This document shows, piece by piece, positions 1 through 64,000 of a DNA stretch of 64,000 bases (positions within the stretch are counted from its first letter, which is position 1; every line of letters starts with the position of its first letter). The stretch comes from Denitrobaculum tricleocarpae (lineage in GTDB: Bacteria; Pseudomonadota; Alphaproteobacteria; Kiloniellales; Kiloniellaceae), in NCBI RefSeq assembly GCF_007004665.1, contig NZ_ML660056.1, positions 372,001 to 436,000 of the forward strand, given 5' to 3'. A program made the position numbers and the translations under genes. The notes under the pieces were generated by a model. That model had not been told where the DNA came from. It saw only the letters and a list, made by a program, of their open reading frames with translations, and searched no databases.

Positions 1-229
1 TTTTCCGCTCTGCCAGAAGCTGGCTGAGAGTCTGCCCGGAATTCTTGTTGTCGTGCGGCATCTGGACATCGATGTTTTCATCGATTGCCTTAAGCATCGA
101 AGCCCAATCCGCCCATTGCGGCGGGCAGTTATAGCAAACCGCGTCTGCAGCGCTCGCGGGAGTGGTCACAAGGCTTGCAGGTGCAGCCAGAGCGGTTGCC
201 AAGAGAACGGCGGGTAGAATATGTTTCAC
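1..229 (-). CDS. ABC transporter extracellular solute-binding protein, N-terminal part (runs off left edge)
   Basis: The frame is open to the window edge, so only about the first 76 residues are present. A GTG start at 227-229 is chosen because AAGGA lies about 8 nt upstream and the start falls 4 nt after the stop of the LacI gene. A more upstream ATG at 251-253 would overlap lacI. The N-terminus is a signal peptide (hydrophobic segment ending near ASAA/D). It is followed by a mature region with CYNCPPQWADW and MPHDNKNSGQ, which I recognise from alphaproteobacterial periplasmic binding proteins of ABC importers. Co-transcription behind a LacI regulator suggests a carbohydrate-type substrate, which is inference. 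The ligand cannot be read from this fragment. Confidence 0.75.
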   Translation of the reverse strand, partial: MKHILPAVLLATALAAPASLVTTPASAADAVCYNCPPQWADWASMLKAIDENIDVQMPHDNKNSGQTLSQLLAERK

Positions 230-233
230 AAGG

Positions 234-1334
234 TCAATCCTTTGTCTTGTCATCACATGATTTGCGGAGAGTTGGCGAAGACGACGGAGAGGCGGGCACC
301 TTTCCGTCGTCGTTTTTTTCCGCCTTACGAGGGGGAGCCAGGCTGCCGCCCTCACGGAAATTGAATGAGAGACTTTTATTCTGCGGATCCGGTGGCGGGT
401 TGCCGGTGAGCACGGCAAGAACCGTTTCGGCGGCACCTCGCCCCATCAGCTTCGGCCTGGTGACGATCGTTGCCAGGCTTGGCTCCATCATGGTGCCGAT
501 TTCCAAGCCGTCGAACCCGACGATAGAGAGATCGGCGGGCACTTTGCGTCCGAGTTGGCGGGCGGCGCGGATCGCCGCGATCGCGAGAAAATCGTTTGAT
601 GCAAATATGGCGCTCAGTTTCGAGTGTGCGGTCAACATGTCCGCCAGAAGCGCCGAGAGATTATCGCCGTCTTCATCGATCTCGAGCAGCACCGGAGGCG
701 CCATGCCGAAATCGCGGCACCCGCTGACGAATCCTTCGAAGCGCTGCCGCGAACGGTCCGAGCTGCCGAACCTCAAGGCCAGGAAGCCGGTATCCCTATG
801 CCCGGCAGCGGCAAATTCCTTCGCAACACAACGGGCGGCCTCGAAGTTATTCACGAAGCAAGCTGCCAGGTCTTTTGTCGGTTGATTGAACATCAGACAG
901 CAGGGTAAGCCGCGCTGCCCGGCAAAGCGCAGGCCTTCACTCTTGCCTGCATCACAGACCGTCAGAACCAGTCCGTCGACCTGTTTGGCAAGAAGGGTGC
1001 GGATAGCCGCGGTTTCGCTGTCGGGGTCATAGTTCGAACAGGTCAAAAGCAGCTGATAACCTGCCTGCTGGAGTTTTTCCTGCAGGCCCTGCACCGCATC
1101 CGCAAAGACCGGGTTTGCCAGCGATGGCACCACGCAGCCAATAGTGCGCGTTGTGCTGCTTTGCAGGGCACGGCCTATGTCGCTGAATTCGAAACCCAGT
1201 TCTTTCGCCGCGTCCCAGACCCTCCGTCGTGCCGCTGGACTGGCCGAACCACTGTCGTTCAGGACACGGCTGACCGTCGCGACCCCGCAGTTCGCGCGAA
1301 GAGCAACATCCTTTATGGTAACGGTCCGGCTCAC
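234..1334 (-). CDS. LacI/GalR-family transcriptional regulator
   Basis: This 366-residue protein has a LacI-type helix-turn-helix and hinge at residues 4-55 (TIKDVALRANCGVATVSRVL), then a periplasmic-binding-protein-like effector domain up to about residue 330 and a polar tail. The start is GTG at 1332-1334, with GGAG seven nt upstream. Its stop is 4 nt from the start of the downstream solute-binding protein, so the two form one operon. A perfect 14-bp palindrome lies just upstream of the ribosome binding site, which suggests autoregulation and control of the transporter. The effector is probably a sugar by family habit, but nothing in the sequence identifies it. Confidence 0.93.
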   Translation of the reverse strand: MSRTVTIKDVALRANCGVATVSRVLNDSGSASPAARRRVWDAAKELGFEFSDIGRALQSSTTRTIGCVVPSLANPVFADAVQGLQEKLQQAGYQLLLTCSNYDPDSETAAIRTLLAKQVDGLVLTVCDAGKSEGLRFAGQRGLPCCLMFNQPTKDLAACFVNNFEAARCVAKEFAAAGHRDTGFLALRFGSSDRSRQRFEGFVSGCRDFGMAPPVLLEIDEDGDNLSALLADMLTAHSKLSAIFASNDFLAIAAIRAARQLGRKVPADLSIVGFDGLEIGTMMEPSLATIVTRPKLMGRGAAETVLAVLTGNPPPDPQNKSLSFNFREGGSLAPPRKAEKNDDGKVPASPSSSPTLRKSCDDKTKD

Positions 1335-1347
1335 CTGTTAGCTCCGT

Positions 1348-1361
1348 TGGAAACGTTTCCA
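1348..1361. promoter_or_regulatory. LacI-family operator palindrome
   Basis: TGGAAACGTTTCCA is a perfect 14-bp inverted repeat centred on CG, the typical form of a LacI/GalR operator. It lies 14 nt upstream of the GTG start of the LacI gene, next to its ribosome binding site. A regulator bound there would block its own operon. Confidence 0.7.
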
Positions 1362-1498
1362 GTAAACCATAACGCAACTCGATGTAGCTTTGATGACAGC
1401 TTCGCCGCCGCAGTGGATTTCCCTGTTTCTCAAAAACTGCGCCATCTGCCGCAAAGCCGGACTATACTGCGGGCAAGGAAAAGAGGTGGGAGGACGTC

Positions 1499-1798
1499 AT
1501 GTGTCACATTTTTGCCGGACAGGATCCTGAAAGCTACGCCTGCCAGACTCGCTCGATGCGGCTGAACGGGCAGAGTACGAGTATTCGACTGGAAGAAACC
1601 TTTTGGGTGCTCCTGGAAGAGATCGCCGCGTCCCAAGACATGACCGTACCGAAGTTTGTCTCGACGCTTCATGATGAAGTCCTGGAGATTCACGGCGAAG
1701 TCAGGAATTTTACATCGCTGCTGCGCTGCGCCTGCACCGTTTATCTGGACAAGGTGAAAGCCGAGAGCACCGGCAGCGTCGATAGCGCTGCCGCGTAG
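1499..1798 (+). CDS. Ribbon-helix-helix domain protein
   Basis: A 99-residue protein started by ATG behind GGGAGG. After a short N-terminal stretch, residues about 22-60 (STSIRLEETFWVLLEEIA then TVPKFVSTLHDEV) have the strand-helix-helix pattern of the alphaproteobacterial ribbon-helix-helix family (COG4321-like), which is expected to bind DNA as a dimer. It is monocistronic and diverges from the LacI operon. The target is unknown. Confidence 0.7.
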   Translation: MCHIFAGQDPESYACQTRSMRLNGQSTSIRLEETFWVLLEEIAASQDMTVPKFVSTLHDEVLEIHGEVRNFTSLLRCACTVYLDKVKAESTGSVDSAAA

Positions 1799-1969
1799 TA
1801 TCCGGATAACACCCGACAAGCCTCCTGCCCGGTTAGACTTCCTGTAACAGAGCGGCGCGGATCCTATTTCTGATCCCCACGCACAGAAGTCAGAAGTGCT
1901 TGGCGACTCAGATAACTCCGCGCCCTGACACTGCCCGCGCCATGCCCGGGTGAAACAGGGAAGCATGTG

Positions 1970-2365
1970 ATGGCGAAAGCAATTCACACAATGATTCGTG
2001 TCCTCGATGAGGCGCGCTCAGTCGACTTTTATCAGAAGGCCTTTGGACTGACGGTTGCTGATCGTTACGAGTTCGATGGCTTTACGCTCGTCTACCTGCG
2101 CAACGAGTCGGCGGATTTCGAGCTCGAACTGACCATCAATCACAGTCAAAGCGAAGCTTATCAGCACGGTGATGGCTACGGCCATATCGCCTTTGCGGTC
2201 GAGGACCTGGAGGCGGAACACAAGCGTTTCGCTGCGTCCGGTCTTGCCCCAAAAGACGTAGTTGAGTTCAAGCGGGATGGCGCGCTGATGGCGAAATTCT
2301 TCTTCGTTCAGGATCCGGACGGTTACAAAATCGAGGTCCTTCAACAGCATGGCCGCTATCGCTAG
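1970..2365 (+). CDS. gloA: Lactoylglutathione lyase (glyoxalase I), VOC family
   Basis: A 131-residue single-domain vicinal-oxygen-chelate protein that isomerises the methylglyoxal-glutathione hemithioacetal to S-lactoylglutathione. The four metal ligands known from E. coli GloA are all recognisable: His6 (AIHTMIRV), Glu53 (FELELTIN), His72 (GYGHIAF) and Glu122 (GYKIEVLQ). ATG at 1970 is preferred over the GTG one codon upstream because AGGGA is better spaced from it. It stands alone between the ribbon-helix-helix gene and the dehydrogenase pair. Confidence 0.9.
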   Translation: MAKAIHTMIRVLDEARSVDFYQKAFGLTVADRYEFDGFTLVYLRNESADFELELTINHSQSEAYQHGDGYGHIAFAVEDLEAEHKRFAASGLAPKDVVEFKRDGALMAKFFFVQDPDGYKIEVLQQHGRYR

Positions 2366-2460
2366 CGGCTCTCAGATTCCCTGATAAAGGCCACTTCATG
2401 GGCCTGGCAAAATAATAGAAAAATCAAAGAATACCGACATTTCCTTGGGAGGAAAAATAA

Positions 2461-3009
2461 ATGAAAACAATGGGTAAAAGGCAAAAACTATCACGCCGCG
2501 GGTTTCTCGCGGCGTCCAGCGGCGCGGCTGTGGGTGTCGCGCTGGTCACCTCGGCCGGCATGGTCTCTTCACGATCAGGCGCCTGGGCCATGGAGGTCAC
2601 AGCGCTGAAACCCGAGACCATGGCGACCTTGATCCAATTCGCCCGCGATATTTATCCCCATGACCAGATCGCCGACCGCTATTACGCAAAGGCTGTCAAA
2701 GGTCACGAGGAACAAGCCGCAAAGGACGAAGCGCACAAAGCAATCATCGAAGAGGGTATTGCGGAGCTCGACAGGCTCGCAGCGGAGGCCGGTTCAACTG
2801 ACGGCTACCGCGGCCTCGGCTGGGAAGCCGACCGGACAGCGATCCTGCACAGCATCTCCACCACGCCCTTTTTCCAGACGATCCGGGGGAACCTGGTGGT
2901 CAGTCTCTACAATCAAAAGGAGATCTGGCCGCTCTTCGGGTTCGAGGGCGAGTCCGCCGATAAGGGTGGGTACATCACCCGTGGCTTCGACGATATCGAC
3001 TGGATTTAA
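2461..3009 (+). CDS. Tat-exported gluconate 2-dehydrogenase subunit 3 family protein
   Basis: A 182-residue protein with a strong ribosome binding site (GGGAGG, 8 nt spacing). A twin-arginine signal SRRGFL at residues 11-16 is followed by a hydrophobic stretch and probable cleavage near AWA. The rest resembles the small gamma subunit (subunit 3) of membrane-bound gluconate and related sugar dehydrogenases, which accompanies and helps export the flavoprotein subunit. The GMC flavoprotein follows after 36 nt. That flavoprotein has no signal of its own, which fits hitch-hiker export through Tat. The Tat genes tatABC are also in this window. Confidence 0.85.
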   Translation: MKTMGKRQKLSRRGFLAASSGAAVGVALVTSAGMVSSRSGAWAMEVTALKPETMATLIQFARDIYPHDQIADRYYAKAVKGHEEQAAKDEAHKAIIEEGIAELDRLAAEAGSTDGYRGLGWEADRTAILHSISTTPFFQTIRGNLVVSLYNQKEIWPLFGFEGESADKGGYITRGFDDIDWI

Positions 3010-3045
3010 GGCGCAGCGCGCCATGACGGAGGTGGAAAAAAGACG

Positions 3046-4617
3046 ATGACTGCGCCTTATGAACTAAACGATGACTCTGTTGTTGTGGTAATCGGCTCGG
3101 GGGCCGGCGGTGGAACCCTTGGCAATGAACTGGCCCAGAAGGGTGTCGATGTCGTGTTGCTCGAAGCCGGCAGCCGACACGAGTACGACGCCTTTACCAA
3201 CGATGAATGGGCGAGCTTCGGACAGTTGGCCTGGCTCGACAACCGAACGACCTCGGGCTCCTGGCTCGTGGCCCGGGATTTTCCCAATCTGCCCGCCTGG
3301 ATCGTGAAGGCGGTTGGCGGTTCGACGACCCACTGGGCCGGCGCTTCGCTGCGGTTTCAAGAGCATGAATTCAAGGTCCGCACGACCTACGGCGAGATTG
3401 CAGGGGCCAATCTGCTCGACTGGCCGATTACACTTCAGGAGATGGAGCCTTATTACGCCAAGGCCGAAGACAAGATGGGCGTGACCCGCACCAACGGAAT
3501 CCCCGGGTTGCCGGGAAACAACAACTTCAAGGTCATGAAGGCCGGCGCGGACAAACTCGGGTACAAGGACTGCCATACCGGCCGCATGGCGATCAACTCG
3601 CAGAACCGGGACGGCCGCAACCATTGCCAGCAATCAGGCTTTTGCTTCCAGGGCTGTAAGTTCGGAGCCAAGTGGTCGACGCTTTACACCGAAATTCCCG
3701 ACGGCGAAGCGACGGGTAAGCTCGAGGTCCGCGCCAACGCCCATGTGCTCCAGATTGAGCACGATGACAGCGGCAAGGTCACCGGTGTCGTCTATGCGGA
3801 TGCTGAAGGTAATCAGCAGCGCCAGAAGGCCCGTGCCGTCTGTGTTGCCGGGAACTCCATCGAGAGCCCCCGCCTGCTGCTCAACTCCGCCTCGTCCAAA
3901 TACCCGGATGGCCTGGCCAATTCCTCGGGACAGGTCGGCAAAAACTATATGCGGCATATGACCGGATCGGTCTACGCCCTGTTCGACCGGCCCGTGAACA
4001 TGTACCGCGGCACCACTATGGCCGGGATAATCCAGGACGAGTCCCGTCACGAACCCTCGCGTGGATTTGCCGGTGGTTATGAAATGGAAACGCTCTCCCT
4101 CGGCTTGCCGTTCATGGCGGCCTTCCTTCAGCCTGGCGCCTGGGGCCGTTCCTTTACGACGGCGCTCGATGCCTACGATCACATGGCGGGGATGTGGCTG
4201 GTCGGCGAGGACATGCCGCAGGAGAGCAACGCGGTTTCCTTGCATGGCGAGATCAAGGACCAGCATGGCCTGCCGGTGCCGAACGTGCACTTCGACGATC
4301 ACCCGAACGATATCGCGATGCGCGAGCACGCCTATCGGCAGGGGGCGGCTGTCTATGATGCAGTCGGTGCGACCCGGACCTTCCCGACACCGCCCTACCC
4401 CTCGACCCACAATCTCGGGACCAACCGCATGAGCGCGAAAGCCTCTGAGGGGGTCGTGAATGCCCACGGCCAAACCCACGACATCCGAAACCTCTTCATC
4501 TCGGATGGCAGTCAATTCACAACCGGCGGCGCGGAGAACCCGACCTTGACGATTGTCGCGCTGGCCATACGACAGGCGGACTTCATCTCTGATCAAATGT
4601 CCAAAGGCGTTCTGTAA
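3046..4617 (+). CDS. GMC-family FAD-dependent oxidoreductase (gluconate/sugar dehydrogenase large subunit type)
   Basis: A 523-residue flavoprotein. The FAD-binding Rossmann motif is at residues 16-22 (IGSGAGG) with a downstream LLEAGS. The GMC C-terminal domain ends with THNLGTNRM and a region around GGAENPTLTIVALA. Cysteines 194, 200 and 204 (HCQQSGFCFQGC) fall where related periplasmic dehydrogenases bind an iron-sulfur cluster, so electron transfer through such a cluster is plausible. The protein lacks a signal peptide and probably leaves the cell with the Tat-targeted subunit 3 upstream. The usual multi-haem cytochrome c subunit is not encoded next to it. The substrate (gluconate, glucose or another polyol) cannot be decided from the sequence. 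Confidence 0.85.
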   Translation: MTAPYELNDDSVVVVIGSGAGGGTLGNELAQKGVDVVLLEAGSRHEYDAFTNDEWASFGQLAWLDNRTTSGSWLVARDFPNLPAWIVKAVGGSTTHWAGASLRFQEHEFKVRTTYGEIAGANLLDWPITLQEMEPYYAKAEDKMGVTRTNGIPGLPGNNNFKVMKAGADKLGYKDCHTGRMAINSQNRDGRNHCQQSGFCFQGCKFGAKWSTLYTEIPDGEATGKLEVRANAHVLQIEHDDSGKVTGVVYADAEGNQQRQKARAVCVAGNSIESPRLLLNSASSKYPDGLANSSGQVGKNYMRHMTGSVYALFDRPVNMYRGTTMAGIIQDESRHEPSRGFAGGYEMETLSLGLPFMAAFLQPGAWGRSFTTALDAYDHMAGMWLVGEDMPQESNAVSLHGEIKDQHGLPVPNVHFDDHPNDIAMREHAYRQGAAVYDAVGATRTFPTPPYPSTHNLGTNRMSAKASEGVVNAHGQTHDIRNLFISDGSQFTTGGAENPTLTIVALAIRQADFISDQMSKGVL

Positions 4618-4655
4618 ACGCCACACAAAGGATCGCTTGAAGATCGAGAACAGCA

Positions 4656-4682
4656 GGGCCGGTTCCCAATTGGGACCGGCCC
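4656..4682 (+). terminator. Terminator-like hairpin after the GMC dehydrogenase
   Basis: A long GC-rich inverted repeat (GGGCCGGT, one bulged T, CCCAA / TTGGGACCGGCCC) lies 38 nt past the dehydrogenase stop. Only a weak T-rich stretch follows, so it could be an imperfect intrinsic terminator or simply an RNA 3' end stabiliser. Confidence 0.55.
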
Positions 4683-4969
4683 GCTTCGTTTACCCGTCCG
4701 TTCGAGTTCCCTGTTAAAAGACGCTGTTTGGCAGGTTTGCAGAATTCATTTTAAAACCCTTAGCGCGATAAACCGACAGATAAAAGTGTCGACGTTCAAT
4801 GAGAAGAGCGGTTCCCCCGGACACAAATCGGTCACAGAATTCAGCTATATCTTGGTTGAAAATGATTCCCACTGATATCATCATCGGGAAAGAGTTCGAT
4901 CATGGGGATTTGATTGTTTCTTAAGAATTGAAACATCGGCGCACATAGGCTTCATCGTGGAAGACAGTA
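4683..4969. other. AT-rich intergenic stretch upstream of the sulfotransferase operon
   Basis: No gene is seen here. The stretch is clearly more AT-rich than its surroundings. It contains TGATATCA (4873-4880) and the perfect palindrome TTCTTAAGAA (4918-4927), which is flanked by GTTTC/GAAAC arms. The palindrome lies about 43 nt before the first gene of the operon and is a candidate operator. Confidence 0.4.
4916..4934. promoter_or_regulatory. Candidate operator palindrome upstream of the sulfotransferase operon
   Basis: GTTTC-N9-GAAAC encloses the perfect 10-bp palindrome TTCTTAAGAA. Symmetry and position between the presumed promoter and the start codon suggest a repressor site. No regulator gene is adjacent, so the binding protein is unknown. 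Confidence 0.35.
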
Positions 4970-6283
4970 ATGAACGTTGTGCAGCGCGTCGGTGCCTTTT
5001 ATTTATTTGCAGTATTATTTGTTGGTTGGGGTGTGGCTATCGGAAAGTACGAAGTCTTTCCTTACAGTGTACTTAAAGATGTCCAGGATTTCTTGGTTGG
5101 CGACCCTACTGAAGACACTGACGTATTCAGCAAGCTTAAAAATGACTTTGATATCGCCCCTGAGCGTCAATTGCACAGGATCGTACCCACTCCTGGCCGC
5201 AACTACGCGGAATTGCCCCTCGAAGGCTTGAGAGAGCGGCGCGATTTGCCGCGGGTTTTTATCAAAGAAGGTCAGGATCCCGGTTACCGGGTGCTTTTCG
5301 GTGCCTTTGACTTCGAGGATAACTTCTGGGGCGCCATCCTGCTGGATGAGAAGGGTGAGATCCGGCATCGCTGGAAACTCAGCACGGAAGACCAGCCGGC
5401 GAACGTCGCGCCTGACGTCCTCAAGAATCTCTACGGCGTCTCGATCCTGCCCGATGGCTCGGTGATCTTCACCATGCAGGAAAGAGGCGGCGCGATCGTC
5501 AAAGTCGACGCCTGCAGCCGGCCGCTCTGGGCGCTGGAGGGCCAATATCACCACACGATCTCTCTGACCGATCAGAACACTTTCTGGACCTTTGGCGGCG
5601 ACCAAAAGGCTTTTGACCATTTGCTGCACGAGGTCGACGTCGAGAGCGGTGAAATTCTAAAGACGATCGATATGAAGGACGTCCGGCTGAAGAACGCCGA
5701 TACGCACATCTTCGATCTTCAGGTCGAAAAAGGCGTTCCCGACGCGGTGCACGGGAATGACATCGAAGCTCTGACGGTGGAGCGAGCCGCCGCCTTCCCC
5801 GGGTTTAAAGCGGGCGATTTACTGCTCTCGTTCCGGACCACCAACCTGGTTTTCGTGTTGGATCCGCAAAGCCTTGAGGTCAAGTGGTGGAGGGTCGGTC
5901 CCTGGGACCGGCAGCATGATCCGGACTGGAACGCGGACGGCAGAATCTCGGTCTTCAGCAATAACGAACGGGGTGTGGGCAAACACTCTAAGATCGTCGC
6001 CATAGACCCCAAAACCTACGCCACGGAAATTTTGCTCGACGGCGCGGACTACAATTTCCGCTCGACCTTCAATGGGATGCACCAGATCACGGACCATGGC
6101 TCGCTGCTCATAAGCAGTGGCCTGCAGGGCCGGCTCTTTGAAGTGGACCGGAACGGCGAGGTCATTTTCGATTTTATCAACAGCTATTCCTGGGAGCACG
6201 ACAGGGCCCTGCGCGTCGCGGAAGCCCGCTACCTGGAAAGTGACTTTTTCAGCCTAGGAGGACTACCGAAATGCGAAAACTAG
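4970..6283 (+). CDS. Membrane-anchored arylsulfotransferase (ASST) family protein
   Basis: A 437-residue protein with one N-terminal membrane segment (about residues 9-25) and a large presumably periplasmic beta-propeller-type domain. Repeats such as AILLDEKGEIRHRW, QHDPDWNADGRISVFSNN and NGMHQITDHGSLLISS match the arylsulfotransferase fold, in which a sulfuryl group moves from a phenolic sulfate to another acceptor without PAPS. It is the first gene of a four-gene operon and overlaps the next gene by 13 nt. The first 200 nt are more AT-rich than the rest, hinting at a different history for the N-terminal region. The actual substrate is unknown, and some members of this fold may not be sulfotransferases. 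Confidence 0.75.
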   Translation: MNVVQRVGAFYLFAVLFVGWGVAIGKYEVFPYSVLKDVQDFLVGDPTEDTDVFSKLKNDFDIAPERQLHRIVPTPGRNYAELPLEGLRERRDLPRVFIKEGQDPGYRVLFGAFDFEDNFWGAILLDEKGEIRHRWKLSTEDQPANVAPDVLKNLYGVSILPDGSVIFTMQERGGAIVKVDACSRPLWALEGQYHHTISLTDQNTFWTFGGDQKAFDHLLHEVDVESGEILKTIDMKDVRLKNADTHIFDLQVEKGVPDAVHGNDIEALTVERAAAFPGFKAGDLLLSFRTTNLVFVLDPQSLEVKWWRVGPWDRQHDPDWNADGRISVFSNNERGVGKHSKIVAIDPKTYATEILLDGADYNFRSTFNGMHQITDHGSLLISSGLQGRLFEVDRNGEVIFDFINSYSWEHDRALRVAEARYLESDFFSLGGLPKCEN

Positions 6284-6495
6284 TTGCCTTTCTGATTTGC
6301 GGCATCGTCCTGGTGAGCGCAGGCTCTGCGCAGGCCTATGTCGGCCCCGGTCTCGGGTTGGGTGCAATCGGCGCGGTCCTCGGGGTCGTCCTGTCGGTAA
6401 TTTTGGCCCTTTTCGCGATCTTCTGGTACCCGCTGAAGCGCATGTTCAAAAAGAAAGCCCCGCCGCCGCCCGGTAAAACAGAGAAAGAAGCGTGA
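6271..6495 (+). CDS. Small exported membrane protein of the sulfotransferase operon
   Basis: A 74-residue protein. A signal peptide (residues 1-22, ending SAQA) is followed by a mature start YVGPGLGLG, one glycine-rich membrane helix (about residues 28-52) and a basic, proline-rich cytoplasmic tail (WYPLKRMFKKK then PPPPGK). The ATG is preceded by AGGAGG inside the end of the arylsulfotransferase gene. The reading frames overlap, so translation is probably coupled. I know similar small proteins with a YVGPG motif from loci for modified envelope polymers, but I cannot name a function. Confidence 0.7.
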   Translation: MRKLVAFLICGIVLVSAGSAQAYVGPGLGLGAIGAVLGVVLSVILALFAIFWYPLKRMFKKKAPPPPGKTEKEA

Positions 6496-6869
6496 ACTAC
6501 CTTCTGGTCATTCTCGCCAGCTTCATCGCGGTTGAGCTTTTTCTGCGGCTGCCGGTGATTGACCAGGTGCATCAGCTCTTCGGGACCACACACAAGGCCG
6601 GCCATGTTATCACTGCACGCGCCGTTTCCGACCACTGGAAGGAACGGGTGATGTTGCGCTATGCCCGGGAAATCATGCTCAGCAGCGTAAAACTGGTGCT
6701 GTTTTTGACCGGGGTTCTGATGCTTGCGGTCTTACCTGCATTTCTGGTTCAGCTCTTTATCGATCCAAGCCTCTCCATTGAGGCGCTTTTCTCGAGCTGG
6801 ACCGCCGTCGGTGTGTCGCTTGTGGCTGCGACGCTCTACTACATAGCGAGGGCGCGCTTTGCCCGATAG
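6492..6869 (+). CDS. Three-helix membrane protein of the sulfotransferase operon, unknown function
   Basis: A 125-residue protein started by a GTG that overlaps the stop of the preceding gene (GTGA). It has a membrane helix at residues 2-18, a basic amphipathic middle (HKAGHVITARAVSDHWKER) and two further helices at about 62-84 and 98-118. No family is recognised. Its position between two sulfotransferases and the overlapping frames suggest it forms a membrane assembly with them. Confidence 0.65.
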   Translation: MNYLLVILASFIAVELFLRLPVIDQVHQLFGTTHKAGHVITARAVSDHWKERVMLRYAREIMLSSVKLVLFLTGVLMLAVLPAFLVQLFIDPSLSIEALFSSWTAVGVSLVAATLYYIARARFAR

Positions 6870-7905
6870 CGATTACGGAACAACGTCGAGACTGCTTCAT
6901 CGTCTCGCGTTGGCCGCACCTTTCGTGGCACAGGCGTCCCACGATCTCGAAAGCATGCTGAACCGGCAGGCTGCGGCTTCAGAAAGTGGAGAGCACGTTT
7001 TTGTCGCCGGGCTCGCCAGGGCCGGCACGACGGTGTTGATGCGCAGCCTCTATCAGTCGGGTCAGTTCCGCTCCCTCACCTACCGGGATATGCCGTTTGT
7101 CCTGATGCCCAAAACCTGGTCCGGCATATCGTCCCTGTTTCGCAGACATAAAGCGGAGGAAGAACGCGCCCACGGCGACCGGGTCATGGTGAATTTCGAC
7201 AGCCCCGAAGCCTTTGAAGAAGTCTTCTGGCGCAGCTTCTGCGGTCCTGACTATATTCACGGGGACGCGCTGAGGCCCCATCAGCCCGACGACGATACGA
7301 TAGAAGAGTTTCGCCGTTTCGTGCGCAATGTTCTAACGACGGGCCAAAGTCGCGAGCAGACACGCTATCTTTCTAAAAATAACAATAACTTGCTGCGGCT
7401 CTCTGCGATTGCGGACGCTTTCCCGCAAGCCGCAATCTTCATTCCCTTCCGTGAACCTATTCAGCACGCGATGTCTCTCCAGAAACAGCACGCACTCTTT
7501 CTGGAGACCCATGCCGGCGACAGCTTTGCTCTCGAGTACATGAACTGGCTCGGTCATCACGAATTCGGCGGCAACCACCGTCCCTTCCGCTTTGGTGACA
7601 GCGGCCTGGCGCTGGAAGACTATGAACCGGACCGTCTGGAGTATTGGCTGGGCTGTTGGGCGGACTGCTACGCCTATGTCCTGAATAATCTGCCGAGGAC
7701 CGCGCGCCTCATCTCCTATGAAGGCCTCTGTGGAGAAGATGACCGCGAAAGACTGCGCCTGCACGAACATGCCGGCACCCTGGCGGACAGCGGTACAGCC
7801 GCGTTTGAGTTCACGCAGGCGAGACCTTATTCCGCGCCCGACGTGGCAACAAAGGTCAGAGCACGTGCTTATGAGGTCTATGCAGCTCTTCAGGCGGCCG
7901 GCTAG
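6859..7905 (+). CDS. P-loop sulfotransferase family protein
   Basis: A 348-residue cytoplasmic protein beginning at TTG and overlapping the preceding gene by 11 nt. The PAPS-binding P-loop is at residues 48-58 (FVAGLARAGTT). A second nucleotide-binding segment (KNNNNLLRL, then IFIPFREPIQHAMSL) corresponds to the 3'-phosphate-binding region of PAPS sulfotransferases. It is the last gene of the operon that starts with the arylsulfotransferase. One enzyme probably uses PAPS inside the cell and the other acts outside the membrane, which suggests two stages of sulfation of one product. That link is inference from gene order. Confidence 0.8.
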   Translation: MPDSDYGTTSRLLHRLALAAPFVAQASHDLESMLNRQAAASESGEHVFVAGLARAGTTVLMRSLYQSGQFRSLTYRDMPFVLMPKTWSGISSLFRRHKAEEERAHGDRVMVNFDSPEAFEEVFWRSFCGPDYIHGDALRPHQPDDDTIEEFRRFVRNVLTTGQSREQTRYLSKNNNNLLRLSAIADAFPQAAIFIPFREPIQHAMSLQKQHALFLETHAGDSFALEYMNWLGHHEFGGNHRPFRFGDSGLALEDYEPDRLEYWLGCWADCYAYVLNNLPRTARLISYEGLCGEDDRERLRLHEHAGTLADSGTAAFEFTQARPYSAPDVATKVRARAYEVYAALQAAG

Positions 7906-7987
7906 ACCGAGATCGCATCACACGGTCCACGCGCTCAGAGATCCGCGTTGCATCTCACAAAGAGTCATTCAGATTTTTTGAGATAAA

Positions 7988-8063
7988 TGGTGAGCCCGAC
8001 AGGATTCGAACCTGTGACCCGCTGATTAAAAGTCAGCTGCTCTACCAACTGAGCTACGGGCCC
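7988..8063 (-). tRNA. tRNA-Lys (anticodon TTT)
   Basis: A 76-nt cloverleaf with encoded CCA. The acceptor GGGCCCG pairs with CGGGCTC (one G-T pair), the anticodon loop is CTTTTAA with TTT, and the T-arm carries GGTTCGAATCC. It is read from the minus strand and has its own promoter upstream. Confidence 0.97.
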
Positions 8064-8091
8064 ACACTGCTCAACGAGCGTGAGCGGGCGC

Positions 8092-8120
8092 ACCATAGGG
8101 CCGTGATGGGATTCGGTCAA
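8092..8120 (-). promoter_or_regulatory. Promoter of tRNA-Lys
   Basis: On the minus strand TTGACC and TATGGT are separated by exactly 17 nt. The -10 box ends about 29 nt before the tRNA 5' end, a good fit to a housekeeping sigma-70 promoter. Confidence 0.7.
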
Positions 8121-8376
8121 CCTCGAGATTCGCGGAATATTACCAGGAACCGAGATTTTTCTGTCCAGGCGCCAATGGGGTTCACCGAAAGGTAAATAAC
8201 CTAAGGATTCCCGTCGCTTATTACGGGAAAAGAGAGCCCGGACGCGATTCTCGTAGGTTCAAGCGCCGGCGAAGGGTGATCCAGTGAGCTGGAACCTTCG
8301 AATGAGTTCGCAACGCGCCGCGATCCACCCTATTTCCGATGCGAAGACCAGGACTTTGGACGCGCGGATTCCAACG
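8121..8376. other. Intergenic stretch between the tRNA-Lys promoter and the end of coaD
   Basis: I see no gene or clear terminator here. The open frame that begins at 8284 on the plus strand mostly lies antisense to coaD and is not supported. Confidence 0.5.
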
Positions 8377-8889
8377 CTATTTCATAGGGTTGTGGTGAAA
8401 GCGCTCTTTAAGGCGCGCCGCGGTCAAAGGGCTGACGAAGGTCGAAATATCGCCCCCCAGCTTGCCGATTTCCTTTACGAAGCGCGAAGAGATGAATTGC
8501 TGGCGTTCGGACGCCATGAGGAATGCGGTCTCGATTTCCCGGTCCAAGCGGGTGTTCATCGCCGCCATCTGGAATTCGTACTCGAAGTCGGAAACGGCGC
8601 GCAGTCCGCGGATGATCACAGCCGCCTCGGTCTCTTTGGCAAAGTGAACCAGCAGGTTGTCGAAGGCCTTGACCTCGATGTCCAGACCTTGACGGCGCAA
8701 GTCGACGATATCGTCCAGCACCATTTCCACGCGCTCGTCGGTTGAGAACATGGGGCCTTTTCCGGCATTGCGCGCAACCGCAACGATCAACTTGTCAACC
8801 AGCTTTGCACCACGGGTAATGATGTCCAGATGACCGTTTGTAATCGGGTCAAATGTCCCGGGGTAAAGTCCAATCCGCTTCCCGCTCAT
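8377..8889 (-). CDS. coaD: Pantetheine-phosphate adenylyltransferase
   Basis: A 170-residue enzyme of coenzyme A synthesis that transfers AMP from ATP to 4'-phosphopantetheine. The nucleotidyltransferase signature GLYPGTFDPITNGH is at the N-terminus, and the second motif (ISSRFVKEIGKLGGDIS) near the C-terminus matches the family. The ATG at 8887-8889 has GGAGAGG just upstream and gives the standard family length. A longer frame to 8952 adds 21 residues unlike CoaD. It follows gyrA in the same direction. Confidence 0.96.
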   Translation of the reverse strand: MSGKRIGLYPGTFDPITNGHLDIITRGAKLVDKLIVAVARNAGKGPMFSTDERVEMVLDDIVDLRRQGLDIEVKAFDNLLVHFAKETEAAVIIRGLRAVSDFEYEFQMAAMNTRLDREIETAFLMASERQQFISSRFVKEIGKLGGDISTFVSPLTAARLKERFHHNPMK

Positions 8890-8972
8890 GCCTCTCCATC
8901 CCCAGAGTGCTTGGATCACGTCGGCTGGGAGGATGAGACCTCCCTGAGCCAACAGAGCAACAGATTCACCGA

Positions 8973-9006
8973 AGCCCGTGAACCGCCGGCAGCAGAATCA
9001 CGGGCT
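8973..9006 (-). terminator. Hairpin between gyrA and coaD
   Basis: A 9-bp stem AGCCCGTGA / TCACGGGCT with a 16-nt loop lies between the end of gyrA and the start of coaD. There is no T-run, so termination would be weak or factor-dependent. Confidence 0.4.
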
Positions 9007-9057
9007 CCCATGATTTAAAGGTCCCTGTTCGAGGGGCTTACGTCGTCCGCCGCCGCC

Positions 9058-11922
9058 TCAAACCTCGGGATCGTCAGAAGGATCATCCTCGACTTGCCCT
9101 TCAGGATCAACGGAATCCTCCACAGATCCGGATTCCCTGGCTGCCGCTGCGTTTCCGTCTGTCTGAGGAACGCCCTCAACGTCTTCGCCGGCAAGAGCCT
9201 CATCGTCGCCTTCGGCCCCGGTTCCATCGTCGGATAGGCGCGTAACAGAGACGACTTTCTCTTCCTCCGCCACATCGAGAACCTTAACGCCCCGGGTTGA
9301 ACGGCCCGCGATGCGGATACCGTCGACCGGGCAGCGGATCAGTTTTCCGCCGTCGGTCACCATCACGAGCTGATCTTCCGCTTCGACCGGGAAAACAGCA
9401 GCGACGCCGGTGGACTTCCCACCTGATCGGGTCAGATCCAGGTTCGCAATGCCCTGCCCGCCCCGTTTGGTGATCCGGTACTCGTAGGCCGAGGAGCGCT
9501 TGCCGACCCCGTCTTCGGCGATCGAAAGGATAAAGTCTTCGGATTCTGCCATCTCGGCAATCCGTTCCGCCGAGAGATTGATTTCGGTGTTTCCGTTTTC
9601 GTCACCGTTTCCGCCGTTTTCTGCCCGCCGTTGAGCGGCGGCATAGCGGAGATAGCTGTCGCGCTCTTCGGTCGAGAACTCGGTGTGCCGGAGAATCGAC
9701 ATCGAAATGATCGAATCCCCCTTTGCGAGCTGGATACCGCGAACGCCAACCGATGTCCGGCCGGAGAAGACCCGCACGTCGCTGACCGGGAAGCGGATGC
9801 ATTTCCCGCGCGCCGTCGCCAGCAGAACATGATCGCTTTCGATACAGGTCTGAACATTGACCAGGCGGGCGCCCTCGTCCTCGAAACGCATGGCGATCTT
9901 GCCGTTCGACATCACACGGGTGAAATCGGAGAGCTTGTTGCGCCGCACCCCGCCCGTCGAGGTGGAGAACATGGCGTACATATCGCCCCAGGCCGTCTCG
10001 TCTTCCGGCAAGGGCATCATCGTGGTGATGGTCTCGCCTTCCTGCAGAGGCAGCAGGTTGATCAAGGCCTTACCGCGCGAGGTCGGCGAACCGAACGGCA
10101 GGCGGTAAACTTTCATTTTGTAGACCATGCCGCGCGAGGAGAAGAAGAGCACCGGCGTATGGGTGTTGCAGACAAAAACCTGGCTGACGAAATCCTCGTC
10201 CCGCGTCGCCATGCCCGCGCGGCCCTTGCCGCCCCGGCGCTGCGCACGGTAGGTGCTGAGCGGCACACGCTTGATGTAGCCGCCGTGGCTGACGGTGACG
10301 ACCATGTCCTCGCGTTGGATCAGGTCTTCGTCATCATGATCGAAGCCACCCTCGGCGATCAAAGTCCGGCGCGGCGTGGCGAAGCGTTCCCGCATATCCC
10401 GCAGCTCATCACGCAAGATATCGAGCAGACGCTCGCGGGATTCCAGGATCTCGAGATAGTTTTTGATCTCCGCGGCGATCTCTTCCAGTTCCGCCGCGAT
10501 TTTCTCGCGCTCCAGACCGGTCAGGCGCTGCAGGCGCAGTTCGAGGATGGCGCGGGCCTGAATCTCGGACAGCTGGTAGGTGCCCGCTTCAGAGACCATT
10601 CGGCCCGGCTCATCTATCAGCCTGATAAGAGGTTCAACGTCGGCGGCCGGCCACTCGCGGGCCATCAACTGCTCGCGGGCCACGACGGGATCCGGCGCCG
10701 CGCGAATCAGCTTGATGATTTCATCGATGTTGGCAACCGCGATCGCCAGACCTGCCAAGACGTGGGCCCGATCGCGCGCCTTGCCCAGCTCGAAAATCGT
10801 CCGGCGGGTGATGACTTCCTCGCGGAAGGCGACGAAGGCCGCGATGATCGACTTCAGGTCCAGCAGCTCAGGCCGTCCGCCGTTGAGCGCAAGCATGTTT
10901 GCGCCAAAGGAGGTTTGCAGCGAGCTGTGGCGGTAGAGCTGATTCAATACGACTTCGGCTTCGAAATCCCGTTTGATCTCGATGACGACCCGGACGCCGT
11001 GCCGGTCGCTCTCATCCCGCAGATCGGCGATGCCCTCGACCACTTTGTCGCGCACCAATTCGGCAATCCGCTCCAGCATGCGGGATTTGTTGATCTGATA
11101 GGGGATCTCGGAAACGATAATTGCCTGGCGGTCTTTCCGGATCTCCTCGATCTCGGTCGCCGCACGCATGGGGATTGAACCGCGCCCGGTGTGATAGGCG
11201 TCCCGAATTCCCTTGCGTCCGAGGATAATACCACCGGTCGGAAAATCCGGGCCCGGGACAATCTCGATCAACTGGTCAATCGAGATCTCAGGATCATCCA
11301 CGTAGGCCAGACAGGCATCGACGACTTCACCCAGATTGTGCGGGGGAATGTTTGTCGCCATACCGACTGCGATGCCGCCCGCGCCGTTGACCAGCAGGTT
11401 CGGATAGCGCGCCGGCAGAACCGAGGGTTCGCGCGTGGTTTCGTCGTAGTTGTCTTGAAAATCAACTGTATCGCGGTCGATATCCTCAAGCAGGGCTTCG
11501 CTGGAAACCCGCATCAGGCGCGCTTCTGTGTAACGCATGGCCGCAGCCGGATCACCATCCATGGACCCGAAGTTGCCCTGACCGTCAATCAGCATCAGAC
11601 GCATGGAGAAATCCTGCGCCATGCGGACCATCGCATCATAGATCGCCGAATCACCGTGCGGGTGATACTGACCCATGACATCACCGACCACACGGGCCGA
11701 TTTACGGTAGGTGCGGTTCCAGTCGTACCCCGCTTCCTTCATGGCGTAGAGAATGCGCCGATGGACGGGTTTCAAGCCATCGCGCACATCGGGAAGCGCA
11801 CGCGAAACAATAACGCTCATCGCGTAGTCGAGATAAGAGCGTCTCATCTCTTCTTCGATGGTGACGGGGGTGATGTCGAAGCTGGAAGGAGAGCCTGCAG
11901 GCGGATTTGTACTGGAACTCAA
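9058..11922 (-). CDS. gyrA: DNA gyrase subunit A
   Basis: A 954-residue type II topoisomerase subunit that with GyrB introduces negative supercoils. The order is a winged-helix cleavage domain with catalytic Tyr131 (RYTEARL), a coiled-coil arm, and a C-terminal wrapping domain with the GyrA box QRRGGKG. Ser92 and Asp96 in HGDSAIYD correspond to the E. coli quinolone positions 83 and 87 and are wild type. The chosen start is TTG at 11920-11922, because AGGA lies just upstream and the product then begins like other GyrA proteins. A longer frame to 12024 would add 34 atypical residues. The C-terminus ends in a long acidic tail. Confidence 0.95.
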
Positions 11923-12411
11923 AAAACTGTCCTGTCGAACTGCTGAGAAGGGTATTTCATGAGGCCGACGCTGGATCTTCCGAGTCGCTGGAGACGCCGC
12001 GTCAGCACCGACAATTTGTAGCAAAGTTCCCCGGAGTGAACAACTAAATGCAGAGCCGGACCGGCATCAGAAATTCCACGTTAATTATTTGATTTTAATA
12101 AGAAAAAAAATGTCAATTTGAACCCTCGTCTACAAAAGACTCTCCGACGTCCGGATCAGGGGCCATCGGGGCCTCTTTTCTGCATCTCCGCAGCAAACAA
12201 ATAGGGCAGTTAACAGACCCGACAGGATTGAAATAACAGCACTTTTTGCGGGAAAATTAATTCCTTCGAAAGGCGCATAACGAGAGGTCGACGCGATCTG
12301 CGATGTCGTCGAGATGTTCCTCAATCCCTTTGTTTCCATGCAACAGGGCACAGATCGGACTGATTAATCTTAAAAGTTCTTAAAGGCCTCATGGCGTAGA
12401 TTTGGGTTTGA
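11923..12411. other. Intergenic region between gyrA and the binding-protein/kinase operon
   Basis: A divergent 0.49-kb spacer. It has an AT-rich core (about 12080-12120, with a run of eight A and, on the minus strand, TTGACA) that probably carries the gyrA promoter. A 73-codon open frame on the minus strand (12130-12351) has no recognisable domain and no good start context, and I do not call it a gene. Confidence 0.4.
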
Positions 12412-13617
12412 ATGACTCATGACTTTCCAGATTCCAATATGCACAAATCATCGCTTTCTGTTTTATTTGCACTTCTGGCCTTGTGCGTCCATCCCCTGAA
12501 GGGATTGGCGAATGACGCAATCATTGTCGGATTGAATGCCGACATGTCGTCCGGATCGGCTTTGTCCGGCGAAGCGATCCGGCGTGGCGCTCAGATTGCC
12601 ATCGACGAGGTTAACGCGCGCGGCGGTGTCCTGGACCGTCCCCTGGAACTCCAGGTGCGCGATCACCGTGGCAACCCCGCGCGCGGCAAGGACAATATCG
12701 AGGACTTGAGCAAAGTCGACGACCTCGTCGCGGTGATCGGAGGCATTCACACGCCGGTCGCGCTGGCTGAACTCGACCTTATCCACGAGCACAAAGTCGT
12801 GTACCTCGGCGCCTGGGCGGCGGGAACGCCGGTGGTTGATAATGGACGCGACCCGAACTACGTTTTTCGTGTATCAGTCCGCGACCAGTACGCCGGCGAA
12901 TTTCTGCTCAATGCCGCGCTTGAACGAGACCACAGCGCGCCTTGTCTGCTGCTTGAGGAAACCGGCTGGGGCCGTTCGAGCGAGAAGGCATTTCAGAATG
13001 CCGCGAAGAAACTCTCCGCATCCATTGTCGACGTTCAATGGTTCAACTGGGGAATCGCCGACCTCTCCGAGCATCTTCGTCTGTTCAAGGAACGTGGCTG
13101 TGATGCGGTGATGCTGGTGGCGAACCCCCGCGAAGGCGGTGTGGCGGTGAGGTCGATGTTGTCCCTGGAAAAGGAGCAGCGCTTGCCAATCATCTCCCAC
13201 TGGGGAATCACAGGTGGCGACTTTCAGGCCCAAGTCGGCGAGGATTTCTCCGAGATTGATCTCCTGTTTCTTCAGACTTTCTCGTTTGTGAAACCGGTGC
13301 ATCCCGAGCGCGCGGCTCCCGTGATCGATGCCTACATATCGCGTTACGACGACGCCTCGAGTGCAGAGGCCTTTCCAGCGCCTGTCGGGACGGCACACGC
13401 CTATGATCTCATTCACCTGTTGGCCATGGCTCTGGAACGAGCAGGCACAACCGACCGCGCCAAAATCCGAGACAGCCTCGAGAATTTGCCTGACTATCGC
13501 GGATTGATCCGGGATTACACCCCCGCTTTCACACCCGAACGGCATGATGCTCTGGACGCGCGGGATTTCTCACTCGCCCGTTTCTCCCCGTCCGGCGCAA
13601 TCATGCCCGTTGAGTAG
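12412..13617 (+). CDS. Periplasmic branched-chain-amino-acid-type ligand-binding protein linked to a sensor kinase
   Basis: A 401-residue type I periplasmic binding protein (Peripla_BP_6 / LivJ-like). A signal peptide (hydrophobic SVLFALLALCV, mature start near NDAIIVG) is followed by LNADMSSGSALSGEAIRRGAQ and VIGGIHTPVALAEL, the pattern of this fold. The start may instead be ATG at 12439, nine codons in. No permease or ATPase genes accompany it. The hybrid histidine kinase begins 3 nt after its stop, so it probably presents a small molecule to the sensor rather than serving uptake. The ligand is unknown; amides, amino acids and similar compounds are typical for the family. Confidence 0.85.
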   Translation: MTHDFPDSNMHKSSLSVLFALLALCVHPLKGLANDAIIVGLNADMSSGSALSGEAIRRGAQIAIDEVNARGGVLDRPLELQVRDHRGNPARGKDNIEDLSKVDDLVAVIGGIHTPVALAELDLIHEHKVVYLGAWAAGTPVVDNGRDPNYVFRVSVRDQYAGEFLLNAALERDHSAPCLLLEETGWGRSSEKAFQNAAKKLSASIVDVQWFNWGIADLSEHLRLFKERGCDAVMLVANPREGGVAVRSMLSLEKEQRLPIISHWGITGGDFQAQVGEDFSEIDLLFLQTFSFVKPVHPERAAPVIDAYISRYDDASSAEAFPAPVGTAHAYDLIHLLAMALERAGTTDRAKIRDSLENLPDYRGLIRDYTPAFTPERHDALDARDFSLARFSPSGAIMPVE

Positions 13618-13620
13618 CTT

Positions 13621-16260
13621 ATGAGCGAGGTGTTTGCGAGCAGGCGCGAAAAAAGGCCGTCTCAGGGCGTCCTAAGCTACATCGCGCTGCGTGTGACTCT
13701 GCCGATGACAATACTGCTGGTGATCGCGGCGATCTTCACGATTCGCGAGATCGACGACACCAATACGACCTACATCGAGGAACAGCTTGCAGTCCAATCT
13801 CTGAACACGTCGGAAGTTCTCTCGATCAGACTGGAAAACCTGGTCGATGCTGTCAGCGCGCTTGCCGCCAATGACGTGATCTTGAACGGACTTGTCGACG
13901 AAACGAACAGGCATACCTATCTGCCTGCTTTTTTTGCATCCTTGCGGTTGCCCGGCAGTCAGAAGAACAACATCACGCTGACAGACTATAAAGGCAGGCC
14001 AATTGCTTCGACCGGCCAGCTCGCAAGCTTTGAGGACAGGGACTGGGTTGAGCGCGTTATGTCCGGTGTTCCTCTGCTCACGGTCAGTCCGACGCAGTTG
14101 GTGGTCGCAGTGCCGGTGTTTAAAAACGGGATGCCGGAAGGCATGCTCGTCACGGTCTACTCGGCCGAGGGCGTGCGCGAGACACTCGAGTTTCCATCTC
14201 TGTCGCGCCTCTACGCCATTATCGATACCCATCTTGATCAGATTGTCTACTCTTCGACAGAGGACTTCGGCAGGCAGGGCGACGACGACCCTGGAGCAAC
14301 GCTTTCGGGTTGGATTCAAAGCCGAAACACGGTGAACAGTCACGGACACTCCTGGAGCTTTGCCAACAACCTGCTCGTGGTAACCGGAGAAATTAAGGAA
14401 GAAGCCTTTGCGGCATCCGATCGGGTCAGCACTTTGGTCGTTCTGTCCTTCGGCGCCGCCGTCCTTGCCCTTCTGATCGCAACCGGCATCGTGACTTCAC
14501 TTGTACGACGCCCTCTGGTGGGATTGATCGAAACCGTCGAAAGCATCAGTTCGGGCGCGGCTTTGGATCAGCGCGCCCGCGATGAGGGGGTAAGGGAATT
14601 CCGGCAGCTCAGCCACGCTTTTAACGGCATGCTCGAGCGCATCGACGAAACCACAGCTTCACAAGAACAAGCTGAGCAGGCCAACAAGGCCAAGTCTGAG
14701 TTTCTAGCGACGATGAGTCATGAAATCCGCACACCGATGAACGGCGTGATCGGCATGACGGGATTGCTGCTCGAAACTGATATGGGACAGGAACAACGAA
14801 AGTTCGCGCAAACCATCCGCGATTCAGGTGAAGCGCTGATGGCGATCATCGACGATATTCTCGACTTTTCGAAACTTGAAGCGGGAAAAGTTGAGCTCGA
14901 ACTGGTTGATTTCGCACCGATTGCACTTGTTGAATCGGTAACCGACCTGGTCGCTCAGCGCGCCATTGCGAACGGCAATGAAATCCAATCCTACATTGAT
15001 CCGGCTGTGCCGAACGCCGTGCGGGCGGATATTGCACGGCTCCGCCAGATCCTCCTGAATCTTGCAGGAAACGCCACCAAATTCACGAAACGGGGATCGA
15101 TCTCAGTCTCCTGTTCCCTCGACGAAACATCCACTGCCGAACGGACCGTTCTAAAATTCTCAGTCGCCGATACCGGTATCGGTATTCCCAAGGAAGCTCA
15201 GTCGAAGCTCTTCGAAAAATTCAGCCAGGCAGATGCTTCAACGACACGGCGATTCGGAGGAACCGGGCTGGGGCTGGCAATCTGCCGGCAGCTCGTGCAG
15301 TTGATGGGGGGAAAGATCTCTCTCGAGAGTGAGCCCGGCCAGGGCAGCACCTTCAGCTTTACGATGCCTGTGAAGTCCGCAGAGGGTGAAATTAATGACC
15401 TGACCCCGATCTCTCCGAAGGAACTGCTGCGAGGCAAAAAAGCTCTGATCGTGGACGACTCCGAGATGAATGTCCTGATCATGGAAAAACAACTGCAATC
15501 CTGGGGTATGGTCACGGTTTCGACCTTACACCCGGGTCAGGCCATAGCGTTGTTGCAGGAAGAGCGGCAAAAAGGAGCCGCCGTAGAGATCGCGTTCCTG
15601 GACTACATGATGCCGGACACCGATGGCGAGGAATTGATTGGCAGAATTCGTGAGATACCGGAGTTTGCTGACCTCAAAGCAGTTCTGGCAACTTCGGGCA
15701 TGGAAAATCGCTCACTGGACCAACTGCGTGAAATGGGGTTTGACGCGCGTCTCGTCAAACCCATCAAACAGTCTGATCTCTTCGACTGTATCAGTTTAAT
15801 GCTGCTGGGCGGAAAGACACCGGAGCGGGATCTGAAGCTTCCCAAAAGCGCCGAACTGGTCAATTCAAAGTCTGGAAACATCCTGGTTGCAGAGGACAAC
15901 AAGGTCAATCAGATCGTAGCGATCAAGCTTCTGGAATCGCTTGGACACAAGGCAGACGTCGCGGAAAATGGGCTGGAAGCTTTGACCGCCGTTCAAGCAA
16001 AATCATACGATTTAGTGCTGATGGATATGCAAATGCCTGAAATGGACGGCCTTGAGGCCACCAGGGCCATTCGTGCGTTATCCGGCGCAGTCTCGGGCAT
16101 TCCCATCGTCGCCTTGACCGCCAATGCGATTCAGGGGGACCAGGAGGCCTGTATCGAAGCGGGTATGGACGACTACGTCCGCAAGCCCGTCGAGAAAAAG
16201 GCCTTATTCGATGTGCTCGAGCGCCACCTCCCCGGAGCCAAGGCAGCGGTGGCGTCTTGA
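13621..16260 (+). CDS. Hybrid sensor histidine kinase with two receiver domains
   Basis: An 879-residue membrane protein. It has a membrane helix at about 28-46, a periplasmic sensor region of about 220 residues, a second helix at about 270-293, HAMP to about 346, and HisKA with phospho-accepting His367 ([12 protein letters not shown]). The ATPase domain carries DTGIGI and GGTGLGL. Two receivers follow, with Asp661 (FLDYMMP) and Asp802 ([11 protein letters not shown]), each keeping its conserved Lys (VKP, RKP). There is no Hpt domain, so an external phosphotransfer protein or response regulator is expected; none is adjacent. The gene begins 3 nt after the binding-protein gene, giving a ligand-binding protein/kinase pair. 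Confidence 0.93.
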
Positions 16261-16285
16261 TCCCCGACGCGAGACAGGGGGCGCT

Positions 16286-16741
16286 TCAAGGCGCCACCAT
16301 ATCAATGTGAAGAATACCGGCGTCATCGTAAGGTTCGCCCGGAACTCTGACGAAACCGAGCGAGCTGTAAAACGCCTCCTGATCGATCTGCGCCGAGAGC
16401 GTAACCGGCGTTTCCGCATACATCCGGCGTACCTCACTCAGCGCGGCCTCCATCATCACGCGGCCGAGACCCTGCCCTCTTGCATTCTTGCGCAGCACCA
16501 CCCGGGAGATCGCGACGTTGCCGTCGCCGCGATGCTCCGGCCCTAGAAAGCGGAGATAGCCGATAAGAACGTTGTTTTTATAGAGCAGCAAATGCCGGGC
16601 GACCCTATCCAGGCCGTCGATATCGGAAAAGAGCGACTCTTGTTCGACGACGAAAACTTCGCTGCGCAGCTGCAGCATGTCATAGAGGCCCTCGCGGTCG
16701 AGATCCGCAAAGTTAGCCCAAGTAAGGTCCGGCACGGACAA
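16286..16741 (-). CDS. ElaA-type GNAT N-acetyltransferase
   Basis: A 151-residue acetyltransferase. The N-terminal LYDMLQLRSEVFVVEQES is characteristic of the ElaA branch of GNAT proteins, and the acetyl-CoA loop is NARGQGLGRVMM. Substrates of ElaA proteins are not well established. It converges on the sensor-kinase gene with only 25 nt between stops. A short GGCGC-TTCAAG-GCGCC hairpin (16280-16295) overlaps its end. Confidence 0.85.
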   Translation of the reverse strand: MSVPDLTWANFADLDREGLYDMLQLRSEVFVVEQESLFSDIDGLDRVARHLLLYKNNVLIGYLRFLGPEHRGDGNVAISRVVLRKNARGQGLGRVMMEAALSEVRRMYAETPVTLSAQIDQEAFYSSLGFVRVPGEPYDDAGILHIDMVAP

Positions 16742-16818
16742 AGCTCCGATTTCAAATGGTCATGCAAGGGGACGCGCGCCTTGCGCATCTCGCCTCGCCT
16801 GCGAAACGCGGTTCGATC

Positions 16819-17349
16819 CTAGAACGGGATTTCGTCGTCGAGATCACCGCCCGAAGGCCCCGATCCGCCGCCGCCGAAGCCGCCCCCACCCTGGGAACCG
16901 CTGCCACCTTGTGAGCCACCGCTGCTGAAGCCGCCGCCGTAGTTTCCGCCGCCCTGACCTCCGCCGTAGTCGCCACCGACGCCCTGGCCGCCTTCGCTCC
17001 GGCCGTCGAGCATGGTCAGTTCGCCGCGATAACGCTGCAGGACCACTTCGGTGCTGTATTTCTCGACGCCCTGCTGATCGGTCCACTTGCGCGTCTGAAG
17101 AGCACCTTCGATGTAAATCTTGGACCCCTTGCGCAGAAACTTTTCCACCACATCGACGAGCCGGTCGTTAAAGATCACGACTCGGTGCCACTCCGTCCGT
17201 TCACGGCGTTCGCCCGAATTCCGGTCGCGCCAGGTTTCGGAGGTGGCGAGCGACAGATTGGCGATTTTGGTGCCGTCTTGCGTGCTGCGAATCTCCGGAT
17301 CGCGACCGAGATTACCAACGAGAATGACTTTGTTTACGCTTCCGGCCAT
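16819..17349 (-). CDS. ssb: Single-stranded DNA-binding protein
   Basis: A 176-residue SSB that coats single-stranded DNA in replication and repair. The OB fold occupies residues 1-110 (SVNKVILVGNLGRDPE, then RTEWHRVVIFNDRL). A glycine/serine-rich linker and the acidic partner-binding tip DLDDEIPF end the protein. It diverges from uvrA, and a LexA-like box lies between them, as in many bacteria where both are damage-inducible. Confidence 0.97.
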   Translation of the reverse strand: MAGSVNKVILVGNLGRDPEIRSTQDGTKIANLSLATSETWRDRNSGERRERTEWHRVVIFNDRLVDVVEKFLRKGSKIYIEGALQTRKWTDQQGVEKYSTEVVLQRYRGELTMLDGRSEGGQGVGGDYGGGQGGGNYGGGFSSGGSQGGSGSQGGGGFGGGGSGPSGGDLDDEIPF

Positions 17350-17517
17350 GCCGTTCTTCCCTGTATCTTCAAAAACTGAATGTGCGGACTCGACTGCTGC
17401 CGAGACTCCGCGCGACTTTAGCGATAAGGTTCCTTCACTGCACCGCTTTTGTTACGCATTTGGTTACGTCTGCGCTTTTCGTTTCCAAGACTAACAAATT
17501 CGTTGCCGCTTCACCAT

Positions 17518-17532
17518 ATTCATGTTTTGTTC
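17518..17532. promoter_or_regulatory. LexA (SOS) box candidate in the ssb-uvrA divergon
   Basis: ATTC-N7-GTTC (ATTCATGTTTTGTTC) differs by one base from the alphaproteobacterial LexA consensus GTTC-N7-GTTC. It lies 65 nt upstream of uvrA and 169 nt upstream of ssb, where it could control both. Confidence 0.6.
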
Positions 17533-17596
17533 CCCTACATAATAGTCGGGATCAGTCCAACTGTTATGCGATCCATTAAGGCCGATTGAAAACCTC

Positions 17597-20467
17597 ATGA
17601 CCAGACAATCCGACCCCGTTATCTCGGTGCGCGGCGCACGCGAACATAATCTGAAGAATGTCAGTATTGATCTGCCGCGCGATCAACTCGTGGTGATCAC
17701 GGGTTTGAGCGGTTCCGGAAAATCGTCGCTCGCTTTCGATACAATCTATGCCGAAGGGCAGCGGCGCTACGTGGAGTCGCTTTCGGCCTACGCCCGGCAG
17801 TTCCTCGAGATGATGCAAAAACCGGATGTCGATTCCATCGACGGCCTGTCGCCCGCCATTTCGATCGAACAGAAAACCACCTCGAAGAATCCGCGCTCGA
17901 CAGTCGGCACGGTGACCGAGATCTATGACTATCTGCGTTTGCTCTTTGCACGGGTCGGGATTCCCTACTCCCCCGCAACAGGCCTGCCGATCGAAAGCCA
18001 GACCGTCAGCCAGATGGTGGACCGGGTAATGGAGATGCCGGAAGGCAGCCGCCTCTATCTGCTGGCGCCGATCGTGCGTGGCCGGAAGGGAGAATACCGC
18101 AAGGAACTGGCCGAGCTGCAGAAGCGGGGTTTCCAAAGGGTCAAAATCGACGGCGAACTGCACGAGATTGCCGAAGCCCCTGCCCTGGACAAAAAGCGCA
18201 AGCACGATATCGAGGTCGTGGTTGACCGACTTGTCGTCCGCGAGGACATCGAATCGCGACTGGCGGACAGCTTTGAAACCGCCCTGGAACTGGCGGATGG
18301 CATTGCCTACACGGAAAATGCCGACGGGGGAGAGCGCACGGTCTTTTCAGCGCGCTTTGCCTGCCCCGTTTCAGGTTTTACGATCGATGAGATTGAACCA
18401 AGGCTCTTTTCTTTCAACAATCCCTTCGGAGCCTGCTCCGCCTGCGATGGGCTCGGTATCGAGATGTTCTTCGATCCGGATCTCAGTGTGCCGGACCAGG
18501 GAAAGTCGCTGGCAGAGGGCGCTGTAGCCCCCTGGTCCTCGACAACGGCGCAGTACTACAAGCAGACCCTCGATTCCATTGCGCGTCACTATGGTGTTTC
18601 GACCCGCACGGCCTGGCGGGAGCTGCCGGAGAAAGTCCGCGATACGATCCTGAACGGTTCCGGAAAAGAACCGATCACCATGCGTTATGATGATGGTCTG
18701 CGGACCTATGAAACCTCAAAAGCCTTCGAGGGCGTTTTGCCGAATATGGCCCGGCGCTGGCGCGAGACCGACAGCGACTGGGTGCGTGAGGAGCTCTCGA
18801 AGTATCAGGCCACCCAGGCCTGTGACGCCTGTCACGGTCATCGCCTGAAGCCCGAAACTCTGGCCGTAAAAATTGCCGGTTTGCACATCGGTGAAGCTTC
18901 TCAGTTCTCCGTGGCGGACGCAGCCCAGTGGTTTGACGGCCTCCATGAAAAGTTGAGTGCGAAACAGCAGGAGATCGCCGCGCGGATCCTGAAGGAAATC
19001 AACGAGCGGCTGCGCTTTCTCGTCGATGTGGGCCTGGAGTACCTCACCCTCAGTCGGGGCTCCGCCACTCTGTCCGGCGGGGAAAGTCAGCGGATCCGGC
19101 TGGCCTCTCAGATCGGGTCCGGCCTGACCGGTGTTCTCTACGTTCTGGACGAACCCTCCATCGGTTTGCATCAGCGCGATAACGCTCGTTTGCTGGAGAC
19201 CCTCAAACGCCTGCGGGATCTGGGCAACACCGTCATTGTCGTCGAGCACGACGAAGATGCGATCCGCACGGCGGACTATCTGGTGGATATGGGACCAAAG
19301 GCCGGGACTCACGGCGGCGAAGTCGTGGCCCAGGGTAAGCCGGAAGAAGTTATGGCGGCCAAAGGCAGCCTCACAGCTGATTATTTGACCGGCCGGCGTA
19401 TGATCGAGGTGCCTCAGACCCGGCGCAAAGGCCGGAAACGCCAGGTCTTGAGCGTAAAATCGGCCAGTGCCAATAACCTGCAGGACGTCAGTGTCAGCAT
19501 CCCGCTGGGCACCTTCTCGTGCGTTACCGGTGTCTCAGGCAGCGGTAAGTCAACCCTGATCATTGAAACTCTGTTCAAAGCGGTGGCGCGGCGTCTTCAC
19601 AATACCAAGGATACGCCCAGCAAACATGAATCCATTGAGGGACTGCAATTCCTCGACAAGGTGATCGATATCGACCAATCGCCGATCGGACGTACCCCGC
19701 GCTCGAACCCCGCCACCTACACCGGCTGTTTCACGCCGATCCGGGAATGGTTCGCGGGCCTTCCCGAGGCTAACGCGCGTGGCTACAAACCCGGCCGTTT
19801 CTCCTTCAACGTCAAGGGCGGACGCTGCGAGGCCTGTCAGGGCGACGGCATGATCAAGATCGAGATGCACTTCCTGCCCGACGTCTACGTCCAATGCGAC
19901 GTTTGTAAGGGCAAGCGCTACAATCGCGAAACCCTTGAGATCGTCTTTAAGGGCAAGTCCATTTCCGATGTTCTGGATATGACCGTCGACGAGGGTGTGG
20001 AGTTCTTTAAGGCGGTTCCGGCGATCCGCAACAAGCTGGAAACTCTCGCTCGGGTCGGTCTCGGCTATATCCATGTGGGCCAGGCCGCGACCACGCTCTC
20101 CGGCGGCGAGGCACAGCGCGTCAAGCTTGCGAAGGAGCTCTCCCGGAAGGCAACCGGTCGCACACTTTACATTCTGGACGAACCCACCACGGGCCTGCAC
20201 TTCGAAGACGTCCGCAAGCTGCTGGAAGTCCTTCAGGCTCTTGTCGAACAAGGCAACACCGTACTCGTCATCGAGCACAATCTCGAGGTCATCAAGGTCG
20301 CAGACTGGATCGTCGATCTGGGCCCCGAAGGCGGCGACAAGGGCGGGCGCATCGTGGCCAGCGGCACGCCCGAGGAGGTCGCCGAGGTCGCGGAGAGCTT
20401 CACCGGGCAATACCTGGCGCCCTACCTGAACGGCACCGCCACGCAAACCCGCCAGAAAAGCGCATGA
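17597..20467 (+). CDS. uvrA: Excinuclease ABC subunit UvrA
   Basis: A 956-residue damage-recognition ATPase of nucleotide excision repair with two ABC modules. Walker A motifs are GLSGSGKSS and GVSGSGKST, and the signatures are [12 protein letters not shown] and [12 protein letters not shown]. The C-terminal zinc module is intact (CEACQGDG ... CDVCKGKR). In the first zinc module the second cysteine is Ser259 (CPVSGFT), while the later pair CSAC is present. The gene ends in a 4-nt overlap with a GNAT gene. A LexA-like box lies upstream. Confidence 0.98.
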
Positions 20468-20967
20468 CGGCCGTCGGTTTTTCATTCCGCCTCGCAGGCG
20501 GGGACGACTTTGAAGCCGTTGGCGAGCTTTTCTATCTCTGCGACCTCCACTATTGGGGTGATGATGCGCCATCGGCCGAGGCAATGCGCGCGCACGTGCG
20601 CGACCGCGTGCTCGTGCCGAACGCCACCACCGAGATCCTTCTGATCGAGCGGGATGGTAAAGCCCTTGGTTTCGCCAGCTTCAGCGTGCTCTATCCCGCG
20701 CCGGATCTTGGCGCTGCGCTCTATCTGAAGGACCTGTTCACCCGCGCGGAAACACGGGGTCAGGGGGCGGGTGAAGCCCTGATGCGTGCCCTGGCGGGGA
20801 TTGCGGTCGATCGCGGCTGCTGCCGCTTCGACTGGACCGCAGAAGACCATAACCCCCGTGCCATGACCTTTTATGAGAACCTGGGCGCGCGGCGGGTGAC
20901 TGAAAAAGTCTATTACCGCTTCGATGGCGATCGTCTAAAAGACTTCGCGAGAAATTCAGGTAAGTAA
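20464..20967 (+). CDS. GNAT-family N-acetyltransferase
   Basis: A 167-residue acetyltransferase whose ATG overlaps the uvrA stop (ATGA), so it is co-translated with uvrA. The acetyl-CoA motif is [13 protein letters not shown] and the C-terminal part [16 protein letters not shown] is typical GNAT. The acceptor is unknown. Its coupling to uvrA may be incidental. Confidence 0.85.
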
Positions 20968-21118
20968 CACCACACTGCCTTTCCCAAACCTGCGGATGTC
21001 AGATGGATTGCGGTCTGGTTTCATCCCTTCGACGGCTTAAAATTCTAGATTGAAATTATTCTGCTGCTAAGCTCCCAACCTGCTTGAGATTTTCAGACTA
21101 TCTTAAAGGGCTCCTTGG

Positions 21119-22111
21119 ATGCGGCGTTCGTTACTCTTTTTCATCTTTATCTCGGGTGTGCTGAGCGCCTGTGCACAGACACAGCAGCAACCTTCCAAAC
21201 AGACGGATCCTGAAACCGGGCCCTTTCTGATCGGAACCGGTAACAAAGCGGGCCTGTACCATTTCCTCGGACAGGAAATCTGCCGAAGTTACGGGCAGGC
21301 CGTTGCTGTTGTCTCTTCACCCTGTGACACGCTGGTCCAGGGCAATGCAGAGGCAAAACTGAGATTACTGGAGAATCGCATCCTCGATTTGGCGATTGTG
21401 CATTCCGCCTGGGCGCAATCCGCCGCCAATGGCATTGGCTCCTTCACGAACACGGGGCCAATGAACGATCTTCGCGCGGTGATCTCCTTCTACCCGCAGC
21501 CTTTAAGCATTGTCGTAAAACGGAATTCGGGTGTGGAAGAGCTTGGCCAACTTGCGACTGCCCGGCTCGTCACTTCGTCGATCAGTTACAATGATGCGAC
21601 CTTCAAAATTCTGCGCAACCTGAAGGGCTGGACGGACAGCAGCTTTGCGTCGCTAGAGAAAGTAAAGTCCACACGCACAGCCCTGGATAGCTTCTGCAAT
21701 GGCGAAGCGAATGCGATGCTGGCAACCTACGAACATCCGAGCGGGATCATTCGGAAGGCCACGGCAGAATGCGGCGGCAGGCTTTTACCCGTTGAATTCC
21801 CGGAGAAAGCAGACGAGATCACGGGAAACCCAGCCCTTGCCGAGGCATCGGTCCCCGCGAAGATGTACGTGGGCCAGGCCGCGAGTATCTCGACGTTCGG
21901 TCATCGCACCGTGCTCGTCGCGCGCAGCGATACACCGGACAGTGTCATTGAAGCTGTGGTAACCTCTGTTTTGGACGACCTCGCGAACCTCAAAGGCAAG
22001 CATCCGGCGTTCCTTGAACTTAACGCCCGTGAGATGGCGAGCGAAGGTCTGGCCATTCCACTGCACCCGGCGGCCGAGGCCATCTACCGCGAACGCAGAC
22101 TCTTGCCGTAG
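21119..22111 (+). CDS. TAXI-family solute-binding lipoprotein
   Basis: A 330-residue protein with a lipoprotein signal (lipobox LSAC, Cys18). The rest is a TAXI (TRAP-associated extracytoplasmic) binding protein: an early GTGNKAGLYHFLGQEICR motif and an AIVHSAWAQSAANG segment in the ligand cleft. No TRAP permease subunit lies nearby. It either serves a distant permease or acts as a sensor. A second TAXI protein is at the right end of the window. Confidence 0.85.
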   Translation: MRRSLLFFIFISGVLSACAQTQQQPSKQTDPETGPFLIGTGNKAGLYHFLGQEICRSYGQAVAVVSSPCDTLVQGNAEAKLRLLENRILDLAIVHSAWAQSAANGIGSFTNTGPMNDLRAVISFYPQPLSIVVKRNSGVEELGQLATARLVTSSISYNDATFKILRNLKGWTDSSFASLEKVKSTRTALDSFCNGEANAMLATYEHPSGIIRKATAECGGRLLPVEFPEKADEITGNPALAEASVPAKMYVGQAASISTFGHRTVLVARSDTPDSVIEAVVTSVLDDLANLKGKHPAFLELNAREMASEGLAIPLHPAAEAIYRERRLLP

Positions 22112-22174
22112 GAACGCGAAAAAAGCCTGCTTTTCGCTCTGTCCGCCGCCCTTTGCTTGGAGTATCTTCCGGCT

Positions 22175-23548
22175 ATGACAGGTAAAGACATAAAACCCAT
22201 CCACGTGGTGGGCGGCGGAATGGCCGGCAGCGAAGCTGCCTGGCAGATTGCCGAAGCGGGCGTGCCGGTGGTTTTGCACGAAATGCGCCCGGTGGTGAAG
22301 ACCGACGCCCACTCGACCGAGGGCCTTGCGGAACTCGTCTGCTCCAACTCCTTCCGCTCCGACGACGCCATGAACAATGCCGTCGGTCTGTTGCATGAGG
22401 AGATGCGGCGGTTGGGCTCACTCATCATGTCCGCAGGTGACGCCCATAAGCTGCCCGCGGGCGGGGCCTTAGCGGTCGACCGTGACGCCTTCTCGCAGGA
22501 AGTGACCCGTCGGTTGGAGGCGCATCCACTGGTCAAGATCGAGCGTGAGGAAATCGGGGGTATACCACCCGAGGACTGGGACTCGGTGATCCTGGCGACC
22601 GGGCCCCTCACCTCGCCGGATCTGGCCGGCGCGATCGGTAAACTGACCGGCGAGGAATACCTGGCCTTCTTCGACGCGATCGCGCCGATTGTCTACAAAG
22701 ACTCGATTGATTTCGACAAGGCCTGGTTTCAGTCCCGCTATGACAAAGTGGGTCCCGAAGGTGACGGCGCCGACTACATCAACTGCGCTCTCACGCAGGA
22801 GGGCTACGAGACCTTCATCACCGATTTGATCGAGGGTGAAAAGACCGACTTCAAGGAATGGGAATCTTCGACCCCCTATTTCGAGGGCTGCCTGCCGATC
22901 GAGGTAATGGCTGAACGCGGCCGCGAGACCCTGCGCTTCGGTCCCATGAAACCGGTCGGACTGCAGGATCCGCGCAGTGACAGCCGTCCCCATGCTGTTG
23001 TACAGCTGCGGCAAGACAATGCGCTTGGGACCCTCTACAACATTGTCGGCTTCCAAACCAAACTGAAGTACGCCGAGCAGGTCCGGGTTTTCCGATCGAT
23101 ACCGGGGCTCGAGAACGCTGAGTTCGCGCGGCTGGGCGGCCTGCACCGGAACACCTTTATCAATTCGCCGCGTCTTTTGGACGGCAGCATGCGTTTGAAA
23201 CCCTCCCCGCGGATTCGCTTTGCCGGTCAGATCACCGGCGTTGAAGGCTACGTTGAAAGCGCCGCGACGGGCCTGCTTGCCGGGCGTTTTGCGGCTGCGG
23301 AACGACGCGGGGACGAAATGGTTCCTCCCCCGCCGACCACCGCACATGGCGCTCTGCTCTCGCACATTACCGGCGGTGCCGATGCTAAGACCTTCCAACC
23401 GATGAACGTCAACTTCGGGCTTTTTCCGCCACTGGAGAAGGTAGAAGGCAAGAAGATCAAGAAGAAGGAGCGCAAGCCGGCCATGGCGCAGCGTGCCCTC
23501 GATGATCTGGCGGACTGGTGCGCCAGAAGCACGTCAAGGGCTGCCTGA
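22175..23548 (+). CDS. trmFO: Methylenetetrahydrofolate--tRNA (uracil-5-)-methyltransferase
   Basis: A 457-residue FAD enzyme that makes m5U54 in the T-loop of tRNA with methylenetetrahydrofolate as carbon donor. The N-terminal dinucleotide fold [18 protein letters not shown] and the family segments [21 protein letters not shown] and [20 protein letters not shown] are all present. ATG at 22175 is chosen, with GGAG 13 nt upstream; a TTG six codons earlier would add residues not seen in the family. A strong terminator follows. Confidence 0.96.
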
Positions 23549-23712
23549 TCACGGTGCCGGTACAGCCGGATTCGCCATCATGCCGCACTCCTGCATTGCA
23601 TTCGTGCGGTTTCTCGGGTTCTCGCCGGCGCTTTTTCCCTGTAGTTCAGTACTTGCGAGTGCGCTCTAGAAGGTCTTTTTTTAGAGTAGGTTTACATCCC
23701 CCAGCACTCGTA

Positions 23713-23754
23713 GGCGGGCGGCCGTCGGGCGGCGTTTAGCCGCCCGCCTTTTTT
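23713..23754 (+). terminator. Intrinsic terminator after trmFO
   Basis: A 10-bp GC-rich stem GGCGGGCGGC / GCCGCCCGCC followed immediately by six T. This is a clear rho-independent terminator for the plus strand. Confidence 0.9.
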
Positions 23755-23847
23755 AAAGATCTCTCTTCAAAGCTTTCAAATTTCTGCGGTTGAAAAAGTG
23801 GGCATTCTACAGCTGGGCTGTCTTCGTTCCGGGAACGCTTGCGCGGT

Positions 23848-24693
23848 CTAAAAGCGGCAAAGCAGATAAGCGATGAAGACCTTTAGGGCCAGGCCATGGT
23901 TGGGTCCCTGCGCATTTGGATCAAATGGGTCCCATCCGCAACGCGCAAGGTTGGTAAGATGCTGTTGAGCGACTGTGGCCGGTAGAAGAGCCGCAAGCGT
24001 TGCGCGACTGAAATGCTTTCTGGCTTCGCGCGCGGCCTTCAAGTGACCCTTCGCCTGCTTCGCGATTTCCTTCGTGATCTTAACAATAGCATCGTTGCGG
24101 CGGAGTTCGAAAAGATCGCTTCGCTGCAGGCCATATTGGTCCATCAATGCGCGGGGCAGGAAAATGCGCTTTTGCGCCGCGTGAAAGGGAATTGCCCTTA
24201 AAAGACCGATCATGGCCCAAGCCGTGCCGACCTGTTCCGCAGCCTGTAGTGCGATTTCCTCGCGCACGCCCAGGATCATAGCCGCTAGCCTGCTCACTGT
24301 GCCGGAAGTCCCCCCCGCATAGGTCTCGAAGGCCTCGAAATTATCCAAGGGGGTATCCTCGAGATCCAGCTCCCGGCAATCGATGATTCGATCGAAGAGC
24401 TCCCGCGGAAGGGCGTACTCATGCACTGCGGTGGCCAGAGGCTCGACAACCGCATGTTTACGCAGTGTTCCGGCGTAGATGCCGTCAAGAGCTTCCCGCC
24501 ACCATTGCAGCCGTATCCGGCCCAGCATCGCTTCGCTCACCACCTCTGCGGTTTTGGCGATCTCCAGATTAAAGGCGTAGAGCGCAAAAAGCGCCTCCCG
24601 GTGTGTCGAGGGCGCGAAAAGTGAGGTGAGAAAACGTTCGCGGTCGTGCGTCCGTACCTCTTGGCCACAATAGGAAAGCGAAGCCGCCGTCAT
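23848..24693 (-). CDS. Squalene/phytoene synthase-fold protein, NDUFAF6-like
   Basis: A 281-residue all-helical protein of the squalene/phytoene synthase fold (VSEAMLGRIRLQWWREAL, GGTSGTVSRLAAMIL, GTAWAMIGLLRAIPFHA). The first aspartate-rich substrate motif of true prenyl synthases (DDxxD type) is absent; the corresponding place reads EIAKTAEVVSE. This is the pattern of the mitochondrial complex I assembly factor NDUFAF6 and its alphaproteobacterial relatives. The gene lies near an NDUFAF3-like gene and secDF, which fits that reading. I prefer an assembly role over terpenoid synthesis. No other carotenoid or hopanoid genes are nearby. Confidence 0.75.
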   Translation of the reverse strand: MTAASLSYCGQEVRTHDRERFLTSLFAPSTHREALFALYAFNLEIAKTAEVVSEAMLGRIRLQWWREALDGIYAGTLRKHAVVEPLATAVHEYALPRELFDRIIDCRELDLEDTPLDNFEAFETYAGGTSGTVSRLAAMILGVREEIALQAAEQVGTAWAMIGLLRAIPFHAAQKRIFLPRALMDQYGLQRSDLFELRRNDAIVKITKEIAKQAKGHLKAAREARKHFSRATLAALLPATVAQQHLTNLARCGWDPFDPNAQGPNHGLALKVFIAYLLCRF

Positions 24694-24822
24694 CGAAAAT
24701 TTCGCTGTGCTGAGAACATCGGGCGACTATAGGCAAAGCTGCTTCAGGCGCAATGGACAAGCTGTGCTCGGACAACGCCTAGGGAACCAAACACCAAGTT
24801 TTAGAATTATTACCATTAACAA

Positions 24823-24850
24823 TTGACGGACACGGCACGGGCGCTATCTT
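24823..24850 (+). promoter_or_regulatory. Probable sodB promoter
   Basis: TTGACG and TATCTT are spaced by 16 nt, about 83 nt before the sodB start. Just upstream, TTTAGAA (24800-24806) matches one half of the rhizobial Irr iron-control element, but its second half is missing, so iron control is only a possibility. Confidence 0.45.
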
Positions 24851-24932
24851 CCTATCAAGTTTCCTTAACGATAGACGAGTGGGTCTATCTTCAGCAAATC
24901 AGCTAACGAGCAGATACAAGGAGTGCATAAGC

Positions 24933-25532
24933 ATGGCTTTCGAGCTTCCTCCCCTTCCCTATGCCGACAACGCTTTGGAGCCGCATTACTCCGCGAATAC
25001 CTTCAGCTTCCATCACGCCAAGCACCACAATGCCTACGTGGTCAATCTGAACAACCTGATCGGTGACTCGGATTTGGCCGGTAAGTCGCTGGAAGACATC
25101 ATCATGGCGACCGCGAACGACGACAGCAAAGCCGGCGTGTTCAACAATGCGGCCCAGGTCTGGAACCACACCTTCTTCTGGAATTCCATGTCGCCGAACG
25201 GCGGTGGCCGGCCGGGCGGAGCGCTCGCTGCAAAGATCGATGAGGATTTCGGCAGCTTCGATGCCTTCGCGGAAAAATTCAAGGCTTCGGCAACAGGCCG
25301 TTTCGGAAGCGGCTGGACCTTCCTGGTCCTGGACGGCGGCACCCTGAAGATTGTCAACACCCTGAACGCCGGCACGCCCATGACCGACGGCCAGACGGCA
25401 CTGCTGACCATCGACGTCTGGGAGCACGCGTATTACCTCGACTATCAGAATCGCCGCCCGGACTACATCCAGACCTTCCTGGACAAGCTGGCGAACTGGG
25501 ATTTTGCGTCGGCCAACTTCGAAGCGGCCTAA
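24933..25532 (+). CDS. sodB: Superoxide dismutase (Fe/Mn family)
   Basis: A 199-residue cytoplasmic enzyme that dismutates superoxide. Metal ligands are visible in FSFHHAKHH, QVWNHTFFW and the C-terminal DVWEHAYYLDYQNRR. Local residues favour the iron type common in alphaproteobacteria. ATG at 24933 follows AAGGAG with good spacing; a longer frame from 24879 is unlikely. It is a single gene closed by a strong terminator. Confidence 0.95.
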   Translation: MAFELPPLPYADNALEPHYSANTFSFHHAKHHNAYVVNLNNLIGDSDLAGKSLEDIIMATANDDSKAGVFNNAAQVWNHTFFWNSMSPNGGGRPGGALAAKIDEDFGSFDAFAEKFKASATGRFGSGWTFLVLDGGTLKIVNTLNAGTPMTDGQTALLTIDVWEHAYYLDYQNRRPDYIQTFLDKLANWDFASANFEAA

Positions 25533-25620
25533 GAGATTCGCGTCTCTGTTCCTTTGACCTGTTGAGGCTGCGGTAAAGGCTGAAAGTCCCGCGGAACGCG
25601 ATGGATCGGACGGTTGAATG

Positions 25621-25647
25621 AAAAAGGGGGCATTGCCCCCTTTTTTT
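25621..25647 (+). terminator. Intrinsic terminator after sodB
   Basis: GGGGGC-ATT-GCCCCC is followed by seven T and preceded by five A, so it could work in both directions. Confidence 0.85.
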
Positions 25648-25796
25648 GTCTTATGCCTTGAAAGGATTGTATCTTTTTTCGATTTTTTCGCTTCGAAATA
25701 CTGGACGTCTGCGCGTTTTGATCGTACAGGTGCTAAATATGTGTCTTTATTGAGCAATCGGCGGCCTGAAATCGACAGCAACGTGAGGACGTCCCC

Positions 25797-26303
25797 GTGA
25801 CCATTTTCAGAACGATCTTTTTTTGCGCTTCCATGTTTGGCCTGGCGGGCTGTGCCACTGAGCAGGCCTCGAACGAAGTGATCGAGGACCAGTTAAGCGG
25901 TCCCGAATTCAGGACGGTCGAGACCGAGCAGGGTGTCGTGGTGATGCTGGTCAATCCACTTCTCTTTGAATTTGACAGCGACGAATTGACCGACGACTCC
26001 CGGGGTCCCATTGCCTACATCGCGCGCGTTCTCAACACGCCGGGCGTCGTCTCGCGCCAGGTTCACGTCAATGGTTACTCCGACAGTGTCGGCAGCGAAG
26101 AATACAACCTGGCCCTTTCGGAACGCAGAGCCGAAGCGGTGGCCAAGGAACTGGTCTACAATCAGGTCGCGGCGGAACGCGTGCTCTACAACAGCTTCGG
26201 CGAAGCCAATCCCGTCGCCCCGAATGTAACGGACGACGGCACTGACAACCCTGAAGGCCGTACACTCAACCGGCGTGTCGAGATCGTCATCCTGAACCCT
26301 TGA
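25797..26303 (+). CDS. OmpA-family lipoprotein
   Basis: A 168-residue protein started by GTG behind a GAGGA. The lipobox LAGC puts the lipid on Cys19. The C-terminal OmpA-like peptidoglycan-binding domain has NPLLFEFDSDELTDD, VNGYSDSVGSEEYNLALSERRA and NRRVEIVI. It probably links the outer membrane to the wall, like Pal or YiaD. It is not next to tol-pal genes. It converges on the NDUFAF3-like gene. Confidence 0.88.
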   Translation: MTIFRTIFFCASMFGLAGCATEQASNEVIEDQLSGPEFRTVETEQGVVVMLVNPLLFEFDSDELTDDSRGPIAYIARVLNTPGVVSRQVHVNGYSDSVGSEEYNLALSERRAEAVAKELVYNQVAAERVLYNSFGEANPVAPNVTDDGTDNPEGRTLNRRVEIVILNP

Positions 26304-26408
26304 AGCGGCCAAGTCGGGATTCTCCCCGCATGACCGTATTTCCAGCATAGGTTTGTTAGGCGTGACGTCTGCCTCTTTGGAGCGTCAGTGCATTACAAGA
26401 CGACCGGT

Positions 26409-26783
26409 TTATTCGACCGCGATCAGGGCGGCCGCAACCGCCCTGCCTTCGGCGAGAAGGACATTGTAGGTGCGGCAGGCGGCGCCGGTATCCATCGGCT
26501 CGATCCCGATCCCCCTGTCCCGCAGTGCGTTGCGAAGATCCGGTGGCGGCATGAGAAGTTTAGGCCCGCATCCAAGAAGCAACACCTGAACACTCCCTGC
26601 TTCGATCACCGGAGCTAGCGATTCTAGACTGAGTCCGGCAAAGTTCGTGACCGGCCAGGGCTGGCTGCGCTCGGGGAAGACCAGGACGGACCCTTGGAAC
26701 TGCGCGCCACTGACCTTGAACTGCAGGTCGCCATAGCTCTCAACGACCTGCCGGTCTTTGGGCACCGCGAAGGAAATCTCCAT
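26409..26783 (-). CDS. Mth938-like (DUF498) protein, NDUFAF3-like
   Basis: A 124-residue protein with the Mth938/DUF498 fold. The segments PWPVTNFAGLSLESL and VQVLLLGCGPKLLMPP and the C-terminal TYNVLLAEGRAVAAALI are characteristic. The mitochondrial member NDUFAF3 is a complex I assembly factor, and alphaproteobacterial homologues typically follow secF as here (44 nt gap). ATG is preceded by GGGAGGGA. It probably shares the yajC-secD-secF transcript. No enzymatic activity is known for the family. Confidence 0.88.
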   Translation of the reverse strand: MEISFAVPKDRQVVESYGDLQFKVSGAQFQGSVLVFPERSQPWPVTNFAGLSLESLAPVIEAGSVQVLLLGCGPKLLMPPPDLRNALRDRGIGIEPMDTGAACRTYNVLLAEGRAVAAALIAVE

Positions 26784-26827
26784 CTATCCCTCCCAGTCTA
26801 AAGCGACCTGGACCATAGCGCCCCGGA

Positions 26828-27778
26828 TCAGGAAGCCGCCGGTGCTGCGTCGCCGGTCTCATCCTTGTCGTTGCTGCTGGTTACACCAGCCCGGATATTC
26901 ATGAAAGAGAGCATCGGCACTGCCAGAGCAACCGAGGAGTAGGTGCCGATAATGACGCCCCAGATCAGTCCAAGGCTGAACCCGCGAATCACCTCACCAC
27001 CAAAGATAAAGAGCGAGAAGAGGGCCAGAAGCGTGGTGAAAGAGGTCAGGACCGTCCGCGAGAGGGTCCGATTGATCGCCATGTTCAGGACTTCAACGAT
27101 CGGAAGTTTCTTATACTTCCGCAGCTCATCGCGCACGCGGTCGAAAATGACCACCGTATCGTTGATCGAATAGCCGGCAATGGTCAGGACCGCCGCCAAG
27201 GTGGAGAGGTTGAACTCTACTTGCGTTAGCGAGAAGAAGCCTACGGTCGCGATCACGTCATGGACCAGTGCGGTGAGCGCCGCGGCCGAAAAGTGCCATT
27301 CAAAGCGGAACCAGATGTAGAGCCCGATCGCGGCCATGGCGAGAACCGTCGCCAGAAAACCGGCTTGTTTCAGTTCGCCGCCGACTTTTGGCCCGACAAA
27401 TTCAGTCCGCCTGTACTCCTCCACCGTGTCGTTCAGGGCTTCCTTAACGATCTGAATTGCGGCTTCCTGAGCGCCTTCCCCCCCGTCCTGCCGCTGTATG
27501 TTGATCAGAACGTCGGTCGGTGCTCCGAATTCCTGAAGCGTCACTTCCCCGACGTCCAGCGCGGAGAGGCGGCTTCGAAGATCGCCGAGGTCGGCCGGTC
27601 CGTTGGTCCGTACCTCGAGCAGGATACCGCCCCTGAAATCGACGCCGAAGTTCAGGCCGAGGGTTGCGAAGGACACAATCGAGCCCAGCATCAGAAACGC
27701 CGAGAACGCGAGGAACAGCTTGCGTTTCGAGAGAAAGTTCAGCTTGGGGGCAACGGGAAAAGCTTTGATGATTGCCAT
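26828..27778 (-). CDS. secF: Protein translocase subunit SecF
   Basis: A 316-residue inner-membrane protein that with SecD uses the proton gradient to pull proteins out of the Sec channel. It has six membrane helices, the N-terminal NFGVDFRGGILLEV and the later GYSINDTVVIFDRVRDELR that mark SecF. AGGAGG overlaps the secD stop and sits 7 nt before the ATG, so the two genes are coupled. Confidence 0.97.
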   Translation of the reverse strand: MAIIKAFPVAPKLNFLSKRKLFLAFSAFLMLGSIVSFATLGLNFGVDFRGGILLEVRTNGPADLGDLRSRLSALDVGEVTLQEFGAPTDVLINIQRQDGGEGAQEAAIQIVKEALNDTVEEYRRTEFVGPKVGGELKQAGFLATVLAMAAIGLYIWFRFEWHFSAAALTALVHDVIATVGFFSLTQVEFNLSTLAAVLTIAGYSINDTVVIFDRVRDELRKYKKLPIVEVLNMAINRTLSRTVLTSFTTLLALFSLFIFGGEVIRGFSLGLIWGVIIGTYSSVALAVPMLSFMNIRAGVTSSNDKDETGDAAPAAS

Positions 27779-27788
27779 GATACGCCTC

Positions 27789-29366
27789 CTATATGCCGAG
27801 CGCTTGCGGCTTGCGGCGGCGCAGCCAGGTCACAACGAGTAAACGGGTGAGCATGATCGCGGTGAACATCGAGGTCACCAATCCGATAGACAAAGTCACG
27901 GCAAAGCCCTTCACGGGGCCTGAGCCGAACTGGAGCAGCAGCATCGCTGCAATCAGGGTCGTGAGGTTCGAATCGATAATGGTGGTCAAGGCGCGGCGGT
28001 AACCGGCATCGATGGCCGAGATGGGGCTGCGCCCGTTACCGACCTCCTCGCGTATCCGCTCGAAGATCAGCACGTTGGCGTCAACCGCCATGCCGATCGT
28101 CAGTACGATCCCGGCAATGCCGGGAAGGGTCAGGGTCGCCCCGAGGACCGAGAGCGCCGCGAGCATCAAGACCAGGTTCATCACGAGCGCGACATTGGCC
28201 ATCAGTCCGAACAGGCCGTAAATCACCGCCATGAAGATAATGACCAGAATCAGCCCCAGGACACTGGCAAATTCACCGGCGAGAATCTGATCCGCGCCGA
28301 GGCCCGGCCCGACCGTGCGTTCCTCCAGGAACTCAAGTGACGCGGGCAAGGCACCAGCCCGCAGCAAAAGCGCCAGGTTCTGGGTTTGCTCGAGGGTGAA
28401 GCTGCCGGAAATAATACCGCGGCCATCCAGGATCGGCGATTGGATGACCGGTGCAGACACGACCTTGTCATCGAGAACAATTGCAAAGGGCCGTCCGACG
28501 TTATTCTGTGTGGCATTGCCGAAGCGTTGCGCCCCAACGGAATCGAAGGCGAAACTGACCACCGGCTGCCCGTCCTGGAACGTCGCTTGGGCGTCGGTCA
28601 GGTTCTCACCGCCGACAATCACGCGTTTCTTGATCACATAACTGCGGGTGCCGCCCGACGCATCCGACTCGTCGGCTGGAAGGATCTCTGATCCGGGAGG
28701 CGCGACGGAGGCAAGAGGGTTAGCGTTTTCGTCAACGAACCGGAAACTCAGTTTAGCAGTCTGCTGCAACTTCGTTTTTTGCTCTTCGGTGTTCTGAACG
28801 CCCGGCAGCTGAATCAGAATCCGGTCTTCGCCCTGGCTTTGGATCGAGAGTTCGACCGTGCCCGTGGGGTCCAGGCGCCGTCGGATGACCTCGATCGACT
28901 GCTCCAGAACCCTCTGGCGCCGCTCGACCTTGACCGCATCCGGGTCTTCAATGGTGAACTTGCCGTTGCTTTGCGTGATGAGCGATTGCGGCGTCAGATC
29001 GAAAAGAATCTCCCGCGTCCGGGCGATATTTTCGTCCGTCGGTTCCGTGAGAGTAAACACCACGGATTCTCCGGCAACCCCAAGCTCCCTGTAGCCGATG
29101 GCGTCGGGCCGGGCGCGCCGGAGATCGGGGCGAATCGCATCAACCAGGTTTTCGCGCTGTTCGATAAAGACGGAATCGATGTCGACCTCGAGAAGCAGAT
29201 AGGAGCCGCCCTGCAGATCCAGCCCAAGATTAACCTGATCTTTCGGCACCCAGGACGGGACCTCGTCCAGACTCTCGGGTTCAAAGAGGTTCGGAGACGC
29301 GAATATAATACCGCCGATCAGCACCAAGAGAGTGAGAATGACCTGCCAGCGAGGAATGTGGACCAT
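27789..29366 (-). CDS. secD: Protein translocase subunit SecD
   Basis: A 525-residue partner of SecF. The N-terminal helix is followed by the first periplasmic repeat (QVNLGLDLQGGSYLLLEVD), a large periplasmic domain (about residues 50-340), and five membrane helices with GMAVDANVLIFERIREE. yajC lies 26 nt upstream and secF 10 nt downstream. Confidence 0.97.
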   Translation of the reverse strand: MVHIPRWQVILTLLVLIGGIIFASPNLFEPESLDEVPSWVPKDQVNLGLDLQGGSYLLLEVDIDSVFIEQRENLVDAIRPDLRRARPDAIGYRELGVAGESVVFTLTEPTDENIARTREILFDLTPQSLITQSNGKFTIEDPDAVKVERRQRVLEQSIEVIRRRLDPTGTVELSIQSQGEDRILIQLPGVQNTEEQKTKLQQTAKLSFRFVDENANPLASVAPPGSEILPADESDASGGTRSYVIKKRVIVGGENLTDAQATFQDGQPVVSFAFDSVGAQRFGNATQNNVGRPFAIVLDDKVVSAPVIQSPILDGRGIISGSFTLEQTQNLALLLRAGALPASLEFLEERTVGPGLGADQILAGEFASVLGLILVIIFMAVIYGLFGLMANVALVMNLVLMLAALSVLGATLTLPGIAGIVLTIGMAVDANVLIFERIREEVGNGRSPISAIDAGYRRALTTIIDSNLTTLIAAMLLLQFGSGPVKGFAVTLSIGLVTSMFTAIMLTRLLVVTWLRRRKPQALGI

Positions 29367-29392
29367 TGCGCGGAAAACCCGAAGTTGTTCGT

Positions 29393-29809
29393 TTAGCTTT
29401 TGGAGTCGGCCGATTCGCTGTCATTGGCAGCTTCGGTTTCTTTGGTTTTGGAGCCCTTTTTGCCACCCTTGGCCTTACTTGCGGAAGACTGGTCCGAAAC
29501 CGGCTCGGATTTGGAACGGACATCCTGGATCATCGAGCGAATGACACGCACCTTCACTTCCGGCGCAATCGTCACTTCGACCTCGGCTTCGTCGACCACT
29601 TTGGAGACGGTGCCGACCAGGCCACCGGCGGTCACGACCCTGTCGCCACGGCGCACGGCATCGATCATCGCTTTGTGTTGTTTGACTTTTTTCTGCTGAG
29701 GCCGAATCAGAAGAAAGTAAAAGACCACAAAAATCAGAATCAGCGGCAGAAGGCTGGTCAGTATATCGCCACCACCAGCGGCCTGCGCGAAAACCGGCTC
29801 TACGTACAT
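29393..29809 (-). CDS. yajC: Preprotein translocase subunit YajC
   Basis: A 138-residue protein with one N-terminal membrane helix (LLPLILIFVVFYFLLIRPQQKKVKQH) and the YajC domain RRGDRVVTAGGLVGTVSKV. The C-terminal third is a charged low-complexity tail, longer than in enterobacteria. ATG at 29807-29809 has GGGGAG upstream; an in-frame extension to 29839 has no such site. It is the first gene of yajC-secD-secF. Confidence 0.94.
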   Translation of the reverse strand: MYVEPVFAQAAGGGDILTSLLPLILIFVVFYFLLIRPQQKKVKQHKAMIDAVRRGDRVVTAGGLVGTVSKVVDEAEVEVTIAPEVKVRVIRSMIQDVRSKSEPVSDQSSASKAKGGKKGSKTKETEAANDSESADSKS

Positions 29810-29918
29810 CAAGAAAACTCCCCTACTCGCCGGCTCCACCTGCGAAGCCGCAACGCTCTCGTTTCAACCGTTTGTCGGAGGCGCCGAAAGGTCTACCCCC
29901 CTGAAAAATAGCAGCCGG

Positions 29919-29946
29919 ACTATAGCCGTACCTTGACGAATTGCAA
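29919..29946 (-). promoter_or_regulatory. Promoter of the yajC-secDF operon
   Basis: On the minus strand TTGCAA and TATAGT are 16 nt apart, about 110 nt before the yajC start, inside the yajC/DUF815 divergent spacer. Confidence 0.55.
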
Positions 29947-29992
29947 CGCCCGTCAAGCCTGGGGCCGTCCCGCTCCATGCGCTTTGTATCAA

Positions 29993-30021
29993 TTGACCTG
30001 GGCGGGGCCCATAGCTAGGGT
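29993..30021 (+). promoter_or_regulatory. Possible promoter of the DUF815 ATPase gene
   Basis: TTGACC and TAGGGT are separated by 17 nt. The -35 is good and the -10 weak. It lies 130 nt before the gene start in a 341-nt spacer in which I see no gene. Confidence 0.4.
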
Positions 30022-30150
30022 CTCGACCGGTCGGGAACTGACGTTCCCATGCAGGTGACACAGCCCTGTTTCCGCGGCATTGGAGCGGTTTTTTCTTACT
30101 ACCCGCCAGCCGGGGTTCTCTCCATATTGGTTTTTTTTAGCGGCATTACC

Positions 30151-31038
30151 ATGAGCGATAGCAAAATCGACGACTTGATCCCCCTTCTAACGCGGGTTGC
30201 CACAGCCCTTGAACGCCTTGCCCCGCCTGAGCAGCCGTCTGACTCCCTGGCGGCTGAAGACGCTTTCGTCTGGCACGCAGAGCGTGAGAGGCTCGAAGCC
30301 ATCGCCAAGGTCAGCCGGGTTGAATTCGAGCTTCTTCAGGGCATCGACCGCCAGAGCGACATCCTGCTCAACAACACGCGGCGGTTTGCCCAGGGCTTTC
30401 CCGCCAATAATGCCCTCCTCTGGGGCGCGCGCGGCATGGGCAAGAGTTCCCTGGTTAAGGCGGTCCACGCAACTGTGAACCGCGAAATCAGTGAGAAATC
30501 GGAGCCCAAGGCGGCACCTCTGGCGCTGGTGGAGATCCACCGGGAGGACATTCCCTCCCTGCCCCGCCTGCTCCAGCGTCTGCGGACATCCGCACGCCCC
30601 TGTATCCTTTTTTGCGACGATCTCAGCTTCGATGGCGAGGATTCGACCTACAAGTCCCTGAAAGGTGTGCTGGAGGGCGGGATCGAGGGGCGCCCGGAGA
30701 ATGTCATCTTCTATGCAACATCGAACCGCCGGCACCTCATGGCGCGGGATATGATCGAGAACGAACGTTCAACGGCGATCCACACTTCAGAGGCAGTTGA
30801 GGAAAAAGTGAGCCTTTCAGACCGCTTCGGCCTGTGGCTCGGATTCCATAACTGCGATCAGGACACCTATTTCGCCATGGTCGAAGGCTATGCCGCCCGT
30901 CACGGCCTCGAACTCCCGGTGGAGCAGCTGCGCGCCGAAGCCAGGGAATGGTCGATTACCCGCGGCAGCCGCTCGGGCCGCGTCGCCTGGCAATACATTC
31001 AAGACCTCGCCGGCCGCCTCGGAAAGCGCCTCGCCTAG
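30151..31038 (+). CDS. DUF815-family AAA ATPase
   Basis: A 295-residue ATPase of the DUF815 family. Walker A is GARGMGKSS and Walker B is CILFCDDLSF, followed by the sensor-like segment VIFYATSNRRHL. ATG at 30151 (MSDSKIDDLI) gives the family length; an open extension to 30049 is hydrophobic and atypical. The family is widespread in alphaproteobacteria near secDF, but its role is not established. Here it is divergent from yajC rather than in the same transcript. Confidence 0.9.
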   Translation: MSDSKIDDLIPLLTRVATALERLAPPEQPSDSLAAEDAFVWHAERERLEAIAKVSRVEFELLQGIDRQSDILLNNTRRFAQGFPANNALLWGARGMGKSSLVKAVHATVNREISEKSEPKAAPLALVEIHREDIPSLPRLLQRLRTSARPCILFCDDLSFDGEDSTYKSLKGVLEGGIEGRPENVIFYATSNRRHLMARDMIENERSTAIHTSEAVEEKVSLSDRFGLWLGFHNCDQDTYFAMVEGYAARHGLELPVEQLRAEAREWSITRGSRSGRVAWQYIQDLAGRLGKRLA

Positions 31039-31059
31039 AGTCGGTTCACACGCAAGACG

Positions 31060-31074
31060 ACCGCCTTCGGCGGT
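31060..31074. terminator. Hairpin between convergent DUF815 and NlpD-like genes
   Basis: ACCGCC-TTC-GGCGGT forms a compact hairpin in the 83-nt gap between two convergent genes. No T-run follows, so its strength is uncertain. Confidence 0.4.
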
Positions 31075-31121
31075 TCCATCACAACCCGATCTGATCACGT
31101 TTCTGAACGGACAATGCCGGA

Positions 31122-32474
31122 TCAATCCGAGAGCGAAGCCTGCTGCGGACCCAACAGCTTGCGGGGGTCGACGGCGCGCGTGCCTTGCCGGATCTCGAAG
31201 TGAAGCTGGGGTTTTGAGACATTGCCACTGCGTCCGACCTTGGCGATCGCTTGCCCGCGTTTGACGGTTTCGCCCCGTGCAACCAGGACTTCGCTCAAAT
31301 GCGCATAGGCGGTCACCCACCCATCCGCGTGCTTGACCAGCAGAAGGCGGCCAAAACCACGCAGTTCGTTGCCTGAGTAAGCCACGACACCGTTCTCAGC
31401 CGCCCGCACGATCGTGCCTGCGGCAGCCTCGATGTTGATACCGTCATTGTGCACGCCGCTGCCTTTGCTGCCGAAAGAAGACAGGATTTTGCCGGAGAGC
31501 GGCCAGCGGAACTTGCTGCTCGAACGTGGCGGCGGTTTTGGAACGCCCGCAGCAGGGCGGCGTGACGGTTTTGGCGGTTGGACACGGGCCATCTGCGGCT
31601 TCGCAGCGGCTTCAGGCGTCGGCTGAGCGCTTGGGCGCGGCTTTGCGGCCGGTACCGGCACGGTCCTTGACGTGACGGTTGCCGTTGAAGCCTGTGCCTG
31701 AGTTGTCTGGGTTTCAGTTGTCTGTGGCTGAGCAGTCTGCGCGCCGGCCTGGACTGTGGGCCCTGCAGGTGCGGGCTGGGGCGTGGCTGCGGCAAAGGCA
31801 TTCCTTGTCCCGGGCAGATCCAGGACCTGGCCGACCGAGATCCGGAACGGCGGCGGGATCCTATTAAGCTGAACAAGGCTGTGAATATCGATGCGATACC
31901 GCCTCGATATCGCATAAACCGTCTCCCCCCGGGTCACAATATGCCGTGAGGGCGTCGGTAAAACCAGAGTCTGGCCGGGCGTGAGTCTATAGGGTGGCCC
32001 GAGGCGGTTGGTCTCTAAAAGCGTCCGGATCGGGACATTGTGCTTCCGGGCGATCGAAAAGACGTTTTCGCCCGGCTGCACGATGTAAATGCCGGACTGA
32101 GCCGGGGCTGCTTGAGGTGACGCGGTCTGTCGGCTCTGTGCAGCCTGCCTCGGCGCGGGCGGGACAGGCGCCGGCCTATTAGCCGGTGTCGGGACAGCCG
32201 CCGGGCGCGGATTGCGCCTGGGCAAAGGCAGCGCCGCCTCTGTCGCCGGCCGGCGAGGTGCCGCAGTGGCTTGAGGCGGCACTGGACTGGGCGCACGCAC
32301 CAGAAATTCCCCGGGAACTGGCGGTTTGCGGAGAGGAATGGGCGCCGGCTCGGGCGGTGTCGGGAGTTGCGAAATCGCGGTGCCACCCGTACAGGCGGCC
32401 AGCAGAAAGGCGGCCAGAAAGGCCGCGGCGCCACCCGCCCATCTGCGGGGTTGGACCCAGGGCTGGCGCATCAT
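31122..32474 (-). CDS. NlpD-like lipoprotein with two LysM domains and a degenerate M23 domain
   Basis: A 450-residue outer-membrane lipoprotein (lipobox LAAC, Cys28). After a proline-rich linker come two LysM wall-binding domains (YIVQPGENVFSIARKHNVPI and HIVTRGETVYAISRRYRIDI), a proline/alanine/threonine-rich spacer and a C-terminal M23 (LytM) domain. Zinc ligands of active M23 enzymes are replaced: Asn343 and Asn347 stand in the HxxxD positions (NDGIN), and Gln423 replaces the first His of HxH (QLH). This is the state of E. coli NlpD, which activates amidases at division rather than cutting the wall. An amidase-activator role is therefore likely. Confidence 0.9.
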   Translation of the reverse strand: MMRQPWVQPRRWAGGAAAFLAAFLLAACTGGTAISQLPTPPEPAPIPLRKPPVPGEFLVRAPSPVPPQATAAPRRPATEAALPLPRRNPRPAAVPTPANRPAPVPPAPRQAAQSRQTASPQAAPAQSGIYIVQPGENVFSIARKHNVPIRTLLETNRLGPPYRLTPGQTLVLPTPSRHIVTRGETVYAISRRYRIDIHSLVQLNRIPPPFRISVGQVLDLPGTRNAFAAATPQPAPAGPTVQAGAQTAQPQTTETQTTQAQASTATVTSRTVPVPAAKPRPSAQPTPEAAAKPQMARVQPPKPSRRPAAGVPKPPPRSSSKFRWPLSGKILSSFGSKGSGVHNDGINIEAAAGTIVRAAENGVVAYSGNELRGFGRLLLVKHADGWVTAYAHLSEVLVARGETVKRGQAIAKVGRSGNVSKPQLHFEIRQGTRAVDPRKLLGPQQASLSD

Positions 32475-33148
32475 GTTCCGGACTGGGCGGCCTTCTGCGG
32501 TTCCGCAGCCGCTTCCGGTAGTTGGCCTTCGATCAGCGGGACGAATTTAACATCTCCCAGACTTTCCTCGAACACGCCGTCTTCTGTTCGCTTCAAACGT
32601 ACCAATTCTTGCGTCCGGCTGGAACGGGAGATCGGCAGGATCAGCAGCCCATCCATCGCCAGCTGGTCCACGAGGGCGCCTGGGATCGAATCAGCGGCTG
32701 CCGTGACGATAATCCGCTCAAAGGGCGCCTGTGCCGGCCATCCTCGAGAACCGTCCCCGATATGTGTGGTGATATTATGGAGCCGCAAGGCTGAAAACCG
32801 GCTCTCGGCGTTGCGCATCAGTTCCCGGTACCGTTCGATGGTATAGAGGCGCCTGCAGAGCCGCGAGAGAATCGCTGCCTGGTAGCCCGAACCGGTGCCG
32901 ATCTCCAGGACCTTCATCCGCCGCGTGACCTGAAGGGCCTGGGTCATCAGGGCAACGACCTGCGGCTGGCTGAGAGTCTGGCCGTTGCCGATCGGAAGCG
33001 TGCGGTTGTCATAGGATTGATGCTGGAACGGCGGCGGCACGAAATCCTCGCGCGGAATCCGCTCAATCGCGGACAAGACATGGGTGTCCGCGATGCCGCC
33101 CCGGCGTAACTCCATAATCAGGCGGATTTTGCGGGCGGCTATGGTCAC
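32471..33148 (-). CDS. pcm: Protein-L-isoaspartate O-methyltransferase
   Basis: A 225-residue repair methyltransferase that methylates isoaspartyl residues with S-adenosylmethionine. GNGQTLSQPQVVALM carries the substrate-binding Ser-Gln-Pro, and motif I is VLEIGTGSGYQAAILS. GTG start overlaps the surE stop (GTGA), and its own stop overlaps the start of the NlpD-like gene. The arrangement surE-pcm-nlpD is the same as in many proteobacteria. Confidence 0.95.
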   Translation of the reverse strand: MTIAARKIRLIMELRRGGIADTHVLSAIERIPREDFVPPPFQHQSYDNRTLPIGNGQTLSQPQVVALMTQALQVTRRMKVLEIGTGSGYQAAILSRLCRRLYTIERYRELMRNAESRFSALRLHNITTHIGDGSRGWPAQAPFERIIVTAAADSIPGALVDQLAMDGLLILPISRSSRTQELVRLKRTEDGVFEESLGDVKFVPLIEGQLPEAAAEPQKAAQSGT

Positions 33149-33927
33149 GCAAAAAGATCCGACAGCGGTTGCATGGATTTCTCGTGGGTGAGATCGAGAT
33201 GCAATGGCGTGATCGAGATGGCGCCTTCCTCAATCGCGGTCAAATCAGCGTTCTCTCCCGAACTGGAATGGCTCAAAAACTGTCCAACCCAGACGTACGG
33301 CCGCCCGCTGGGATCGACCCCGTCCACCAGATCCGTCCCGAGATCACGCCGTCCCTGGCGGCAGACCCGGATGCCCGCGACCTCGTCCGGGGTAACGCTT
33401 GGGAAATTGACGTTGATCAGCAGTTCCGATGTCCACGCCATCGTTGCCAGCCGGCGCACGATATCGGCGGCAAAACGCTTGGGCACATCCCAGGAAATCC
33501 GCTCGTCCTTGCTGCGGACCTGGCTGAAGGCAATCGCGCGCGTCCCCAAGAGAGCCGCTTCCATAGCGGCGGCAACCGTGCCCGAATAAGTCACGTCTTC
33601 GCCCAGATTGGCACCGTGATTGATCCCGGAAAGCACGAGATCCGCGGGCCGGTCTTCCATAAGCCGCTTCATAGCCACCAGCACGCAATCGGTCGGCGTG
33701 CCATCGATGGAGTAACGCTTGTCCCCCAGCTTACGGCTTCTGAGAGGCCGCCGGAGAGTCAGGGAATGACTGGTTGCCGACTGTTCACTCTCCGGTGCCG
33801 CAACCCATACGTCGTCTGAAAGTTCCCGCGCGATGCTCTCCAGAGCAGCCAGACCCGGCGCATGAATGCCGTCGTCGTTGGTAACGAGGATTCTTGCTCC
33901 CGTCAGATCAAGGCTTCCGTTAGTCAT
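33145..33927 (-). CDS. surE: 5'-nucleotidase SurE
   Basis: A 260-residue metal-dependent phosphatase acting on nucleoside monophosphates. [14 protein letters not shown] at the N-terminus, SATSHSLTL and [21 protein letters not shown] are the SurE motifs. ATG at 33925-33927 lies within the last codons of serS, giving an 8-nt overlap. Earlier in-frame starts would extend far into serS and are rejected. It is coupled to pcm downstream. Confidence 0.95.
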
Positions 33928-35197
33928 TCGCGCGCAAGACCTCCATGCCGCCGGTGTAGGGGCGCAGGGCATCGGGGACGACAATCGACCCGTCTTCCTG
34001 CTGATAATTCTCGATGACCGCAATCAGGCAGCGCCCCACCGCTACGCCGGAACCATTCAGCGTATGGACAAAGGACGTGCCCTTCTCGCCCGCAGTCTTG
34101 AAGCGCGCTTTCATGCGGCGCGCCTGAAAATCACCGCAGGTCGAACAGCTGGAAATCTCACGGTAGGCCTTCTGTCCGGGCAACCATACCTCAATATCAT
34201 GGGTCCGGCGGGCACCGAAACCTGTGTCACCGGTCGCCAGAACCATGACGCGATACGGCAGACCAAGACGCTTGAGTATTTCTTCGGCGCAGCCGGTCAT
34301 GCGCTCCAGCTCCGCATCGGACTCATCCGGATGCACGACCGAAACCAACTCGGTCTTTTCAAACTGATGCTGCCGCAGCATGCCACGGGTGTCCTTACCG
34401 GCGGCCCCGGCCTCCGAGCGGAAGCAGGGCGTCAGAGCCGTGACCCGGATCGGCAGTTCCTCGGCGTCGAGGATACTGTCAGCAACCAGATTGGTCAGGG
34501 GCACCTCCGCCGTCGGGATCAGCCAAAGACCGTCTTCCGTGCGAAAGGAGTCTTCGCCGAATTTCGGCAGCTGTCCGGTCCCGTACAACACGTGATCGCG
34601 CACCAGAAGCGGCGGAATGACCTCCGTATAGCCATGCTCGCGGGTGTGAAGATCCATCATAAACTGGCCCAGGGCCCGGTGCAGGCGCGCGACCGCTCCG
34701 CGCATGACAACGAAGCGCGATCCGGAGAGCTTGGCGGCGGCCTCAAAGTCCATGAAACCAAGGGCTTCTCCGACTTCGAAGTGCTGCTTCGGCTCGAAAT
34801 CGAAGTTCCGGAGTTCGCCGACCGTCCGCAGGCAAACATTCGCCGATTCGTCCGCGCCGTCCGGAATGTCGTCCCGGGGCAGATTGGGCAGTCCCGAGAG
34901 AATGGCCTCGAGTTCGTCTCCGCTCGCCTTTTCGGCCTCTTCCAGCGAAGCCATCCGCGCTTTGATGTCCGCGACCTCGGCAATCAGAGACTCCGCGGAC
35001 TCGCCGCTCTTTTTTGCCTGACCGATGGATTTGGAGGCTTCATTGCGCCGGGTTTGCAGTTCCTGCAGTTGCGTCTGTGTTTCGCGGCGCGTGCCGTCCA
35101 GATCGATGATGCGTTGCGCCATCGGGTCTAAGCCCCTCCTGGCCATACCGGCATCAAAAGCGTCCGGATTCTCACGGATCCATCTCAGGTCGAACAT
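33920..35197 (-). CDS. serS: Seryl-tRNA synthetase
   Basis: A 425-residue class II synthetase. An N-terminal coiled-coil arm (about residues 25-100) binds the long variable arm of tRNA-Ser. Motif 2 is [27 protein letters not shown] and motif 3 is [19 protein letters not shown]. The normal family length is met. It begins the serS-surE-pcm-nlpD run. Confidence 0.97.
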
Positions 35198-35339
35198 TGG
35201 CTCTCTGATCGTTTGTTAAGGGTTATAAACCATACCGATGCCTGACTTATAAGGCGTCGAATGAGTCACGTCCATGCCCTTGCAGAGAGATTGCAGAGGC
35301 ATCTTGGAAGGGAATTTCCGATTGTGCCGCGTGCGACTT

Positions 35340-36155
35340 TTACGCGGAGCCGTCGCTGTCTTCGGAGGCTTCCTGCTCGGCCCGCTTCTTCTCGACCAGG
35401 CGCGCGAGGAGAATGGAGACCTCGTAGAGCAGGATGATCGGAATGGCGAGCAGAAGCTGGCTGATGGGATCCGGCGGCGTGAAGATCGCCGCAACGATGA
35501 AGACACCCACAATGGCATATTTACGCTTCGCCGCCATACCGGCGGAGGTCGCGATGCCGACCCGGGCCATGAGGGTCATCAGGACCGGAAGCTCGAAGCA
35601 GATCCCGAAGGCGAATATCAGCTTCATGATCAGTGAGAGGTACTGATCAACCTTGGTTTCCAGCTCAATCGCAAGAGTGCCTTCTGTCGCCGTCTTTTCG
35701 AAACTTATGAAAAACTCAGACGCGACGGGAAAGATCACGTAGTAAACCAGCGCGCCACCGATGAAGAAGAGGATCGGCGTGGCGATCAGGAACGGTGCGA
35801 TCGCGGTTTTCTCGTTTTCGTAGAGCCCCGGCGCGATAAAGAGCCAAATCTGGGTCAGGAAAACCGGTACGCAGAGGAAAGCGCCGGCAAAGAACGCCAC
35901 TTTAACGTAGGTAAAGAAGACTTCGGTCAGGTCGGTAAAAATCAAACGCCGAACCTGCCCGGAACTCTCTTGGGCTTTGAGTACATCCGCGAGCGGCTGG
36001 GTCAAAAACTCAAAGATGTTTTCGGCAAAGGCGAAGCACAGCAGAAACGCGACCAACAGCAGCACGACGCAAATCAACAAGCGCTTGCGCAGCTCGATCA
36101 GGTGATCGAGAAGCGGCATTTTGCTCGCGTCTATCGAGTTCTCAGCCACGGTCAC
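35340..36155 (-). CDS. tatC: Twin-arginine translocase subunit TatC
   Basis: A 271-residue inner-membrane receptor for twin-arginine signal peptides, with six membrane helices. MPLLDHLIELRKRLL at the cytoplasmic N-terminus and FAFGICFELPVLMTLMARVG are TatC signatures. GTG start overlaps the tatB stop (GTGA). Substrates include the subunit-3 protein at 2.5 kb. Confidence 0.97.
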   Translation of the reverse strand: MTVAENSIDASKMPLLDHLIELRKRLLICVVLLLVAFLLCFAFAENIFEFLTQPLADVLKAQESSGQVRRLIFTDLTEVFFTYVKVAFFAGAFLCVPVFLTQIWLFIAPGLYENEKTAIAPFLIATPILFFIGGALVYYVIFPVASEFFISFEKTATEGTLAIELETKVDQYLSLIMKLIFAFGICFELPVLMTLMARVGIATSAGMAAKRKYAIVGVFIVAAIFTPPDPISQLLLAIPIILLYEVSILLARLVEKKRAEQEASEDSDGSA

Positions 36156-36661
36156 GCACTCTGTTTCGAGGGATCGGTCTCTGCCCCACCGGCACTGCCA
36201 CTGCTGCCGGATCCCGCGCCATCAGCCGGGGCTGTCCCAGCCGGCACGGCAGGCGGCGGTGTCACGGAGTGAGCCGGCGCGACCTGTGCGGGCTGCTTCA
36301 CAATTGCCGCCTGGGGCGCATCGTCCTGCCCAGCCGTTTCAACGTCATCAACGGCGTCCGATTTTGCAGTCTTTTCAAGATCTTTGATCTCTTCCTTCAC
36401 GCTGCCTGTCGGGTCAATCGTATCAGAAAGCATCTTGTTGGGACTGAAGTCACGGGTGGCGTTCAAGGCTTTGCGCGCATCGTCCAAATCGGCCTCGCGG
36501 ACAATATCGTCCAGTCCGGACTGGAACTCACGGGCAAGGCCACGCGCCTTGCCGAACCAATGCGCAACCTGTCGCATGGTCCTTGGAAGTTCCTTGGGGC
36601 CAATCACGAGGAGGGCAATAACAGCCACAACCCCCATTTCGGCCCAGCCGATATCTAACAT
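36152..36661 (-). CDS. tatB: Twin-arginine translocase subunit TatB
   Basis: A 169-residue protein with the TatB start MLDIGWAEMGVVAVIALLVIGPKELP (membrane helix, Gly-Pro hinge), then an amphipathic helix and a proline/alanine-rich tail. TatB and TatC form the substrate receptor. It lies between tatA (59 nt gap) and tatC (4-nt overlap). Confidence 0.95.
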   Translation of the reverse strand: MLDIGWAEMGVVAVIALLVIGPKELPRTMRQVAHWFGKARGLAREFQSGLDDIVREADLDDARKALNATRDFSPNKMLSDTIDPTGSVKEEIKDLEKTAKSDAVDDVETAGQDDAPQAAIVKQPAQVAPAHSVTPPPAVPAGTAPADGAGSGSSGSAGGAETDPSKQSA

Positions 36662-36720
36662 AGCGATCTGCCGCGGATTACTGTCGAAGTGTCATTGGGG
36701 CCAAATCGGCTTTCGCCGTA

Positions 36721-36963
36721 TTAACCGTTCGCCGCTTTGTCTTTTTCCGCGACGGTTGAAGCGGCTTCAGTCGACTCACCTTCAATCGCTTTTTCAGCGG
36801 TTGTATCGTCGTCTTTTTTGCCTTCTTCCTTAAGGCCTTTCTTGAAGGCCTTAATGCCGGAGCCCGCGTCACCCATCAACTTACTCAGCTTTCCGCCGCC
36901 GCCGAAGAGGACGAGAACAACGACAAGCACAATAAGCCAGTGCCAGATACTAAACGCACCCAT
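36721..36963 (-). CDS. tatA: Twin-arginine translocase subunit TatA
   Basis: An 80-residue pore-forming subunit: membrane helix [22 protein letters not shown], an [11 protein letters not shown] amphipathic region and an acidic tail. It heads the tatABC set. Confidence 0.95.
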
Positions 36964-37058
36964 TCGGAGCTCTCCTCAGAGGTATAAAACCAATATTGTT
37001 TCGTGGGCGGACTATCGCAAAAACATCAGCCTGCCGCAACGCTTCTTGCGCATACCCA

Positions 37059-38177
37059 CTAATTGGTGATGTTCCTCGGAAAAACAAACGCTTGGCTGCG
37101 ATCAAGGTAAACATCAAGCGCTTCACCCTCCGCCGGCAGGTATCGGCCCGGGATGCGCGCGTGCCAGTGAAGCGGATGTCCCCGGTACTGAACCTCCTGC
37201 GGCTCAGTCCTGTCCTCGCCTGCCGCTTCTCTGCCGTCATCAAGCTTCAGATGCACCAGACTGCTCCGGCCGAGCATGCGTGCGGCGAGAACCGTGGCCG
37301 TATTGTCCGCAGGTTCGCTGCTGCTTCCCGGTGTTTTCAAACGCAGAGCCTCGGGGCGCACCAGAACGCTGACCGGCGTGCCCTCGGGCATGTCGGTAGT
37401 CGGAATTGACCCGAAGGGGGTAGCGACCTGCCCGCCATGGCTGACGCCTTCCAACTCATTGGCTTCACCGAAGAAAGTCGTCACGAAAGCGTTGCGGGGC
37501 GCGAAATAGAGGTCGCTCGGGCGCCCCTCCTGCTCAATCCGGCCCTCACGCATCAGGGCAATTCGGTCCGCCATAAACATGGCCTCTTCAGGATCGTGGG
37601 TCACCATCAGTGTTGCAGTACCGGCGTCCTTGAGCACGTGCAGGGTCTCATCCCGGACCTGATGCCGCAGCCGGGCGTCCAAACCCGAGAAAGGTTCGTC
37701 CAGCAGCATGATCTTGGGCTGGGGAGCCAGTGCCCTGGCCAGAGCCACCCTTTGCTGCTGGCCACCCGAGAGCATATGGGGGAAGGCTTTCAGGTAACTC
37801 TCCATACCGACCTGGGTCAGGGATGCTCTTACACGCTCCGCGCGCTGATCCGCTGGCAGAGCCGAGATACCGAAAGCAACATTGTCGGCGATCGAGAGGT
37901 GTGGAAAGAGAGCAAAGTCCTGAAATACAAGACCGATACTCCGCTCTTCGGGAGCCAGATTCCGGTGTGGTTCGCCCACCGTCTTACCGTCAATCAGAAT
38001 ACGCCCCTGTTGAACCGCTTCCAACCCGGCAGCTATACGCAAAGCAGTGGTCTTGCCACAGCCGGAAGGGCCGAGAAGGCACAAAAGCTCGCCGGGTTTC
38101 ACGGACAGCTCTATATCGTCGACTGCTCGAACCTCGCCAAAAAAATGGCTGACATGCTCGAACTTGAGCGCGTCCAT
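37059..38177 (-). CDS. ABC transporter ATP-binding protein, PotA/FbpC type
   Basis: A 372-residue ATPase: Walker A GPSGCGKTT, signature LSGGQQQRVALARAL, Walker B IMLLDEPFSGLDA, and the H-loop VTHDPEEA. A C-terminal TOBE-type domain (about residues 235-370) places it with spermidine/putrescine and ferric-iron importers. No permease or binding protein is adjacent. It sits between scpB and tatA, where alphaproteobacteria usually have none, so it looks like a displaced or inserted gene. The substrate is unknown. Confidence 0.88.
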   Translation of the reverse strand: MDALKFEHVSHFFGEVRAVDDIELSVKPGELLCLLGPSGCGKTTALRIAAGLEAVQQGRILIDGKTVGEPHRNLAPEERSIGLVFQDFALFPHLSIADNVAFGISALPADQRAERVRASLTQVGMESYLKAFPHMLSGGQQQRVALARALAPQPKIMLLDEPFSGLDARLRHQVRDETLHVLKDAGTATLMVTHDPEEAMFMADRIALMREGRIEQEGRPSDLYFAPRNAFVTTFFGEANELEGVSHGGQVATPFGSIPTTDMPEGTPVSVLVRPEALRLKTPGSSSEPADNTATVLAARMLGRSSLVHLKLDDGREAAGEDRTEPQEVQYRGHPLHWHARIPGRYLPAEGEALDVYLDRSQAFVFPRNITN

Positions 38178-38365
38178 AAACTCTCTTTCGTCGAAATAGG
38201 GTCACAGACCCAACCGCCGGAATCTGCAGCGGAGTCCCAAAAAGACCGGAAGCCTGTACTTCTCCGCCGAAGACGTCGAGCAGAGGTAATGCCACTGCGA
38301 ATAAAAATCAATCTCTCAAAATGCCGCGCACTCTCGTTTCGACATGGGGTGACCGCTCACTGCGG

Positions 38366-39214
38366 TCACTCCGCAGGCTTGGGGTCCTGCAGGCCCCTGG
38401 CGTCCATAACCGCATCATGAATGTCTTCCAGGATGACTTCGACCCTATCGCTGTCGTTCGCAGGCGTCTTACCGGCGGTAACGCTTTTGACGGTTTCTGA
38501 CGTGTCGGCGGGTTCGGTAGCTTCGGAGAGTTCGGGGGTTTCGACCTCCGATAAAGGCTCGCCGAAGTCTTCCGGCAGTAATTCGGCTGTTTCCTCCTCG
38601 TCATCCTCGTCTTCATCGGCGGTATCAACGCCTTCATCGCCGGTTCCAAGGAGAACTCCGCGACCGCCGAGCGCCGTGATCGCGGGCCGGCTGTCCAACA
38701 GTCCGGCAGCTTTCAGTTCCTCGATTCCCGGAAGAGAATCGACGGAATCCAGGCCAAAGTGATCCAGGAACGCATCCGTCGTGCCCCAGGTCACCGGCCG
38801 TCCCGGCGTCTTACGCCGCCCCTTCAGCTTGATCCAGCCCGCTTCGAGGAGGGTATCCAACGTGCCTTTCGAAAGCGCGACGCCCCGGATTTCCTCGATT
38901 TCTCCGCGGGTTACCGGCTGATGATAAGCCACGATCGAAAGCGTCTCGACCGCGGCGCGGGTCAGCTTTTTCACCGCCGTCGTCTCGATCTTCATGTAGG
39001 GCGCGAGATCCTGGGCCGTACGAAAAGCCCAGGCGTCCGAGATCTGCAAGAGGTTAACACCACGGTTTTCGTAGAGCGCTTGAAGCTCGAGTATCAAGCC
39101 ATTGATATCGGCGCCCTCCGGCAAATGCCGCTTTACGTCTTTCGCGGTGAGAGGCTTGGCCGAGCCGAAGAAGATCGCCTCCAAAAGCCGCAATTGATCA
39201 AATCGTTCGTTCAT
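38366..39214 (-). CDS. scpB: Segregation and condensation protein ScpB
   Basis: A 282-residue winged-helix partner of ScpA and Smc in chromosome condensation. LRLLEAIFFGSAKPLT, AYHQPVTRGEIEEIRGV and RPVTWGTTDAFLDHFGL are ScpB landmarks. After about residue 190 a long acidic tail follows, longer than in most ScpB. ATG overlaps the scpA stop by 4 nt. Confidence 0.95.
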   Translation of the reverse strand: MNERFDQLRLLEAIFFGSAKPLTAKDVKRHLPEGADINGLILELQALYENRGVNLLQISDAWAFRTAQDLAPYMKIETTAVKKLTRAAVETLSIVAYHQPVTRGEIEEIRGVALSKGTLDTLLEAGWIKLKGRRKTPGRPVTWGTTDAFLDHFGLDSVDSLPGIEELKAAGLLDSRPAITALGGRGVLLGTGDEGVDTADEDEDDEEETAELLPEDFGEPLSEVETPELSEATEPADTSETVKSVTAGKTPANDSDRVEVILEDIHDAVMDARGLQDPKPAE

Positions 39215-40029
39215 GACCGGTCCCGGATATCTTCATCGACGCCACGGAAGTAGATCTCTCCAAACATTCCGTCTTGCCGGATCTGCAGTTTGCCCTCACG
39301 GCAGAGCTCAAGCGAGGCAACAAAAGTGGTCGCAACAGCCGAGCGCCGTACCAGGGGATCCCGTAAATCGGCGGGCAGGAAGGAGCTTAGCGTTTTCCAA
39401 TTCGGCGTGGCGCCCAGCAGGGTTGTGAGGCGCTGTAGAGCATCATCGACCGTGTAGAGCTCGGTCGCCTGAATATGCAGACTGGAAACCTCGTTGCGCA
39501 CCCGGTTCTTCGCATAGGCGCGCAAAAGCTCAAGCAAGGACACATCGAACGTGGTCGTCGTTTCCGTGCGAAGCTGTTGAGGTTCGCCACGAACAAAAAT
39601 GCCCTGCCCCAGACGCGGACGCTCCGTGAGCAGCTTTCCCGCTTTCTGCATGGCTTCAAGGCGTTGGAGCTGGAACTTGAGAGCGGCAGCCATCTCAGCG
39701 CCGCTGGGTTCATCGTCTCCGGCGGGTTCGGGCAGCATCAGGCGCGATTTGAGGTAGGCCAGCCAGGCAGCCATGACCAGATAGTCCGCGGCCAGTTCCA
39801 AACGGACCTTGCGGGCCTCGCGCACGAACTCCAGATACTGGTCGGCAAGCGCCAGGATCGAGATCCCGGTCAGATCGACCTTCTGGTCCCGGGCGAGCTG
39901 CAGCAGGACGTCGATCGGGCCCTCATAGCCGTCCAGATCGAGAATCAGCCCGTCGCCCCGCTTCGGAAGCAAACCGGAATCCTCTTCGAAGGCGTCTTGG
40001 CCGTCTGTTATGTCCTCAGTCTCGGACAC
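39211..40029 (-). CDS. scpA: Segregation and condensation protein ScpA
   Basis: A 272-residue kleisin that bridges Smc heads. DLDGYEGPIDVLLQLARDQKVDL is the N-terminal motif, and the C-terminal winged helix ends with EIYFRGVDED. A GTG at 40027-40029 behind AGAGGGGC is the likely start, since an upstream extension to 40074 has atypical residues. It is coupled to scpB. Confidence 0.93.
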   Translation of the reverse strand: MSETEDITDGQDAFEEDSGLLPKRGDGLILDLDGYEGPIDVLLQLARDQKVDLTGISILALADQYLEFVREARKVRLELAADYLVMAAWLAYLKSRLMLPEPAGDDEPSGAEMAAALKFQLQRLEAMQKAGKLLTERPRLGQGIFVRGEPQQLRTETTTTFDVSLLELLRAYAKNRVRNEVSSLHIQATELYTVDDALQRLTTLLGATPNWKTLSSFLPADLRDPLVRRSAVATTFVASLELCREGKLQIRQDGMFGEIYFRGVDEDIRDRS

Positions 40030-40077
40030 CCCTGCCCCTCTACATATCGCGCACGTACGCGCCTGCCCCCACAATAT

Positions 40078-40761
40078 CTACAATAAGCCCGCCAGTGAGT
40101 AAAAAAATCTAACGAGCACTTCAATCGGCGGCCAGATGATCCAACCGATGACATTGACATATTGGCCGTACTGGCCTGCCAAAGTTGGGAGAAGGATCAG
40201 ACCAATCAAAATAAAGAAGCCAAAGCGCTCGACGGAGGCCAAGCGCACAGCAAGCGGATATGGCAGCAAGCCTACAGCGACTCTTCCACCGTCAAGCGGC
40301 GGCAAAGGCAGCATATTGAAAACGGCCAGTATAACATTGATAAAAATTGCATTTCTCAAATTTTCCGCGAGCCAAACCGCCGATAAATCGGGGAATAAAG
40401 GCAGCAGATGATAGAGTAACGCTGCAAGAGTCGCCAAGATGATGTTCGCCGCCGGTCCCGCCGCTGCGACAAGCACCATGTCCCGCCTCGGGTTATGGAG
40501 CCGGCCGAATTTCACAGGAACGGGTTTGGCCCAACCGAAAAGGAACCCCGCCCCGCTGAGCAGCAACATGGCCGGCAGGATCACTGTCCCGAAGGGGTCT
40601 ACGTGCCGTATTGGGTTAAAATTAACCCGCCCTAAGCGGTAGGCAGTATCGTCGCCGAGCTTCCAGGCCGCATAACCGTGCGCCGCTTCGTGGAAAGTGA
40701 TCGCCAGCAGAACGGGCAGAGCCCACACCGAGATGTCGTGCAAAAGTGACGAAATGTCCAA
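40078..40761 (-). CDS. Site-2 protease family (M50) membrane metalloprotease
   Basis: A 227-residue protein with about five to six membrane helices. The zinc site HEAAH is near residue 24 and the second metal-binding segment is PLPPLDGGRV. This is the short M50 type without a PDZ domain, of unknown substrate. It lies between nagZ and scpA, a common place for it in alphaproteobacteria. Confidence 0.92.
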   Translation of the reverse strand: MDISSLLHDISVWALPVLLAITFHEAAHGYAAWKLGDDTAYRLGRVNFNPIRHVDPFGTVILPAMLLLSGAGFLFGWAKPVPVKFGRLHNPRRDMVLVAAAGPAANIILATLAALLYHLLPLFPDLSAVWLAENLRNAIFINVILAVFNMLPLPPLDGGRVAVGLLPYPLAVRLASVERFGFFILIGLILLPTLAGQYGQYVNVIGWIIWPPIEVLVRFFYSLAGLL

Positions 40762-40835
40762 ACTCTATTCCTCATTGCGCCCTGTGCAGATACTTCGTAC
40801 CGCCTTGCGACAATCCCCATCAGTTCAGAGAAGCT

Positions 40836-41864
40836 CTATTCGCCGCCGAGTATCTCGTTTAAGCGCGCACGGGCCTCTTTGAAAGCGAAATCCTCGGCAT
40901 TGCCGAGGCGCTTGTCGGCCGCCATCGCCCGGTTCCGTGCTTCTTCGCTCATGATCCGCGAATTTGCAGCAACGGCCTGCATCTCATCGGCTTTGCCGTT
41001 GCAATGCAGCGCAATATCGCAACCCGCTGTCATAGCCGCCGCGGTCCGTTCGCCCAGATCACCGGAAAGGGCTTCCATGGAGAGGTCGTCTGTCAGCAGC
41101 AGCCCCTGGAAGCCGATATAGTCACGTATGACCTCTTCCACCACTTTCGGCGAGGCGGTCGCGGGGCGGTCCGGATCCACGGCGGTATAGACCACATGTC
41201 CCGTCATTGCCCAGGGGGCATCCGCGCGCAAGCGGAACGGCTCGAAATCCGTCTCTTTCAGCTCGTCCAGCGAAGCCGAGACGACCGGCAGCGACAAGTG
41301 GCTGTCGACCATGGCCCTGCCATGGCCGGGCATGTGTTTGATCACGGGCATGACATTGGCCGAAAGGCAGGCGTCAATGCAGATCTTTCCCAGTTTTGCG
41401 GCCACCTCGGGCTCGGAACCAAAGGCACGATCTCCGATCACATCGTGCGCGCCGGGGAATGCGAGATCGAGCGACGGGATACAGTTGACGTTCAGACCGA
41501 CGTCTCTGAGTTCCGCGGAAAGCAAAAGCGAATTCAGGCGCACGGCCTCTTCCGCAAGAGCCGGGTCTTCCTCCATGAGGCCGCCCAGACGCCCTGGTGC
41601 CGGCGCCGCCCGCCAATGCGGCGGCTTCAGCCGGGTCACGCGGCCCCCCTCCTGATCCACCAGGATGGGTGCATCCTCGCGGCCGATCGCCTCCCGCAGG
41701 TCGTAGGTCAGATGGCGCAGTTGTTCAGGTGTTTCGCAATTTCGCTTGAAGAGGATGAAGCCAAAGGGATTGGCGTCGGCAAAAAAGTCGCGTTCCCAGT
41801 CACTTAGAACCGGCCCCTCACAACCAAAGATGACGGCGGATGTGTCCGCAGAGAGCGTTTTCAT
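40836..41864 (-). CDS. nagZ: Beta-N-acetylhexosaminidase
   Basis: A 342-residue family 3 glycosidase that removes N-acetylglucosamine from cytoplasmic muropeptides during wall recycling. ILVDQEGGRVTRL and the signature IKHMPGHGRAMVDSH are present. The nucleophile Asp lies in LLTDDLSMEAL. The stop of the upstream SPOR gene is only 5 nt away, so they are co-transcribed. Confidence 0.95.
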   Translation of the reverse strand: MKTLSADTSAVIFGCEGPVLSDWERDFFADANPFGFILFKRNCETPEQLRHLTYDLREAIGREDAPILVDQEGGRVTRLKPPHWRAAPAPGRLGGLMEEDPALAEEAVRLNSLLLSAELRDVGLNVNCIPSLDLAFPGAHDVIGDRAFGSEPEVAAKLGKICIDACLSANVMPVIKHMPGHGRAMVDSHLSLPVVSASLDELKETDFEPFRLRADAPWAMTGHVVYTAVDPDRPATASPKVVEEVIRDYIGFQGLLLTDDLSMEALSGDLGERTAAAMTAGCDIALHCNGKADEMQAVAANSRIMSEEARNRAMAADKRLGNAEDFAFKEARARLNEILGGE

Positions 41865-41869
41865 CGCGG

Positions 41870-43018
41870 TTAACGACGCTTAACCAAGCAGTCCTGTTTG
41901 GCTGCTTTCAACTGTGCACAGAGATCCTGCGCTGTCGCCTTGGTCGGAAAAGGTCCGGTCTGCAGGCGATAGCGGGTTCCGATCCCGTCAATTTCAGCCC
42001 TTTCCACAATGGCTTTCATCTGCGCAAGTAAGCCTTTGTTTGCATTCTGAATTCTCTGCCATTCTGTAAGGGCAAGGTCTTCCGAACGCAACGATGCCAG
42101 CTGCAGGACATAACCACTGTCCCTCGGAACCTCGGCGAGCTGTGTCGCGGCGGGTTTCGGGGCGGCGGGCTCGGGCCGTGCCGCAGGCTTCGGCGCTTCA
42201 GCCGCAACAGGCGCCACAGGCGTGGGCTTGACGGCCGGCGCGTCCGGAATTGTCGGAGCAGCAGAGGGTGTCTCCGCGGCTTTTTCCGCCTCCGTCTTGG
42301 GTTTATCGACCGATGCGTTTCCGACTGTGCTGGCCGCTGATGTGCCTGCTGTCCCGCTACCGGCGCCGGAGGTCACAGCGGTTTCTGCCTGTTCGGCAAG
42401 CGTCTTCGCATCATCGTTTAACAGCGACGGGGAGCCTGCATCGGCCTCTTCGGTGACAACGACAGGTCGGTCTTCGTTATTTGCGAGGGCATTGTCAGTG
42501 TTCGTTGCACTGTTGCTGGAAGCCAGGGGCAGAGGTGCTTCGGGCGGCGGGAGCAGGCGTTCGACCTGCGGCTTCTCCGGATCGGGGTTGAGAATGAGCT
42601 TGTCCTGGTGCTCAACCTGCATTCCGCCGGGATTCTCGGGCTTCGTCTTAACCGGCTCAGGGTCGGCCTGGATGAGTTCCACGGTCTGCTCACGATCCGG
42701 CGATGTCCCCGGATCCAGAAAGGCAAACCAGACCACGCCGCCAAAGGCCGCGAGGATAACAAGCGCGATACCAACGGGCATGAGGTGGGAACGGCGCCTT
42801 TGGTCCCGCTCGTCGTCACCCGTATCTTGAACAAAATCGTCCATTTCTATTCCTTGGTCATAGCCAGGGTCATAGCCGGAATTCCGGCCCGAATCCAAAC
42901 CTTCGCCTGCGACGAGCGGTCTTGCAGTCATCGACGGCTCTGCCCTGGAGCCAGCCTTCAAACCGTCCAGAGCGCGTTCGAACCTGCGAAAAGCATCCGA
43001 GCCGCGATCGACCGGCAC
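41870..43018 (-). CDS. SPOR-domain membrane protein
   Basis: A 382-residue protein: cytoplasmic N-terminus, one membrane helix (about residues 80-100, VGIALVILAAFGGVVWFAF), a long alanine/proline/threonine-rich periplasmic linker and a C-terminal SPOR domain (about 305-380, YVLQLASLRSEDLA to QTGPFPTKATAQDLC). SPOR domains bind peptidoglycan lacking stem peptides at the division site. Its GTG start shares one base with the argS stop (TAGTG). The argS-SPOR-nagZ order is standard for the class. Confidence 0.9.
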   Translation of the reverse strand: MPVDRGSDAFRRFERALDGLKAGSRAEPSMTARPLVAGEGLDSGRNSGYDPGYDQGIEMDDFVQDTGDDERDQRRRSHLMPVGIALVILAAFGGVVWFAFLDPGTSPDREQTVELIQADPEPVKTKPENPGGMQVEHQDKLILNPDPEKPQVERLLPPPEAPLPLASSNSATNTDNALANNEDRPVVVTEEADAGSPSLLNDDAKTLAEQAETAVTSGAGSGTAGTSAASTVGNASVDKPKTEAEKAAETPSAAPTIPDAPAVKPTPVAPVAAEAPKPAARPEPAAPKPAATQLAEVPRDSGYVLQLASLRSEDLALTEWQRIQNANKGLLAQMKAIVERAEIDGIGTRYRLQTGPFPTKATAQDLCAQLKAAKQDCLVKRR

Positions 43019-44772
43019 TAGTGCATCTCCTCAGCCGGTTCGACGCCGAACACTTCAAGACCGGAGGCGATCACCACCGCGACGGAGCGCACCAACGCCA
43101 GCCTTGCCTGCGTCAGTTCCGGTTCGCCCGGGCGGATGAAACGCAGGTGGGCATTATCGTTGCCGCTGTGCCAAAGCCCGTGAAAGGCAGCCGCAAGGTC
43201 ATAGAGGTAAAAGGCTACCCTGTGAGGCTCATGCGCCTCCGCTGCGCTCTCCACCAGCCTGGGCCATTCGGCGAGCAGCTTCATAACAGCAAGCTCCCCC
43301 GAGTCGGTCAACAGCTTGAGATCACTGGAGGCCAAGGATACATCATCTAGTGCCAAACCGGAAAAGACTTGTGCGGCTTCACGGGCCACGGAACGCGAGC
43401 GGGCGTGAGCGTAATTCACATAGAAAACCGGATTGTCCCGGCTCTTCTCGAGAACGTTTTCCAGATCAAAGTCCAGCGTCGCATCGTTCTTTCGGGTCAG
43501 CATGATGAAGCGCACGACGTCCTTGCCGACTTCGTCGATAACCTCTTGAAGAGTAACGAAGTTACCGGAACGCTTGGACATTTTGACCATCTCGCCGCCG
43601 CGCATCAGCTTGACGAGCTGGCAAATCTTGACGTCCAGCACGCCCTCACCGCCGGTCAGGGCAGAAACCGCTGCCTGCATCCGCTTCACATAGCCGCCGT
43701 GATCCGCGCCCCAGACGTTGATCATGGTGCGTCCGCCGCGGTTAAACTTATCAAGGTGATAGGCGATGTCGTTTGCGAAATAGGTCAGGCTGCCGTCCGA
43801 TTTCAGCAGCGGCCGATCAACATCGTCGCCGAAATCCGTCGCCTTGAAGAGGGTCAGCGGCACGGGCTCCCAGTCATCGGGTTTTTTACCTTTGGGCGGC
43901 TCCAGCACGCCGACATAGACGAGGTCCCGGTCCTGAAGGGTCTTGATCGCGGCTTCGACCCCGCCGTTTTCGACCAGACTGCGCTCAGAGGAGAAAACGT
44001 CATGCCTCACACCAAGAGCCGCGAGATTCTGCCGCACCAGATCCATCAGGGCGTCAATCGCGAAACGCCTCACTTCCGGCAGCCACGTCTCCTCCGAAGT
44101 CCCAAGCCACTTCCCGCCGTCGCGCGCCGCGAGCGCCTTGCCGACGTCCTTGAGATATTCGCCCGGATAGAGTCCTTCGGGAATCTCACCGATGTCCTCG
44201 CCGAGCGCCTCCCGGTAGCGCAGATACGCGGAACGGGCCAGCACATCGACCTGGGCACCGGCGTCGTTGATGTAGTACTCGCGGATAACCTTATAGCCCG
44301 CCTTGGCAATCAGAGACGCCAGGGCATCGCCGACCACAGCGCCGCGCGCGTGCCCCACGGTAAGCGGGCCCGTGGGATTGGCGGATACGAATTCCACATT
44401 GACCGTTTGACCGGCGCCAATCGTCGAATCACCGTAGCGCGTCCCTGATTTCAGGATATCGCGCAGGCAGCCGCGCCAGACATCGCTGTCCAGCGCGACG
44501 TTGATGAAGCCCGGACCGGCGATTTCGACCTTTTCCACCGACGGCAGATCGCGCAGGCGCGCAGCCAGGTTTTCCGCCAGATCCCGTGGCTTCTGCCCGG
44601 CCCGCTTGGCGAGCACCATCGCGGCATTGGTGGCGATATCACCGTGGGAGCGCTCGCGGGGCGGCTCGGCTGAGACACGAGTGTAGTCAAGACCGTCGGC
44701 CAATTGTCCAGCTTGCGCCATATCCCCAAGCGCGGCGACAATAGAGTCTCTGAAGGATTTGAAAACGTTCAT
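43018..44772 (-). CDS. argS: Arginyl-tRNA synthetase
   Basis: A 584-residue class I synthetase. [20 protein letters not shown] contains the HIGH-type motif (VGHARG), and the KMSKS equivalent is [13 protein letters not shown]. The C-terminal anticodon-binding domain is complete. It lies 37 nt after dgt in the same direction. Confidence 0.97.
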
Positions 44773-44809
44773 TTTATTGATTTTCTTGTTATTCGGTATG
44801 TTGAATGGG

Positions 44810-46003
44810 TCAGATTTCCTGACCCATCAGTCGGGCGTGTTGCTGCATTGCAAAGCGGTCGGTCATTCCTGCGATGTAATCCGCAATCAGGCGCGCCCTG
44901 CCCTTTTCGTCGAGACTTCCCGTCCCGTCACGCCACTCGTCCGGCAAGGCGGCCGGATGAGCCTGAAAATGCTGAAAGAGGTCTTCGACAACCCCTTTGA
45001 CCTCGTTGGTCATCCGCATGACACGGTCGTGACGGTACATCCGCGAAAAGAGAAAAGAACGCAAAACGCGCTCGTTCTCTCTCATCTCCCTGGAAAAGGC
45101 AACGACAGGATGGTCCAGCGCCCGGATATCCGCCGCATTTCTCGGTTGGGCCGCATCCAGTCTGTGCTTGGTTTCTTCGAGCAGATCGTTGACCATACGG
45201 TCGATCAGGCGCCGGACGGATTCGTGAATCAAGCTGGTTTCATCGATTCCGGGATAGGTTTTGGACACGTCGGAGAACGTAGGTCCGACCAGCGGGATTT
45301 CCTGAAGGTCTTCCACTGTGAAGAGGCCGGCGCGCAATCCGTCGTCGATGTCATGGTTGTTGTAGGCAATATCATCAGCCAGGGCCGCGACCTGTGCTTC
45401 CGGTCCCGCAAAGGTTCCGACTTCCAGATCGAAGTCTTTGCAAAAGGCAGTGATAAACCGCCCTGCACCGCCCTTCATAATCTCTTTCTCACCCGCATTG
45501 GGGCCTTCCAGGGGACCATTGTGCTTCACAATGCCCTCCAGGGTCTCCCAGGTCAGGTTCAGGCCTCGGAAGTGGGCGTAGCGGTGCTCAAGATCTGTAA
45601 CGATACGAAAGGTCTGTTCGTTATGGTCGAAACCGCCGTAAGGCGCCATCATCTCGCCCAGGATATCTTCGCCGGCATGGCCGAAAGGCGTATGTCCCAG
45701 GTCATGCGCCAGCGCGATCGCTTCCGCGAGATCTTCGTTCAGGCGCAAGGCCCGGCTGATACTCCTGGCAATCTGGGCAACCTCGATGGAATGAGTGAGG
45801 CGCGTACGGAAATGATCGCCTTCGTGATAGACGAACACCTGGGTTTTGTACTGCAAACGCCGGAATGCGCCGGAGTGGATCACCCTGTCGCGGTCCCGCT
45901 GGTAACAGGAACGGGTCGGGCTTTCCGGTTCGGCCGCACGGCGCCCGCGCGATTCGCCGGGATCGCAGGCGTAAGGCGCCAGATTTGCTGAGGACTCCAA
46001 CAT
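44810..46003 (-). CDS. dgt: Deoxyguanosinetriphosphate triphosphohydrolase-like protein
   Basis: A 397-residue HD-domain enzyme. The metal site is spread over [34 protein letters not shown] and [17 protein letters not shown], and the family fingerprint [21 protein letters not shown] is at residues 35-55. It hydrolyses dNTPs to nucleosides and triphosphate; this shorter, type 2 form may have broad specificity. It diverges from erpA and starts the argS-nagZ operon. Confidence 0.94.
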
Positions 46004-46159
46004 TCGCGGACACTAACGTTTCCAACAGCGCAGACGCAACGGCAGAACCGCAAGAAGGACCGGTTTTCACAACTTTGTCTGACTTTAGAGACAATAGCTG
46101 AGAATCCAGGTGATGAATTGACAGTGCCTAACTTTTTCCTAAATAAGGAAGTCTAGATT

Positions 46160-46188
46160 TTGCTGTCACAAGCCATAAGAGCTATAGT
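46160..46188 (+). promoter_or_regulatory. Probable erpA promoter
   Basis: TTGCTG and TATAGT are separated by 17 nt, the -10 ending 28 nt before the start codon. A second, weaker TTGACA-containing site lies upstream near 46119. Confidence 0.5.
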
Positions 46189-46216
46189 GGCTGGAGATTA
46201 ACTCGGAGGAATGGGA

Positions 46217-46573
46217 ATGAGCGACGTCCTCGATGTCGTCAAGCAACCTGAAGTGACGCTTTCGGCGTCGGCGGCCAAGCGAATCGCCTGGCTGATCGAG
46301 CAGGAAGATCAATCGAACCTGATGATGCGGGTTTCTGTGTCCGGCGGCGGTTGCTCGGGCTTTCAATACGGGTTCTCGTTCGACGACAGCTTCAATGGGG
46401 ACGACAGGCGCTTTGAGCGCGACGGCGTGTCCGTTGTCATCGACGAGACATCCCTCGAGCTTCTCGGGGGTGCTGAGATTGATTTCGTCGAGGATCTGAT
46501 TGGCGCGTCTTTCCAGATCGTAAATCCGAATGCGACCTCTTCCTGTGGGTGCGGCTCCTCTTTTTCCATATAA
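46217..46573 (+). CDS. erpA: A-type iron-sulfur cluster carrier/insertion protein
   Basis: A 118-residue carrier that delivers Fe-S clusters to apoproteins. The three ligand cysteines occur in SGGGCSGFQYGF and the C-terminal SSCGCGSSFSI. ATG at 46217 has GGAGGA six nt upstream; the ATG at 46211 touches that site and is too close. Its pairing with the dgt-argS block is typical of alphaproteobacteria. ErpA and IscA are hard to separate by sequence alone. Confidence 0.9.
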   Translation: MSDVLDVVKQPEVTLSASAAKRIAWLIEQEDQSNLMMRVSVSGGGCSGFQYGFSFDDSFNGDDRRFERDGVSVVIDETSLELLGGAEIDFVEDLIGASFQIVNPNATSSCGCGSSFSI

Positions 46574-46693
46574 TCCCAGAGTGTTGCCGACTTTGCCTGG
46601 GGTCTATTTGGGGCGTTTTTGCACGCCGGAGACGTCTTGATTCGTTCACAATAAAGGTCGCTGACAGGCGGCCTTCCTTTTTTGCGGGGGTAC

Positions 46694-47467
46694 ATGGTCA
46701 AAATAGCGACCTGGAACGTCAATTCGGTCAATAAACGGCTGCCAAACCTTCTGGAGTGGCTCGAGACAGCCAAACCGGACGTGGCACTGCTTCAAGAGCT
46801 CAAGTGTGTCGAAGACAAGTTTCCACGCCTGGAAATCGAGGCCGCCGGCTATCAGGTCGCCCTGACCTCGCAAAAAAGCTATAACGGCGTCGCAATGCTG
46901 TCCCGCCAAGCCATCGAAGACGTTCGGATCGGCCTGCCCGGTGATGACGGCGACGAACAGGCGCGTTACGTCGAGGGCAGCACTTTCGGACTGAGGATCG
47001 CTGCGCTCTATTTGCCCAACGGCAATCCCGTCTCGAGCGAGAAGTTCCCGTACAAGCTCCGCTGGATGGAGCGTTTGCGCAAACATGCCGAGGATCTGCT
47101 TCGCAGCGAAGAGCCCGTCATTCTCGGCGGCGACTACAATGTCATTCCAAGCGACGACGACGCCTATGACGCCATCAAGTTTCAGGACGACGCCTTGAGC
47201 CGTCCCGAGTCCCGCCGCGCGTTCAGGGCAATCCTCAACCTCGGTTACACGGAAGCCTGGGCAAGCCTGCACAGCGAACGCCATGTCTACAGCTACTGGG
47301 ATTACTACGGTCAGGCCTTCGATCACGACAATGGCCTGCGGATTGACCACCTGTTGCTCTCGCCGCAGGCCGCCGATCGCCTGCAAAAATGTGAAGTCGA
47401 CCGGGAGCCGCGCGGAAAAGAAAACCCCTCGGATCACACGCCGGTTTGGTGCGAGCTTTCCGAATGA
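46694..47467 (+). CDS. xthA: Exodeoxyribonuclease III
   Basis: A 257-residue apurinic/apyrimidinic endonuclease and 3' exonuclease of base-excision repair. MVKIATWNVNS, LLQELKCVEDKFP, VILGGDYNVIP and the terminal NPSDHTPVWCEL carry the catalytic Asn, Glu, Asp and His residues. ATG at 46694 is preferred over a TTG four codons upstream. Confidence 0.95.
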   Translation: MVKIATWNVNSVNKRLPNLLEWLETAKPDVALLQELKCVEDKFPRLEIEAAGYQVALTSQKSYNGVAMLSRQAIEDVRIGLPGDDGDEQARYVEGSTFGLRIAALYLPNGNPVSSEKFPYKLRWMERLRKHAEDLLRSEEPVILGGDYNVIPSDDDAYDAIKFQDDALSRPESRRAFRAILNLGYTEAWASLHSERHVYSYWDYYGQAFDHDNGLRIDHLLLSPQAADRLQKCEVDREPRGKENPSDHTPVWCELSE

Positions 47468-47521
47468 ATGCGACGCTCAGCTGCGGATCCCGCGTCTCAT
47501 GCCACAGACCGAAGGGCCCTG

Positions 47522-48295
47522 ATGCCGTTTATTCTGCCCCTTGATGACGACAATCCCCGGATCAGGCTCCCGCACCCCTGGGTAAACTGGACGCTGATCG
47601 GGCTCTGCTTTGCGGTTTTCCTAGTTCAGGTCGTGAGTCCGCCCACTGTCGAGTTCAATCTCATCAAAACCTTCGGCGCTATTCCCAGGCTTGTCGTCGG
47701 GGGCCCTTTCGAGAGCTTCACGTCGATTGGCATGCCGGCCATCGCGAGCATCGTCACCTACGCCTTTCTGCATGGTGATATCATTCATTTGCTGCTGAAC
47801 ATGCTGGTTTTGTGGGTCTATGGCGACAATGTCGAAGACTCTATGGGGCACACCAACTACCTGATCTTCTATGCGATTTGCGGGATTTTGGCCGTGTTCA
47901 GCCAGATCCTGATCAATCCCTCGTCCACAAGTCCGATTATCGGCGCCAGCGGCGCGATCGCCGGCGTGATGGGCGCTTACTTCGTGCTCTACCCCAAGGC
48001 GCGCCTGCTGGTTCCCATTTTCATTTTCCCGGTCTATCTGCCCGCGTATCTCGTGCTTTCCTTTTGGATGCTGTTTCAGATTTTAGCGGCCTTTCAGGCG
48101 GATTCAGCCGTAGCAGGCGTCGCCTGGTGGGCGCACATCGGCGGGTTCGTGGCCGGCGCTGTCCTAATCAAATTCTTCCGCCACAAGGTGCACTTCGATG
48201 TCGCCCCCCACGAGTTGCCAAAGGGCATCGAAATCAACAGTTTCTCGCGTGACAGGAACCCCAAACGGGCGCGCAGCCGGCAGGATGAGAGCTAA
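47522..48295 (+). CDS. Rhomboid family intramembrane serine protease
   Basis: A 257-residue membrane protein with about six helices. The catalytic serine is in PIIGASGAIAGVMGAY and the histidine in WAHIGGFVAGA; the early HGDIIHLLLNMLVLWVYG is also conserved. Start ATG at 47522 has AAGGG upstream. Its stop overlaps the stop of the convergent hypothetical gene. Confidence 0.93.
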   Translation: MPFILPLDDDNPRIRLPHPWVNWTLIGLCFAVFLVQVVSPPTVEFNLIKTFGAIPRLVVGGPFESFTSIGMPAIASIVTYAFLHGDIIHLLLNMLVLWVYGDNVEDSMGHTNYLIFYAICGILAVFSQILINPSSTSPIIGASGAIAGVMGAYFVLYPKARLLVPIFIFPVYLPAYLVLSFWMLFQILAAFQADSAVAGVAWWAHIGGFVAGAVLIKFFRHKVHFDVAPHELPKGIEINSFSRDRNPKRARSRQDES

Positions 48296-48651
48296 CTTCG
48301 CAGCAGATCCCGGTGCCGATCAATCTCACGGATAAAGCTGTCGAGTTTCTCGGCGAAATGGCCTTTCTGCATCTCCAGCACCGCGATCCTGGTATCGTGG
48401 TCCAACCAGTCTCGCGGCCGCGTTTTTCCGACCGGAATTTCCCAAATGGCAGAGCTTTTCCTGGGGCCATCGTGTTGTGGGTCGACGAGGAAGCTGACAA
48501 CGAGTGTGTAGCCGTAGGCCCGAGTGGTTGAGCTTATCGTCCAGTGTTCGTCGGCCCACCAATCCGGCTCGCCGTCAATCTGAACCACTTCCCAACCGCT
48601 TTGCGAGAGTGCGCCACGTATCTGATCCCGGAAACTCTTCTTAGTAACCAC
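48292..48651 (-). CDS. Conserved-looking hypothetical protein, unknown function
   Basis: About 119 residues from a GTG at 48649-48651, or 126 from a TTG at 48670-48672. No family is recognised. The compact sequence has an early charged helix (KSFRDQIRGALSQSGWEVVQI), a tryptophan-rich strand region (DWWADEHWTISSTTRAYGYTLVVSFLVD) and a C-terminal helix (TRIAVLEMQKGHFAEKLDSFIREIDRH). There is no signal or membrane segment. Codon use looks like that of its neighbours. Its last codons overlap the rhomboid stop tail to tail. Confidence 0.6.
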   Translation of the reverse strand: MVTKKSFRDQIRGALSQSGWEVVQIDGEPDWWADEHWTISSTTRAYGYTLVVSFLVDPQHDGPRKSSAIWEIPVGKTRPRDWLDHDTRIAVLEMQKGHFAEKLDSFIREIDRHRDLLRS

Positions 48652-48907
48652 AGAACCTAAGTAACCTCTCAAATTTCAACAAACAGCGCAGTGACTTACG
48701 CGAAACCACATCAGTTCCGAAACACTGATTGGATTTTACACAAATCGGGGTTGAATAATCTGGCGCTGTTATTTGTAAATTATAGCTAAAGGCCGACAGG
48801 TTCGGACAGCGGCAGGCGCTCATAATCATAAATCTTTAAGGACTGCTGGCTTATACATCGGGGTGCGCCGATGCGCAGCTTGGATTATTGAGTGAGTGGT
48901 GGGGGTC

Positions 48908-49693
48908 ATGTCGCAAAGCGTACCTGTCAAAGAGTTTTCCGCGGAGCGTGAGCTTCGTTTGCGTCAGCACAGTCGCCTGCTAAACGGCAAAGATGGTGCG
49001 GACGGCCAGGCCTTGGCCAGTGTTATGGCAGCCAGCGACGGCTCCGGCGTCACCAACGCGGAGATCCTGGAAGCTATCAAGGAGCTTGGCGAGAAGCTCG
49101 TCGTCGGCGCCGGTGTCGCGCCAGAAGACGGCTTGAGCCCGGACGATGAGAAGACGGCACTTGAAGAAGCCCGTGACGTGCGCATCGAGATCGCACAGAT
49201 GGTGCGCTCGATCGGCCGCGCCAAGGCTGAAATCGCCTCGATCAAGCATCCTCTCGCCAGTGAAGGCGACGACAAGGTCAACCGAGCATCAAGCGAGCTG
49301 GATGCGATTGTCCTGGACACTGAGACCGCAACCAACAAGATTTTGGCCGGTAACGAGAATATCGAGTCGGCAATCAACAAGCTGAATACAACGCATCACG
49401 ACGATCCCGACGTTCAGGCGATGGCCGAGGACGTCGCGTTTAACGTGATCGAAATCCTGGAAGCCTGTAACTTCCAGGACATCACAGGTCAGCGAATTAC
49501 CAAAGTCGTCAACACCCTGCGGTACATCGAAGACCGCATTCTTGCAATGATCTCGATCTGGGGCGTGGAAGCCTTCAGCGACCTCCCGGTTGAGGTTGAG
49601 GACGAGCGCGAGGGAGACGACGCTTTGATGAACGGCCCGGCCATCGCGAACGAAGGTATCTCCCAGGACGACATCGACGCACTGTTCGATTAA
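48908..49693 (+). CDS. CheZ-like protein phosphatase
   Basis: A 261-residue protein of the CheZ family, largely helical. The catalytic DxxxQ motif is Asp191/Gln195 in NFQDITGQRITKVVNTLRYIEDR, equivalent to Asp143/Gln147 of E. coli CheZ. The C-terminus ISQDDIDALFD resembles the CheY-binding peptides of CheZ and FliM, joined by a flexible acidic linker. It should dephosphorylate a CheY-type receiver. No other chemotaxis genes lie in the window, so the partner is elsewhere. ATG at 48908 follows GGGGG; a GTG four codons upstream is less likely. Confidence 0.9.
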   Translation: MSQSVPVKEFSAERELRLRQHSRLLNGKDGADGQALASVMAASDGSGVTNAEILEAIKELGEKLVVGAGVAPEDGLSPDDEKTALEEARDVRIEIAQMVRSIGRAKAEIASIKHPLASEGDDKVNRASSELDAIVLDTETATNKILAGNENIESAINKLNTTHHDDPDVQAMAEDVAFNVIEILEACNFQDITGQRITKVVNTLRYIEDRILAMISIWGVEAFSDLPVEVEDEREGDDALMNGPAIANEGISQDDIDALFD

Positions 49694-49714
49694 CGCCTGA
49701 GTTCAGATCTTTCA

Positions 49715-49751
49715 GAAAAAAGCGGAGGCTTCAGGCCTCCGCTTTTCTTTT
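49715..49751. terminator. Bidirectional terminator between the CheZ-like gene and ilvD
   Basis: GCGGAGGC-TTCAG-GCCTCCGC is preceded by six A and followed by TTTTCTTTT, so it can end transcription of both convergent genes. Confidence 0.88.
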
Positions 49752-49797
49752 GCTCCCACCTGCCTTAGACCAGCGCCGGGTTGAACAGGTCCAATTA

Positions 49798-51531
49798 CTA
49801 AATATCGGCAAATACGTGCGTTTCGGCTTTCCCGCCCGGATGGGTCACCGCCCCTGCATAAGCCGGCCCCACCGTCTGGGCATAGCGCCAGATTGCGCCG
49901 GACTGGAAATCATGCTTCCGGGGTTTCCAGTCTTTCCGCCGGCTCTCAAGCTCCTCGTCAGTGAGCTCGACGCTGATGCTGCCCTCTTCGGCATCGATGG
50001 TGATCATATCTCCGTCCTTCAGAAGACCGATCGGACCCGCCACCGCGGCTTCGGGACCGACGTGGCCAATGCAGAAGCCACGGGTTGCGCCCGAGAAACG
50101 GCCGTCGGTGATCAGAGCCACTTTGTCACCCATTCCCTGGCCGTAAAGAGCGGCCGTCGTGGCCAGCATCTCACGCATACCGGGTCCACCTTTCGGGCCT
50201 TCGTTCCGAATCACCAGGACCTCGCCTTCCTTGTAGCTGCGCTTCTCGACAGCGGCAAAGGCGTCTTCTTCGCACTCGAACACCCGCGCCGGACCGGTGA
50301 ACTTGAGTTGGGTCATGCCGGCGATCTTCACGATGGCGCCCTCCGGCGCAAGATTGCCCTTCAGGCCGACCACACCGCCGGTCGGCGAGAGCGGACTGGA
50401 CGTTGGGCGGATAATATCCTGATCGCTCGGAAAGGTGACCTGTTCCATCTGCTCAGCAATGGTCTCGCCGGTCACGGTGATGCAGTCACCATGCAGGTAT
50501 CCACCGTCGAACAACGCCTTCATCAGGACCTGGACGCCGCCGATCTCGTACATGTCCTTGGCGACGTAACGTCCGCCCGGCTTTAGGTCCGCGATGTAAG
50601 GGGTTTCCCGGAAGATCTTGGTGACGTCTTCCAGGTCGAAATCGACACCGATCTCGTTGGCGATCGCGGGCAAATGCAGCCCTGCATTCGTCGAACCGCC
50701 GGACGCCGCAACGATGCGCGCGGCATTTTCCAGAGATTTGCGGGTTACGACATCGCGCGGGCGGATACCCAATGCGATGCACTTCATCACGGCTTCACCC
50801 GAAGCTTCGGCGTAGGCATCGCGGGATTCGTATGGCGCGGGCGCACCGGCGGAGTAAGGAATTGCGAGCCCCATGGCTTCGGAGACGCAGGCCATGGTGT
50901 TTGCCGTGAACTGACCGCCACAGGAGCCCGCCGAAGGACAGGCCACACACTCGATCTTGTGGAGCTCTTCGTCGGAGATCTTGCCTGCCGAATGAGCACC
51001 GACCGCTTCGAAAACATCCTGGACGGTGATGTCCTTGCCTTTATGGCGGCCCGGGAGGATAGAGCCGCCGTACATGAAGATCGAGGGGACGTTCAGTCGG
51101 ACCATCGCCATCATCATGCCCGGCAGAGACTTATCGCAACCTGCCAGCCCCACGAGCGCATCATAACAGTGTCCGCGCATCGTCAATTCGACGGAGTCCG
51201 CAATCAGGTCCCGGCTGACCAGCGAGGCTTTCATTCCCGAGTGGCCCATGGCGATGCCATCCGTCACGGTGATGGTCGTGAACTCACGCGGGGTTCCCGC
51301 AGCTGACTTCACACCCTTTTTGACGGCCTGGGCCTGACGTGCGAGAGAAATATTGCAGGGAGCCGCCTCGTTCCAACAGGTCGCCACGCCGACAAAAGGC
51401 CGCGCAATTTCTTCGTCTGTCATCCCCATCGCATAGTAGTAGGAACGATGTGGCGCGGAAGCCGGTCCAACCGAAACGTGCCGGCTGGGCAGTTTCGACT
51501 TGTCGAAGTCGGGGTTGCTCTTGAGTGGCAT
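49798..51531 (-). CDS. ilvD: Dihydroxy-acid dehydratase
   Basis: A 577-residue Fe-S dehydratase of branched-chain amino acid synthesis. Cluster and substrate motifs include [40 protein letters not shown] and the C-terminal [23 protein letters not shown] at 51529-51531 behind AGAGGGAG gives the family length. The open frame continues to 51777, but that extension is atypical. Confidence 0.96.
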
Positions 51532-51803
51532 GACACTCCCTCTGCTGAATTTTGTTGTTGTCCACCTCGGAGCTGCCCTTTTTCCGGACTTAAGCTCCTG
51601 AATACCGCGCGCAGAATAACGATGCGTCCGGGTCTGCACCAACATTATTAATGCACGACACCCGGGCGTGAACTGCATGGAAAAGAGGATGCTATTGCGT
51701 TGGAAAGACTGTTCAGATGCCAGGATTGAGCGGCAGGCAGAGTGGTCCGGTGGGCAGAGGTGCCAAGAACAATCCAATACCGGAAGTCAGCAAAGGGGCT
51801 GAA

Positions 51804-52280
51804 TTATTGAGCATTGATAATTTCTGCAACAGCGTCCAGCAATGCTTTGCCGCAGGTTTGAGTAGATGATTTTGTGTATTGGCCCATTCTCCGTTCAGAC
51901 CCCCTTGCCTCGGACTTCGGCAAGGCCAATGCGCGGGCTGTAAGTTCGGCGTGGCTCTCTCCATCTATGTAAGCCAAGATAAATGTCATGTCAGACGCTC
52001 TAAGCCACTTCTCCGCTTCGCTAATCTGGCAATCGCAGAAGGCTTTGTGCACTGCGTCCGGGTAAATTCTGCTACGTGTGCGCATGACTTGTGTAACGCA
52101 GTGGCGATAGTACCTTTCCTGCATATCTCCAGACCAGAATGGCTCGGAGGCTATGGCAGAGTGATTGGTGCTCGGTTTAAAACCGAAAGCGAAAAGCAAT
52201 ACGGCCACAGCAAGCAGATTTACAGCAATCGGGCGGGCAACAGCGCCTTTCATTCGACCTTCCATTCTATTGGGTCTCAT
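51804..52280 (-). CDS. Four-cysteine small exported protein, paralogue 1 of 3
   Basis: A 158-residue protein if started at ATG 52278-52280, which overlaps the stop of paralogue 2 (ATGA). An ATG nine codons later with GGAAGG is an alternative. A hydrophobic signal or anchor (about residues 16-34) is followed by a soluble domain with Cys61, Cys82, Cys84 and Cys143. The core CDCQISEAEKWLRASDM aligns directly with the other two paralogues. This is the most diverged member. Function is unknown. The four cysteines and the exported position suggest two disulfides or a metal site. Confidence 0.75.
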   Translation of the reverse strand: MRPNRMEGRMKGAVARPIAVNLLAVAVLLFAFGFKPSTNHSAIASEPFWSGDMQERYYRHCVTQVMRTRSRIYPDAVHKAFCDCQISEAEKWLRASDMTFILAYIDGESHAELTARALALPKSEARGSERRMGQYTKSSTQTCGKALLDAVAEIINAQ

Positions 52281-52726
52281 AAACCTTGCCCCTGAATGTC
52301 TTCCTTTGTTAAGCCCGCATTGAGTGCCACCTTCGCGCATGTTGGTAGAAGGGACTCCCGGAATTGGTTTATTCGTCCCAGAAACTCTTGTTGTTCCGGT
52401 TTTGATAGATCTCTTGTGAACTCCTCCACTTCAGTCCATCCCTTCCGGCCATCGACGGCAGCAAAGTGAACCGTCATATCCGATGGTTGAAGCCATCTCT
52501 TCATTTCGGACACCTGGCAATTACAAACAACCTCCTGGATCGCGGGTGCTTGCCCCTCGGATTCCTTGATGCAGGAAGCATGAATGCGGCTAACCAGATG
52601 ATCCGACCATACCGCTTCGGGCGTTGCTGCAGGTTCGTCGAAGCCCCAGTTGAACACGACCCCAGCAGTAACGACACCGACCGCAACCAGGGCATATCCA
52701 ATCTTGCTTCTACTTGCTCTTCCCAT
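52277..52726 (-). CDS. Four-cysteine small exported protein, paralogue 2 of 3
   Basis: A 149-residue protein with an N-terminal signal or membrane anchor (residues 8-25) and Cys52, Cys68, Cys70 and Cys130. The core CNCQVSEMKRWLQPSDM is nearly identical to that of paralogue 3. ATG is preceded by GGGAG. It lies 37 nt after paralogue 3 and overlaps paralogue 1, so the three form one operon. No homologue is recognised. Confidence 0.78.
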   Translation of the reverse strand: MGRASRSKIGYALVAVGVVTAGVVFNWGFDEPAATPEAVWSDHLVSRIHASCIKESEGQAPAIQEVVCNCQVSEMKRWLQPSDMTVHFAAVDGRKGWTEVEEFTRDLSKPEQQEFLGRINQFRESLLPTCAKVALNAGLTKEDIQGQGL

Positions 52727-52763
52727 AGCCTGCTCCCTTTGGCATCGGTCGAATGAGCCAGGT

Positions 52764-53210
52764 CTACTGTACGGCGCGCTCGGCGAGCGCCGCGTCAAGG
52801 CCGGCTTTAAAGCAGCTTTTCAGAGTGGATTCCCGATAGAGTTCAGTGCGCTCAAGAAAGGCGCGCTGCTCGGATCGGGACAGGATTTTGGATTGGGAGA
52901 CCATCTCGCGCAGGCCGGTTTTTCCTTTGGCGGCTGCGAGGAAAACCGCCATATCCGATGGCTTGAGCCATCGCTTCATTTCAGCCACCTGACAGTTGCA
53001 AACCGCCTGGTGAACGACCGGAGACCGGGTCTTACTCTTCCTGATTTCTCTTATGCAGGAGGCATGAAATCCACTGACCACCTTTTCCGGCCACTTGGGG
53101 TCCGAGGTGGCCACAGATTGCCGCGTATTGAGGTTCAGAAGAATGATCGCCGCCGCAGCAGCAATGGCCAGCAGGCTGATCGCCGTTTTGCGCTTATAAA
53201 GCCCCTGCAT
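52764..53210 (-). CDS. Four-cysteine small exported protein, paralogue 3 of 3
   Basis: A 148-residue protein, first gene of the triplet, with ATG behind AAAGGCG. A signal or anchor helix (residues 10-26) precedes a domain with Cys52, Cys71, Cys73 and Cys133. The core is CNCQVAEMKRWLKPSDM. Spacing from the CxC to the last cysteine is 59, 59 and 58 residues in paralogues 3, 2 and 1. That shared layout shows one family created by tandem duplication. Its upstream neighbour is a DDAH-like gene 168 nt away. Confidence 0.78.
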   Translation of the reverse strand: MQGLYKRKTAISLLAIAAAAAIILLNLNTRQSVATSDPKWPEKVVSGFHASCIREIRKSKTRSPVVHQAVCNCQVAEMKRWLKPSDMAVFLAAAKGKTGLREMVSQSKILSRSEQRAFLERTELYRESTLKSCFKAGLDAALAERAVQ

Positions 53211-53378
53211 TTGTTACGCCTTTCGATTGTGCGCGTATAGGTCGAAAGACTATTTAAGACACAGTAATGGTTAAGAATTCTTGAGCATAAACGCGCATGA
53301 TTTTCCCCAAACGGAGTCTGTCTGACGCTTAGGTCATACGACTGCGAGTGGTTTGGAATGCCAGAGTGGCGGCTGAGA

Positions 53379-54170
53379 TCAGCTCAGCCAGCGAAGGGAC
53401 ATGCAGGAAAGACCAGCATCGATCTTGGCAATTTCGGAGGTTTTGAGCGTTGCCAAATGGTAGCCGGCGCCCTCGAGCAAGGCGAGTGTTCCCGGAAAAC
53501 CTTCAGCAAGGAAGATGGTATCATTGATGCGCAGAGCGTTTGCGGCCCCCTCCTCGCCCTCGGGAACAATTAGGGTTTCGAAACCCGAGAATACACCAGA
53601 CTCTGCCAGTCGTTGGGTCGAGAGAATAGTCGTGTCGTCCATGAGGGAACAATCCGACTTGAAGTGAAGGACAGACGAAGGCGTGTGGACGATTTCGCCC
53701 TTCCGGCCCAGCTTAGCCAGCGAGGATATGAGCGCTTCGGCCCCTTCACGGTCGGTGCGGGCAGAAAGGCCGATCATCACACGATCGGATGTCGTCAGAA
53801 CGTCGCCACCGTCCACATATCCGGCCCCCAGTTCAAGAACACGGTCAAAGCGGTCACGTAGAACAGGAGCAATGGCCGCAGTCTCGCCCTCCCGGCTGCC
53901 GACGCCCGGACGCAGCAAAATTGCCCCCTCATGAAACACCAGGGCCGGATCCTCGACAAAAACCGAGTCCGGGAAGGCTTCCAACGGCTCCAGAACCTGT
54001 ACTTCGACACCTGCATGGCGGAGGGCAGCCACGTAGGCATCGTGCTCAGCGGAGACGGCCTCGAAATCCGGATCCTCCTGGCCGCCCGCACGCAAGCCCT
54101 TCACAACCGACGTTCCGGGTTTTCGGGCAATTGCAGAGTCAAAGTCGAATGCACGCAGCGGTCTCGACAT
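53379..54170 (-). CDS. Dimethylarginine dimethylaminohydrolase-like amidinohydrolase
   Basis: A 263-residue protein of the guanidino-modifying fold. The catalytic Cys256 lies in AGLSCMSLRW at the C-terminus and the His in VLHFKSDCSLMDD. Substrate-binding acidic residues lie in PDSVFVEDPALV and GGDVL. It probably hydrolyses methylated arginine to citrulline and dimethylamine; a plain arginine-deiminase-like role is possible. It is 36 nt after valS in the same direction. Confidence 0.88.
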   Translation of the reverse strand: MSRPLRAFDFDSAIARKPGTSVVKGLRAGGQEDPDFEAVSAEHDAYVAALRHAGVEVQVLEPLEAFPDSVFVEDPALVFHEGAILLRPGVGSREGETAAIAPVLRDRFDRVLELGAGYVDGGDVLTTSDRVMIGLSARTDREGAEALISSLAKLGRKGEIVHTPSSVLHFKSDCSLMDDTTILSTQRLAESGVFSGFETLIVPEGEEGAANALRINDTIFLAEGFPGTLALLEGAGYHLATLKTSEIAKIDAGLSCMSLRWLS

Positions 54171-54206
54171 CGGTTTCCCTTTCAGACGCGTGGACCCGGG
54201 ATGACG

Positions 54207-56855
54207 TCAAGCGCTCCCAAGACGCTCCAGGGCTGCCGTCAGTTTCTCGCGGGATTGCAGGGATTCTTCCTTGCGCGCACGCTGTTCGGCCACCACTTCT
54301 GCCGGCGCCCGGGACACAAAGCTCTCATTGGCCAGCTTTTTGTCCACCTTGGCGATGTCACCCTCGATCTTTTCGATCTCACGGTTCAAGCGCGCCCGCT
54401 CTTCGTCCAGATCGATCAGATCCGCCAACGGCAAGGCAAGCGTGGCTTCGTCCACGACGATCTGCACGCATCCTTTTGGCGCAGCCTCATCGCGCGTCTC
54501 AAACTGCTCCAGACGTGCGAGACCCTTGATAATCTCCGCCTGCTCCGCCACCCGCTTGCGGCTCGTCTCGCCGGCATCGCAGACCAAGACATTCGCCTTA
54601 GACGAAGGCGGGACGTTCATCTCGGCCCGAATCGCACGGATCTCCGAGATGACCTTGATGACCCAGTCGATATCGGCCGTCACTTCGGCATCAATCATGT
54701 CCGCACCCAGATCCGGCCAGGCAGCGGCAATCAGCGGGTCGCCGGCATCGCCACTCAGCGTTTCCCAGAGTTCTTCGCTGATGAAAGGCATGATGGGATG
54801 AAGCAGATGCAGAAGCTGTGAGAGGGTCCAGGCCACAGCCGCACGAGTTTCGGCTGCCGCCGTTTCGTCCTCGCCGCCAATCACCGGTTTCGTGAATTCC
54901 AGATACCAGTCACAGAACTCGTGCCAGGCGAAGTGGTAGAGCACATTGGCTGCATCATTGAAGCGATAGGCCTCGAAGGCCTTATCCAGATCCAGTCGCG
55001 CCTGCGCCACCTTGCCGACGATCCAACGGTTGATCTGCAGCTTGCATGCCCGTGGATCGAACGCAGGATCCAGTTCCGCCCCATTCATCAGGCTGAAACG
55101 GGCCGCATTCCAGAGTTTGGTGGCGAAGTTGCGGTAGCCCTCGACCCGCGACTCGGACATTTTAATATCGCGACCGGGCGCGGCCATGGCCGCCAGGGTG
55201 AAACGCAGGGAATCGCAGCTGTACTTCTCGATCAGATCAAGCGGGTCGATAACATTGCCCTTGGATTTTGACATCTTCTGCCCGTGCTCGTCGCGCACGA
55301 GAGCATGGATGTAGACCGTATGGAAGGGCACATCCTCCATGAAATGAAGGCCCATCATCATCATACGCGCGACCCAGAAGAAAATGATGTCAAAGCCGGT
55401 GACCAGCACATCGCCCGGATAATAGCGGGCAAGTTCCGGTGTCTCCTCCGGCCAGCCCAAGGTGGAGAAAGGCCAGAGCGCTGATGAGAACCAGGTATCC
55501 AGGACATCTTCGTCACGGGCGAGTTCGACCGTCTTGCCGTAATGAGCCTCGGCGGCGGCCTGCGCGGCTTCTTCCGTCTCCTCGACGAAGGTTGTGCCGT
55601 CGGGACCGTACCAGGCCGGGATCTGATGTCCCCACCAGATCTGGCGCGAAATACACCAGGGCTGGATGTTGCGCATCCACTCGAAATAGGTGTTTTCCCA
55701 CTGCTGCGGGACGAACTTGGTCCGCCCCTCCTCCACCGCTTTGATGGCCGGCTTGGCGAGGGTCTCGGCGTCCACGTACCATTGATCGGTCAGCCAGGGC
55801 TCGATAGGGACGCCGCCGCGATCACCGTGCGGCACCGTATGCGGGTGGTCATCGACCTTCTCCAGCAGCCCGGCAGCCTCCATATCGGCGACCACAAGCT
55901 TGCGGGCGTCGAAACGGTCCATGCCCCGGTATTTCTCAGGGACCTCGTCGTTTAGCTTCGCGTCCCGATCGAAGATATTGATCATTTCGAGACTGTGTCG
56001 GCGGCCTACTTCGAAGTCATTGAAGTCGTGCGCCGGAGTCATTTTGACTGCGCCGCTGCCGGTTTCCGGATCGGCATAATCATCTGCGACGATCGGGATG
56101 CGTCGGCCGACCAGAGGCAGGATCACGTGCTTGCCAACGAGATCCCGGTAACGCTCGTCTTCGGGATGAACCGCGACGCCGCTATCGCCGAGCATGGTTT
56201 CCGGCCGCGTGGTTGCCACCACGACATACTGGTCGCTGTTCTCAATGGGATAGCGGAAATGCCAGAGATGTCCGTTGGTCTCGGTCTGGATGACTTCGAG
56301 GTCCGAAATCGCCGTATGCAGCTTGGGGTCCCAATTGACCAGGCGCTTGTCTTTGTAGATCAGTCCCTGTTTATGGAGCGCAACAAAGACCTTGCGCACC
56401 GCATGGGAGAGCCCTTCGTCCATGGTGAAGCGCTCACGCTCCCAGTCGGCGGAGGCTCCAAGCCGCCGCAGCTGCCGCACGATGGTTCCACCGGATTCCG
56501 CCTTCCAGTCCCAAACCCGGTTCAGGAACTTCTCCCGCCCAAGGTCATGACGGTTCATGCCCTGTTCAGCCAGCTGACGCTCAACGACCATCTGCGTGGC
56601 GATGCCCGCATGGTCGGAGCCCGGCTGCCAGAGAGCATCCTGGCCGGTCATGCGCTGATATCGGATAAGAATGTCCTGCAGCGTAAAGGTTAACGCATGG
56701 CCCATGTGCAGGCTGCCGGTTACGTTGGGCGGCGGCATCATGATGGTGTAGGGGGCGGCGTTGGACTCTACGTCTGACTTGAAGGCGTCAGACTCCACCC
56801 ACTTGGCGTAATGCTTCGCCTCGACCTCTTTGGGCCGATACGTCTTCTCCAGCAT
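54207..56855 (-). CDS. valS: Valyl-tRNA synthetase
   Basis: An 882-residue class I synthetase with editing domain. HIGH is in PPPNVTGSLHMGHALTFTLQD and KMSKS in GQKMSKSKGNVIDPLDL; the C-terminal coiled coil (LIDLDEERARLNREIEKIEGDIAKVDKKLANESF) is complete. It follows popZ, an order seen in other alphaproteobacteria. Confidence 0.97.
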   Translation of the reverse strand: MLEKTYRPKEVEAKHYAKWVESDAFKSDVESNAAPYTIMMPPPNVTGSLHMGHALTFTLQDILIRYQRMTGQDALWQPGSDHAGIATQMVVERQLAEQGMNRHDLGREKFLNRVWDWKAESGGTIVRQLRRLGASADWERERFTMDEGLSHAVRKVFVALHKQGLIYKDKRLVNWDPKLHTAISDLEVIQTETNGHLWHFRYPIENSDQYVVVATTRPETMLGDSGVAVHPEDERYRDLVGKHVILPLVGRRIPIVADDYADPETGSGAVKMTPAHDFNDFEVGRRHSLEMINIFDRDAKLNDEVPEKYRGMDRFDARKLVVADMEAAGLLEKVDDHPHTVPHGDRGGVPIEPWLTDQWYVDAETLAKPAIKAVEEGRTKFVPQQWENTYFEWMRNIQPWCISRQIWWGHQIPAWYGPDGTTFVEETEEAAQAAAEAHYGKTVELARDEDVLDTWFSSALWPFSTLGWPEETPELARYYPGDVLVTGFDIIFFWVARMMMMGLHFMEDVPFHTVYIHALVRDEHGQKMSKSKGNVIDPLDLIEKYSCDSLRFTLAAMAAPGRDIKMSESRVEGYRNFATKLWNAARFSLMNGAELDPAFDPRACKLQINRWIVGKVAQARLDLDKAFEAYRFNDAANVLYHFAWHEFCDWYLEFTKPVIGGEDETAAAETRAAVAWTLSQLLHLLHPIMPFISEELWETLSGDAGDPLIAAAWPDLGADMIDAEVTADIDWVIKVISEIRAIRAEMNVPPSSKANVLVCDAGETSRKRVAEQAEIIKGLARLEQFETRDEAAPKGCVQIVVDEATLALPLADLIDLDEERARLNREIEKIEGDIAKVDKKLANESFVSRAPAEVVAEQRARKEESLQSREKLTAALERLGSA

Positions 56856-56982
56856 CGCTGGGTCATCCTTTTCATACCCGGGCGGCCAAGCTCCATCAGA
56901 AGCCCCGGCCAGCGGATCGGGCTGTATTTTGAGAATTTTGCCGGAAAGAACCAGCTATCAGATGAAGTGTTTACCGGTGGAA

Positions 56983-57672
56983 TTACTGATTCTCAACCCG
57001 GCGGACCATTTTTTTGATCTCTTCACGAACAATCCGTTCGACCATGCTGGCCAAATTCGCGTCCAGCCAGAGCTTGAGCTCCGGCCGCAAAGCTTCACGG
57101 ACCAGGTCTTCGATCGTACGGCCATCACCGACCATAAGGGCACGCTGAGTCAGCGCAGCCTTTGCGATTTCCGAGAGTGCTGTGCTTGCCGCAACCTGAG
57201 TAGGTTCTGAAATCAGGCTCTCATCATCGGCAACCGGCGGCAAGTCCTCATCAGGCTCGAGAGCGACGTCCAGCGTCTCCGGCTCTGCCTCAGCCGCGAC
57301 CTCTTCGGGCTCAGGTTCGGGCTCGGGTTCCGGCTCGACTTCCGCTTCTCCGAAGTCATCATCAAGAATTGGCTTGGGCTCAGGGATTTCTTCTTCGGCC
57401 TCCGCCGCCTGTTCTTCTGGTTCAGCGCCTATTTCAGAGCCGTCCGGATTGACCTTCTCGGTCAACTCCAATTCCTCTTCCTCATCGTCGGCAGAATCTT
57501 CTCCGGCATCTGTATCGGCATCTTCCTGGGCATCTTCCTCTGGGGTTTCCGCCTCTGCGGCCTCCGCCTTTTCACCCTCACCTTCTTCGGGATCGTCTTC
57601 AGAAATGATCCGCCTGATGGAAGCGAGAATTTCCTCCATTGACGGTTCGTCTTGGTTCTGTTGATCACTCAT
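56983..57672 (-). CDS. popZ: PopZ-like polar organising protein (DUF2497)
   Basis: A 229-residue protein with the PopZ layout: a short N-terminal helix (SMEEILASIRRIISEDD), a very acidic, proline-rich disordered middle (about residues 27-150, including an EP dipeptide run) and C-terminal oligomerisation helices (RTIEDLVREALRPELKLWLDANLASMVERIVREEIKKMV). PopZ gathers chromosome-segregation and signalling proteins at the cell pole. The acidic linker is longer than in Caulobacter and would set the fluidity of the condensate. Confidence 0.9.
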   Translation of the reverse strand: MSDQQNQDEPSMEEILASIRRIISEDDPEEGEGEKAEAAEAETPEEDAQEDADTDAGEDSADDEEEELELTEKVNPDGSEIGAEPEEQAAEAEEEIPEPKPILDDDFGEAEVEPEPEPEPEPEEVAAEAEPETLDVALEPDEDLPPVADDESLISEPTQVAASTALSEIAKAALTQRALMVGDGRTIEDLVREALRPELKLWLDANLASMVERIVREEIKKMVRRVENQ

Positions 57673-57778
57673 CGATCAGGCATCCTGGTAAAAAAACAGA
57701 GTTAACATAACTGCAATAGCAAGCCGTTTGCCCCCACGGAATAACACAAGGTGGTTAACAACGGTTAAAGTGCTGAAT

Positions 57779-59182
57779 TTATTCTGTGCCAGGGGCGGTA
57801 ATACCGAACCACTTGTTCCGAACGGCGCGATAATCGGCTTCGACGTCATAAACCTCGACCGGCAATGCAATCTCGCCAGCGCTGAGCTGTCCGATCGCGG
57901 AGAGGACCTGATATCCGGCAACAACCTCATCGCGCTGCGCACCCACCAGGCTCACCTGCGCATTCAGAAGTTCCTGCTCGGCATCCAGGATATCCAGAAT
58001 GGTCCGCGCGCCGACCTCATTTTCCTGACGCACGCCTTCCAGAGCGATTTCAGCCGATGCAACCGCTGACTCGAAGGACCTGATCTGGGCCCGCGCCGTC
58101 TGGAGGTCTTCCCAGGCGGAAACTGCAATCTGTTCCGCCCGGCGGCGCTGCTCCTCGATCTCGACACGGCGTTGGCTGGAAATCTGCTTTGCGGCACGCA
58201 CCCGGCTGTAGACGCTGCCCTGCTGGTAAATCGGGATTGAGACCTGGGCGATAATGGAGGCGGAATCGGTCTCTGTATCAGAGTTGCTGACCTCGTCTTG
58301 GTGCGAGAGCGAGCCGACCAGGTTGACCTCCGGATAGAGTTCGCCTTTGACCTGACGCACATTCTTTTCCGCCGCACGCTCGGTAAAGACGGCGGAAGTT
58401 ACATCCGGGTTATTCTCGGTCGCCAGTGTAACAACCTCATCCTGAGTGGCCGGCAGATTGACCGGTACGGGCGGTGTCACCAGGGTGCCCGGAAATGACC
58501 CGATGACTTCCTGATACACCGCGCGACTGGTTGCAAGACTGCCTTCGGCGGCGATCCGATCCGAAACCGCAGTGGCCAGACGGGTTTCGGCCTGCGCCAC
58601 ATCGGTTCGGGTCACCTCACCGACTTCAAAGCGGTCGCCGGTTGCCTCCAACTGCTGACCGATGACGTCTTCATTGCTGATATTCAGCTGCAAAACGGCC
58701 TGATCCCGCCAGACGTCGGTGTAGCTTGTCGCCGCATTCAGCAGGACAGACTGCTCCGTGGAGCGGACAATCTCCCGCTGCGCCCTGACCTCGTTCTCGG
58801 CGCGTTCGGTCCCAGCAATGGTCCTGCCGCCCCTGTAAAGCGGTTGAGTTACATCTACGTTCGCCGTGAAGGGTGTGAGTGAGTCCTCGCTGTCAGTGGT
58901 ATCGGATTCAAACTCCGACCGGCGCTTACCAACCGATGTTCCGGCCGTGACGTTGGGCCGCCAGTTGGAGAGCTCCTGCGGGACGTTTTCGTTAACCGAG
59001 CGCAACTGCGCGCGGGCGGCGCGAAGCGTCGGGTTCGTGTCATAGGCTTGCGATAGAGCCTCGGGCAGGGTTTGCGCGACCGCGCCCGACGGAGTCCAGA
59101 GCATAACGGATGCGAGCGTTGCAAACACACCCAGTCGGCGGACCGTCTCGGACGATTTAGATTCTGCCGATTTCATTTTCAC
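57779..59182 (-). CDS. tolC: TolC-family outer membrane protein
   Basis: A 467-residue efflux/secretion channel. A signal peptide ends near AVAQ, and the mature protein shows the two-repeat helical layout (LPEALSQAYDTNPTLRAARAQL, QPLYRGGRT, then QVSIPIYQQGSVYSRVR and GARTILDILDAEQELLNAQVSLV). The start may be GTG 59180-59182 or ATG two codons later. It sits between popZ and a diverged PIMT-fold gene, as in many alphaproteobacteria. Confidence 0.93.
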   Translation of the reverse strand: MKMKSAESKSSETVRRLGVFATLASVMLWTPSGAVAQTLPEALSQAYDTNPTLRAARAQLRSVNENVPQELSNWRPNVTAGTSVGKRRSEFESDTTDSEDSLTPFTANVDVTQPLYRGGRTIAGTERAENEVRAQREIVRSTEQSVLLNAATSYTDVWRDQAVLQLNISNEDVIGQQLEATGDRFEVGEVTRTDVAQAETRLATAVSDRIAAEGSLATSRAVYQEVIGSFPGTLVTPPVPVNLPATQDEVVTLATENNPDVTSAVFTERAAEKNVRQVKGELYPEVNLVGSLSHQDEVSNSDTETDSASIIAQVSIPIYQQGSVYSRVRAAKQISSQRRVEIEEQRRRAEQIAVSAWEDLQTARAQIRSFESAVASAEIALEGVRQENEVGARTILDILDAEQELLNAQVSLVGAQRDEVVAGYQVLSAIGQLSAGEIALPVEVYDVEADYRAVRNKWFGITAPGTE

Positions 59183-59261
59183 CTAGCCGCTCCCAAATGC
59201 CGTTTAAAAATCTCTGCGGGCCCAAAACCCACCAGAGGATGTGTGGTCCTTGTCACCAAGG

Positions 59262-59918
59262 TCAAAATACAAATTCGTCTTTTCGTTCGAACCCGCTGAG
59301 GATCGGTGTTGAGGCATCGAAAAGCGGTCTGGCGGATACATTGGCGCCAACGCGCTGCATAAGCGTGGCCCGCCCCACACCACCCTCGTCTTGTATCACG
59401 GCAGCCAACCGTCCGCCTTCTGCCAGCTGTTCGATGACGGATGCGGGAACTGCCGTAACCGCACCACTGAAGAGGATAACATCATAAGGCGCCTGTTTGG
59501 CATAGCCTGCCGTCATCGCGCCCGTGACGACGACCGCATTGTCAATCCCCATATCGTTCAGGGTCTCATTGGCAGTCTCGACCAGCGCCTCGTCACTATC
59601 GAGTCCGACCACCGTTGCCGCAATCTGCGCAAGGATCGCCGTGCCGTAGCCTCTTGCGGCGCCGACCTCCAGGACAATGTCCTCGCTTGTCGGAGCCGCG
59701 GCTTGGATCAGCCGCGCCAAAACCATGGGCTCCATGACATAACGCCCATCGCCTATGGCGAGGTCTTCATCAACATAGGCAATGCCGCGGAGCGTCTCGG
59801 GCAGGAAGACTTCTCGGGGGATGGTCTCAAAGCTCTCGATCACCTTCAGGTCGGTCACCTTGTTGGTCCGAAGCTGGCTATCCACCATCGTTGCGCGGGC
59901 CGCATTGAAATCGGTCAT
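59262..59918 (-). CDS. PIMT-fold methyltransferase, divergent from Pcm
   Basis: A 218-residue protein of the isoaspartyl methyltransferase fold (MVDSQLRTNKVTD and VIESFETIPREVFLPE are family-like). The substrate-binding Ser-Gln-Pro of true Pcm is replaced (GDGRYVMEPMVLA), and motif I reads VLEVGAARGYGTAIL instead of GTGSGYQ. It may therefore methylate something else or be inactive. ATG at 59918 is chosen over a longer frame. A canonical pcm is at 32.5 kb. Confidence 0.85.
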   Translation of the reverse strand: MTDFNAARATMVDSQLRTNKVTDLKVIESFETIPREVFLPETLRGIAYVDEDLAIGDGRYVMEPMVLARLIQAAAPTSEDIVLEVGAARGYGTAILAQIAATVVGLDSDEALVETANETLNDMGIDNAVVVTGAMTAGYAKQAPYDVILFSGAVTAVPASVIEQLAEGGRLAAVIQDEGGVGRATLMQRVGANVSARPLFDASTPILSGFERKDEFVF

Positions 59919-60097
59919 TTCTGTCTCGTCATCTGCTTGCAGTACAGGCACGAAGCCGCGAATCTTCCATACGCGAGGTCTCTGCGTCGTTATATGACGG
60001 GCATCGGACGATGACAATCGCTCAGACAGCCCCGAGCAATGCCAATACACCCGAATTCACCCGACCCACTGCGGCCCCGTTAATCGCACTTGACCGC

Positions 60098-60126
60098 TTG
60101 ACCCCGATAATCCCTCTCTTTATACC
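60098..60126 (+). promoter_or_regulatory. Promoter of tRNA-Cys
   Basis: TTGACC-N17-TATACC, with the -10 box ending 54 nt before the tRNA. This is a strong fit to the housekeeping consensus. Confidence 0.7.
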
Positions 60127-60180
60127 TCGCGTCTCAGTCGTTTTACCTGTTGTTCTATTGCCACAGGTACAGACTGCTGA

Positions 60181-60254
60181 GGCCCGGTAGCAGAGTGGTT
60201 ATGCAGAGGATTGCAAATCCTTGTACGTCGGTTCGATTCCGGCCCGGGCCTCCA
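60181..60254 (+). tRNA. tRNA-Cys (anticodon GCA)
   Basis: A 74-nt cloverleaf with encoded CCA. Acceptor GGCCCGG pairs with CCGGGCC, the anticodon loop is TTGCAAA with GCA, and the T-arm has GGTTCGATTCC. Confidence 0.96.
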
Positions 60255-60772
60255 GATTTCTCCCCGACCTGTCCGGCTCCCTTCCTTGATAGGGACTTTA
60301 AGGTGAAAGCATCCCGGAGTCGGGCCTCACCTCAGGTAGTGAAAAGAACCCTTCCAATCCGTTTCCAAGGGAACATGACCCCTGTCCGTTCCTGCTCAGC
60401 TATGCCAAACCTGCATTTTCATATAGTCTTGCGCTCGGAAACGCTCGGTAACACCGCTTACCGGAAACGGATCTTGTCTGAAACAACACCGGAACACTGG
60501 GATGTTGAGAGAGAGCATTGCGGTCTGTTTGCCCGAGCGCCTGCATCCCATCAGCCGGGTCTATCTGGAAAACTGGCTGTCCGGCGATCTCTCGACAGCT
60601 GAATTCCTGAGGTGGTTTCACATGCCCAACTCCGATTACATCGCGGTTGCGAACTGTATCCTGACCGTGGCGGCTGGCGCCTGATAAACAGGTTTCAATG
60701 CCTGCCGCGCAACGCAAGAGTCCCGAATGAATCGGGACCGTCATAAAAAATGAAAAAAAGCCCCCAAACCAT
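60255..60772. other. Spacer between tRNA-Cys and the tRNA-Asn promoter
   Basis: About 0.5 kb without a convincing gene. A 60-codon plus-strand frame (60502-60684, MLRESIAVCLPERL) has no clear ribosome binding site or domain. It is followed by a hairpin GTCCCGA-ATGAA-TCGGGAC (60720-60738) without a T-run, so a small protein or RNA gene cannot be excluded. Confidence 0.4.
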
Positions 60773-60801
60773 TTGCAGCCCTGCGAGGTGTTTGATATAA
60801 C
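60773..60801 (+). promoter_or_regulatory. Promoter of tRNA-Asn
   Basis: TTGCAG-N17-TATAAC, with the -10 box ending 59 nt before the tRNA. Confidence 0.7.
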
Positions 60802-60860
60802 CCCGCCGCTCCCACTTGGGAGCAACACCGGCCTTCCGGCCCCTTGCCGGAGTCCTTTGT

Positions 60861-60936
60861 TCCGCGGTAGCTCAGTTGGTAGAGCAGGTGGCTGTTAACC
60901 ACCTTGTCGCAGGTTCGAGTCCTGCCCGCGGAGCCA
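60861..60936 (+). tRNA. tRNA-Asn (anticodon GTT)
   Basis: A 76-nt cloverleaf with encoded CCA. Acceptor TCCGCGG pairs with CCGCGGA, the anticodon loop is CTGTTAA with GTT, and the T-arm has GGTTCGAGTCC. Confidence 0.97.
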
Positions 60937-60977
60937 ATTCTCTGGCTTTTTGTCCTCATTCCCCAGTTGACTTGATC

Positions 60978-62954
60978 TTAGTTCACCGCGCGGTCGGTCG
61001 CAGTGGTATCCAGAACCAGGATGCAATCCTGACCTGTACTCTTTATCTTGGCGCAGGCTACGGACATGGTTTCACGGTCCGCACCGACTTCGGTCATAAC
61101 GCGGAAGTAACCCGTGCCAGCGATCTCCGCTTTATGAACCCTCAAGTCGAAACCCTTCAGCAGATCCTGGAAAGCCGCTTCGAACTGCTGATGAAGTTGA
61201 GACGCCTCCTCGGCCGAGCGCAGGGCCGCCAATTGAATGAGAAAGCGGTCTTCGAGAGGCTCGCTCTGACTTGCCGGTCGCGCCGAGTCTACTGACTTCA
61301 AGAGACTCTCCGGTTCTGGCAGCAGTTCGTTCCCGGAATCCGCCCTCTCGACGGCACCGGGATCCGTTGCAGTTGGTGCCACAGCGGTCGTCAGCTCACC
61401 GGGCTGCAATTGATTGGGAATGACTGTCTCCGGACTCGATTTGCCAGCCGCGACATCCGAGGCCGGTTGAAAGAGAGCCTCTTCAGCAAGCGATTTGTCG
61501 TCAGAGGCTGTGAGCGCTGCCGCAATGACCTCCGGCAGCTGTTCGATGCTCTCCTTCTCCACGACGTTCCGGGCAAGCGTTAGAGTCTCATCCTGCGGAG
61601 CCAACGTCTCCGGCACTTGAAACAGAAGACCTGCCGGCAAGGCAACCGCGACCAGGACGATAGAGGCCGCCAGACCATATCGGGCCAGTGGCGCGGGTCG
61701 TCTGCGAGGAATGACAGTATCGCGCGGCGGTGAAAGACCGACGGCGTCATCCTCTAAATGGTCTTCAGTTTCCTCCGTTGAATGCGGCAGAGTCTCGAAC
61801 AGCTCCTCTTCGGAACTCTCTCGCTGGCTACCCTTCTCTTCAACCTCGGGATCGGAGGGCGCATCCTCTATATAAATTCCTTCTTCAGTTAAGGCGTCGG
61901 AAAGCCCGGCGATGGAAGCCCCGTTCTCGCCAGCTGCCATTGCTTCTCCCGGCTCGAGATCTGCCTTTGACTCCGGCTCAGGGTCACTTAATGAATCGGA
62001 TAATGGTTCGATGGCGCTTTCATTGACAGAGGACTCACCGTGGAGAATTCGGGCGTCAGGCGTTTCCGTCACTTCACTGGCTGAAGCGATCTCGCTCTCT
62101 TCCGGAGTCCTGGCATCCGGCACCCCGGCAAGGACCGTCAACAGACCCTCGTCCATCATATCCCGGGCAACGGCAGCCACCGCCTCGTGATCGATACGCT
62201 GCAGCTGCTCCAGGAAGCCATGCAACAACAGACGGTCACAGATGACGTTGATGCGCCTCGGAACGCCGTCACTCAAGAGATGGATTGCTTCGAGAGCAGG
62301 GTCGGAAAATTCAGGCTTACCGCTCCAGTTTGCAAAGCTGAGACGATGATAGATATAGCTGCGCGTATCGTCGGCATGCAGCGCACCGAGATGACAGGAT
62401 GTGACCACTCTCTGCCTGAGTTGTTCCATCCGCTCATCGGCCAGAGTCTCCCTGAACTCCGGCTGCCCGACCAGAAAGATCTGCAACAGCGATTCGCCAG
62501 GCAGGCTGAAGTTAGAGAGCATCCTGAGTTCCTCAAGCGAGGACTCCGGCAGATTTTGAACCTCATCGACGAAGAGGATCGGACGGCGGCTCAGCGCCCG
62601 CTCTTCCTCGAGAAAGGTACGGATCCCCATGAGCAAAGAGGCTTTGTTTTCGGCTTCCGGTTCAATGCCGAAGGTTGCCGCGATAAGGGGCAGCAGATCC
62701 TCGTGCTGGACGAGCGACGTTACGATGGTCCCGGTGACGTAGCGTGATTCTTCCAGCTCGGAGAGAATGCGATTGACCAGCGTGGTCTTTCCGGCGCCAA
62801 CCTCGCCTGTGATGACGACAAAGCCCTCGTTCCGGTTCAACGCATATCGCAAATGCGCCAACGCCTTTTTGTGCGGTTCGGCCACATAGAAGAACCGGTG
62901 GTCGGGGTTCAGGCGGAACGGGCTCCCCTTCAGGTCGTAGTATTCAGTGTACAT
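60978..62954 (-). CDS. ExeA-like AAA ATPase fused to a SPOR domain
   Basis: A 658-residue protein. The N-terminal ExeA/MshM-type ATPase (about residues 1-275) has MYTEYYDLKGSPFRLNPD, Walker A TGEVGAGKTT and Walker B PILFVDEVQNL. A long acidic linker is followed by one membrane helix (about 421-444), another linker and a C-terminal SPOR domain (about 567-650, EDRFLIQLAALRSAEE). ATP hydrolysis inside the cell is thus linked to binding of denuded peptidoglycan outside. Such proteins are proposed to help open the wall or position secretion or division machines; the partner here is unknown. The TAXI gene lies 56 nt upstream. Confidence 0.88.
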   Translation of the reverse strand: MYTEYYDLKGSPFRLNPDHRFFYVAEPHKKALAHLRYALNRNEGFVVITGEVGAGKTTLVNRILSELEESRYVTGTIVTSLVQHEDLLPLIAATFGIEPEAENKASLLMGIRTFLEEERALSRRPILFVDEVQNLPESSLEELRMLSNFSLPGESLLQIFLVGQPEFRETLADERMEQLRQRVVTSCHLGALHADDTRSYIYHRLSFANWSGKPEFSDPALEAIHLLSDGVPRRINVICDRLLLHGFLEQLQRIDHEAVAAVARDMMDEGLLTVLAGVPDARTPEESEIASASEVTETPDARILHGESSVNESAIEPLSDSLSDPEPESKADLEPGEAMAAGENGASIAGLSDALTEEGIYIEDAPSDPEVEEKGSQRESSEEELFETLPHSTEETEDHLEDDAVGLSPPRDTVIPRRRPAPLARYGLAASIVLVAVALPAGLLFQVPETLAPQDETLTLARNVVEKESIEQLPEVIAAALTASDDKSLAEEALFQPASDVAAGKSSPETVIPNQLQPGELTTAVAPTATDPGAVERADSGNELLPEPESLLKSVDSARPASQSEPLEDRFLIQLAALRSAEEASQLHQQFEAAFQDLLKGFDLRVHKAEIAGTGYFRVMTEVGADRETMSVACAKIKSTGQDCILVLDTTATDRAVN

Positions 62955-63010
62955 ATTGGCTCGCCGATAACGCGCCTCTCAGCCCTGGCGCAGAAAAACC
63001 TGGTCTCGCG

Positions 63011-64000
63011 CTATTGGCTTTGACTTGCCTGCCAAAGCTGGAAAAGTTTGAAGAGTTCTTCCTTGCTGGCGTCATCTGACAGCTTCTCGGACAGAGAAGA
63101 CTCCTGACTGGCCAGGAAAGCTTCGAACGCGGTCTTGGAGCTGTCGGTCTCGTCTCCGGCCACGATGTTTTTCGCCAGCCAATCTTCCGCAGGCTGATAA
63201 CGATTCCAGCCGGGCACGACAGCCGTCAGGCTGACCTCCCGCCATTTGCGATGGCGCGGCGCCTGCTGAAATTCGGCAAACTTCGAAAAGAAGGCATCGA
63301 TAAAGTTGATCGTCTTCTGCCTCCGCGGATGGTCTTGAGGCCAGTTGTAGACCGCCATCACGGCGCCCACCGCCAGGGTCTTGACCGCCTCGCCTTCCGC
63401 GATGAGCTGCGGATAGTCATCGTGGGAAAAACGGGATGGCAGATAGGTCTCGAGAATTTTTTCCGTTAGCGGGATCGGGAGCAACTGCAGCCCGTTGCCG
63501 GCCTCAAAGCTGTTGAAGAGCTGCGCCGGTTTGCCCGCGACATACACCAGTCCCGCAATCTCGCCGGACTTGACCTTCTCCAGGGCCAGCCCCTGGTCGA
63601 AGCTGACAGGCTCAGGTGCGACCCCGAGACGGTCGAAGACGATGGAAGCGGTCATGAAGGTGCCGCTGCCCCGTACCCCGAAATTGACCTTCTTTCCCGC
63701 CAGGTCTTCGACACTTTTAATGTCTTTCGAGACCAGAAGGTGAAATTCTTCATTGTAGAGCTTGGTGATGTAATGAACCCGGTTGTCGATCGTCGGATGC
63801 CGGTTCGATTCCTTGACGAAGGCGAAAACGTCGGATTGCACAATGCCGATATCGATGCCGCGCAGATAAAGAATGTCGTCGATGTTCTGGACCGAGCCTT
63901 TGCCCATGATCGGAAGGACACGCAGATCCTCGTTGTTGTCCAGCACCGAGGCGAGATCCGTTGCGATCCGGATGTAGGTTCCATTGATCCCGCCCGAGAT
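63011..64000 (-). CDS. TAXI-family TRAP solute-binding protein (N-terminus beyond right edge)
   Basis: The frame is open to the window edge, so the signal peptide and first residues are missing; 329 residues are visible, ending at the stop at 63011. SGGINGTYIRIATDLAS at the edge, followed by DIGIVQSDVFAFV and the segment KKVNFGVRGSGTFMTASIVFDRLG, are TAXI ligand-site motifs. The C-terminus (WREVSLTAVVPGW...) is longer than usual. No TRAP permease is visible. It is in the same direction as the ATPase-SPOR gene, 56 nt apart, and probably shares its transcript. Confidence 0.88.
   Translation of the reverse strand: MSGGINGTYIRIATDLASVLDNNEDLRVLPIMGKGSVQNIDDILYLRGIDIGIVQSDVFAFVKESNRHPTIDNRVHYITKLYNEEFHLLVSKDIKSVEDLAGKKVNFGVRGSGTFMTASIVFDRLGVAPEPVSFDQGLALEKVKSGEIAGLVYVAGKPAQLFNSFEAGNGLQLLPIPLTEKILETYLPSRFSHDDYPQLIAEGEAVKTLAVGAVMAVYNWPQDHPRRQKTINFIDAFFSKFAEFQQAPRHRKWREVSLTAVVPGWNRYQPAEDWLAKNIVAGDETDSSKTAFEAFLASQESSLSEKLSDDASKEELFKLFQLWQASQSQ

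Follow-up and report, generated by a model that had tools for sequence, protein, structure and literature searches.

Small exported helical proteins that carry disulfides are a kind already known, and the four-cysteine module described here is an unnamed variant of it, on which nothing was found in the open-access literature searched. Among mitochondrial proteins, CHCH and small TIM proteins are twin-Cys α-hairpin proteins with twin CX9C or CX3C motifs. The likeness to the present gene triplet would lie in a helical hairpin held by disulfides in an oxidizing compartment, whereas the cysteine spacing sets the triplet apart, its spacers being 15–20, 1, and 58–59 residues. Thioredoxin-like oxidoreductases carry CxxC in a thioredoxin fold; the triplet proteins differ in having CxC, all-α predicted models, and no Pfam match. 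Rap1a and Rap2a, immunity proteins of the Tai4 type associated with the T6SS, are likewise small, exported helical proteins with disulfides, although they contain, according to the accessible portion of the source, one disulfide per subunit (PMC3852654) versus four cysteines in each triplet protein. Rap1a and Rap2a also show no sequence match to the triplet, and no effector gene is recognized near it.

Three Tandem Genes for Four-Cysteine Proteins

The window, a 64,000-nt stretch of the Denitrobaculum tricleocarpae genome, contains three consecutive minus-strand genes (g1–g3, Table 1). An earlier note on this DNA had described their products as proteins of 148–158 residues with an N-terminal signal or anchor helix and a common cysteine layout, all of which holds. 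A hydropathy scan detects an export signal or anchor as a hydrophobic 17-mer at residue 9–10 (mean KD 2.3–2.6), the best such segment beginning at residue 9 in each of g1, g2, and g3. The cysteine spacers are 18/1/59 in g1, 15/1/59 in g2, and 20/1/58 in g3, which gives the frame C-x(15–20)-C-x-C-x(58–59)-C. The proposal of related tandem copies is also borne out: the three proteins are homologous, with a likeness far beyond chance (BLAST identities of 40% for g1 versus g2 and 31% and 30% for the other pairs, over nearly the whole length; E = 4e-37, 3e-25, and 4e-18 for the three pairs). Searches of g1–g3 against Pfam, NCBIfam, PADLOC, and solved structures returned nothing significant, in line with the claim that they belong to no known family. 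Among the seven close homologues considered below, the best Pfam E-value is 0.034, and no immunity-protein model was listed.

Two ATG codons could start g3, and both are also kept in the congener G003. The one at 52253 is probably the start rather than the overlapping one at 52280, since GGAAGG precedes the former and its position agrees with the starts of g1 and g2 in the alignment. The previously noted 37-nt gap between g1 and g2 therefore stands, but the ATGA overlap of g2 and g3 would disappear in favor of a 23-nt gap if this likelier start is used.

Table 1. Features of the triplet locus, numbered by position in the window
Feature	Position	Strand	Description
Interval shared with one congener	51682..53378	.	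Two other congeners have a shorter ddaH–ilvD spacer without similarity
g3	51804..52253	-	149-aa paralogue, ATG after GGAAGG; C52, C73, C75, C134 (149-aa form)
g3, alternative start	51804..52280	-	158 aa, ATG at 52280
g2	52277..52726	-	149-aa paralogue (counted from ATG); C52, C68, C70, C130
g1	52764..53210	-	148-aa exported or anchored four-Cys protein; C52, C71, C73, C133
g1 leader	53217..53296	-	78/80 bases identical to congener
TTAACCAT	53267..53274	-	Identical to published CtrA half-site; 56 nt upstream of g1 ATG
ATGGTTAAGAATTCTTGAGCAT	53267..53288		Imperfect palindrome, 22 nt, overlapping 15-nt arms; contains the CtrA-type half-site

Selection and Probable Exchange between Two Species

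Comparison of the window with its congener provides evidence that the frames are translated, as the earlier note had supposed. Purifying selection is strong on g1 (ω = 0.085; 32/43 changes at codon position 3, p = 4e-8) and moderate to weak on g3 (ω = 0.22; 13/23 changes at position 3, p = 0.02). With only 12 changes, spread 4/4/4 over the codon positions (ω = 0.60), the species comparison by itself gives no support for selection on g2, which is taken as a real gene because it is 40% identical to g1 over nearly its entire length.

The same comparison separates g2 and g3 from their surroundings. Third-position differences affect 4/149 codons in g2 and 13/158 in g3 versus 183/882 in valS (p = 1.5e-9 and 1e-4); g1, by contrast, does not stand out from its surroundings (32/148 codons, p = 0.83 versus valS). 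Synonymous divergence follows this pattern, with dS of 0.04 for g2, 0.13 for g3, 0.38 for g1, and 0.32–0.54 for valS, ddaH, and ilvD. In a binned comparison, divergence between the species dips to 1–5% at about 51900–52650, across g2 and g3, and bins over most of ilvD are low as well (2–7%). GC3 is 0.51 in g2 and 0.53 in g3, below valS (0.74), ilvD (0.72), and ddaH (0.62), which is not the case for g1 (0.67). The simplest reading is that g2 and g3 were probably exchanged recently between the two lineages; unusual constraint at synonymous sites is a possible alternative for their low dS.

Distribution and Genomic Context

A profile of g1–g3 retrieved close homologues from 3/23 genomes of the family, and a seven-sequence profile (A2) from 3/61 genomes of the order, namely, the window's own genome (G000), its congener G003, and G016 from another genus. 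G003 has the same intact triplet between the same genes, in synteny, while G016 has a single gene, P0006, whose product is 28–32% identical to g1. The cysteine pattern, on whose retention in close relatives the earlier note had staked its case, is intact in 7/7 close homologues, including all four cysteines of P0006. Farther out, with part of each genome's candidates scored, a search of 385 genomes of the class gave a strong match in G000 only, plus two weak, partial matches (43 and 36 positions), and a search of 398 genomes of the phylum with the core profile A5 again gave a strong match in G000 only.

The neighbors of the triplet in the window are valS (named by eye), ddaH (ADI/DDAH-like), and ilvD. 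The earlier note had proposed checking whether homologues recur as arrays beside ddaH and ilvD. Such an array is found in one congener, and in the other genus the gene is single. In two further congeners (G001 and G002), ddaH and ilvD are adjacent; the spacers between their frames measure 211 and 290 bp and encode no similar protein. These genes are not obligate partners of the triplet. In G016, P0006 instead sits between methyltransferase and gamma-glutamyltransferase genes. The four-Cys genes of the two genera thus occupy unrelated sites; little can be read about their function from ddaH, ilvD, and valS.

The slot in G016 varies in content among its relatives. In G022, the closest to G016 by the neighboring methyltransferase (81%), the methyltransferase and gamma-glutamyltransferase matches lie about 100 bp apart, and the four-Cys gene is absent between them. 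The slot is perhaps a small insertion hotspot. In G018 it holds a RES-like frame (L029:487–1407, minus strand; PF08808, E = 0.0036, below the cutoff).

A separate observation concerns another frame in the window, at 48292–48672 on the minus strand. It encodes 126 aa without a Pfam match at E up to 1, and a similar frame adjoins a cheZ-like gene in a congener.

Profile Link to a Wider Exported Module

The A5 searches of the class and phylum each matched nine non-self genomes at E up to 0.1, in 17 distinct places, of which nine were read and eight left unread. Eight of the nine inspected weak matches were chance frames or unrelated proteins. The other, L051 (E = 0.07), has a signal peptide and two consecutive copies of the cysteine frame; this seed was picked by eye among the nine before testing. 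Aligned with L051 alone by hhalign, the triplet profile scored 34.6%. Relatives of L051 were found in 92/142 genomes of one other alphaproteobacterial order, and 30 fetched loci yielded 42 two-module proteins (the L051/L057 family), encoded by two copies side by side in 12/30. Each of the eight cysteines in the two modules is kept in at least 41 of the 42 proteins, and the family has no convincing Pfam match (best E = 0.001, in 1/42 members, to DUF7096).

Against this family the triplet core profile A5 reached 94.8% with module 1 (score 43) and 68% with module 2 (score 28) in hhalign. A reversed control scored 17.3, and 0/200 column shuffles with the Cys columns fixed, which destroy helix periodicity as well as order, reached the observed scores (maxima of 20.8 for module 1 and 22.1 for module 2). 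By subgroup, the match to module 1 was 92% for g3, 70% for g1, 37% for P0006, and 33% for g2, and P0006 reached 90% with module 2; a module-1 HMM gives the close homologues 16–24 bits. Only part of the domain is aligned, in about 45 columns that run from helix 1 through C and CxC to the next cap. Triplet and family also share the export signal, the arrangement C-x(n)-C-x-C-x(n)-C, a VEDM/PSDM-type cap that follows the CxC helix, and adjoining gene copies. They differ in that the family has two modules per protein, a C3–C4 distance of about 40 versus about 60 residues (about 20 residues less between CxC and C4), and a site in the gat operon, whereas the triplet lies between ddaH and ilvD.

Sixteen enlarged regions (L101–L116), which we selected from the 92 genomes, all have a four-Cys-module gene or pair between the genes that cluster with a presumed gatA and with gatB (16/16). 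The calls used an amidase model (PF01425) for gatA and PF02934 and PF02637 for gatB, with Pfam run on the members of one region. A tandem pair is present in 5/16, and one or two other frames intervene in 3/16. Among the 30 loci first fetched, gatA was within reach in 30 and gatB in 24. An exported eight-Cys protein inside a tRNA amidotransferase operon is unexpected.

Run over 372 genomes of the class, a profile of the 42 family proteins without any triplet sequence (A6) matched 12 at E up to 0.01. Its sole match at this cutoff in G000 (6.4 Mb; 9/11 candidates scored) was g1 (E = 9.5e-4), which is not a fully independent test because A6 grew from a seed found by the triplet profile. At each of ten further A6 loci, for which only frames containing C-x-C were listed, there is a frame with the C-x(n)-C-x-C arrangement that, judged by eye, also has a lipobox or signal peptide. 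These data were merged into a module profile of 30 rows (A8) made of the 7 close homologues, 16 module-1 segments (1/42 segments had fewer than four cysteines; every second of the other 41 was listed, giving 21, of which 16 were used), and 7 single-module proteins (7/10 loci read, with L095, L099, and L100 left out). In this alignment C1, C2, and C3 are invariant in 30/30 rows and C4 is present in at least 90%, partly by construction, since the rows were gathered with Cys-bearing profiles. A8 matched 16/181 class genomes at E up to 0.1, 5 of which had given rows. Seven of the other 11 hold a plausible exported four-Cys protein, although for two of the seven (L123 and L125) the contig ends within the locus and CxC served to select the frame; the remaining four (G093, G107, G115, and G236) are false matches with no plausible exported four-Cys protein.

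The A6 and A8 matches, from searches that covered the triplet's own order in part, indicate a module that has a patchy occurrence in the class and is frequent in one order, and its architectures elsewhere in the class include lipoproteins. The new element here is this profile link, by which the triplet is probably a divergent, single-module branch of an unnamed exported four-Cys module present in several alphaproteobacterial families. Of the earlier suggestion of an unrecognized family, the lack of a named family stands, while its isolation probably does not. A name and profile for the module would group a number of hypothetical proteins, for which the gatA–gatB setting and a possible fusion would offer two handles on function. 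The possible fusion is L136:1–1020 (plus strand), a membrane protein with an HGSNAT_cat domain (PF07786, E = 3e-62) whose tail matches A8 weakly (E = 0.015); it may join the four-Cys module to a membrane acyltransferase-like domain.

A Proposed Disulfide-Stapled Binding Module

AlphaFold models of g1 and g3 agree in five helices that follow the N-terminal segment; both are all-α with no strand, at moderate confidence (mean pLDDT of 73.8 and 73.3), and both runs rest on the same six sequences. Among the 7 close homologues, the invariant residues other than cysteine are S, E, D, A, G, L, R, and K plus the start Met; His is not conserved at any position, nor is Met at any other. Conserved cysteines unaccompanied by such His or further Met, the all-α prediction, and the varied architectures fit a binding domain. 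We consider it about an even bet (probability near 0.5) that g1–g3 are envelope proteins whose disulfide-stapled helical, non-catalytic module binds a protein partner; no functional neighbor or partner was found beside them.

An export signal or single membrane anchor would place the domain on the periplasmic side. A bond between Cys1 and one cysteine of C-x-C would cross-link the first two helices as a hairpin, and a second, between Cys4 and the other C-x-C cysteine, would hold the last long helix. So built, the proteins would dock as non-catalytic binding domains on a partner in the envelope. The genes may have entered the ddaH–ilvD junction in the lineage to which the window's genome and one congener belong, loss from the other congeners being the possible converse, after which tandem duplication would have produced three versions that now contact the same or related partners. 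The triplet has the look of a recent gain, duplication, and exchange of a four-Cys gene.

A broader extension of the binding-module reading is a long shot: the module could be an ancient superfamily of disulfide-stapled α-hairpin adaptor or chaperone units in the periplasm of alphaproteobacteria, occurring alone, doubled in the gatCAB operon, in lipoproteins, and in the HGSNAT_cat fusion. If so, it would be, by analogy only, a bacterial counterpart of the helical hairpins that disulfides staple in the mitochondrial intermembrane space.

Alternative Explanations

Foremost among the rivals, though unlikely, is an orphan array of immunity or inhibitor proteins, each copy blocking a different periplasm-acting toxin or lytic enzyme from competitors. 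Tandem diverged copies, the patchy distribution (3/61), the lower G+C of g2 and g3, and the signs of their exchange between species would suit such an array, as would the resemblance to Rap1a and Rap2a as small helical proteins with one disulfide each (in the accessible portion of PMC3852654). A T6SS sheath gene (PF05591) occurs in 4/4 genomes of the genus searched, but these include two congeners without the triplet, and no sheath gene was found in G016, which carries a relative, or in G018 and G022. Both g1 and g3 show purifying rather than diversifying selection, and no effector gene is recognized among the neighbors valS, ddaH, and ilvD. In each of the 16 selected regions, moreover, the wider family occupies the gatA–gatB interval, a location unlike that typical of immunity genes.

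Somewhat less probable still is a role in thiol redox chemistry or metal binding with the C-x-C pair as active site. The earlier note had named redox, metal-binding, and inhibitor proteins as examples of what the three might be. That pair is invariant in the 30 aligned module rows, yet C1 and C4 are conserved too (30/30 and at least 90%), which suggests structural disulfides. The missing conserved His and further Met in the close homologues and the strandless all-α models argue mildly against metal binding and thioredoxin-type redox roles.

We regard as improbable the view that g1–g3 are cell-cycle-controlled envelope factors, of flagellum, pilus, or pole, under CtrA. It draws on the g1 leader, which is likely a promoter or regulatory region, is more conserved than the ddaH-proximal part, and contains TTAACCAT, given as a CtrA half-site in the accessible part of PMC3692519. 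This octamer has one match in the window versus 0.67 expected by chance, is absent from the 3.4-kb stretch around the four-Cys gene of G016 (L005), and occurs once in an 8-kb stretch of the triplet-free congener G002 (L021), which makes it a lead only. Inspection of the sequence also shows no second TTAA where the published full site, with its N7 spacing, would have it.

That the frames are spurious or decayed, as the lack of a third-position excess in g2 (4/4/4) might hint, can be practically dismissed: identity among the three is 30–40% over nearly full length, a congener has the triplet intact and in synteny, another genus has an intact homologue, and g1 is under purifying selection.
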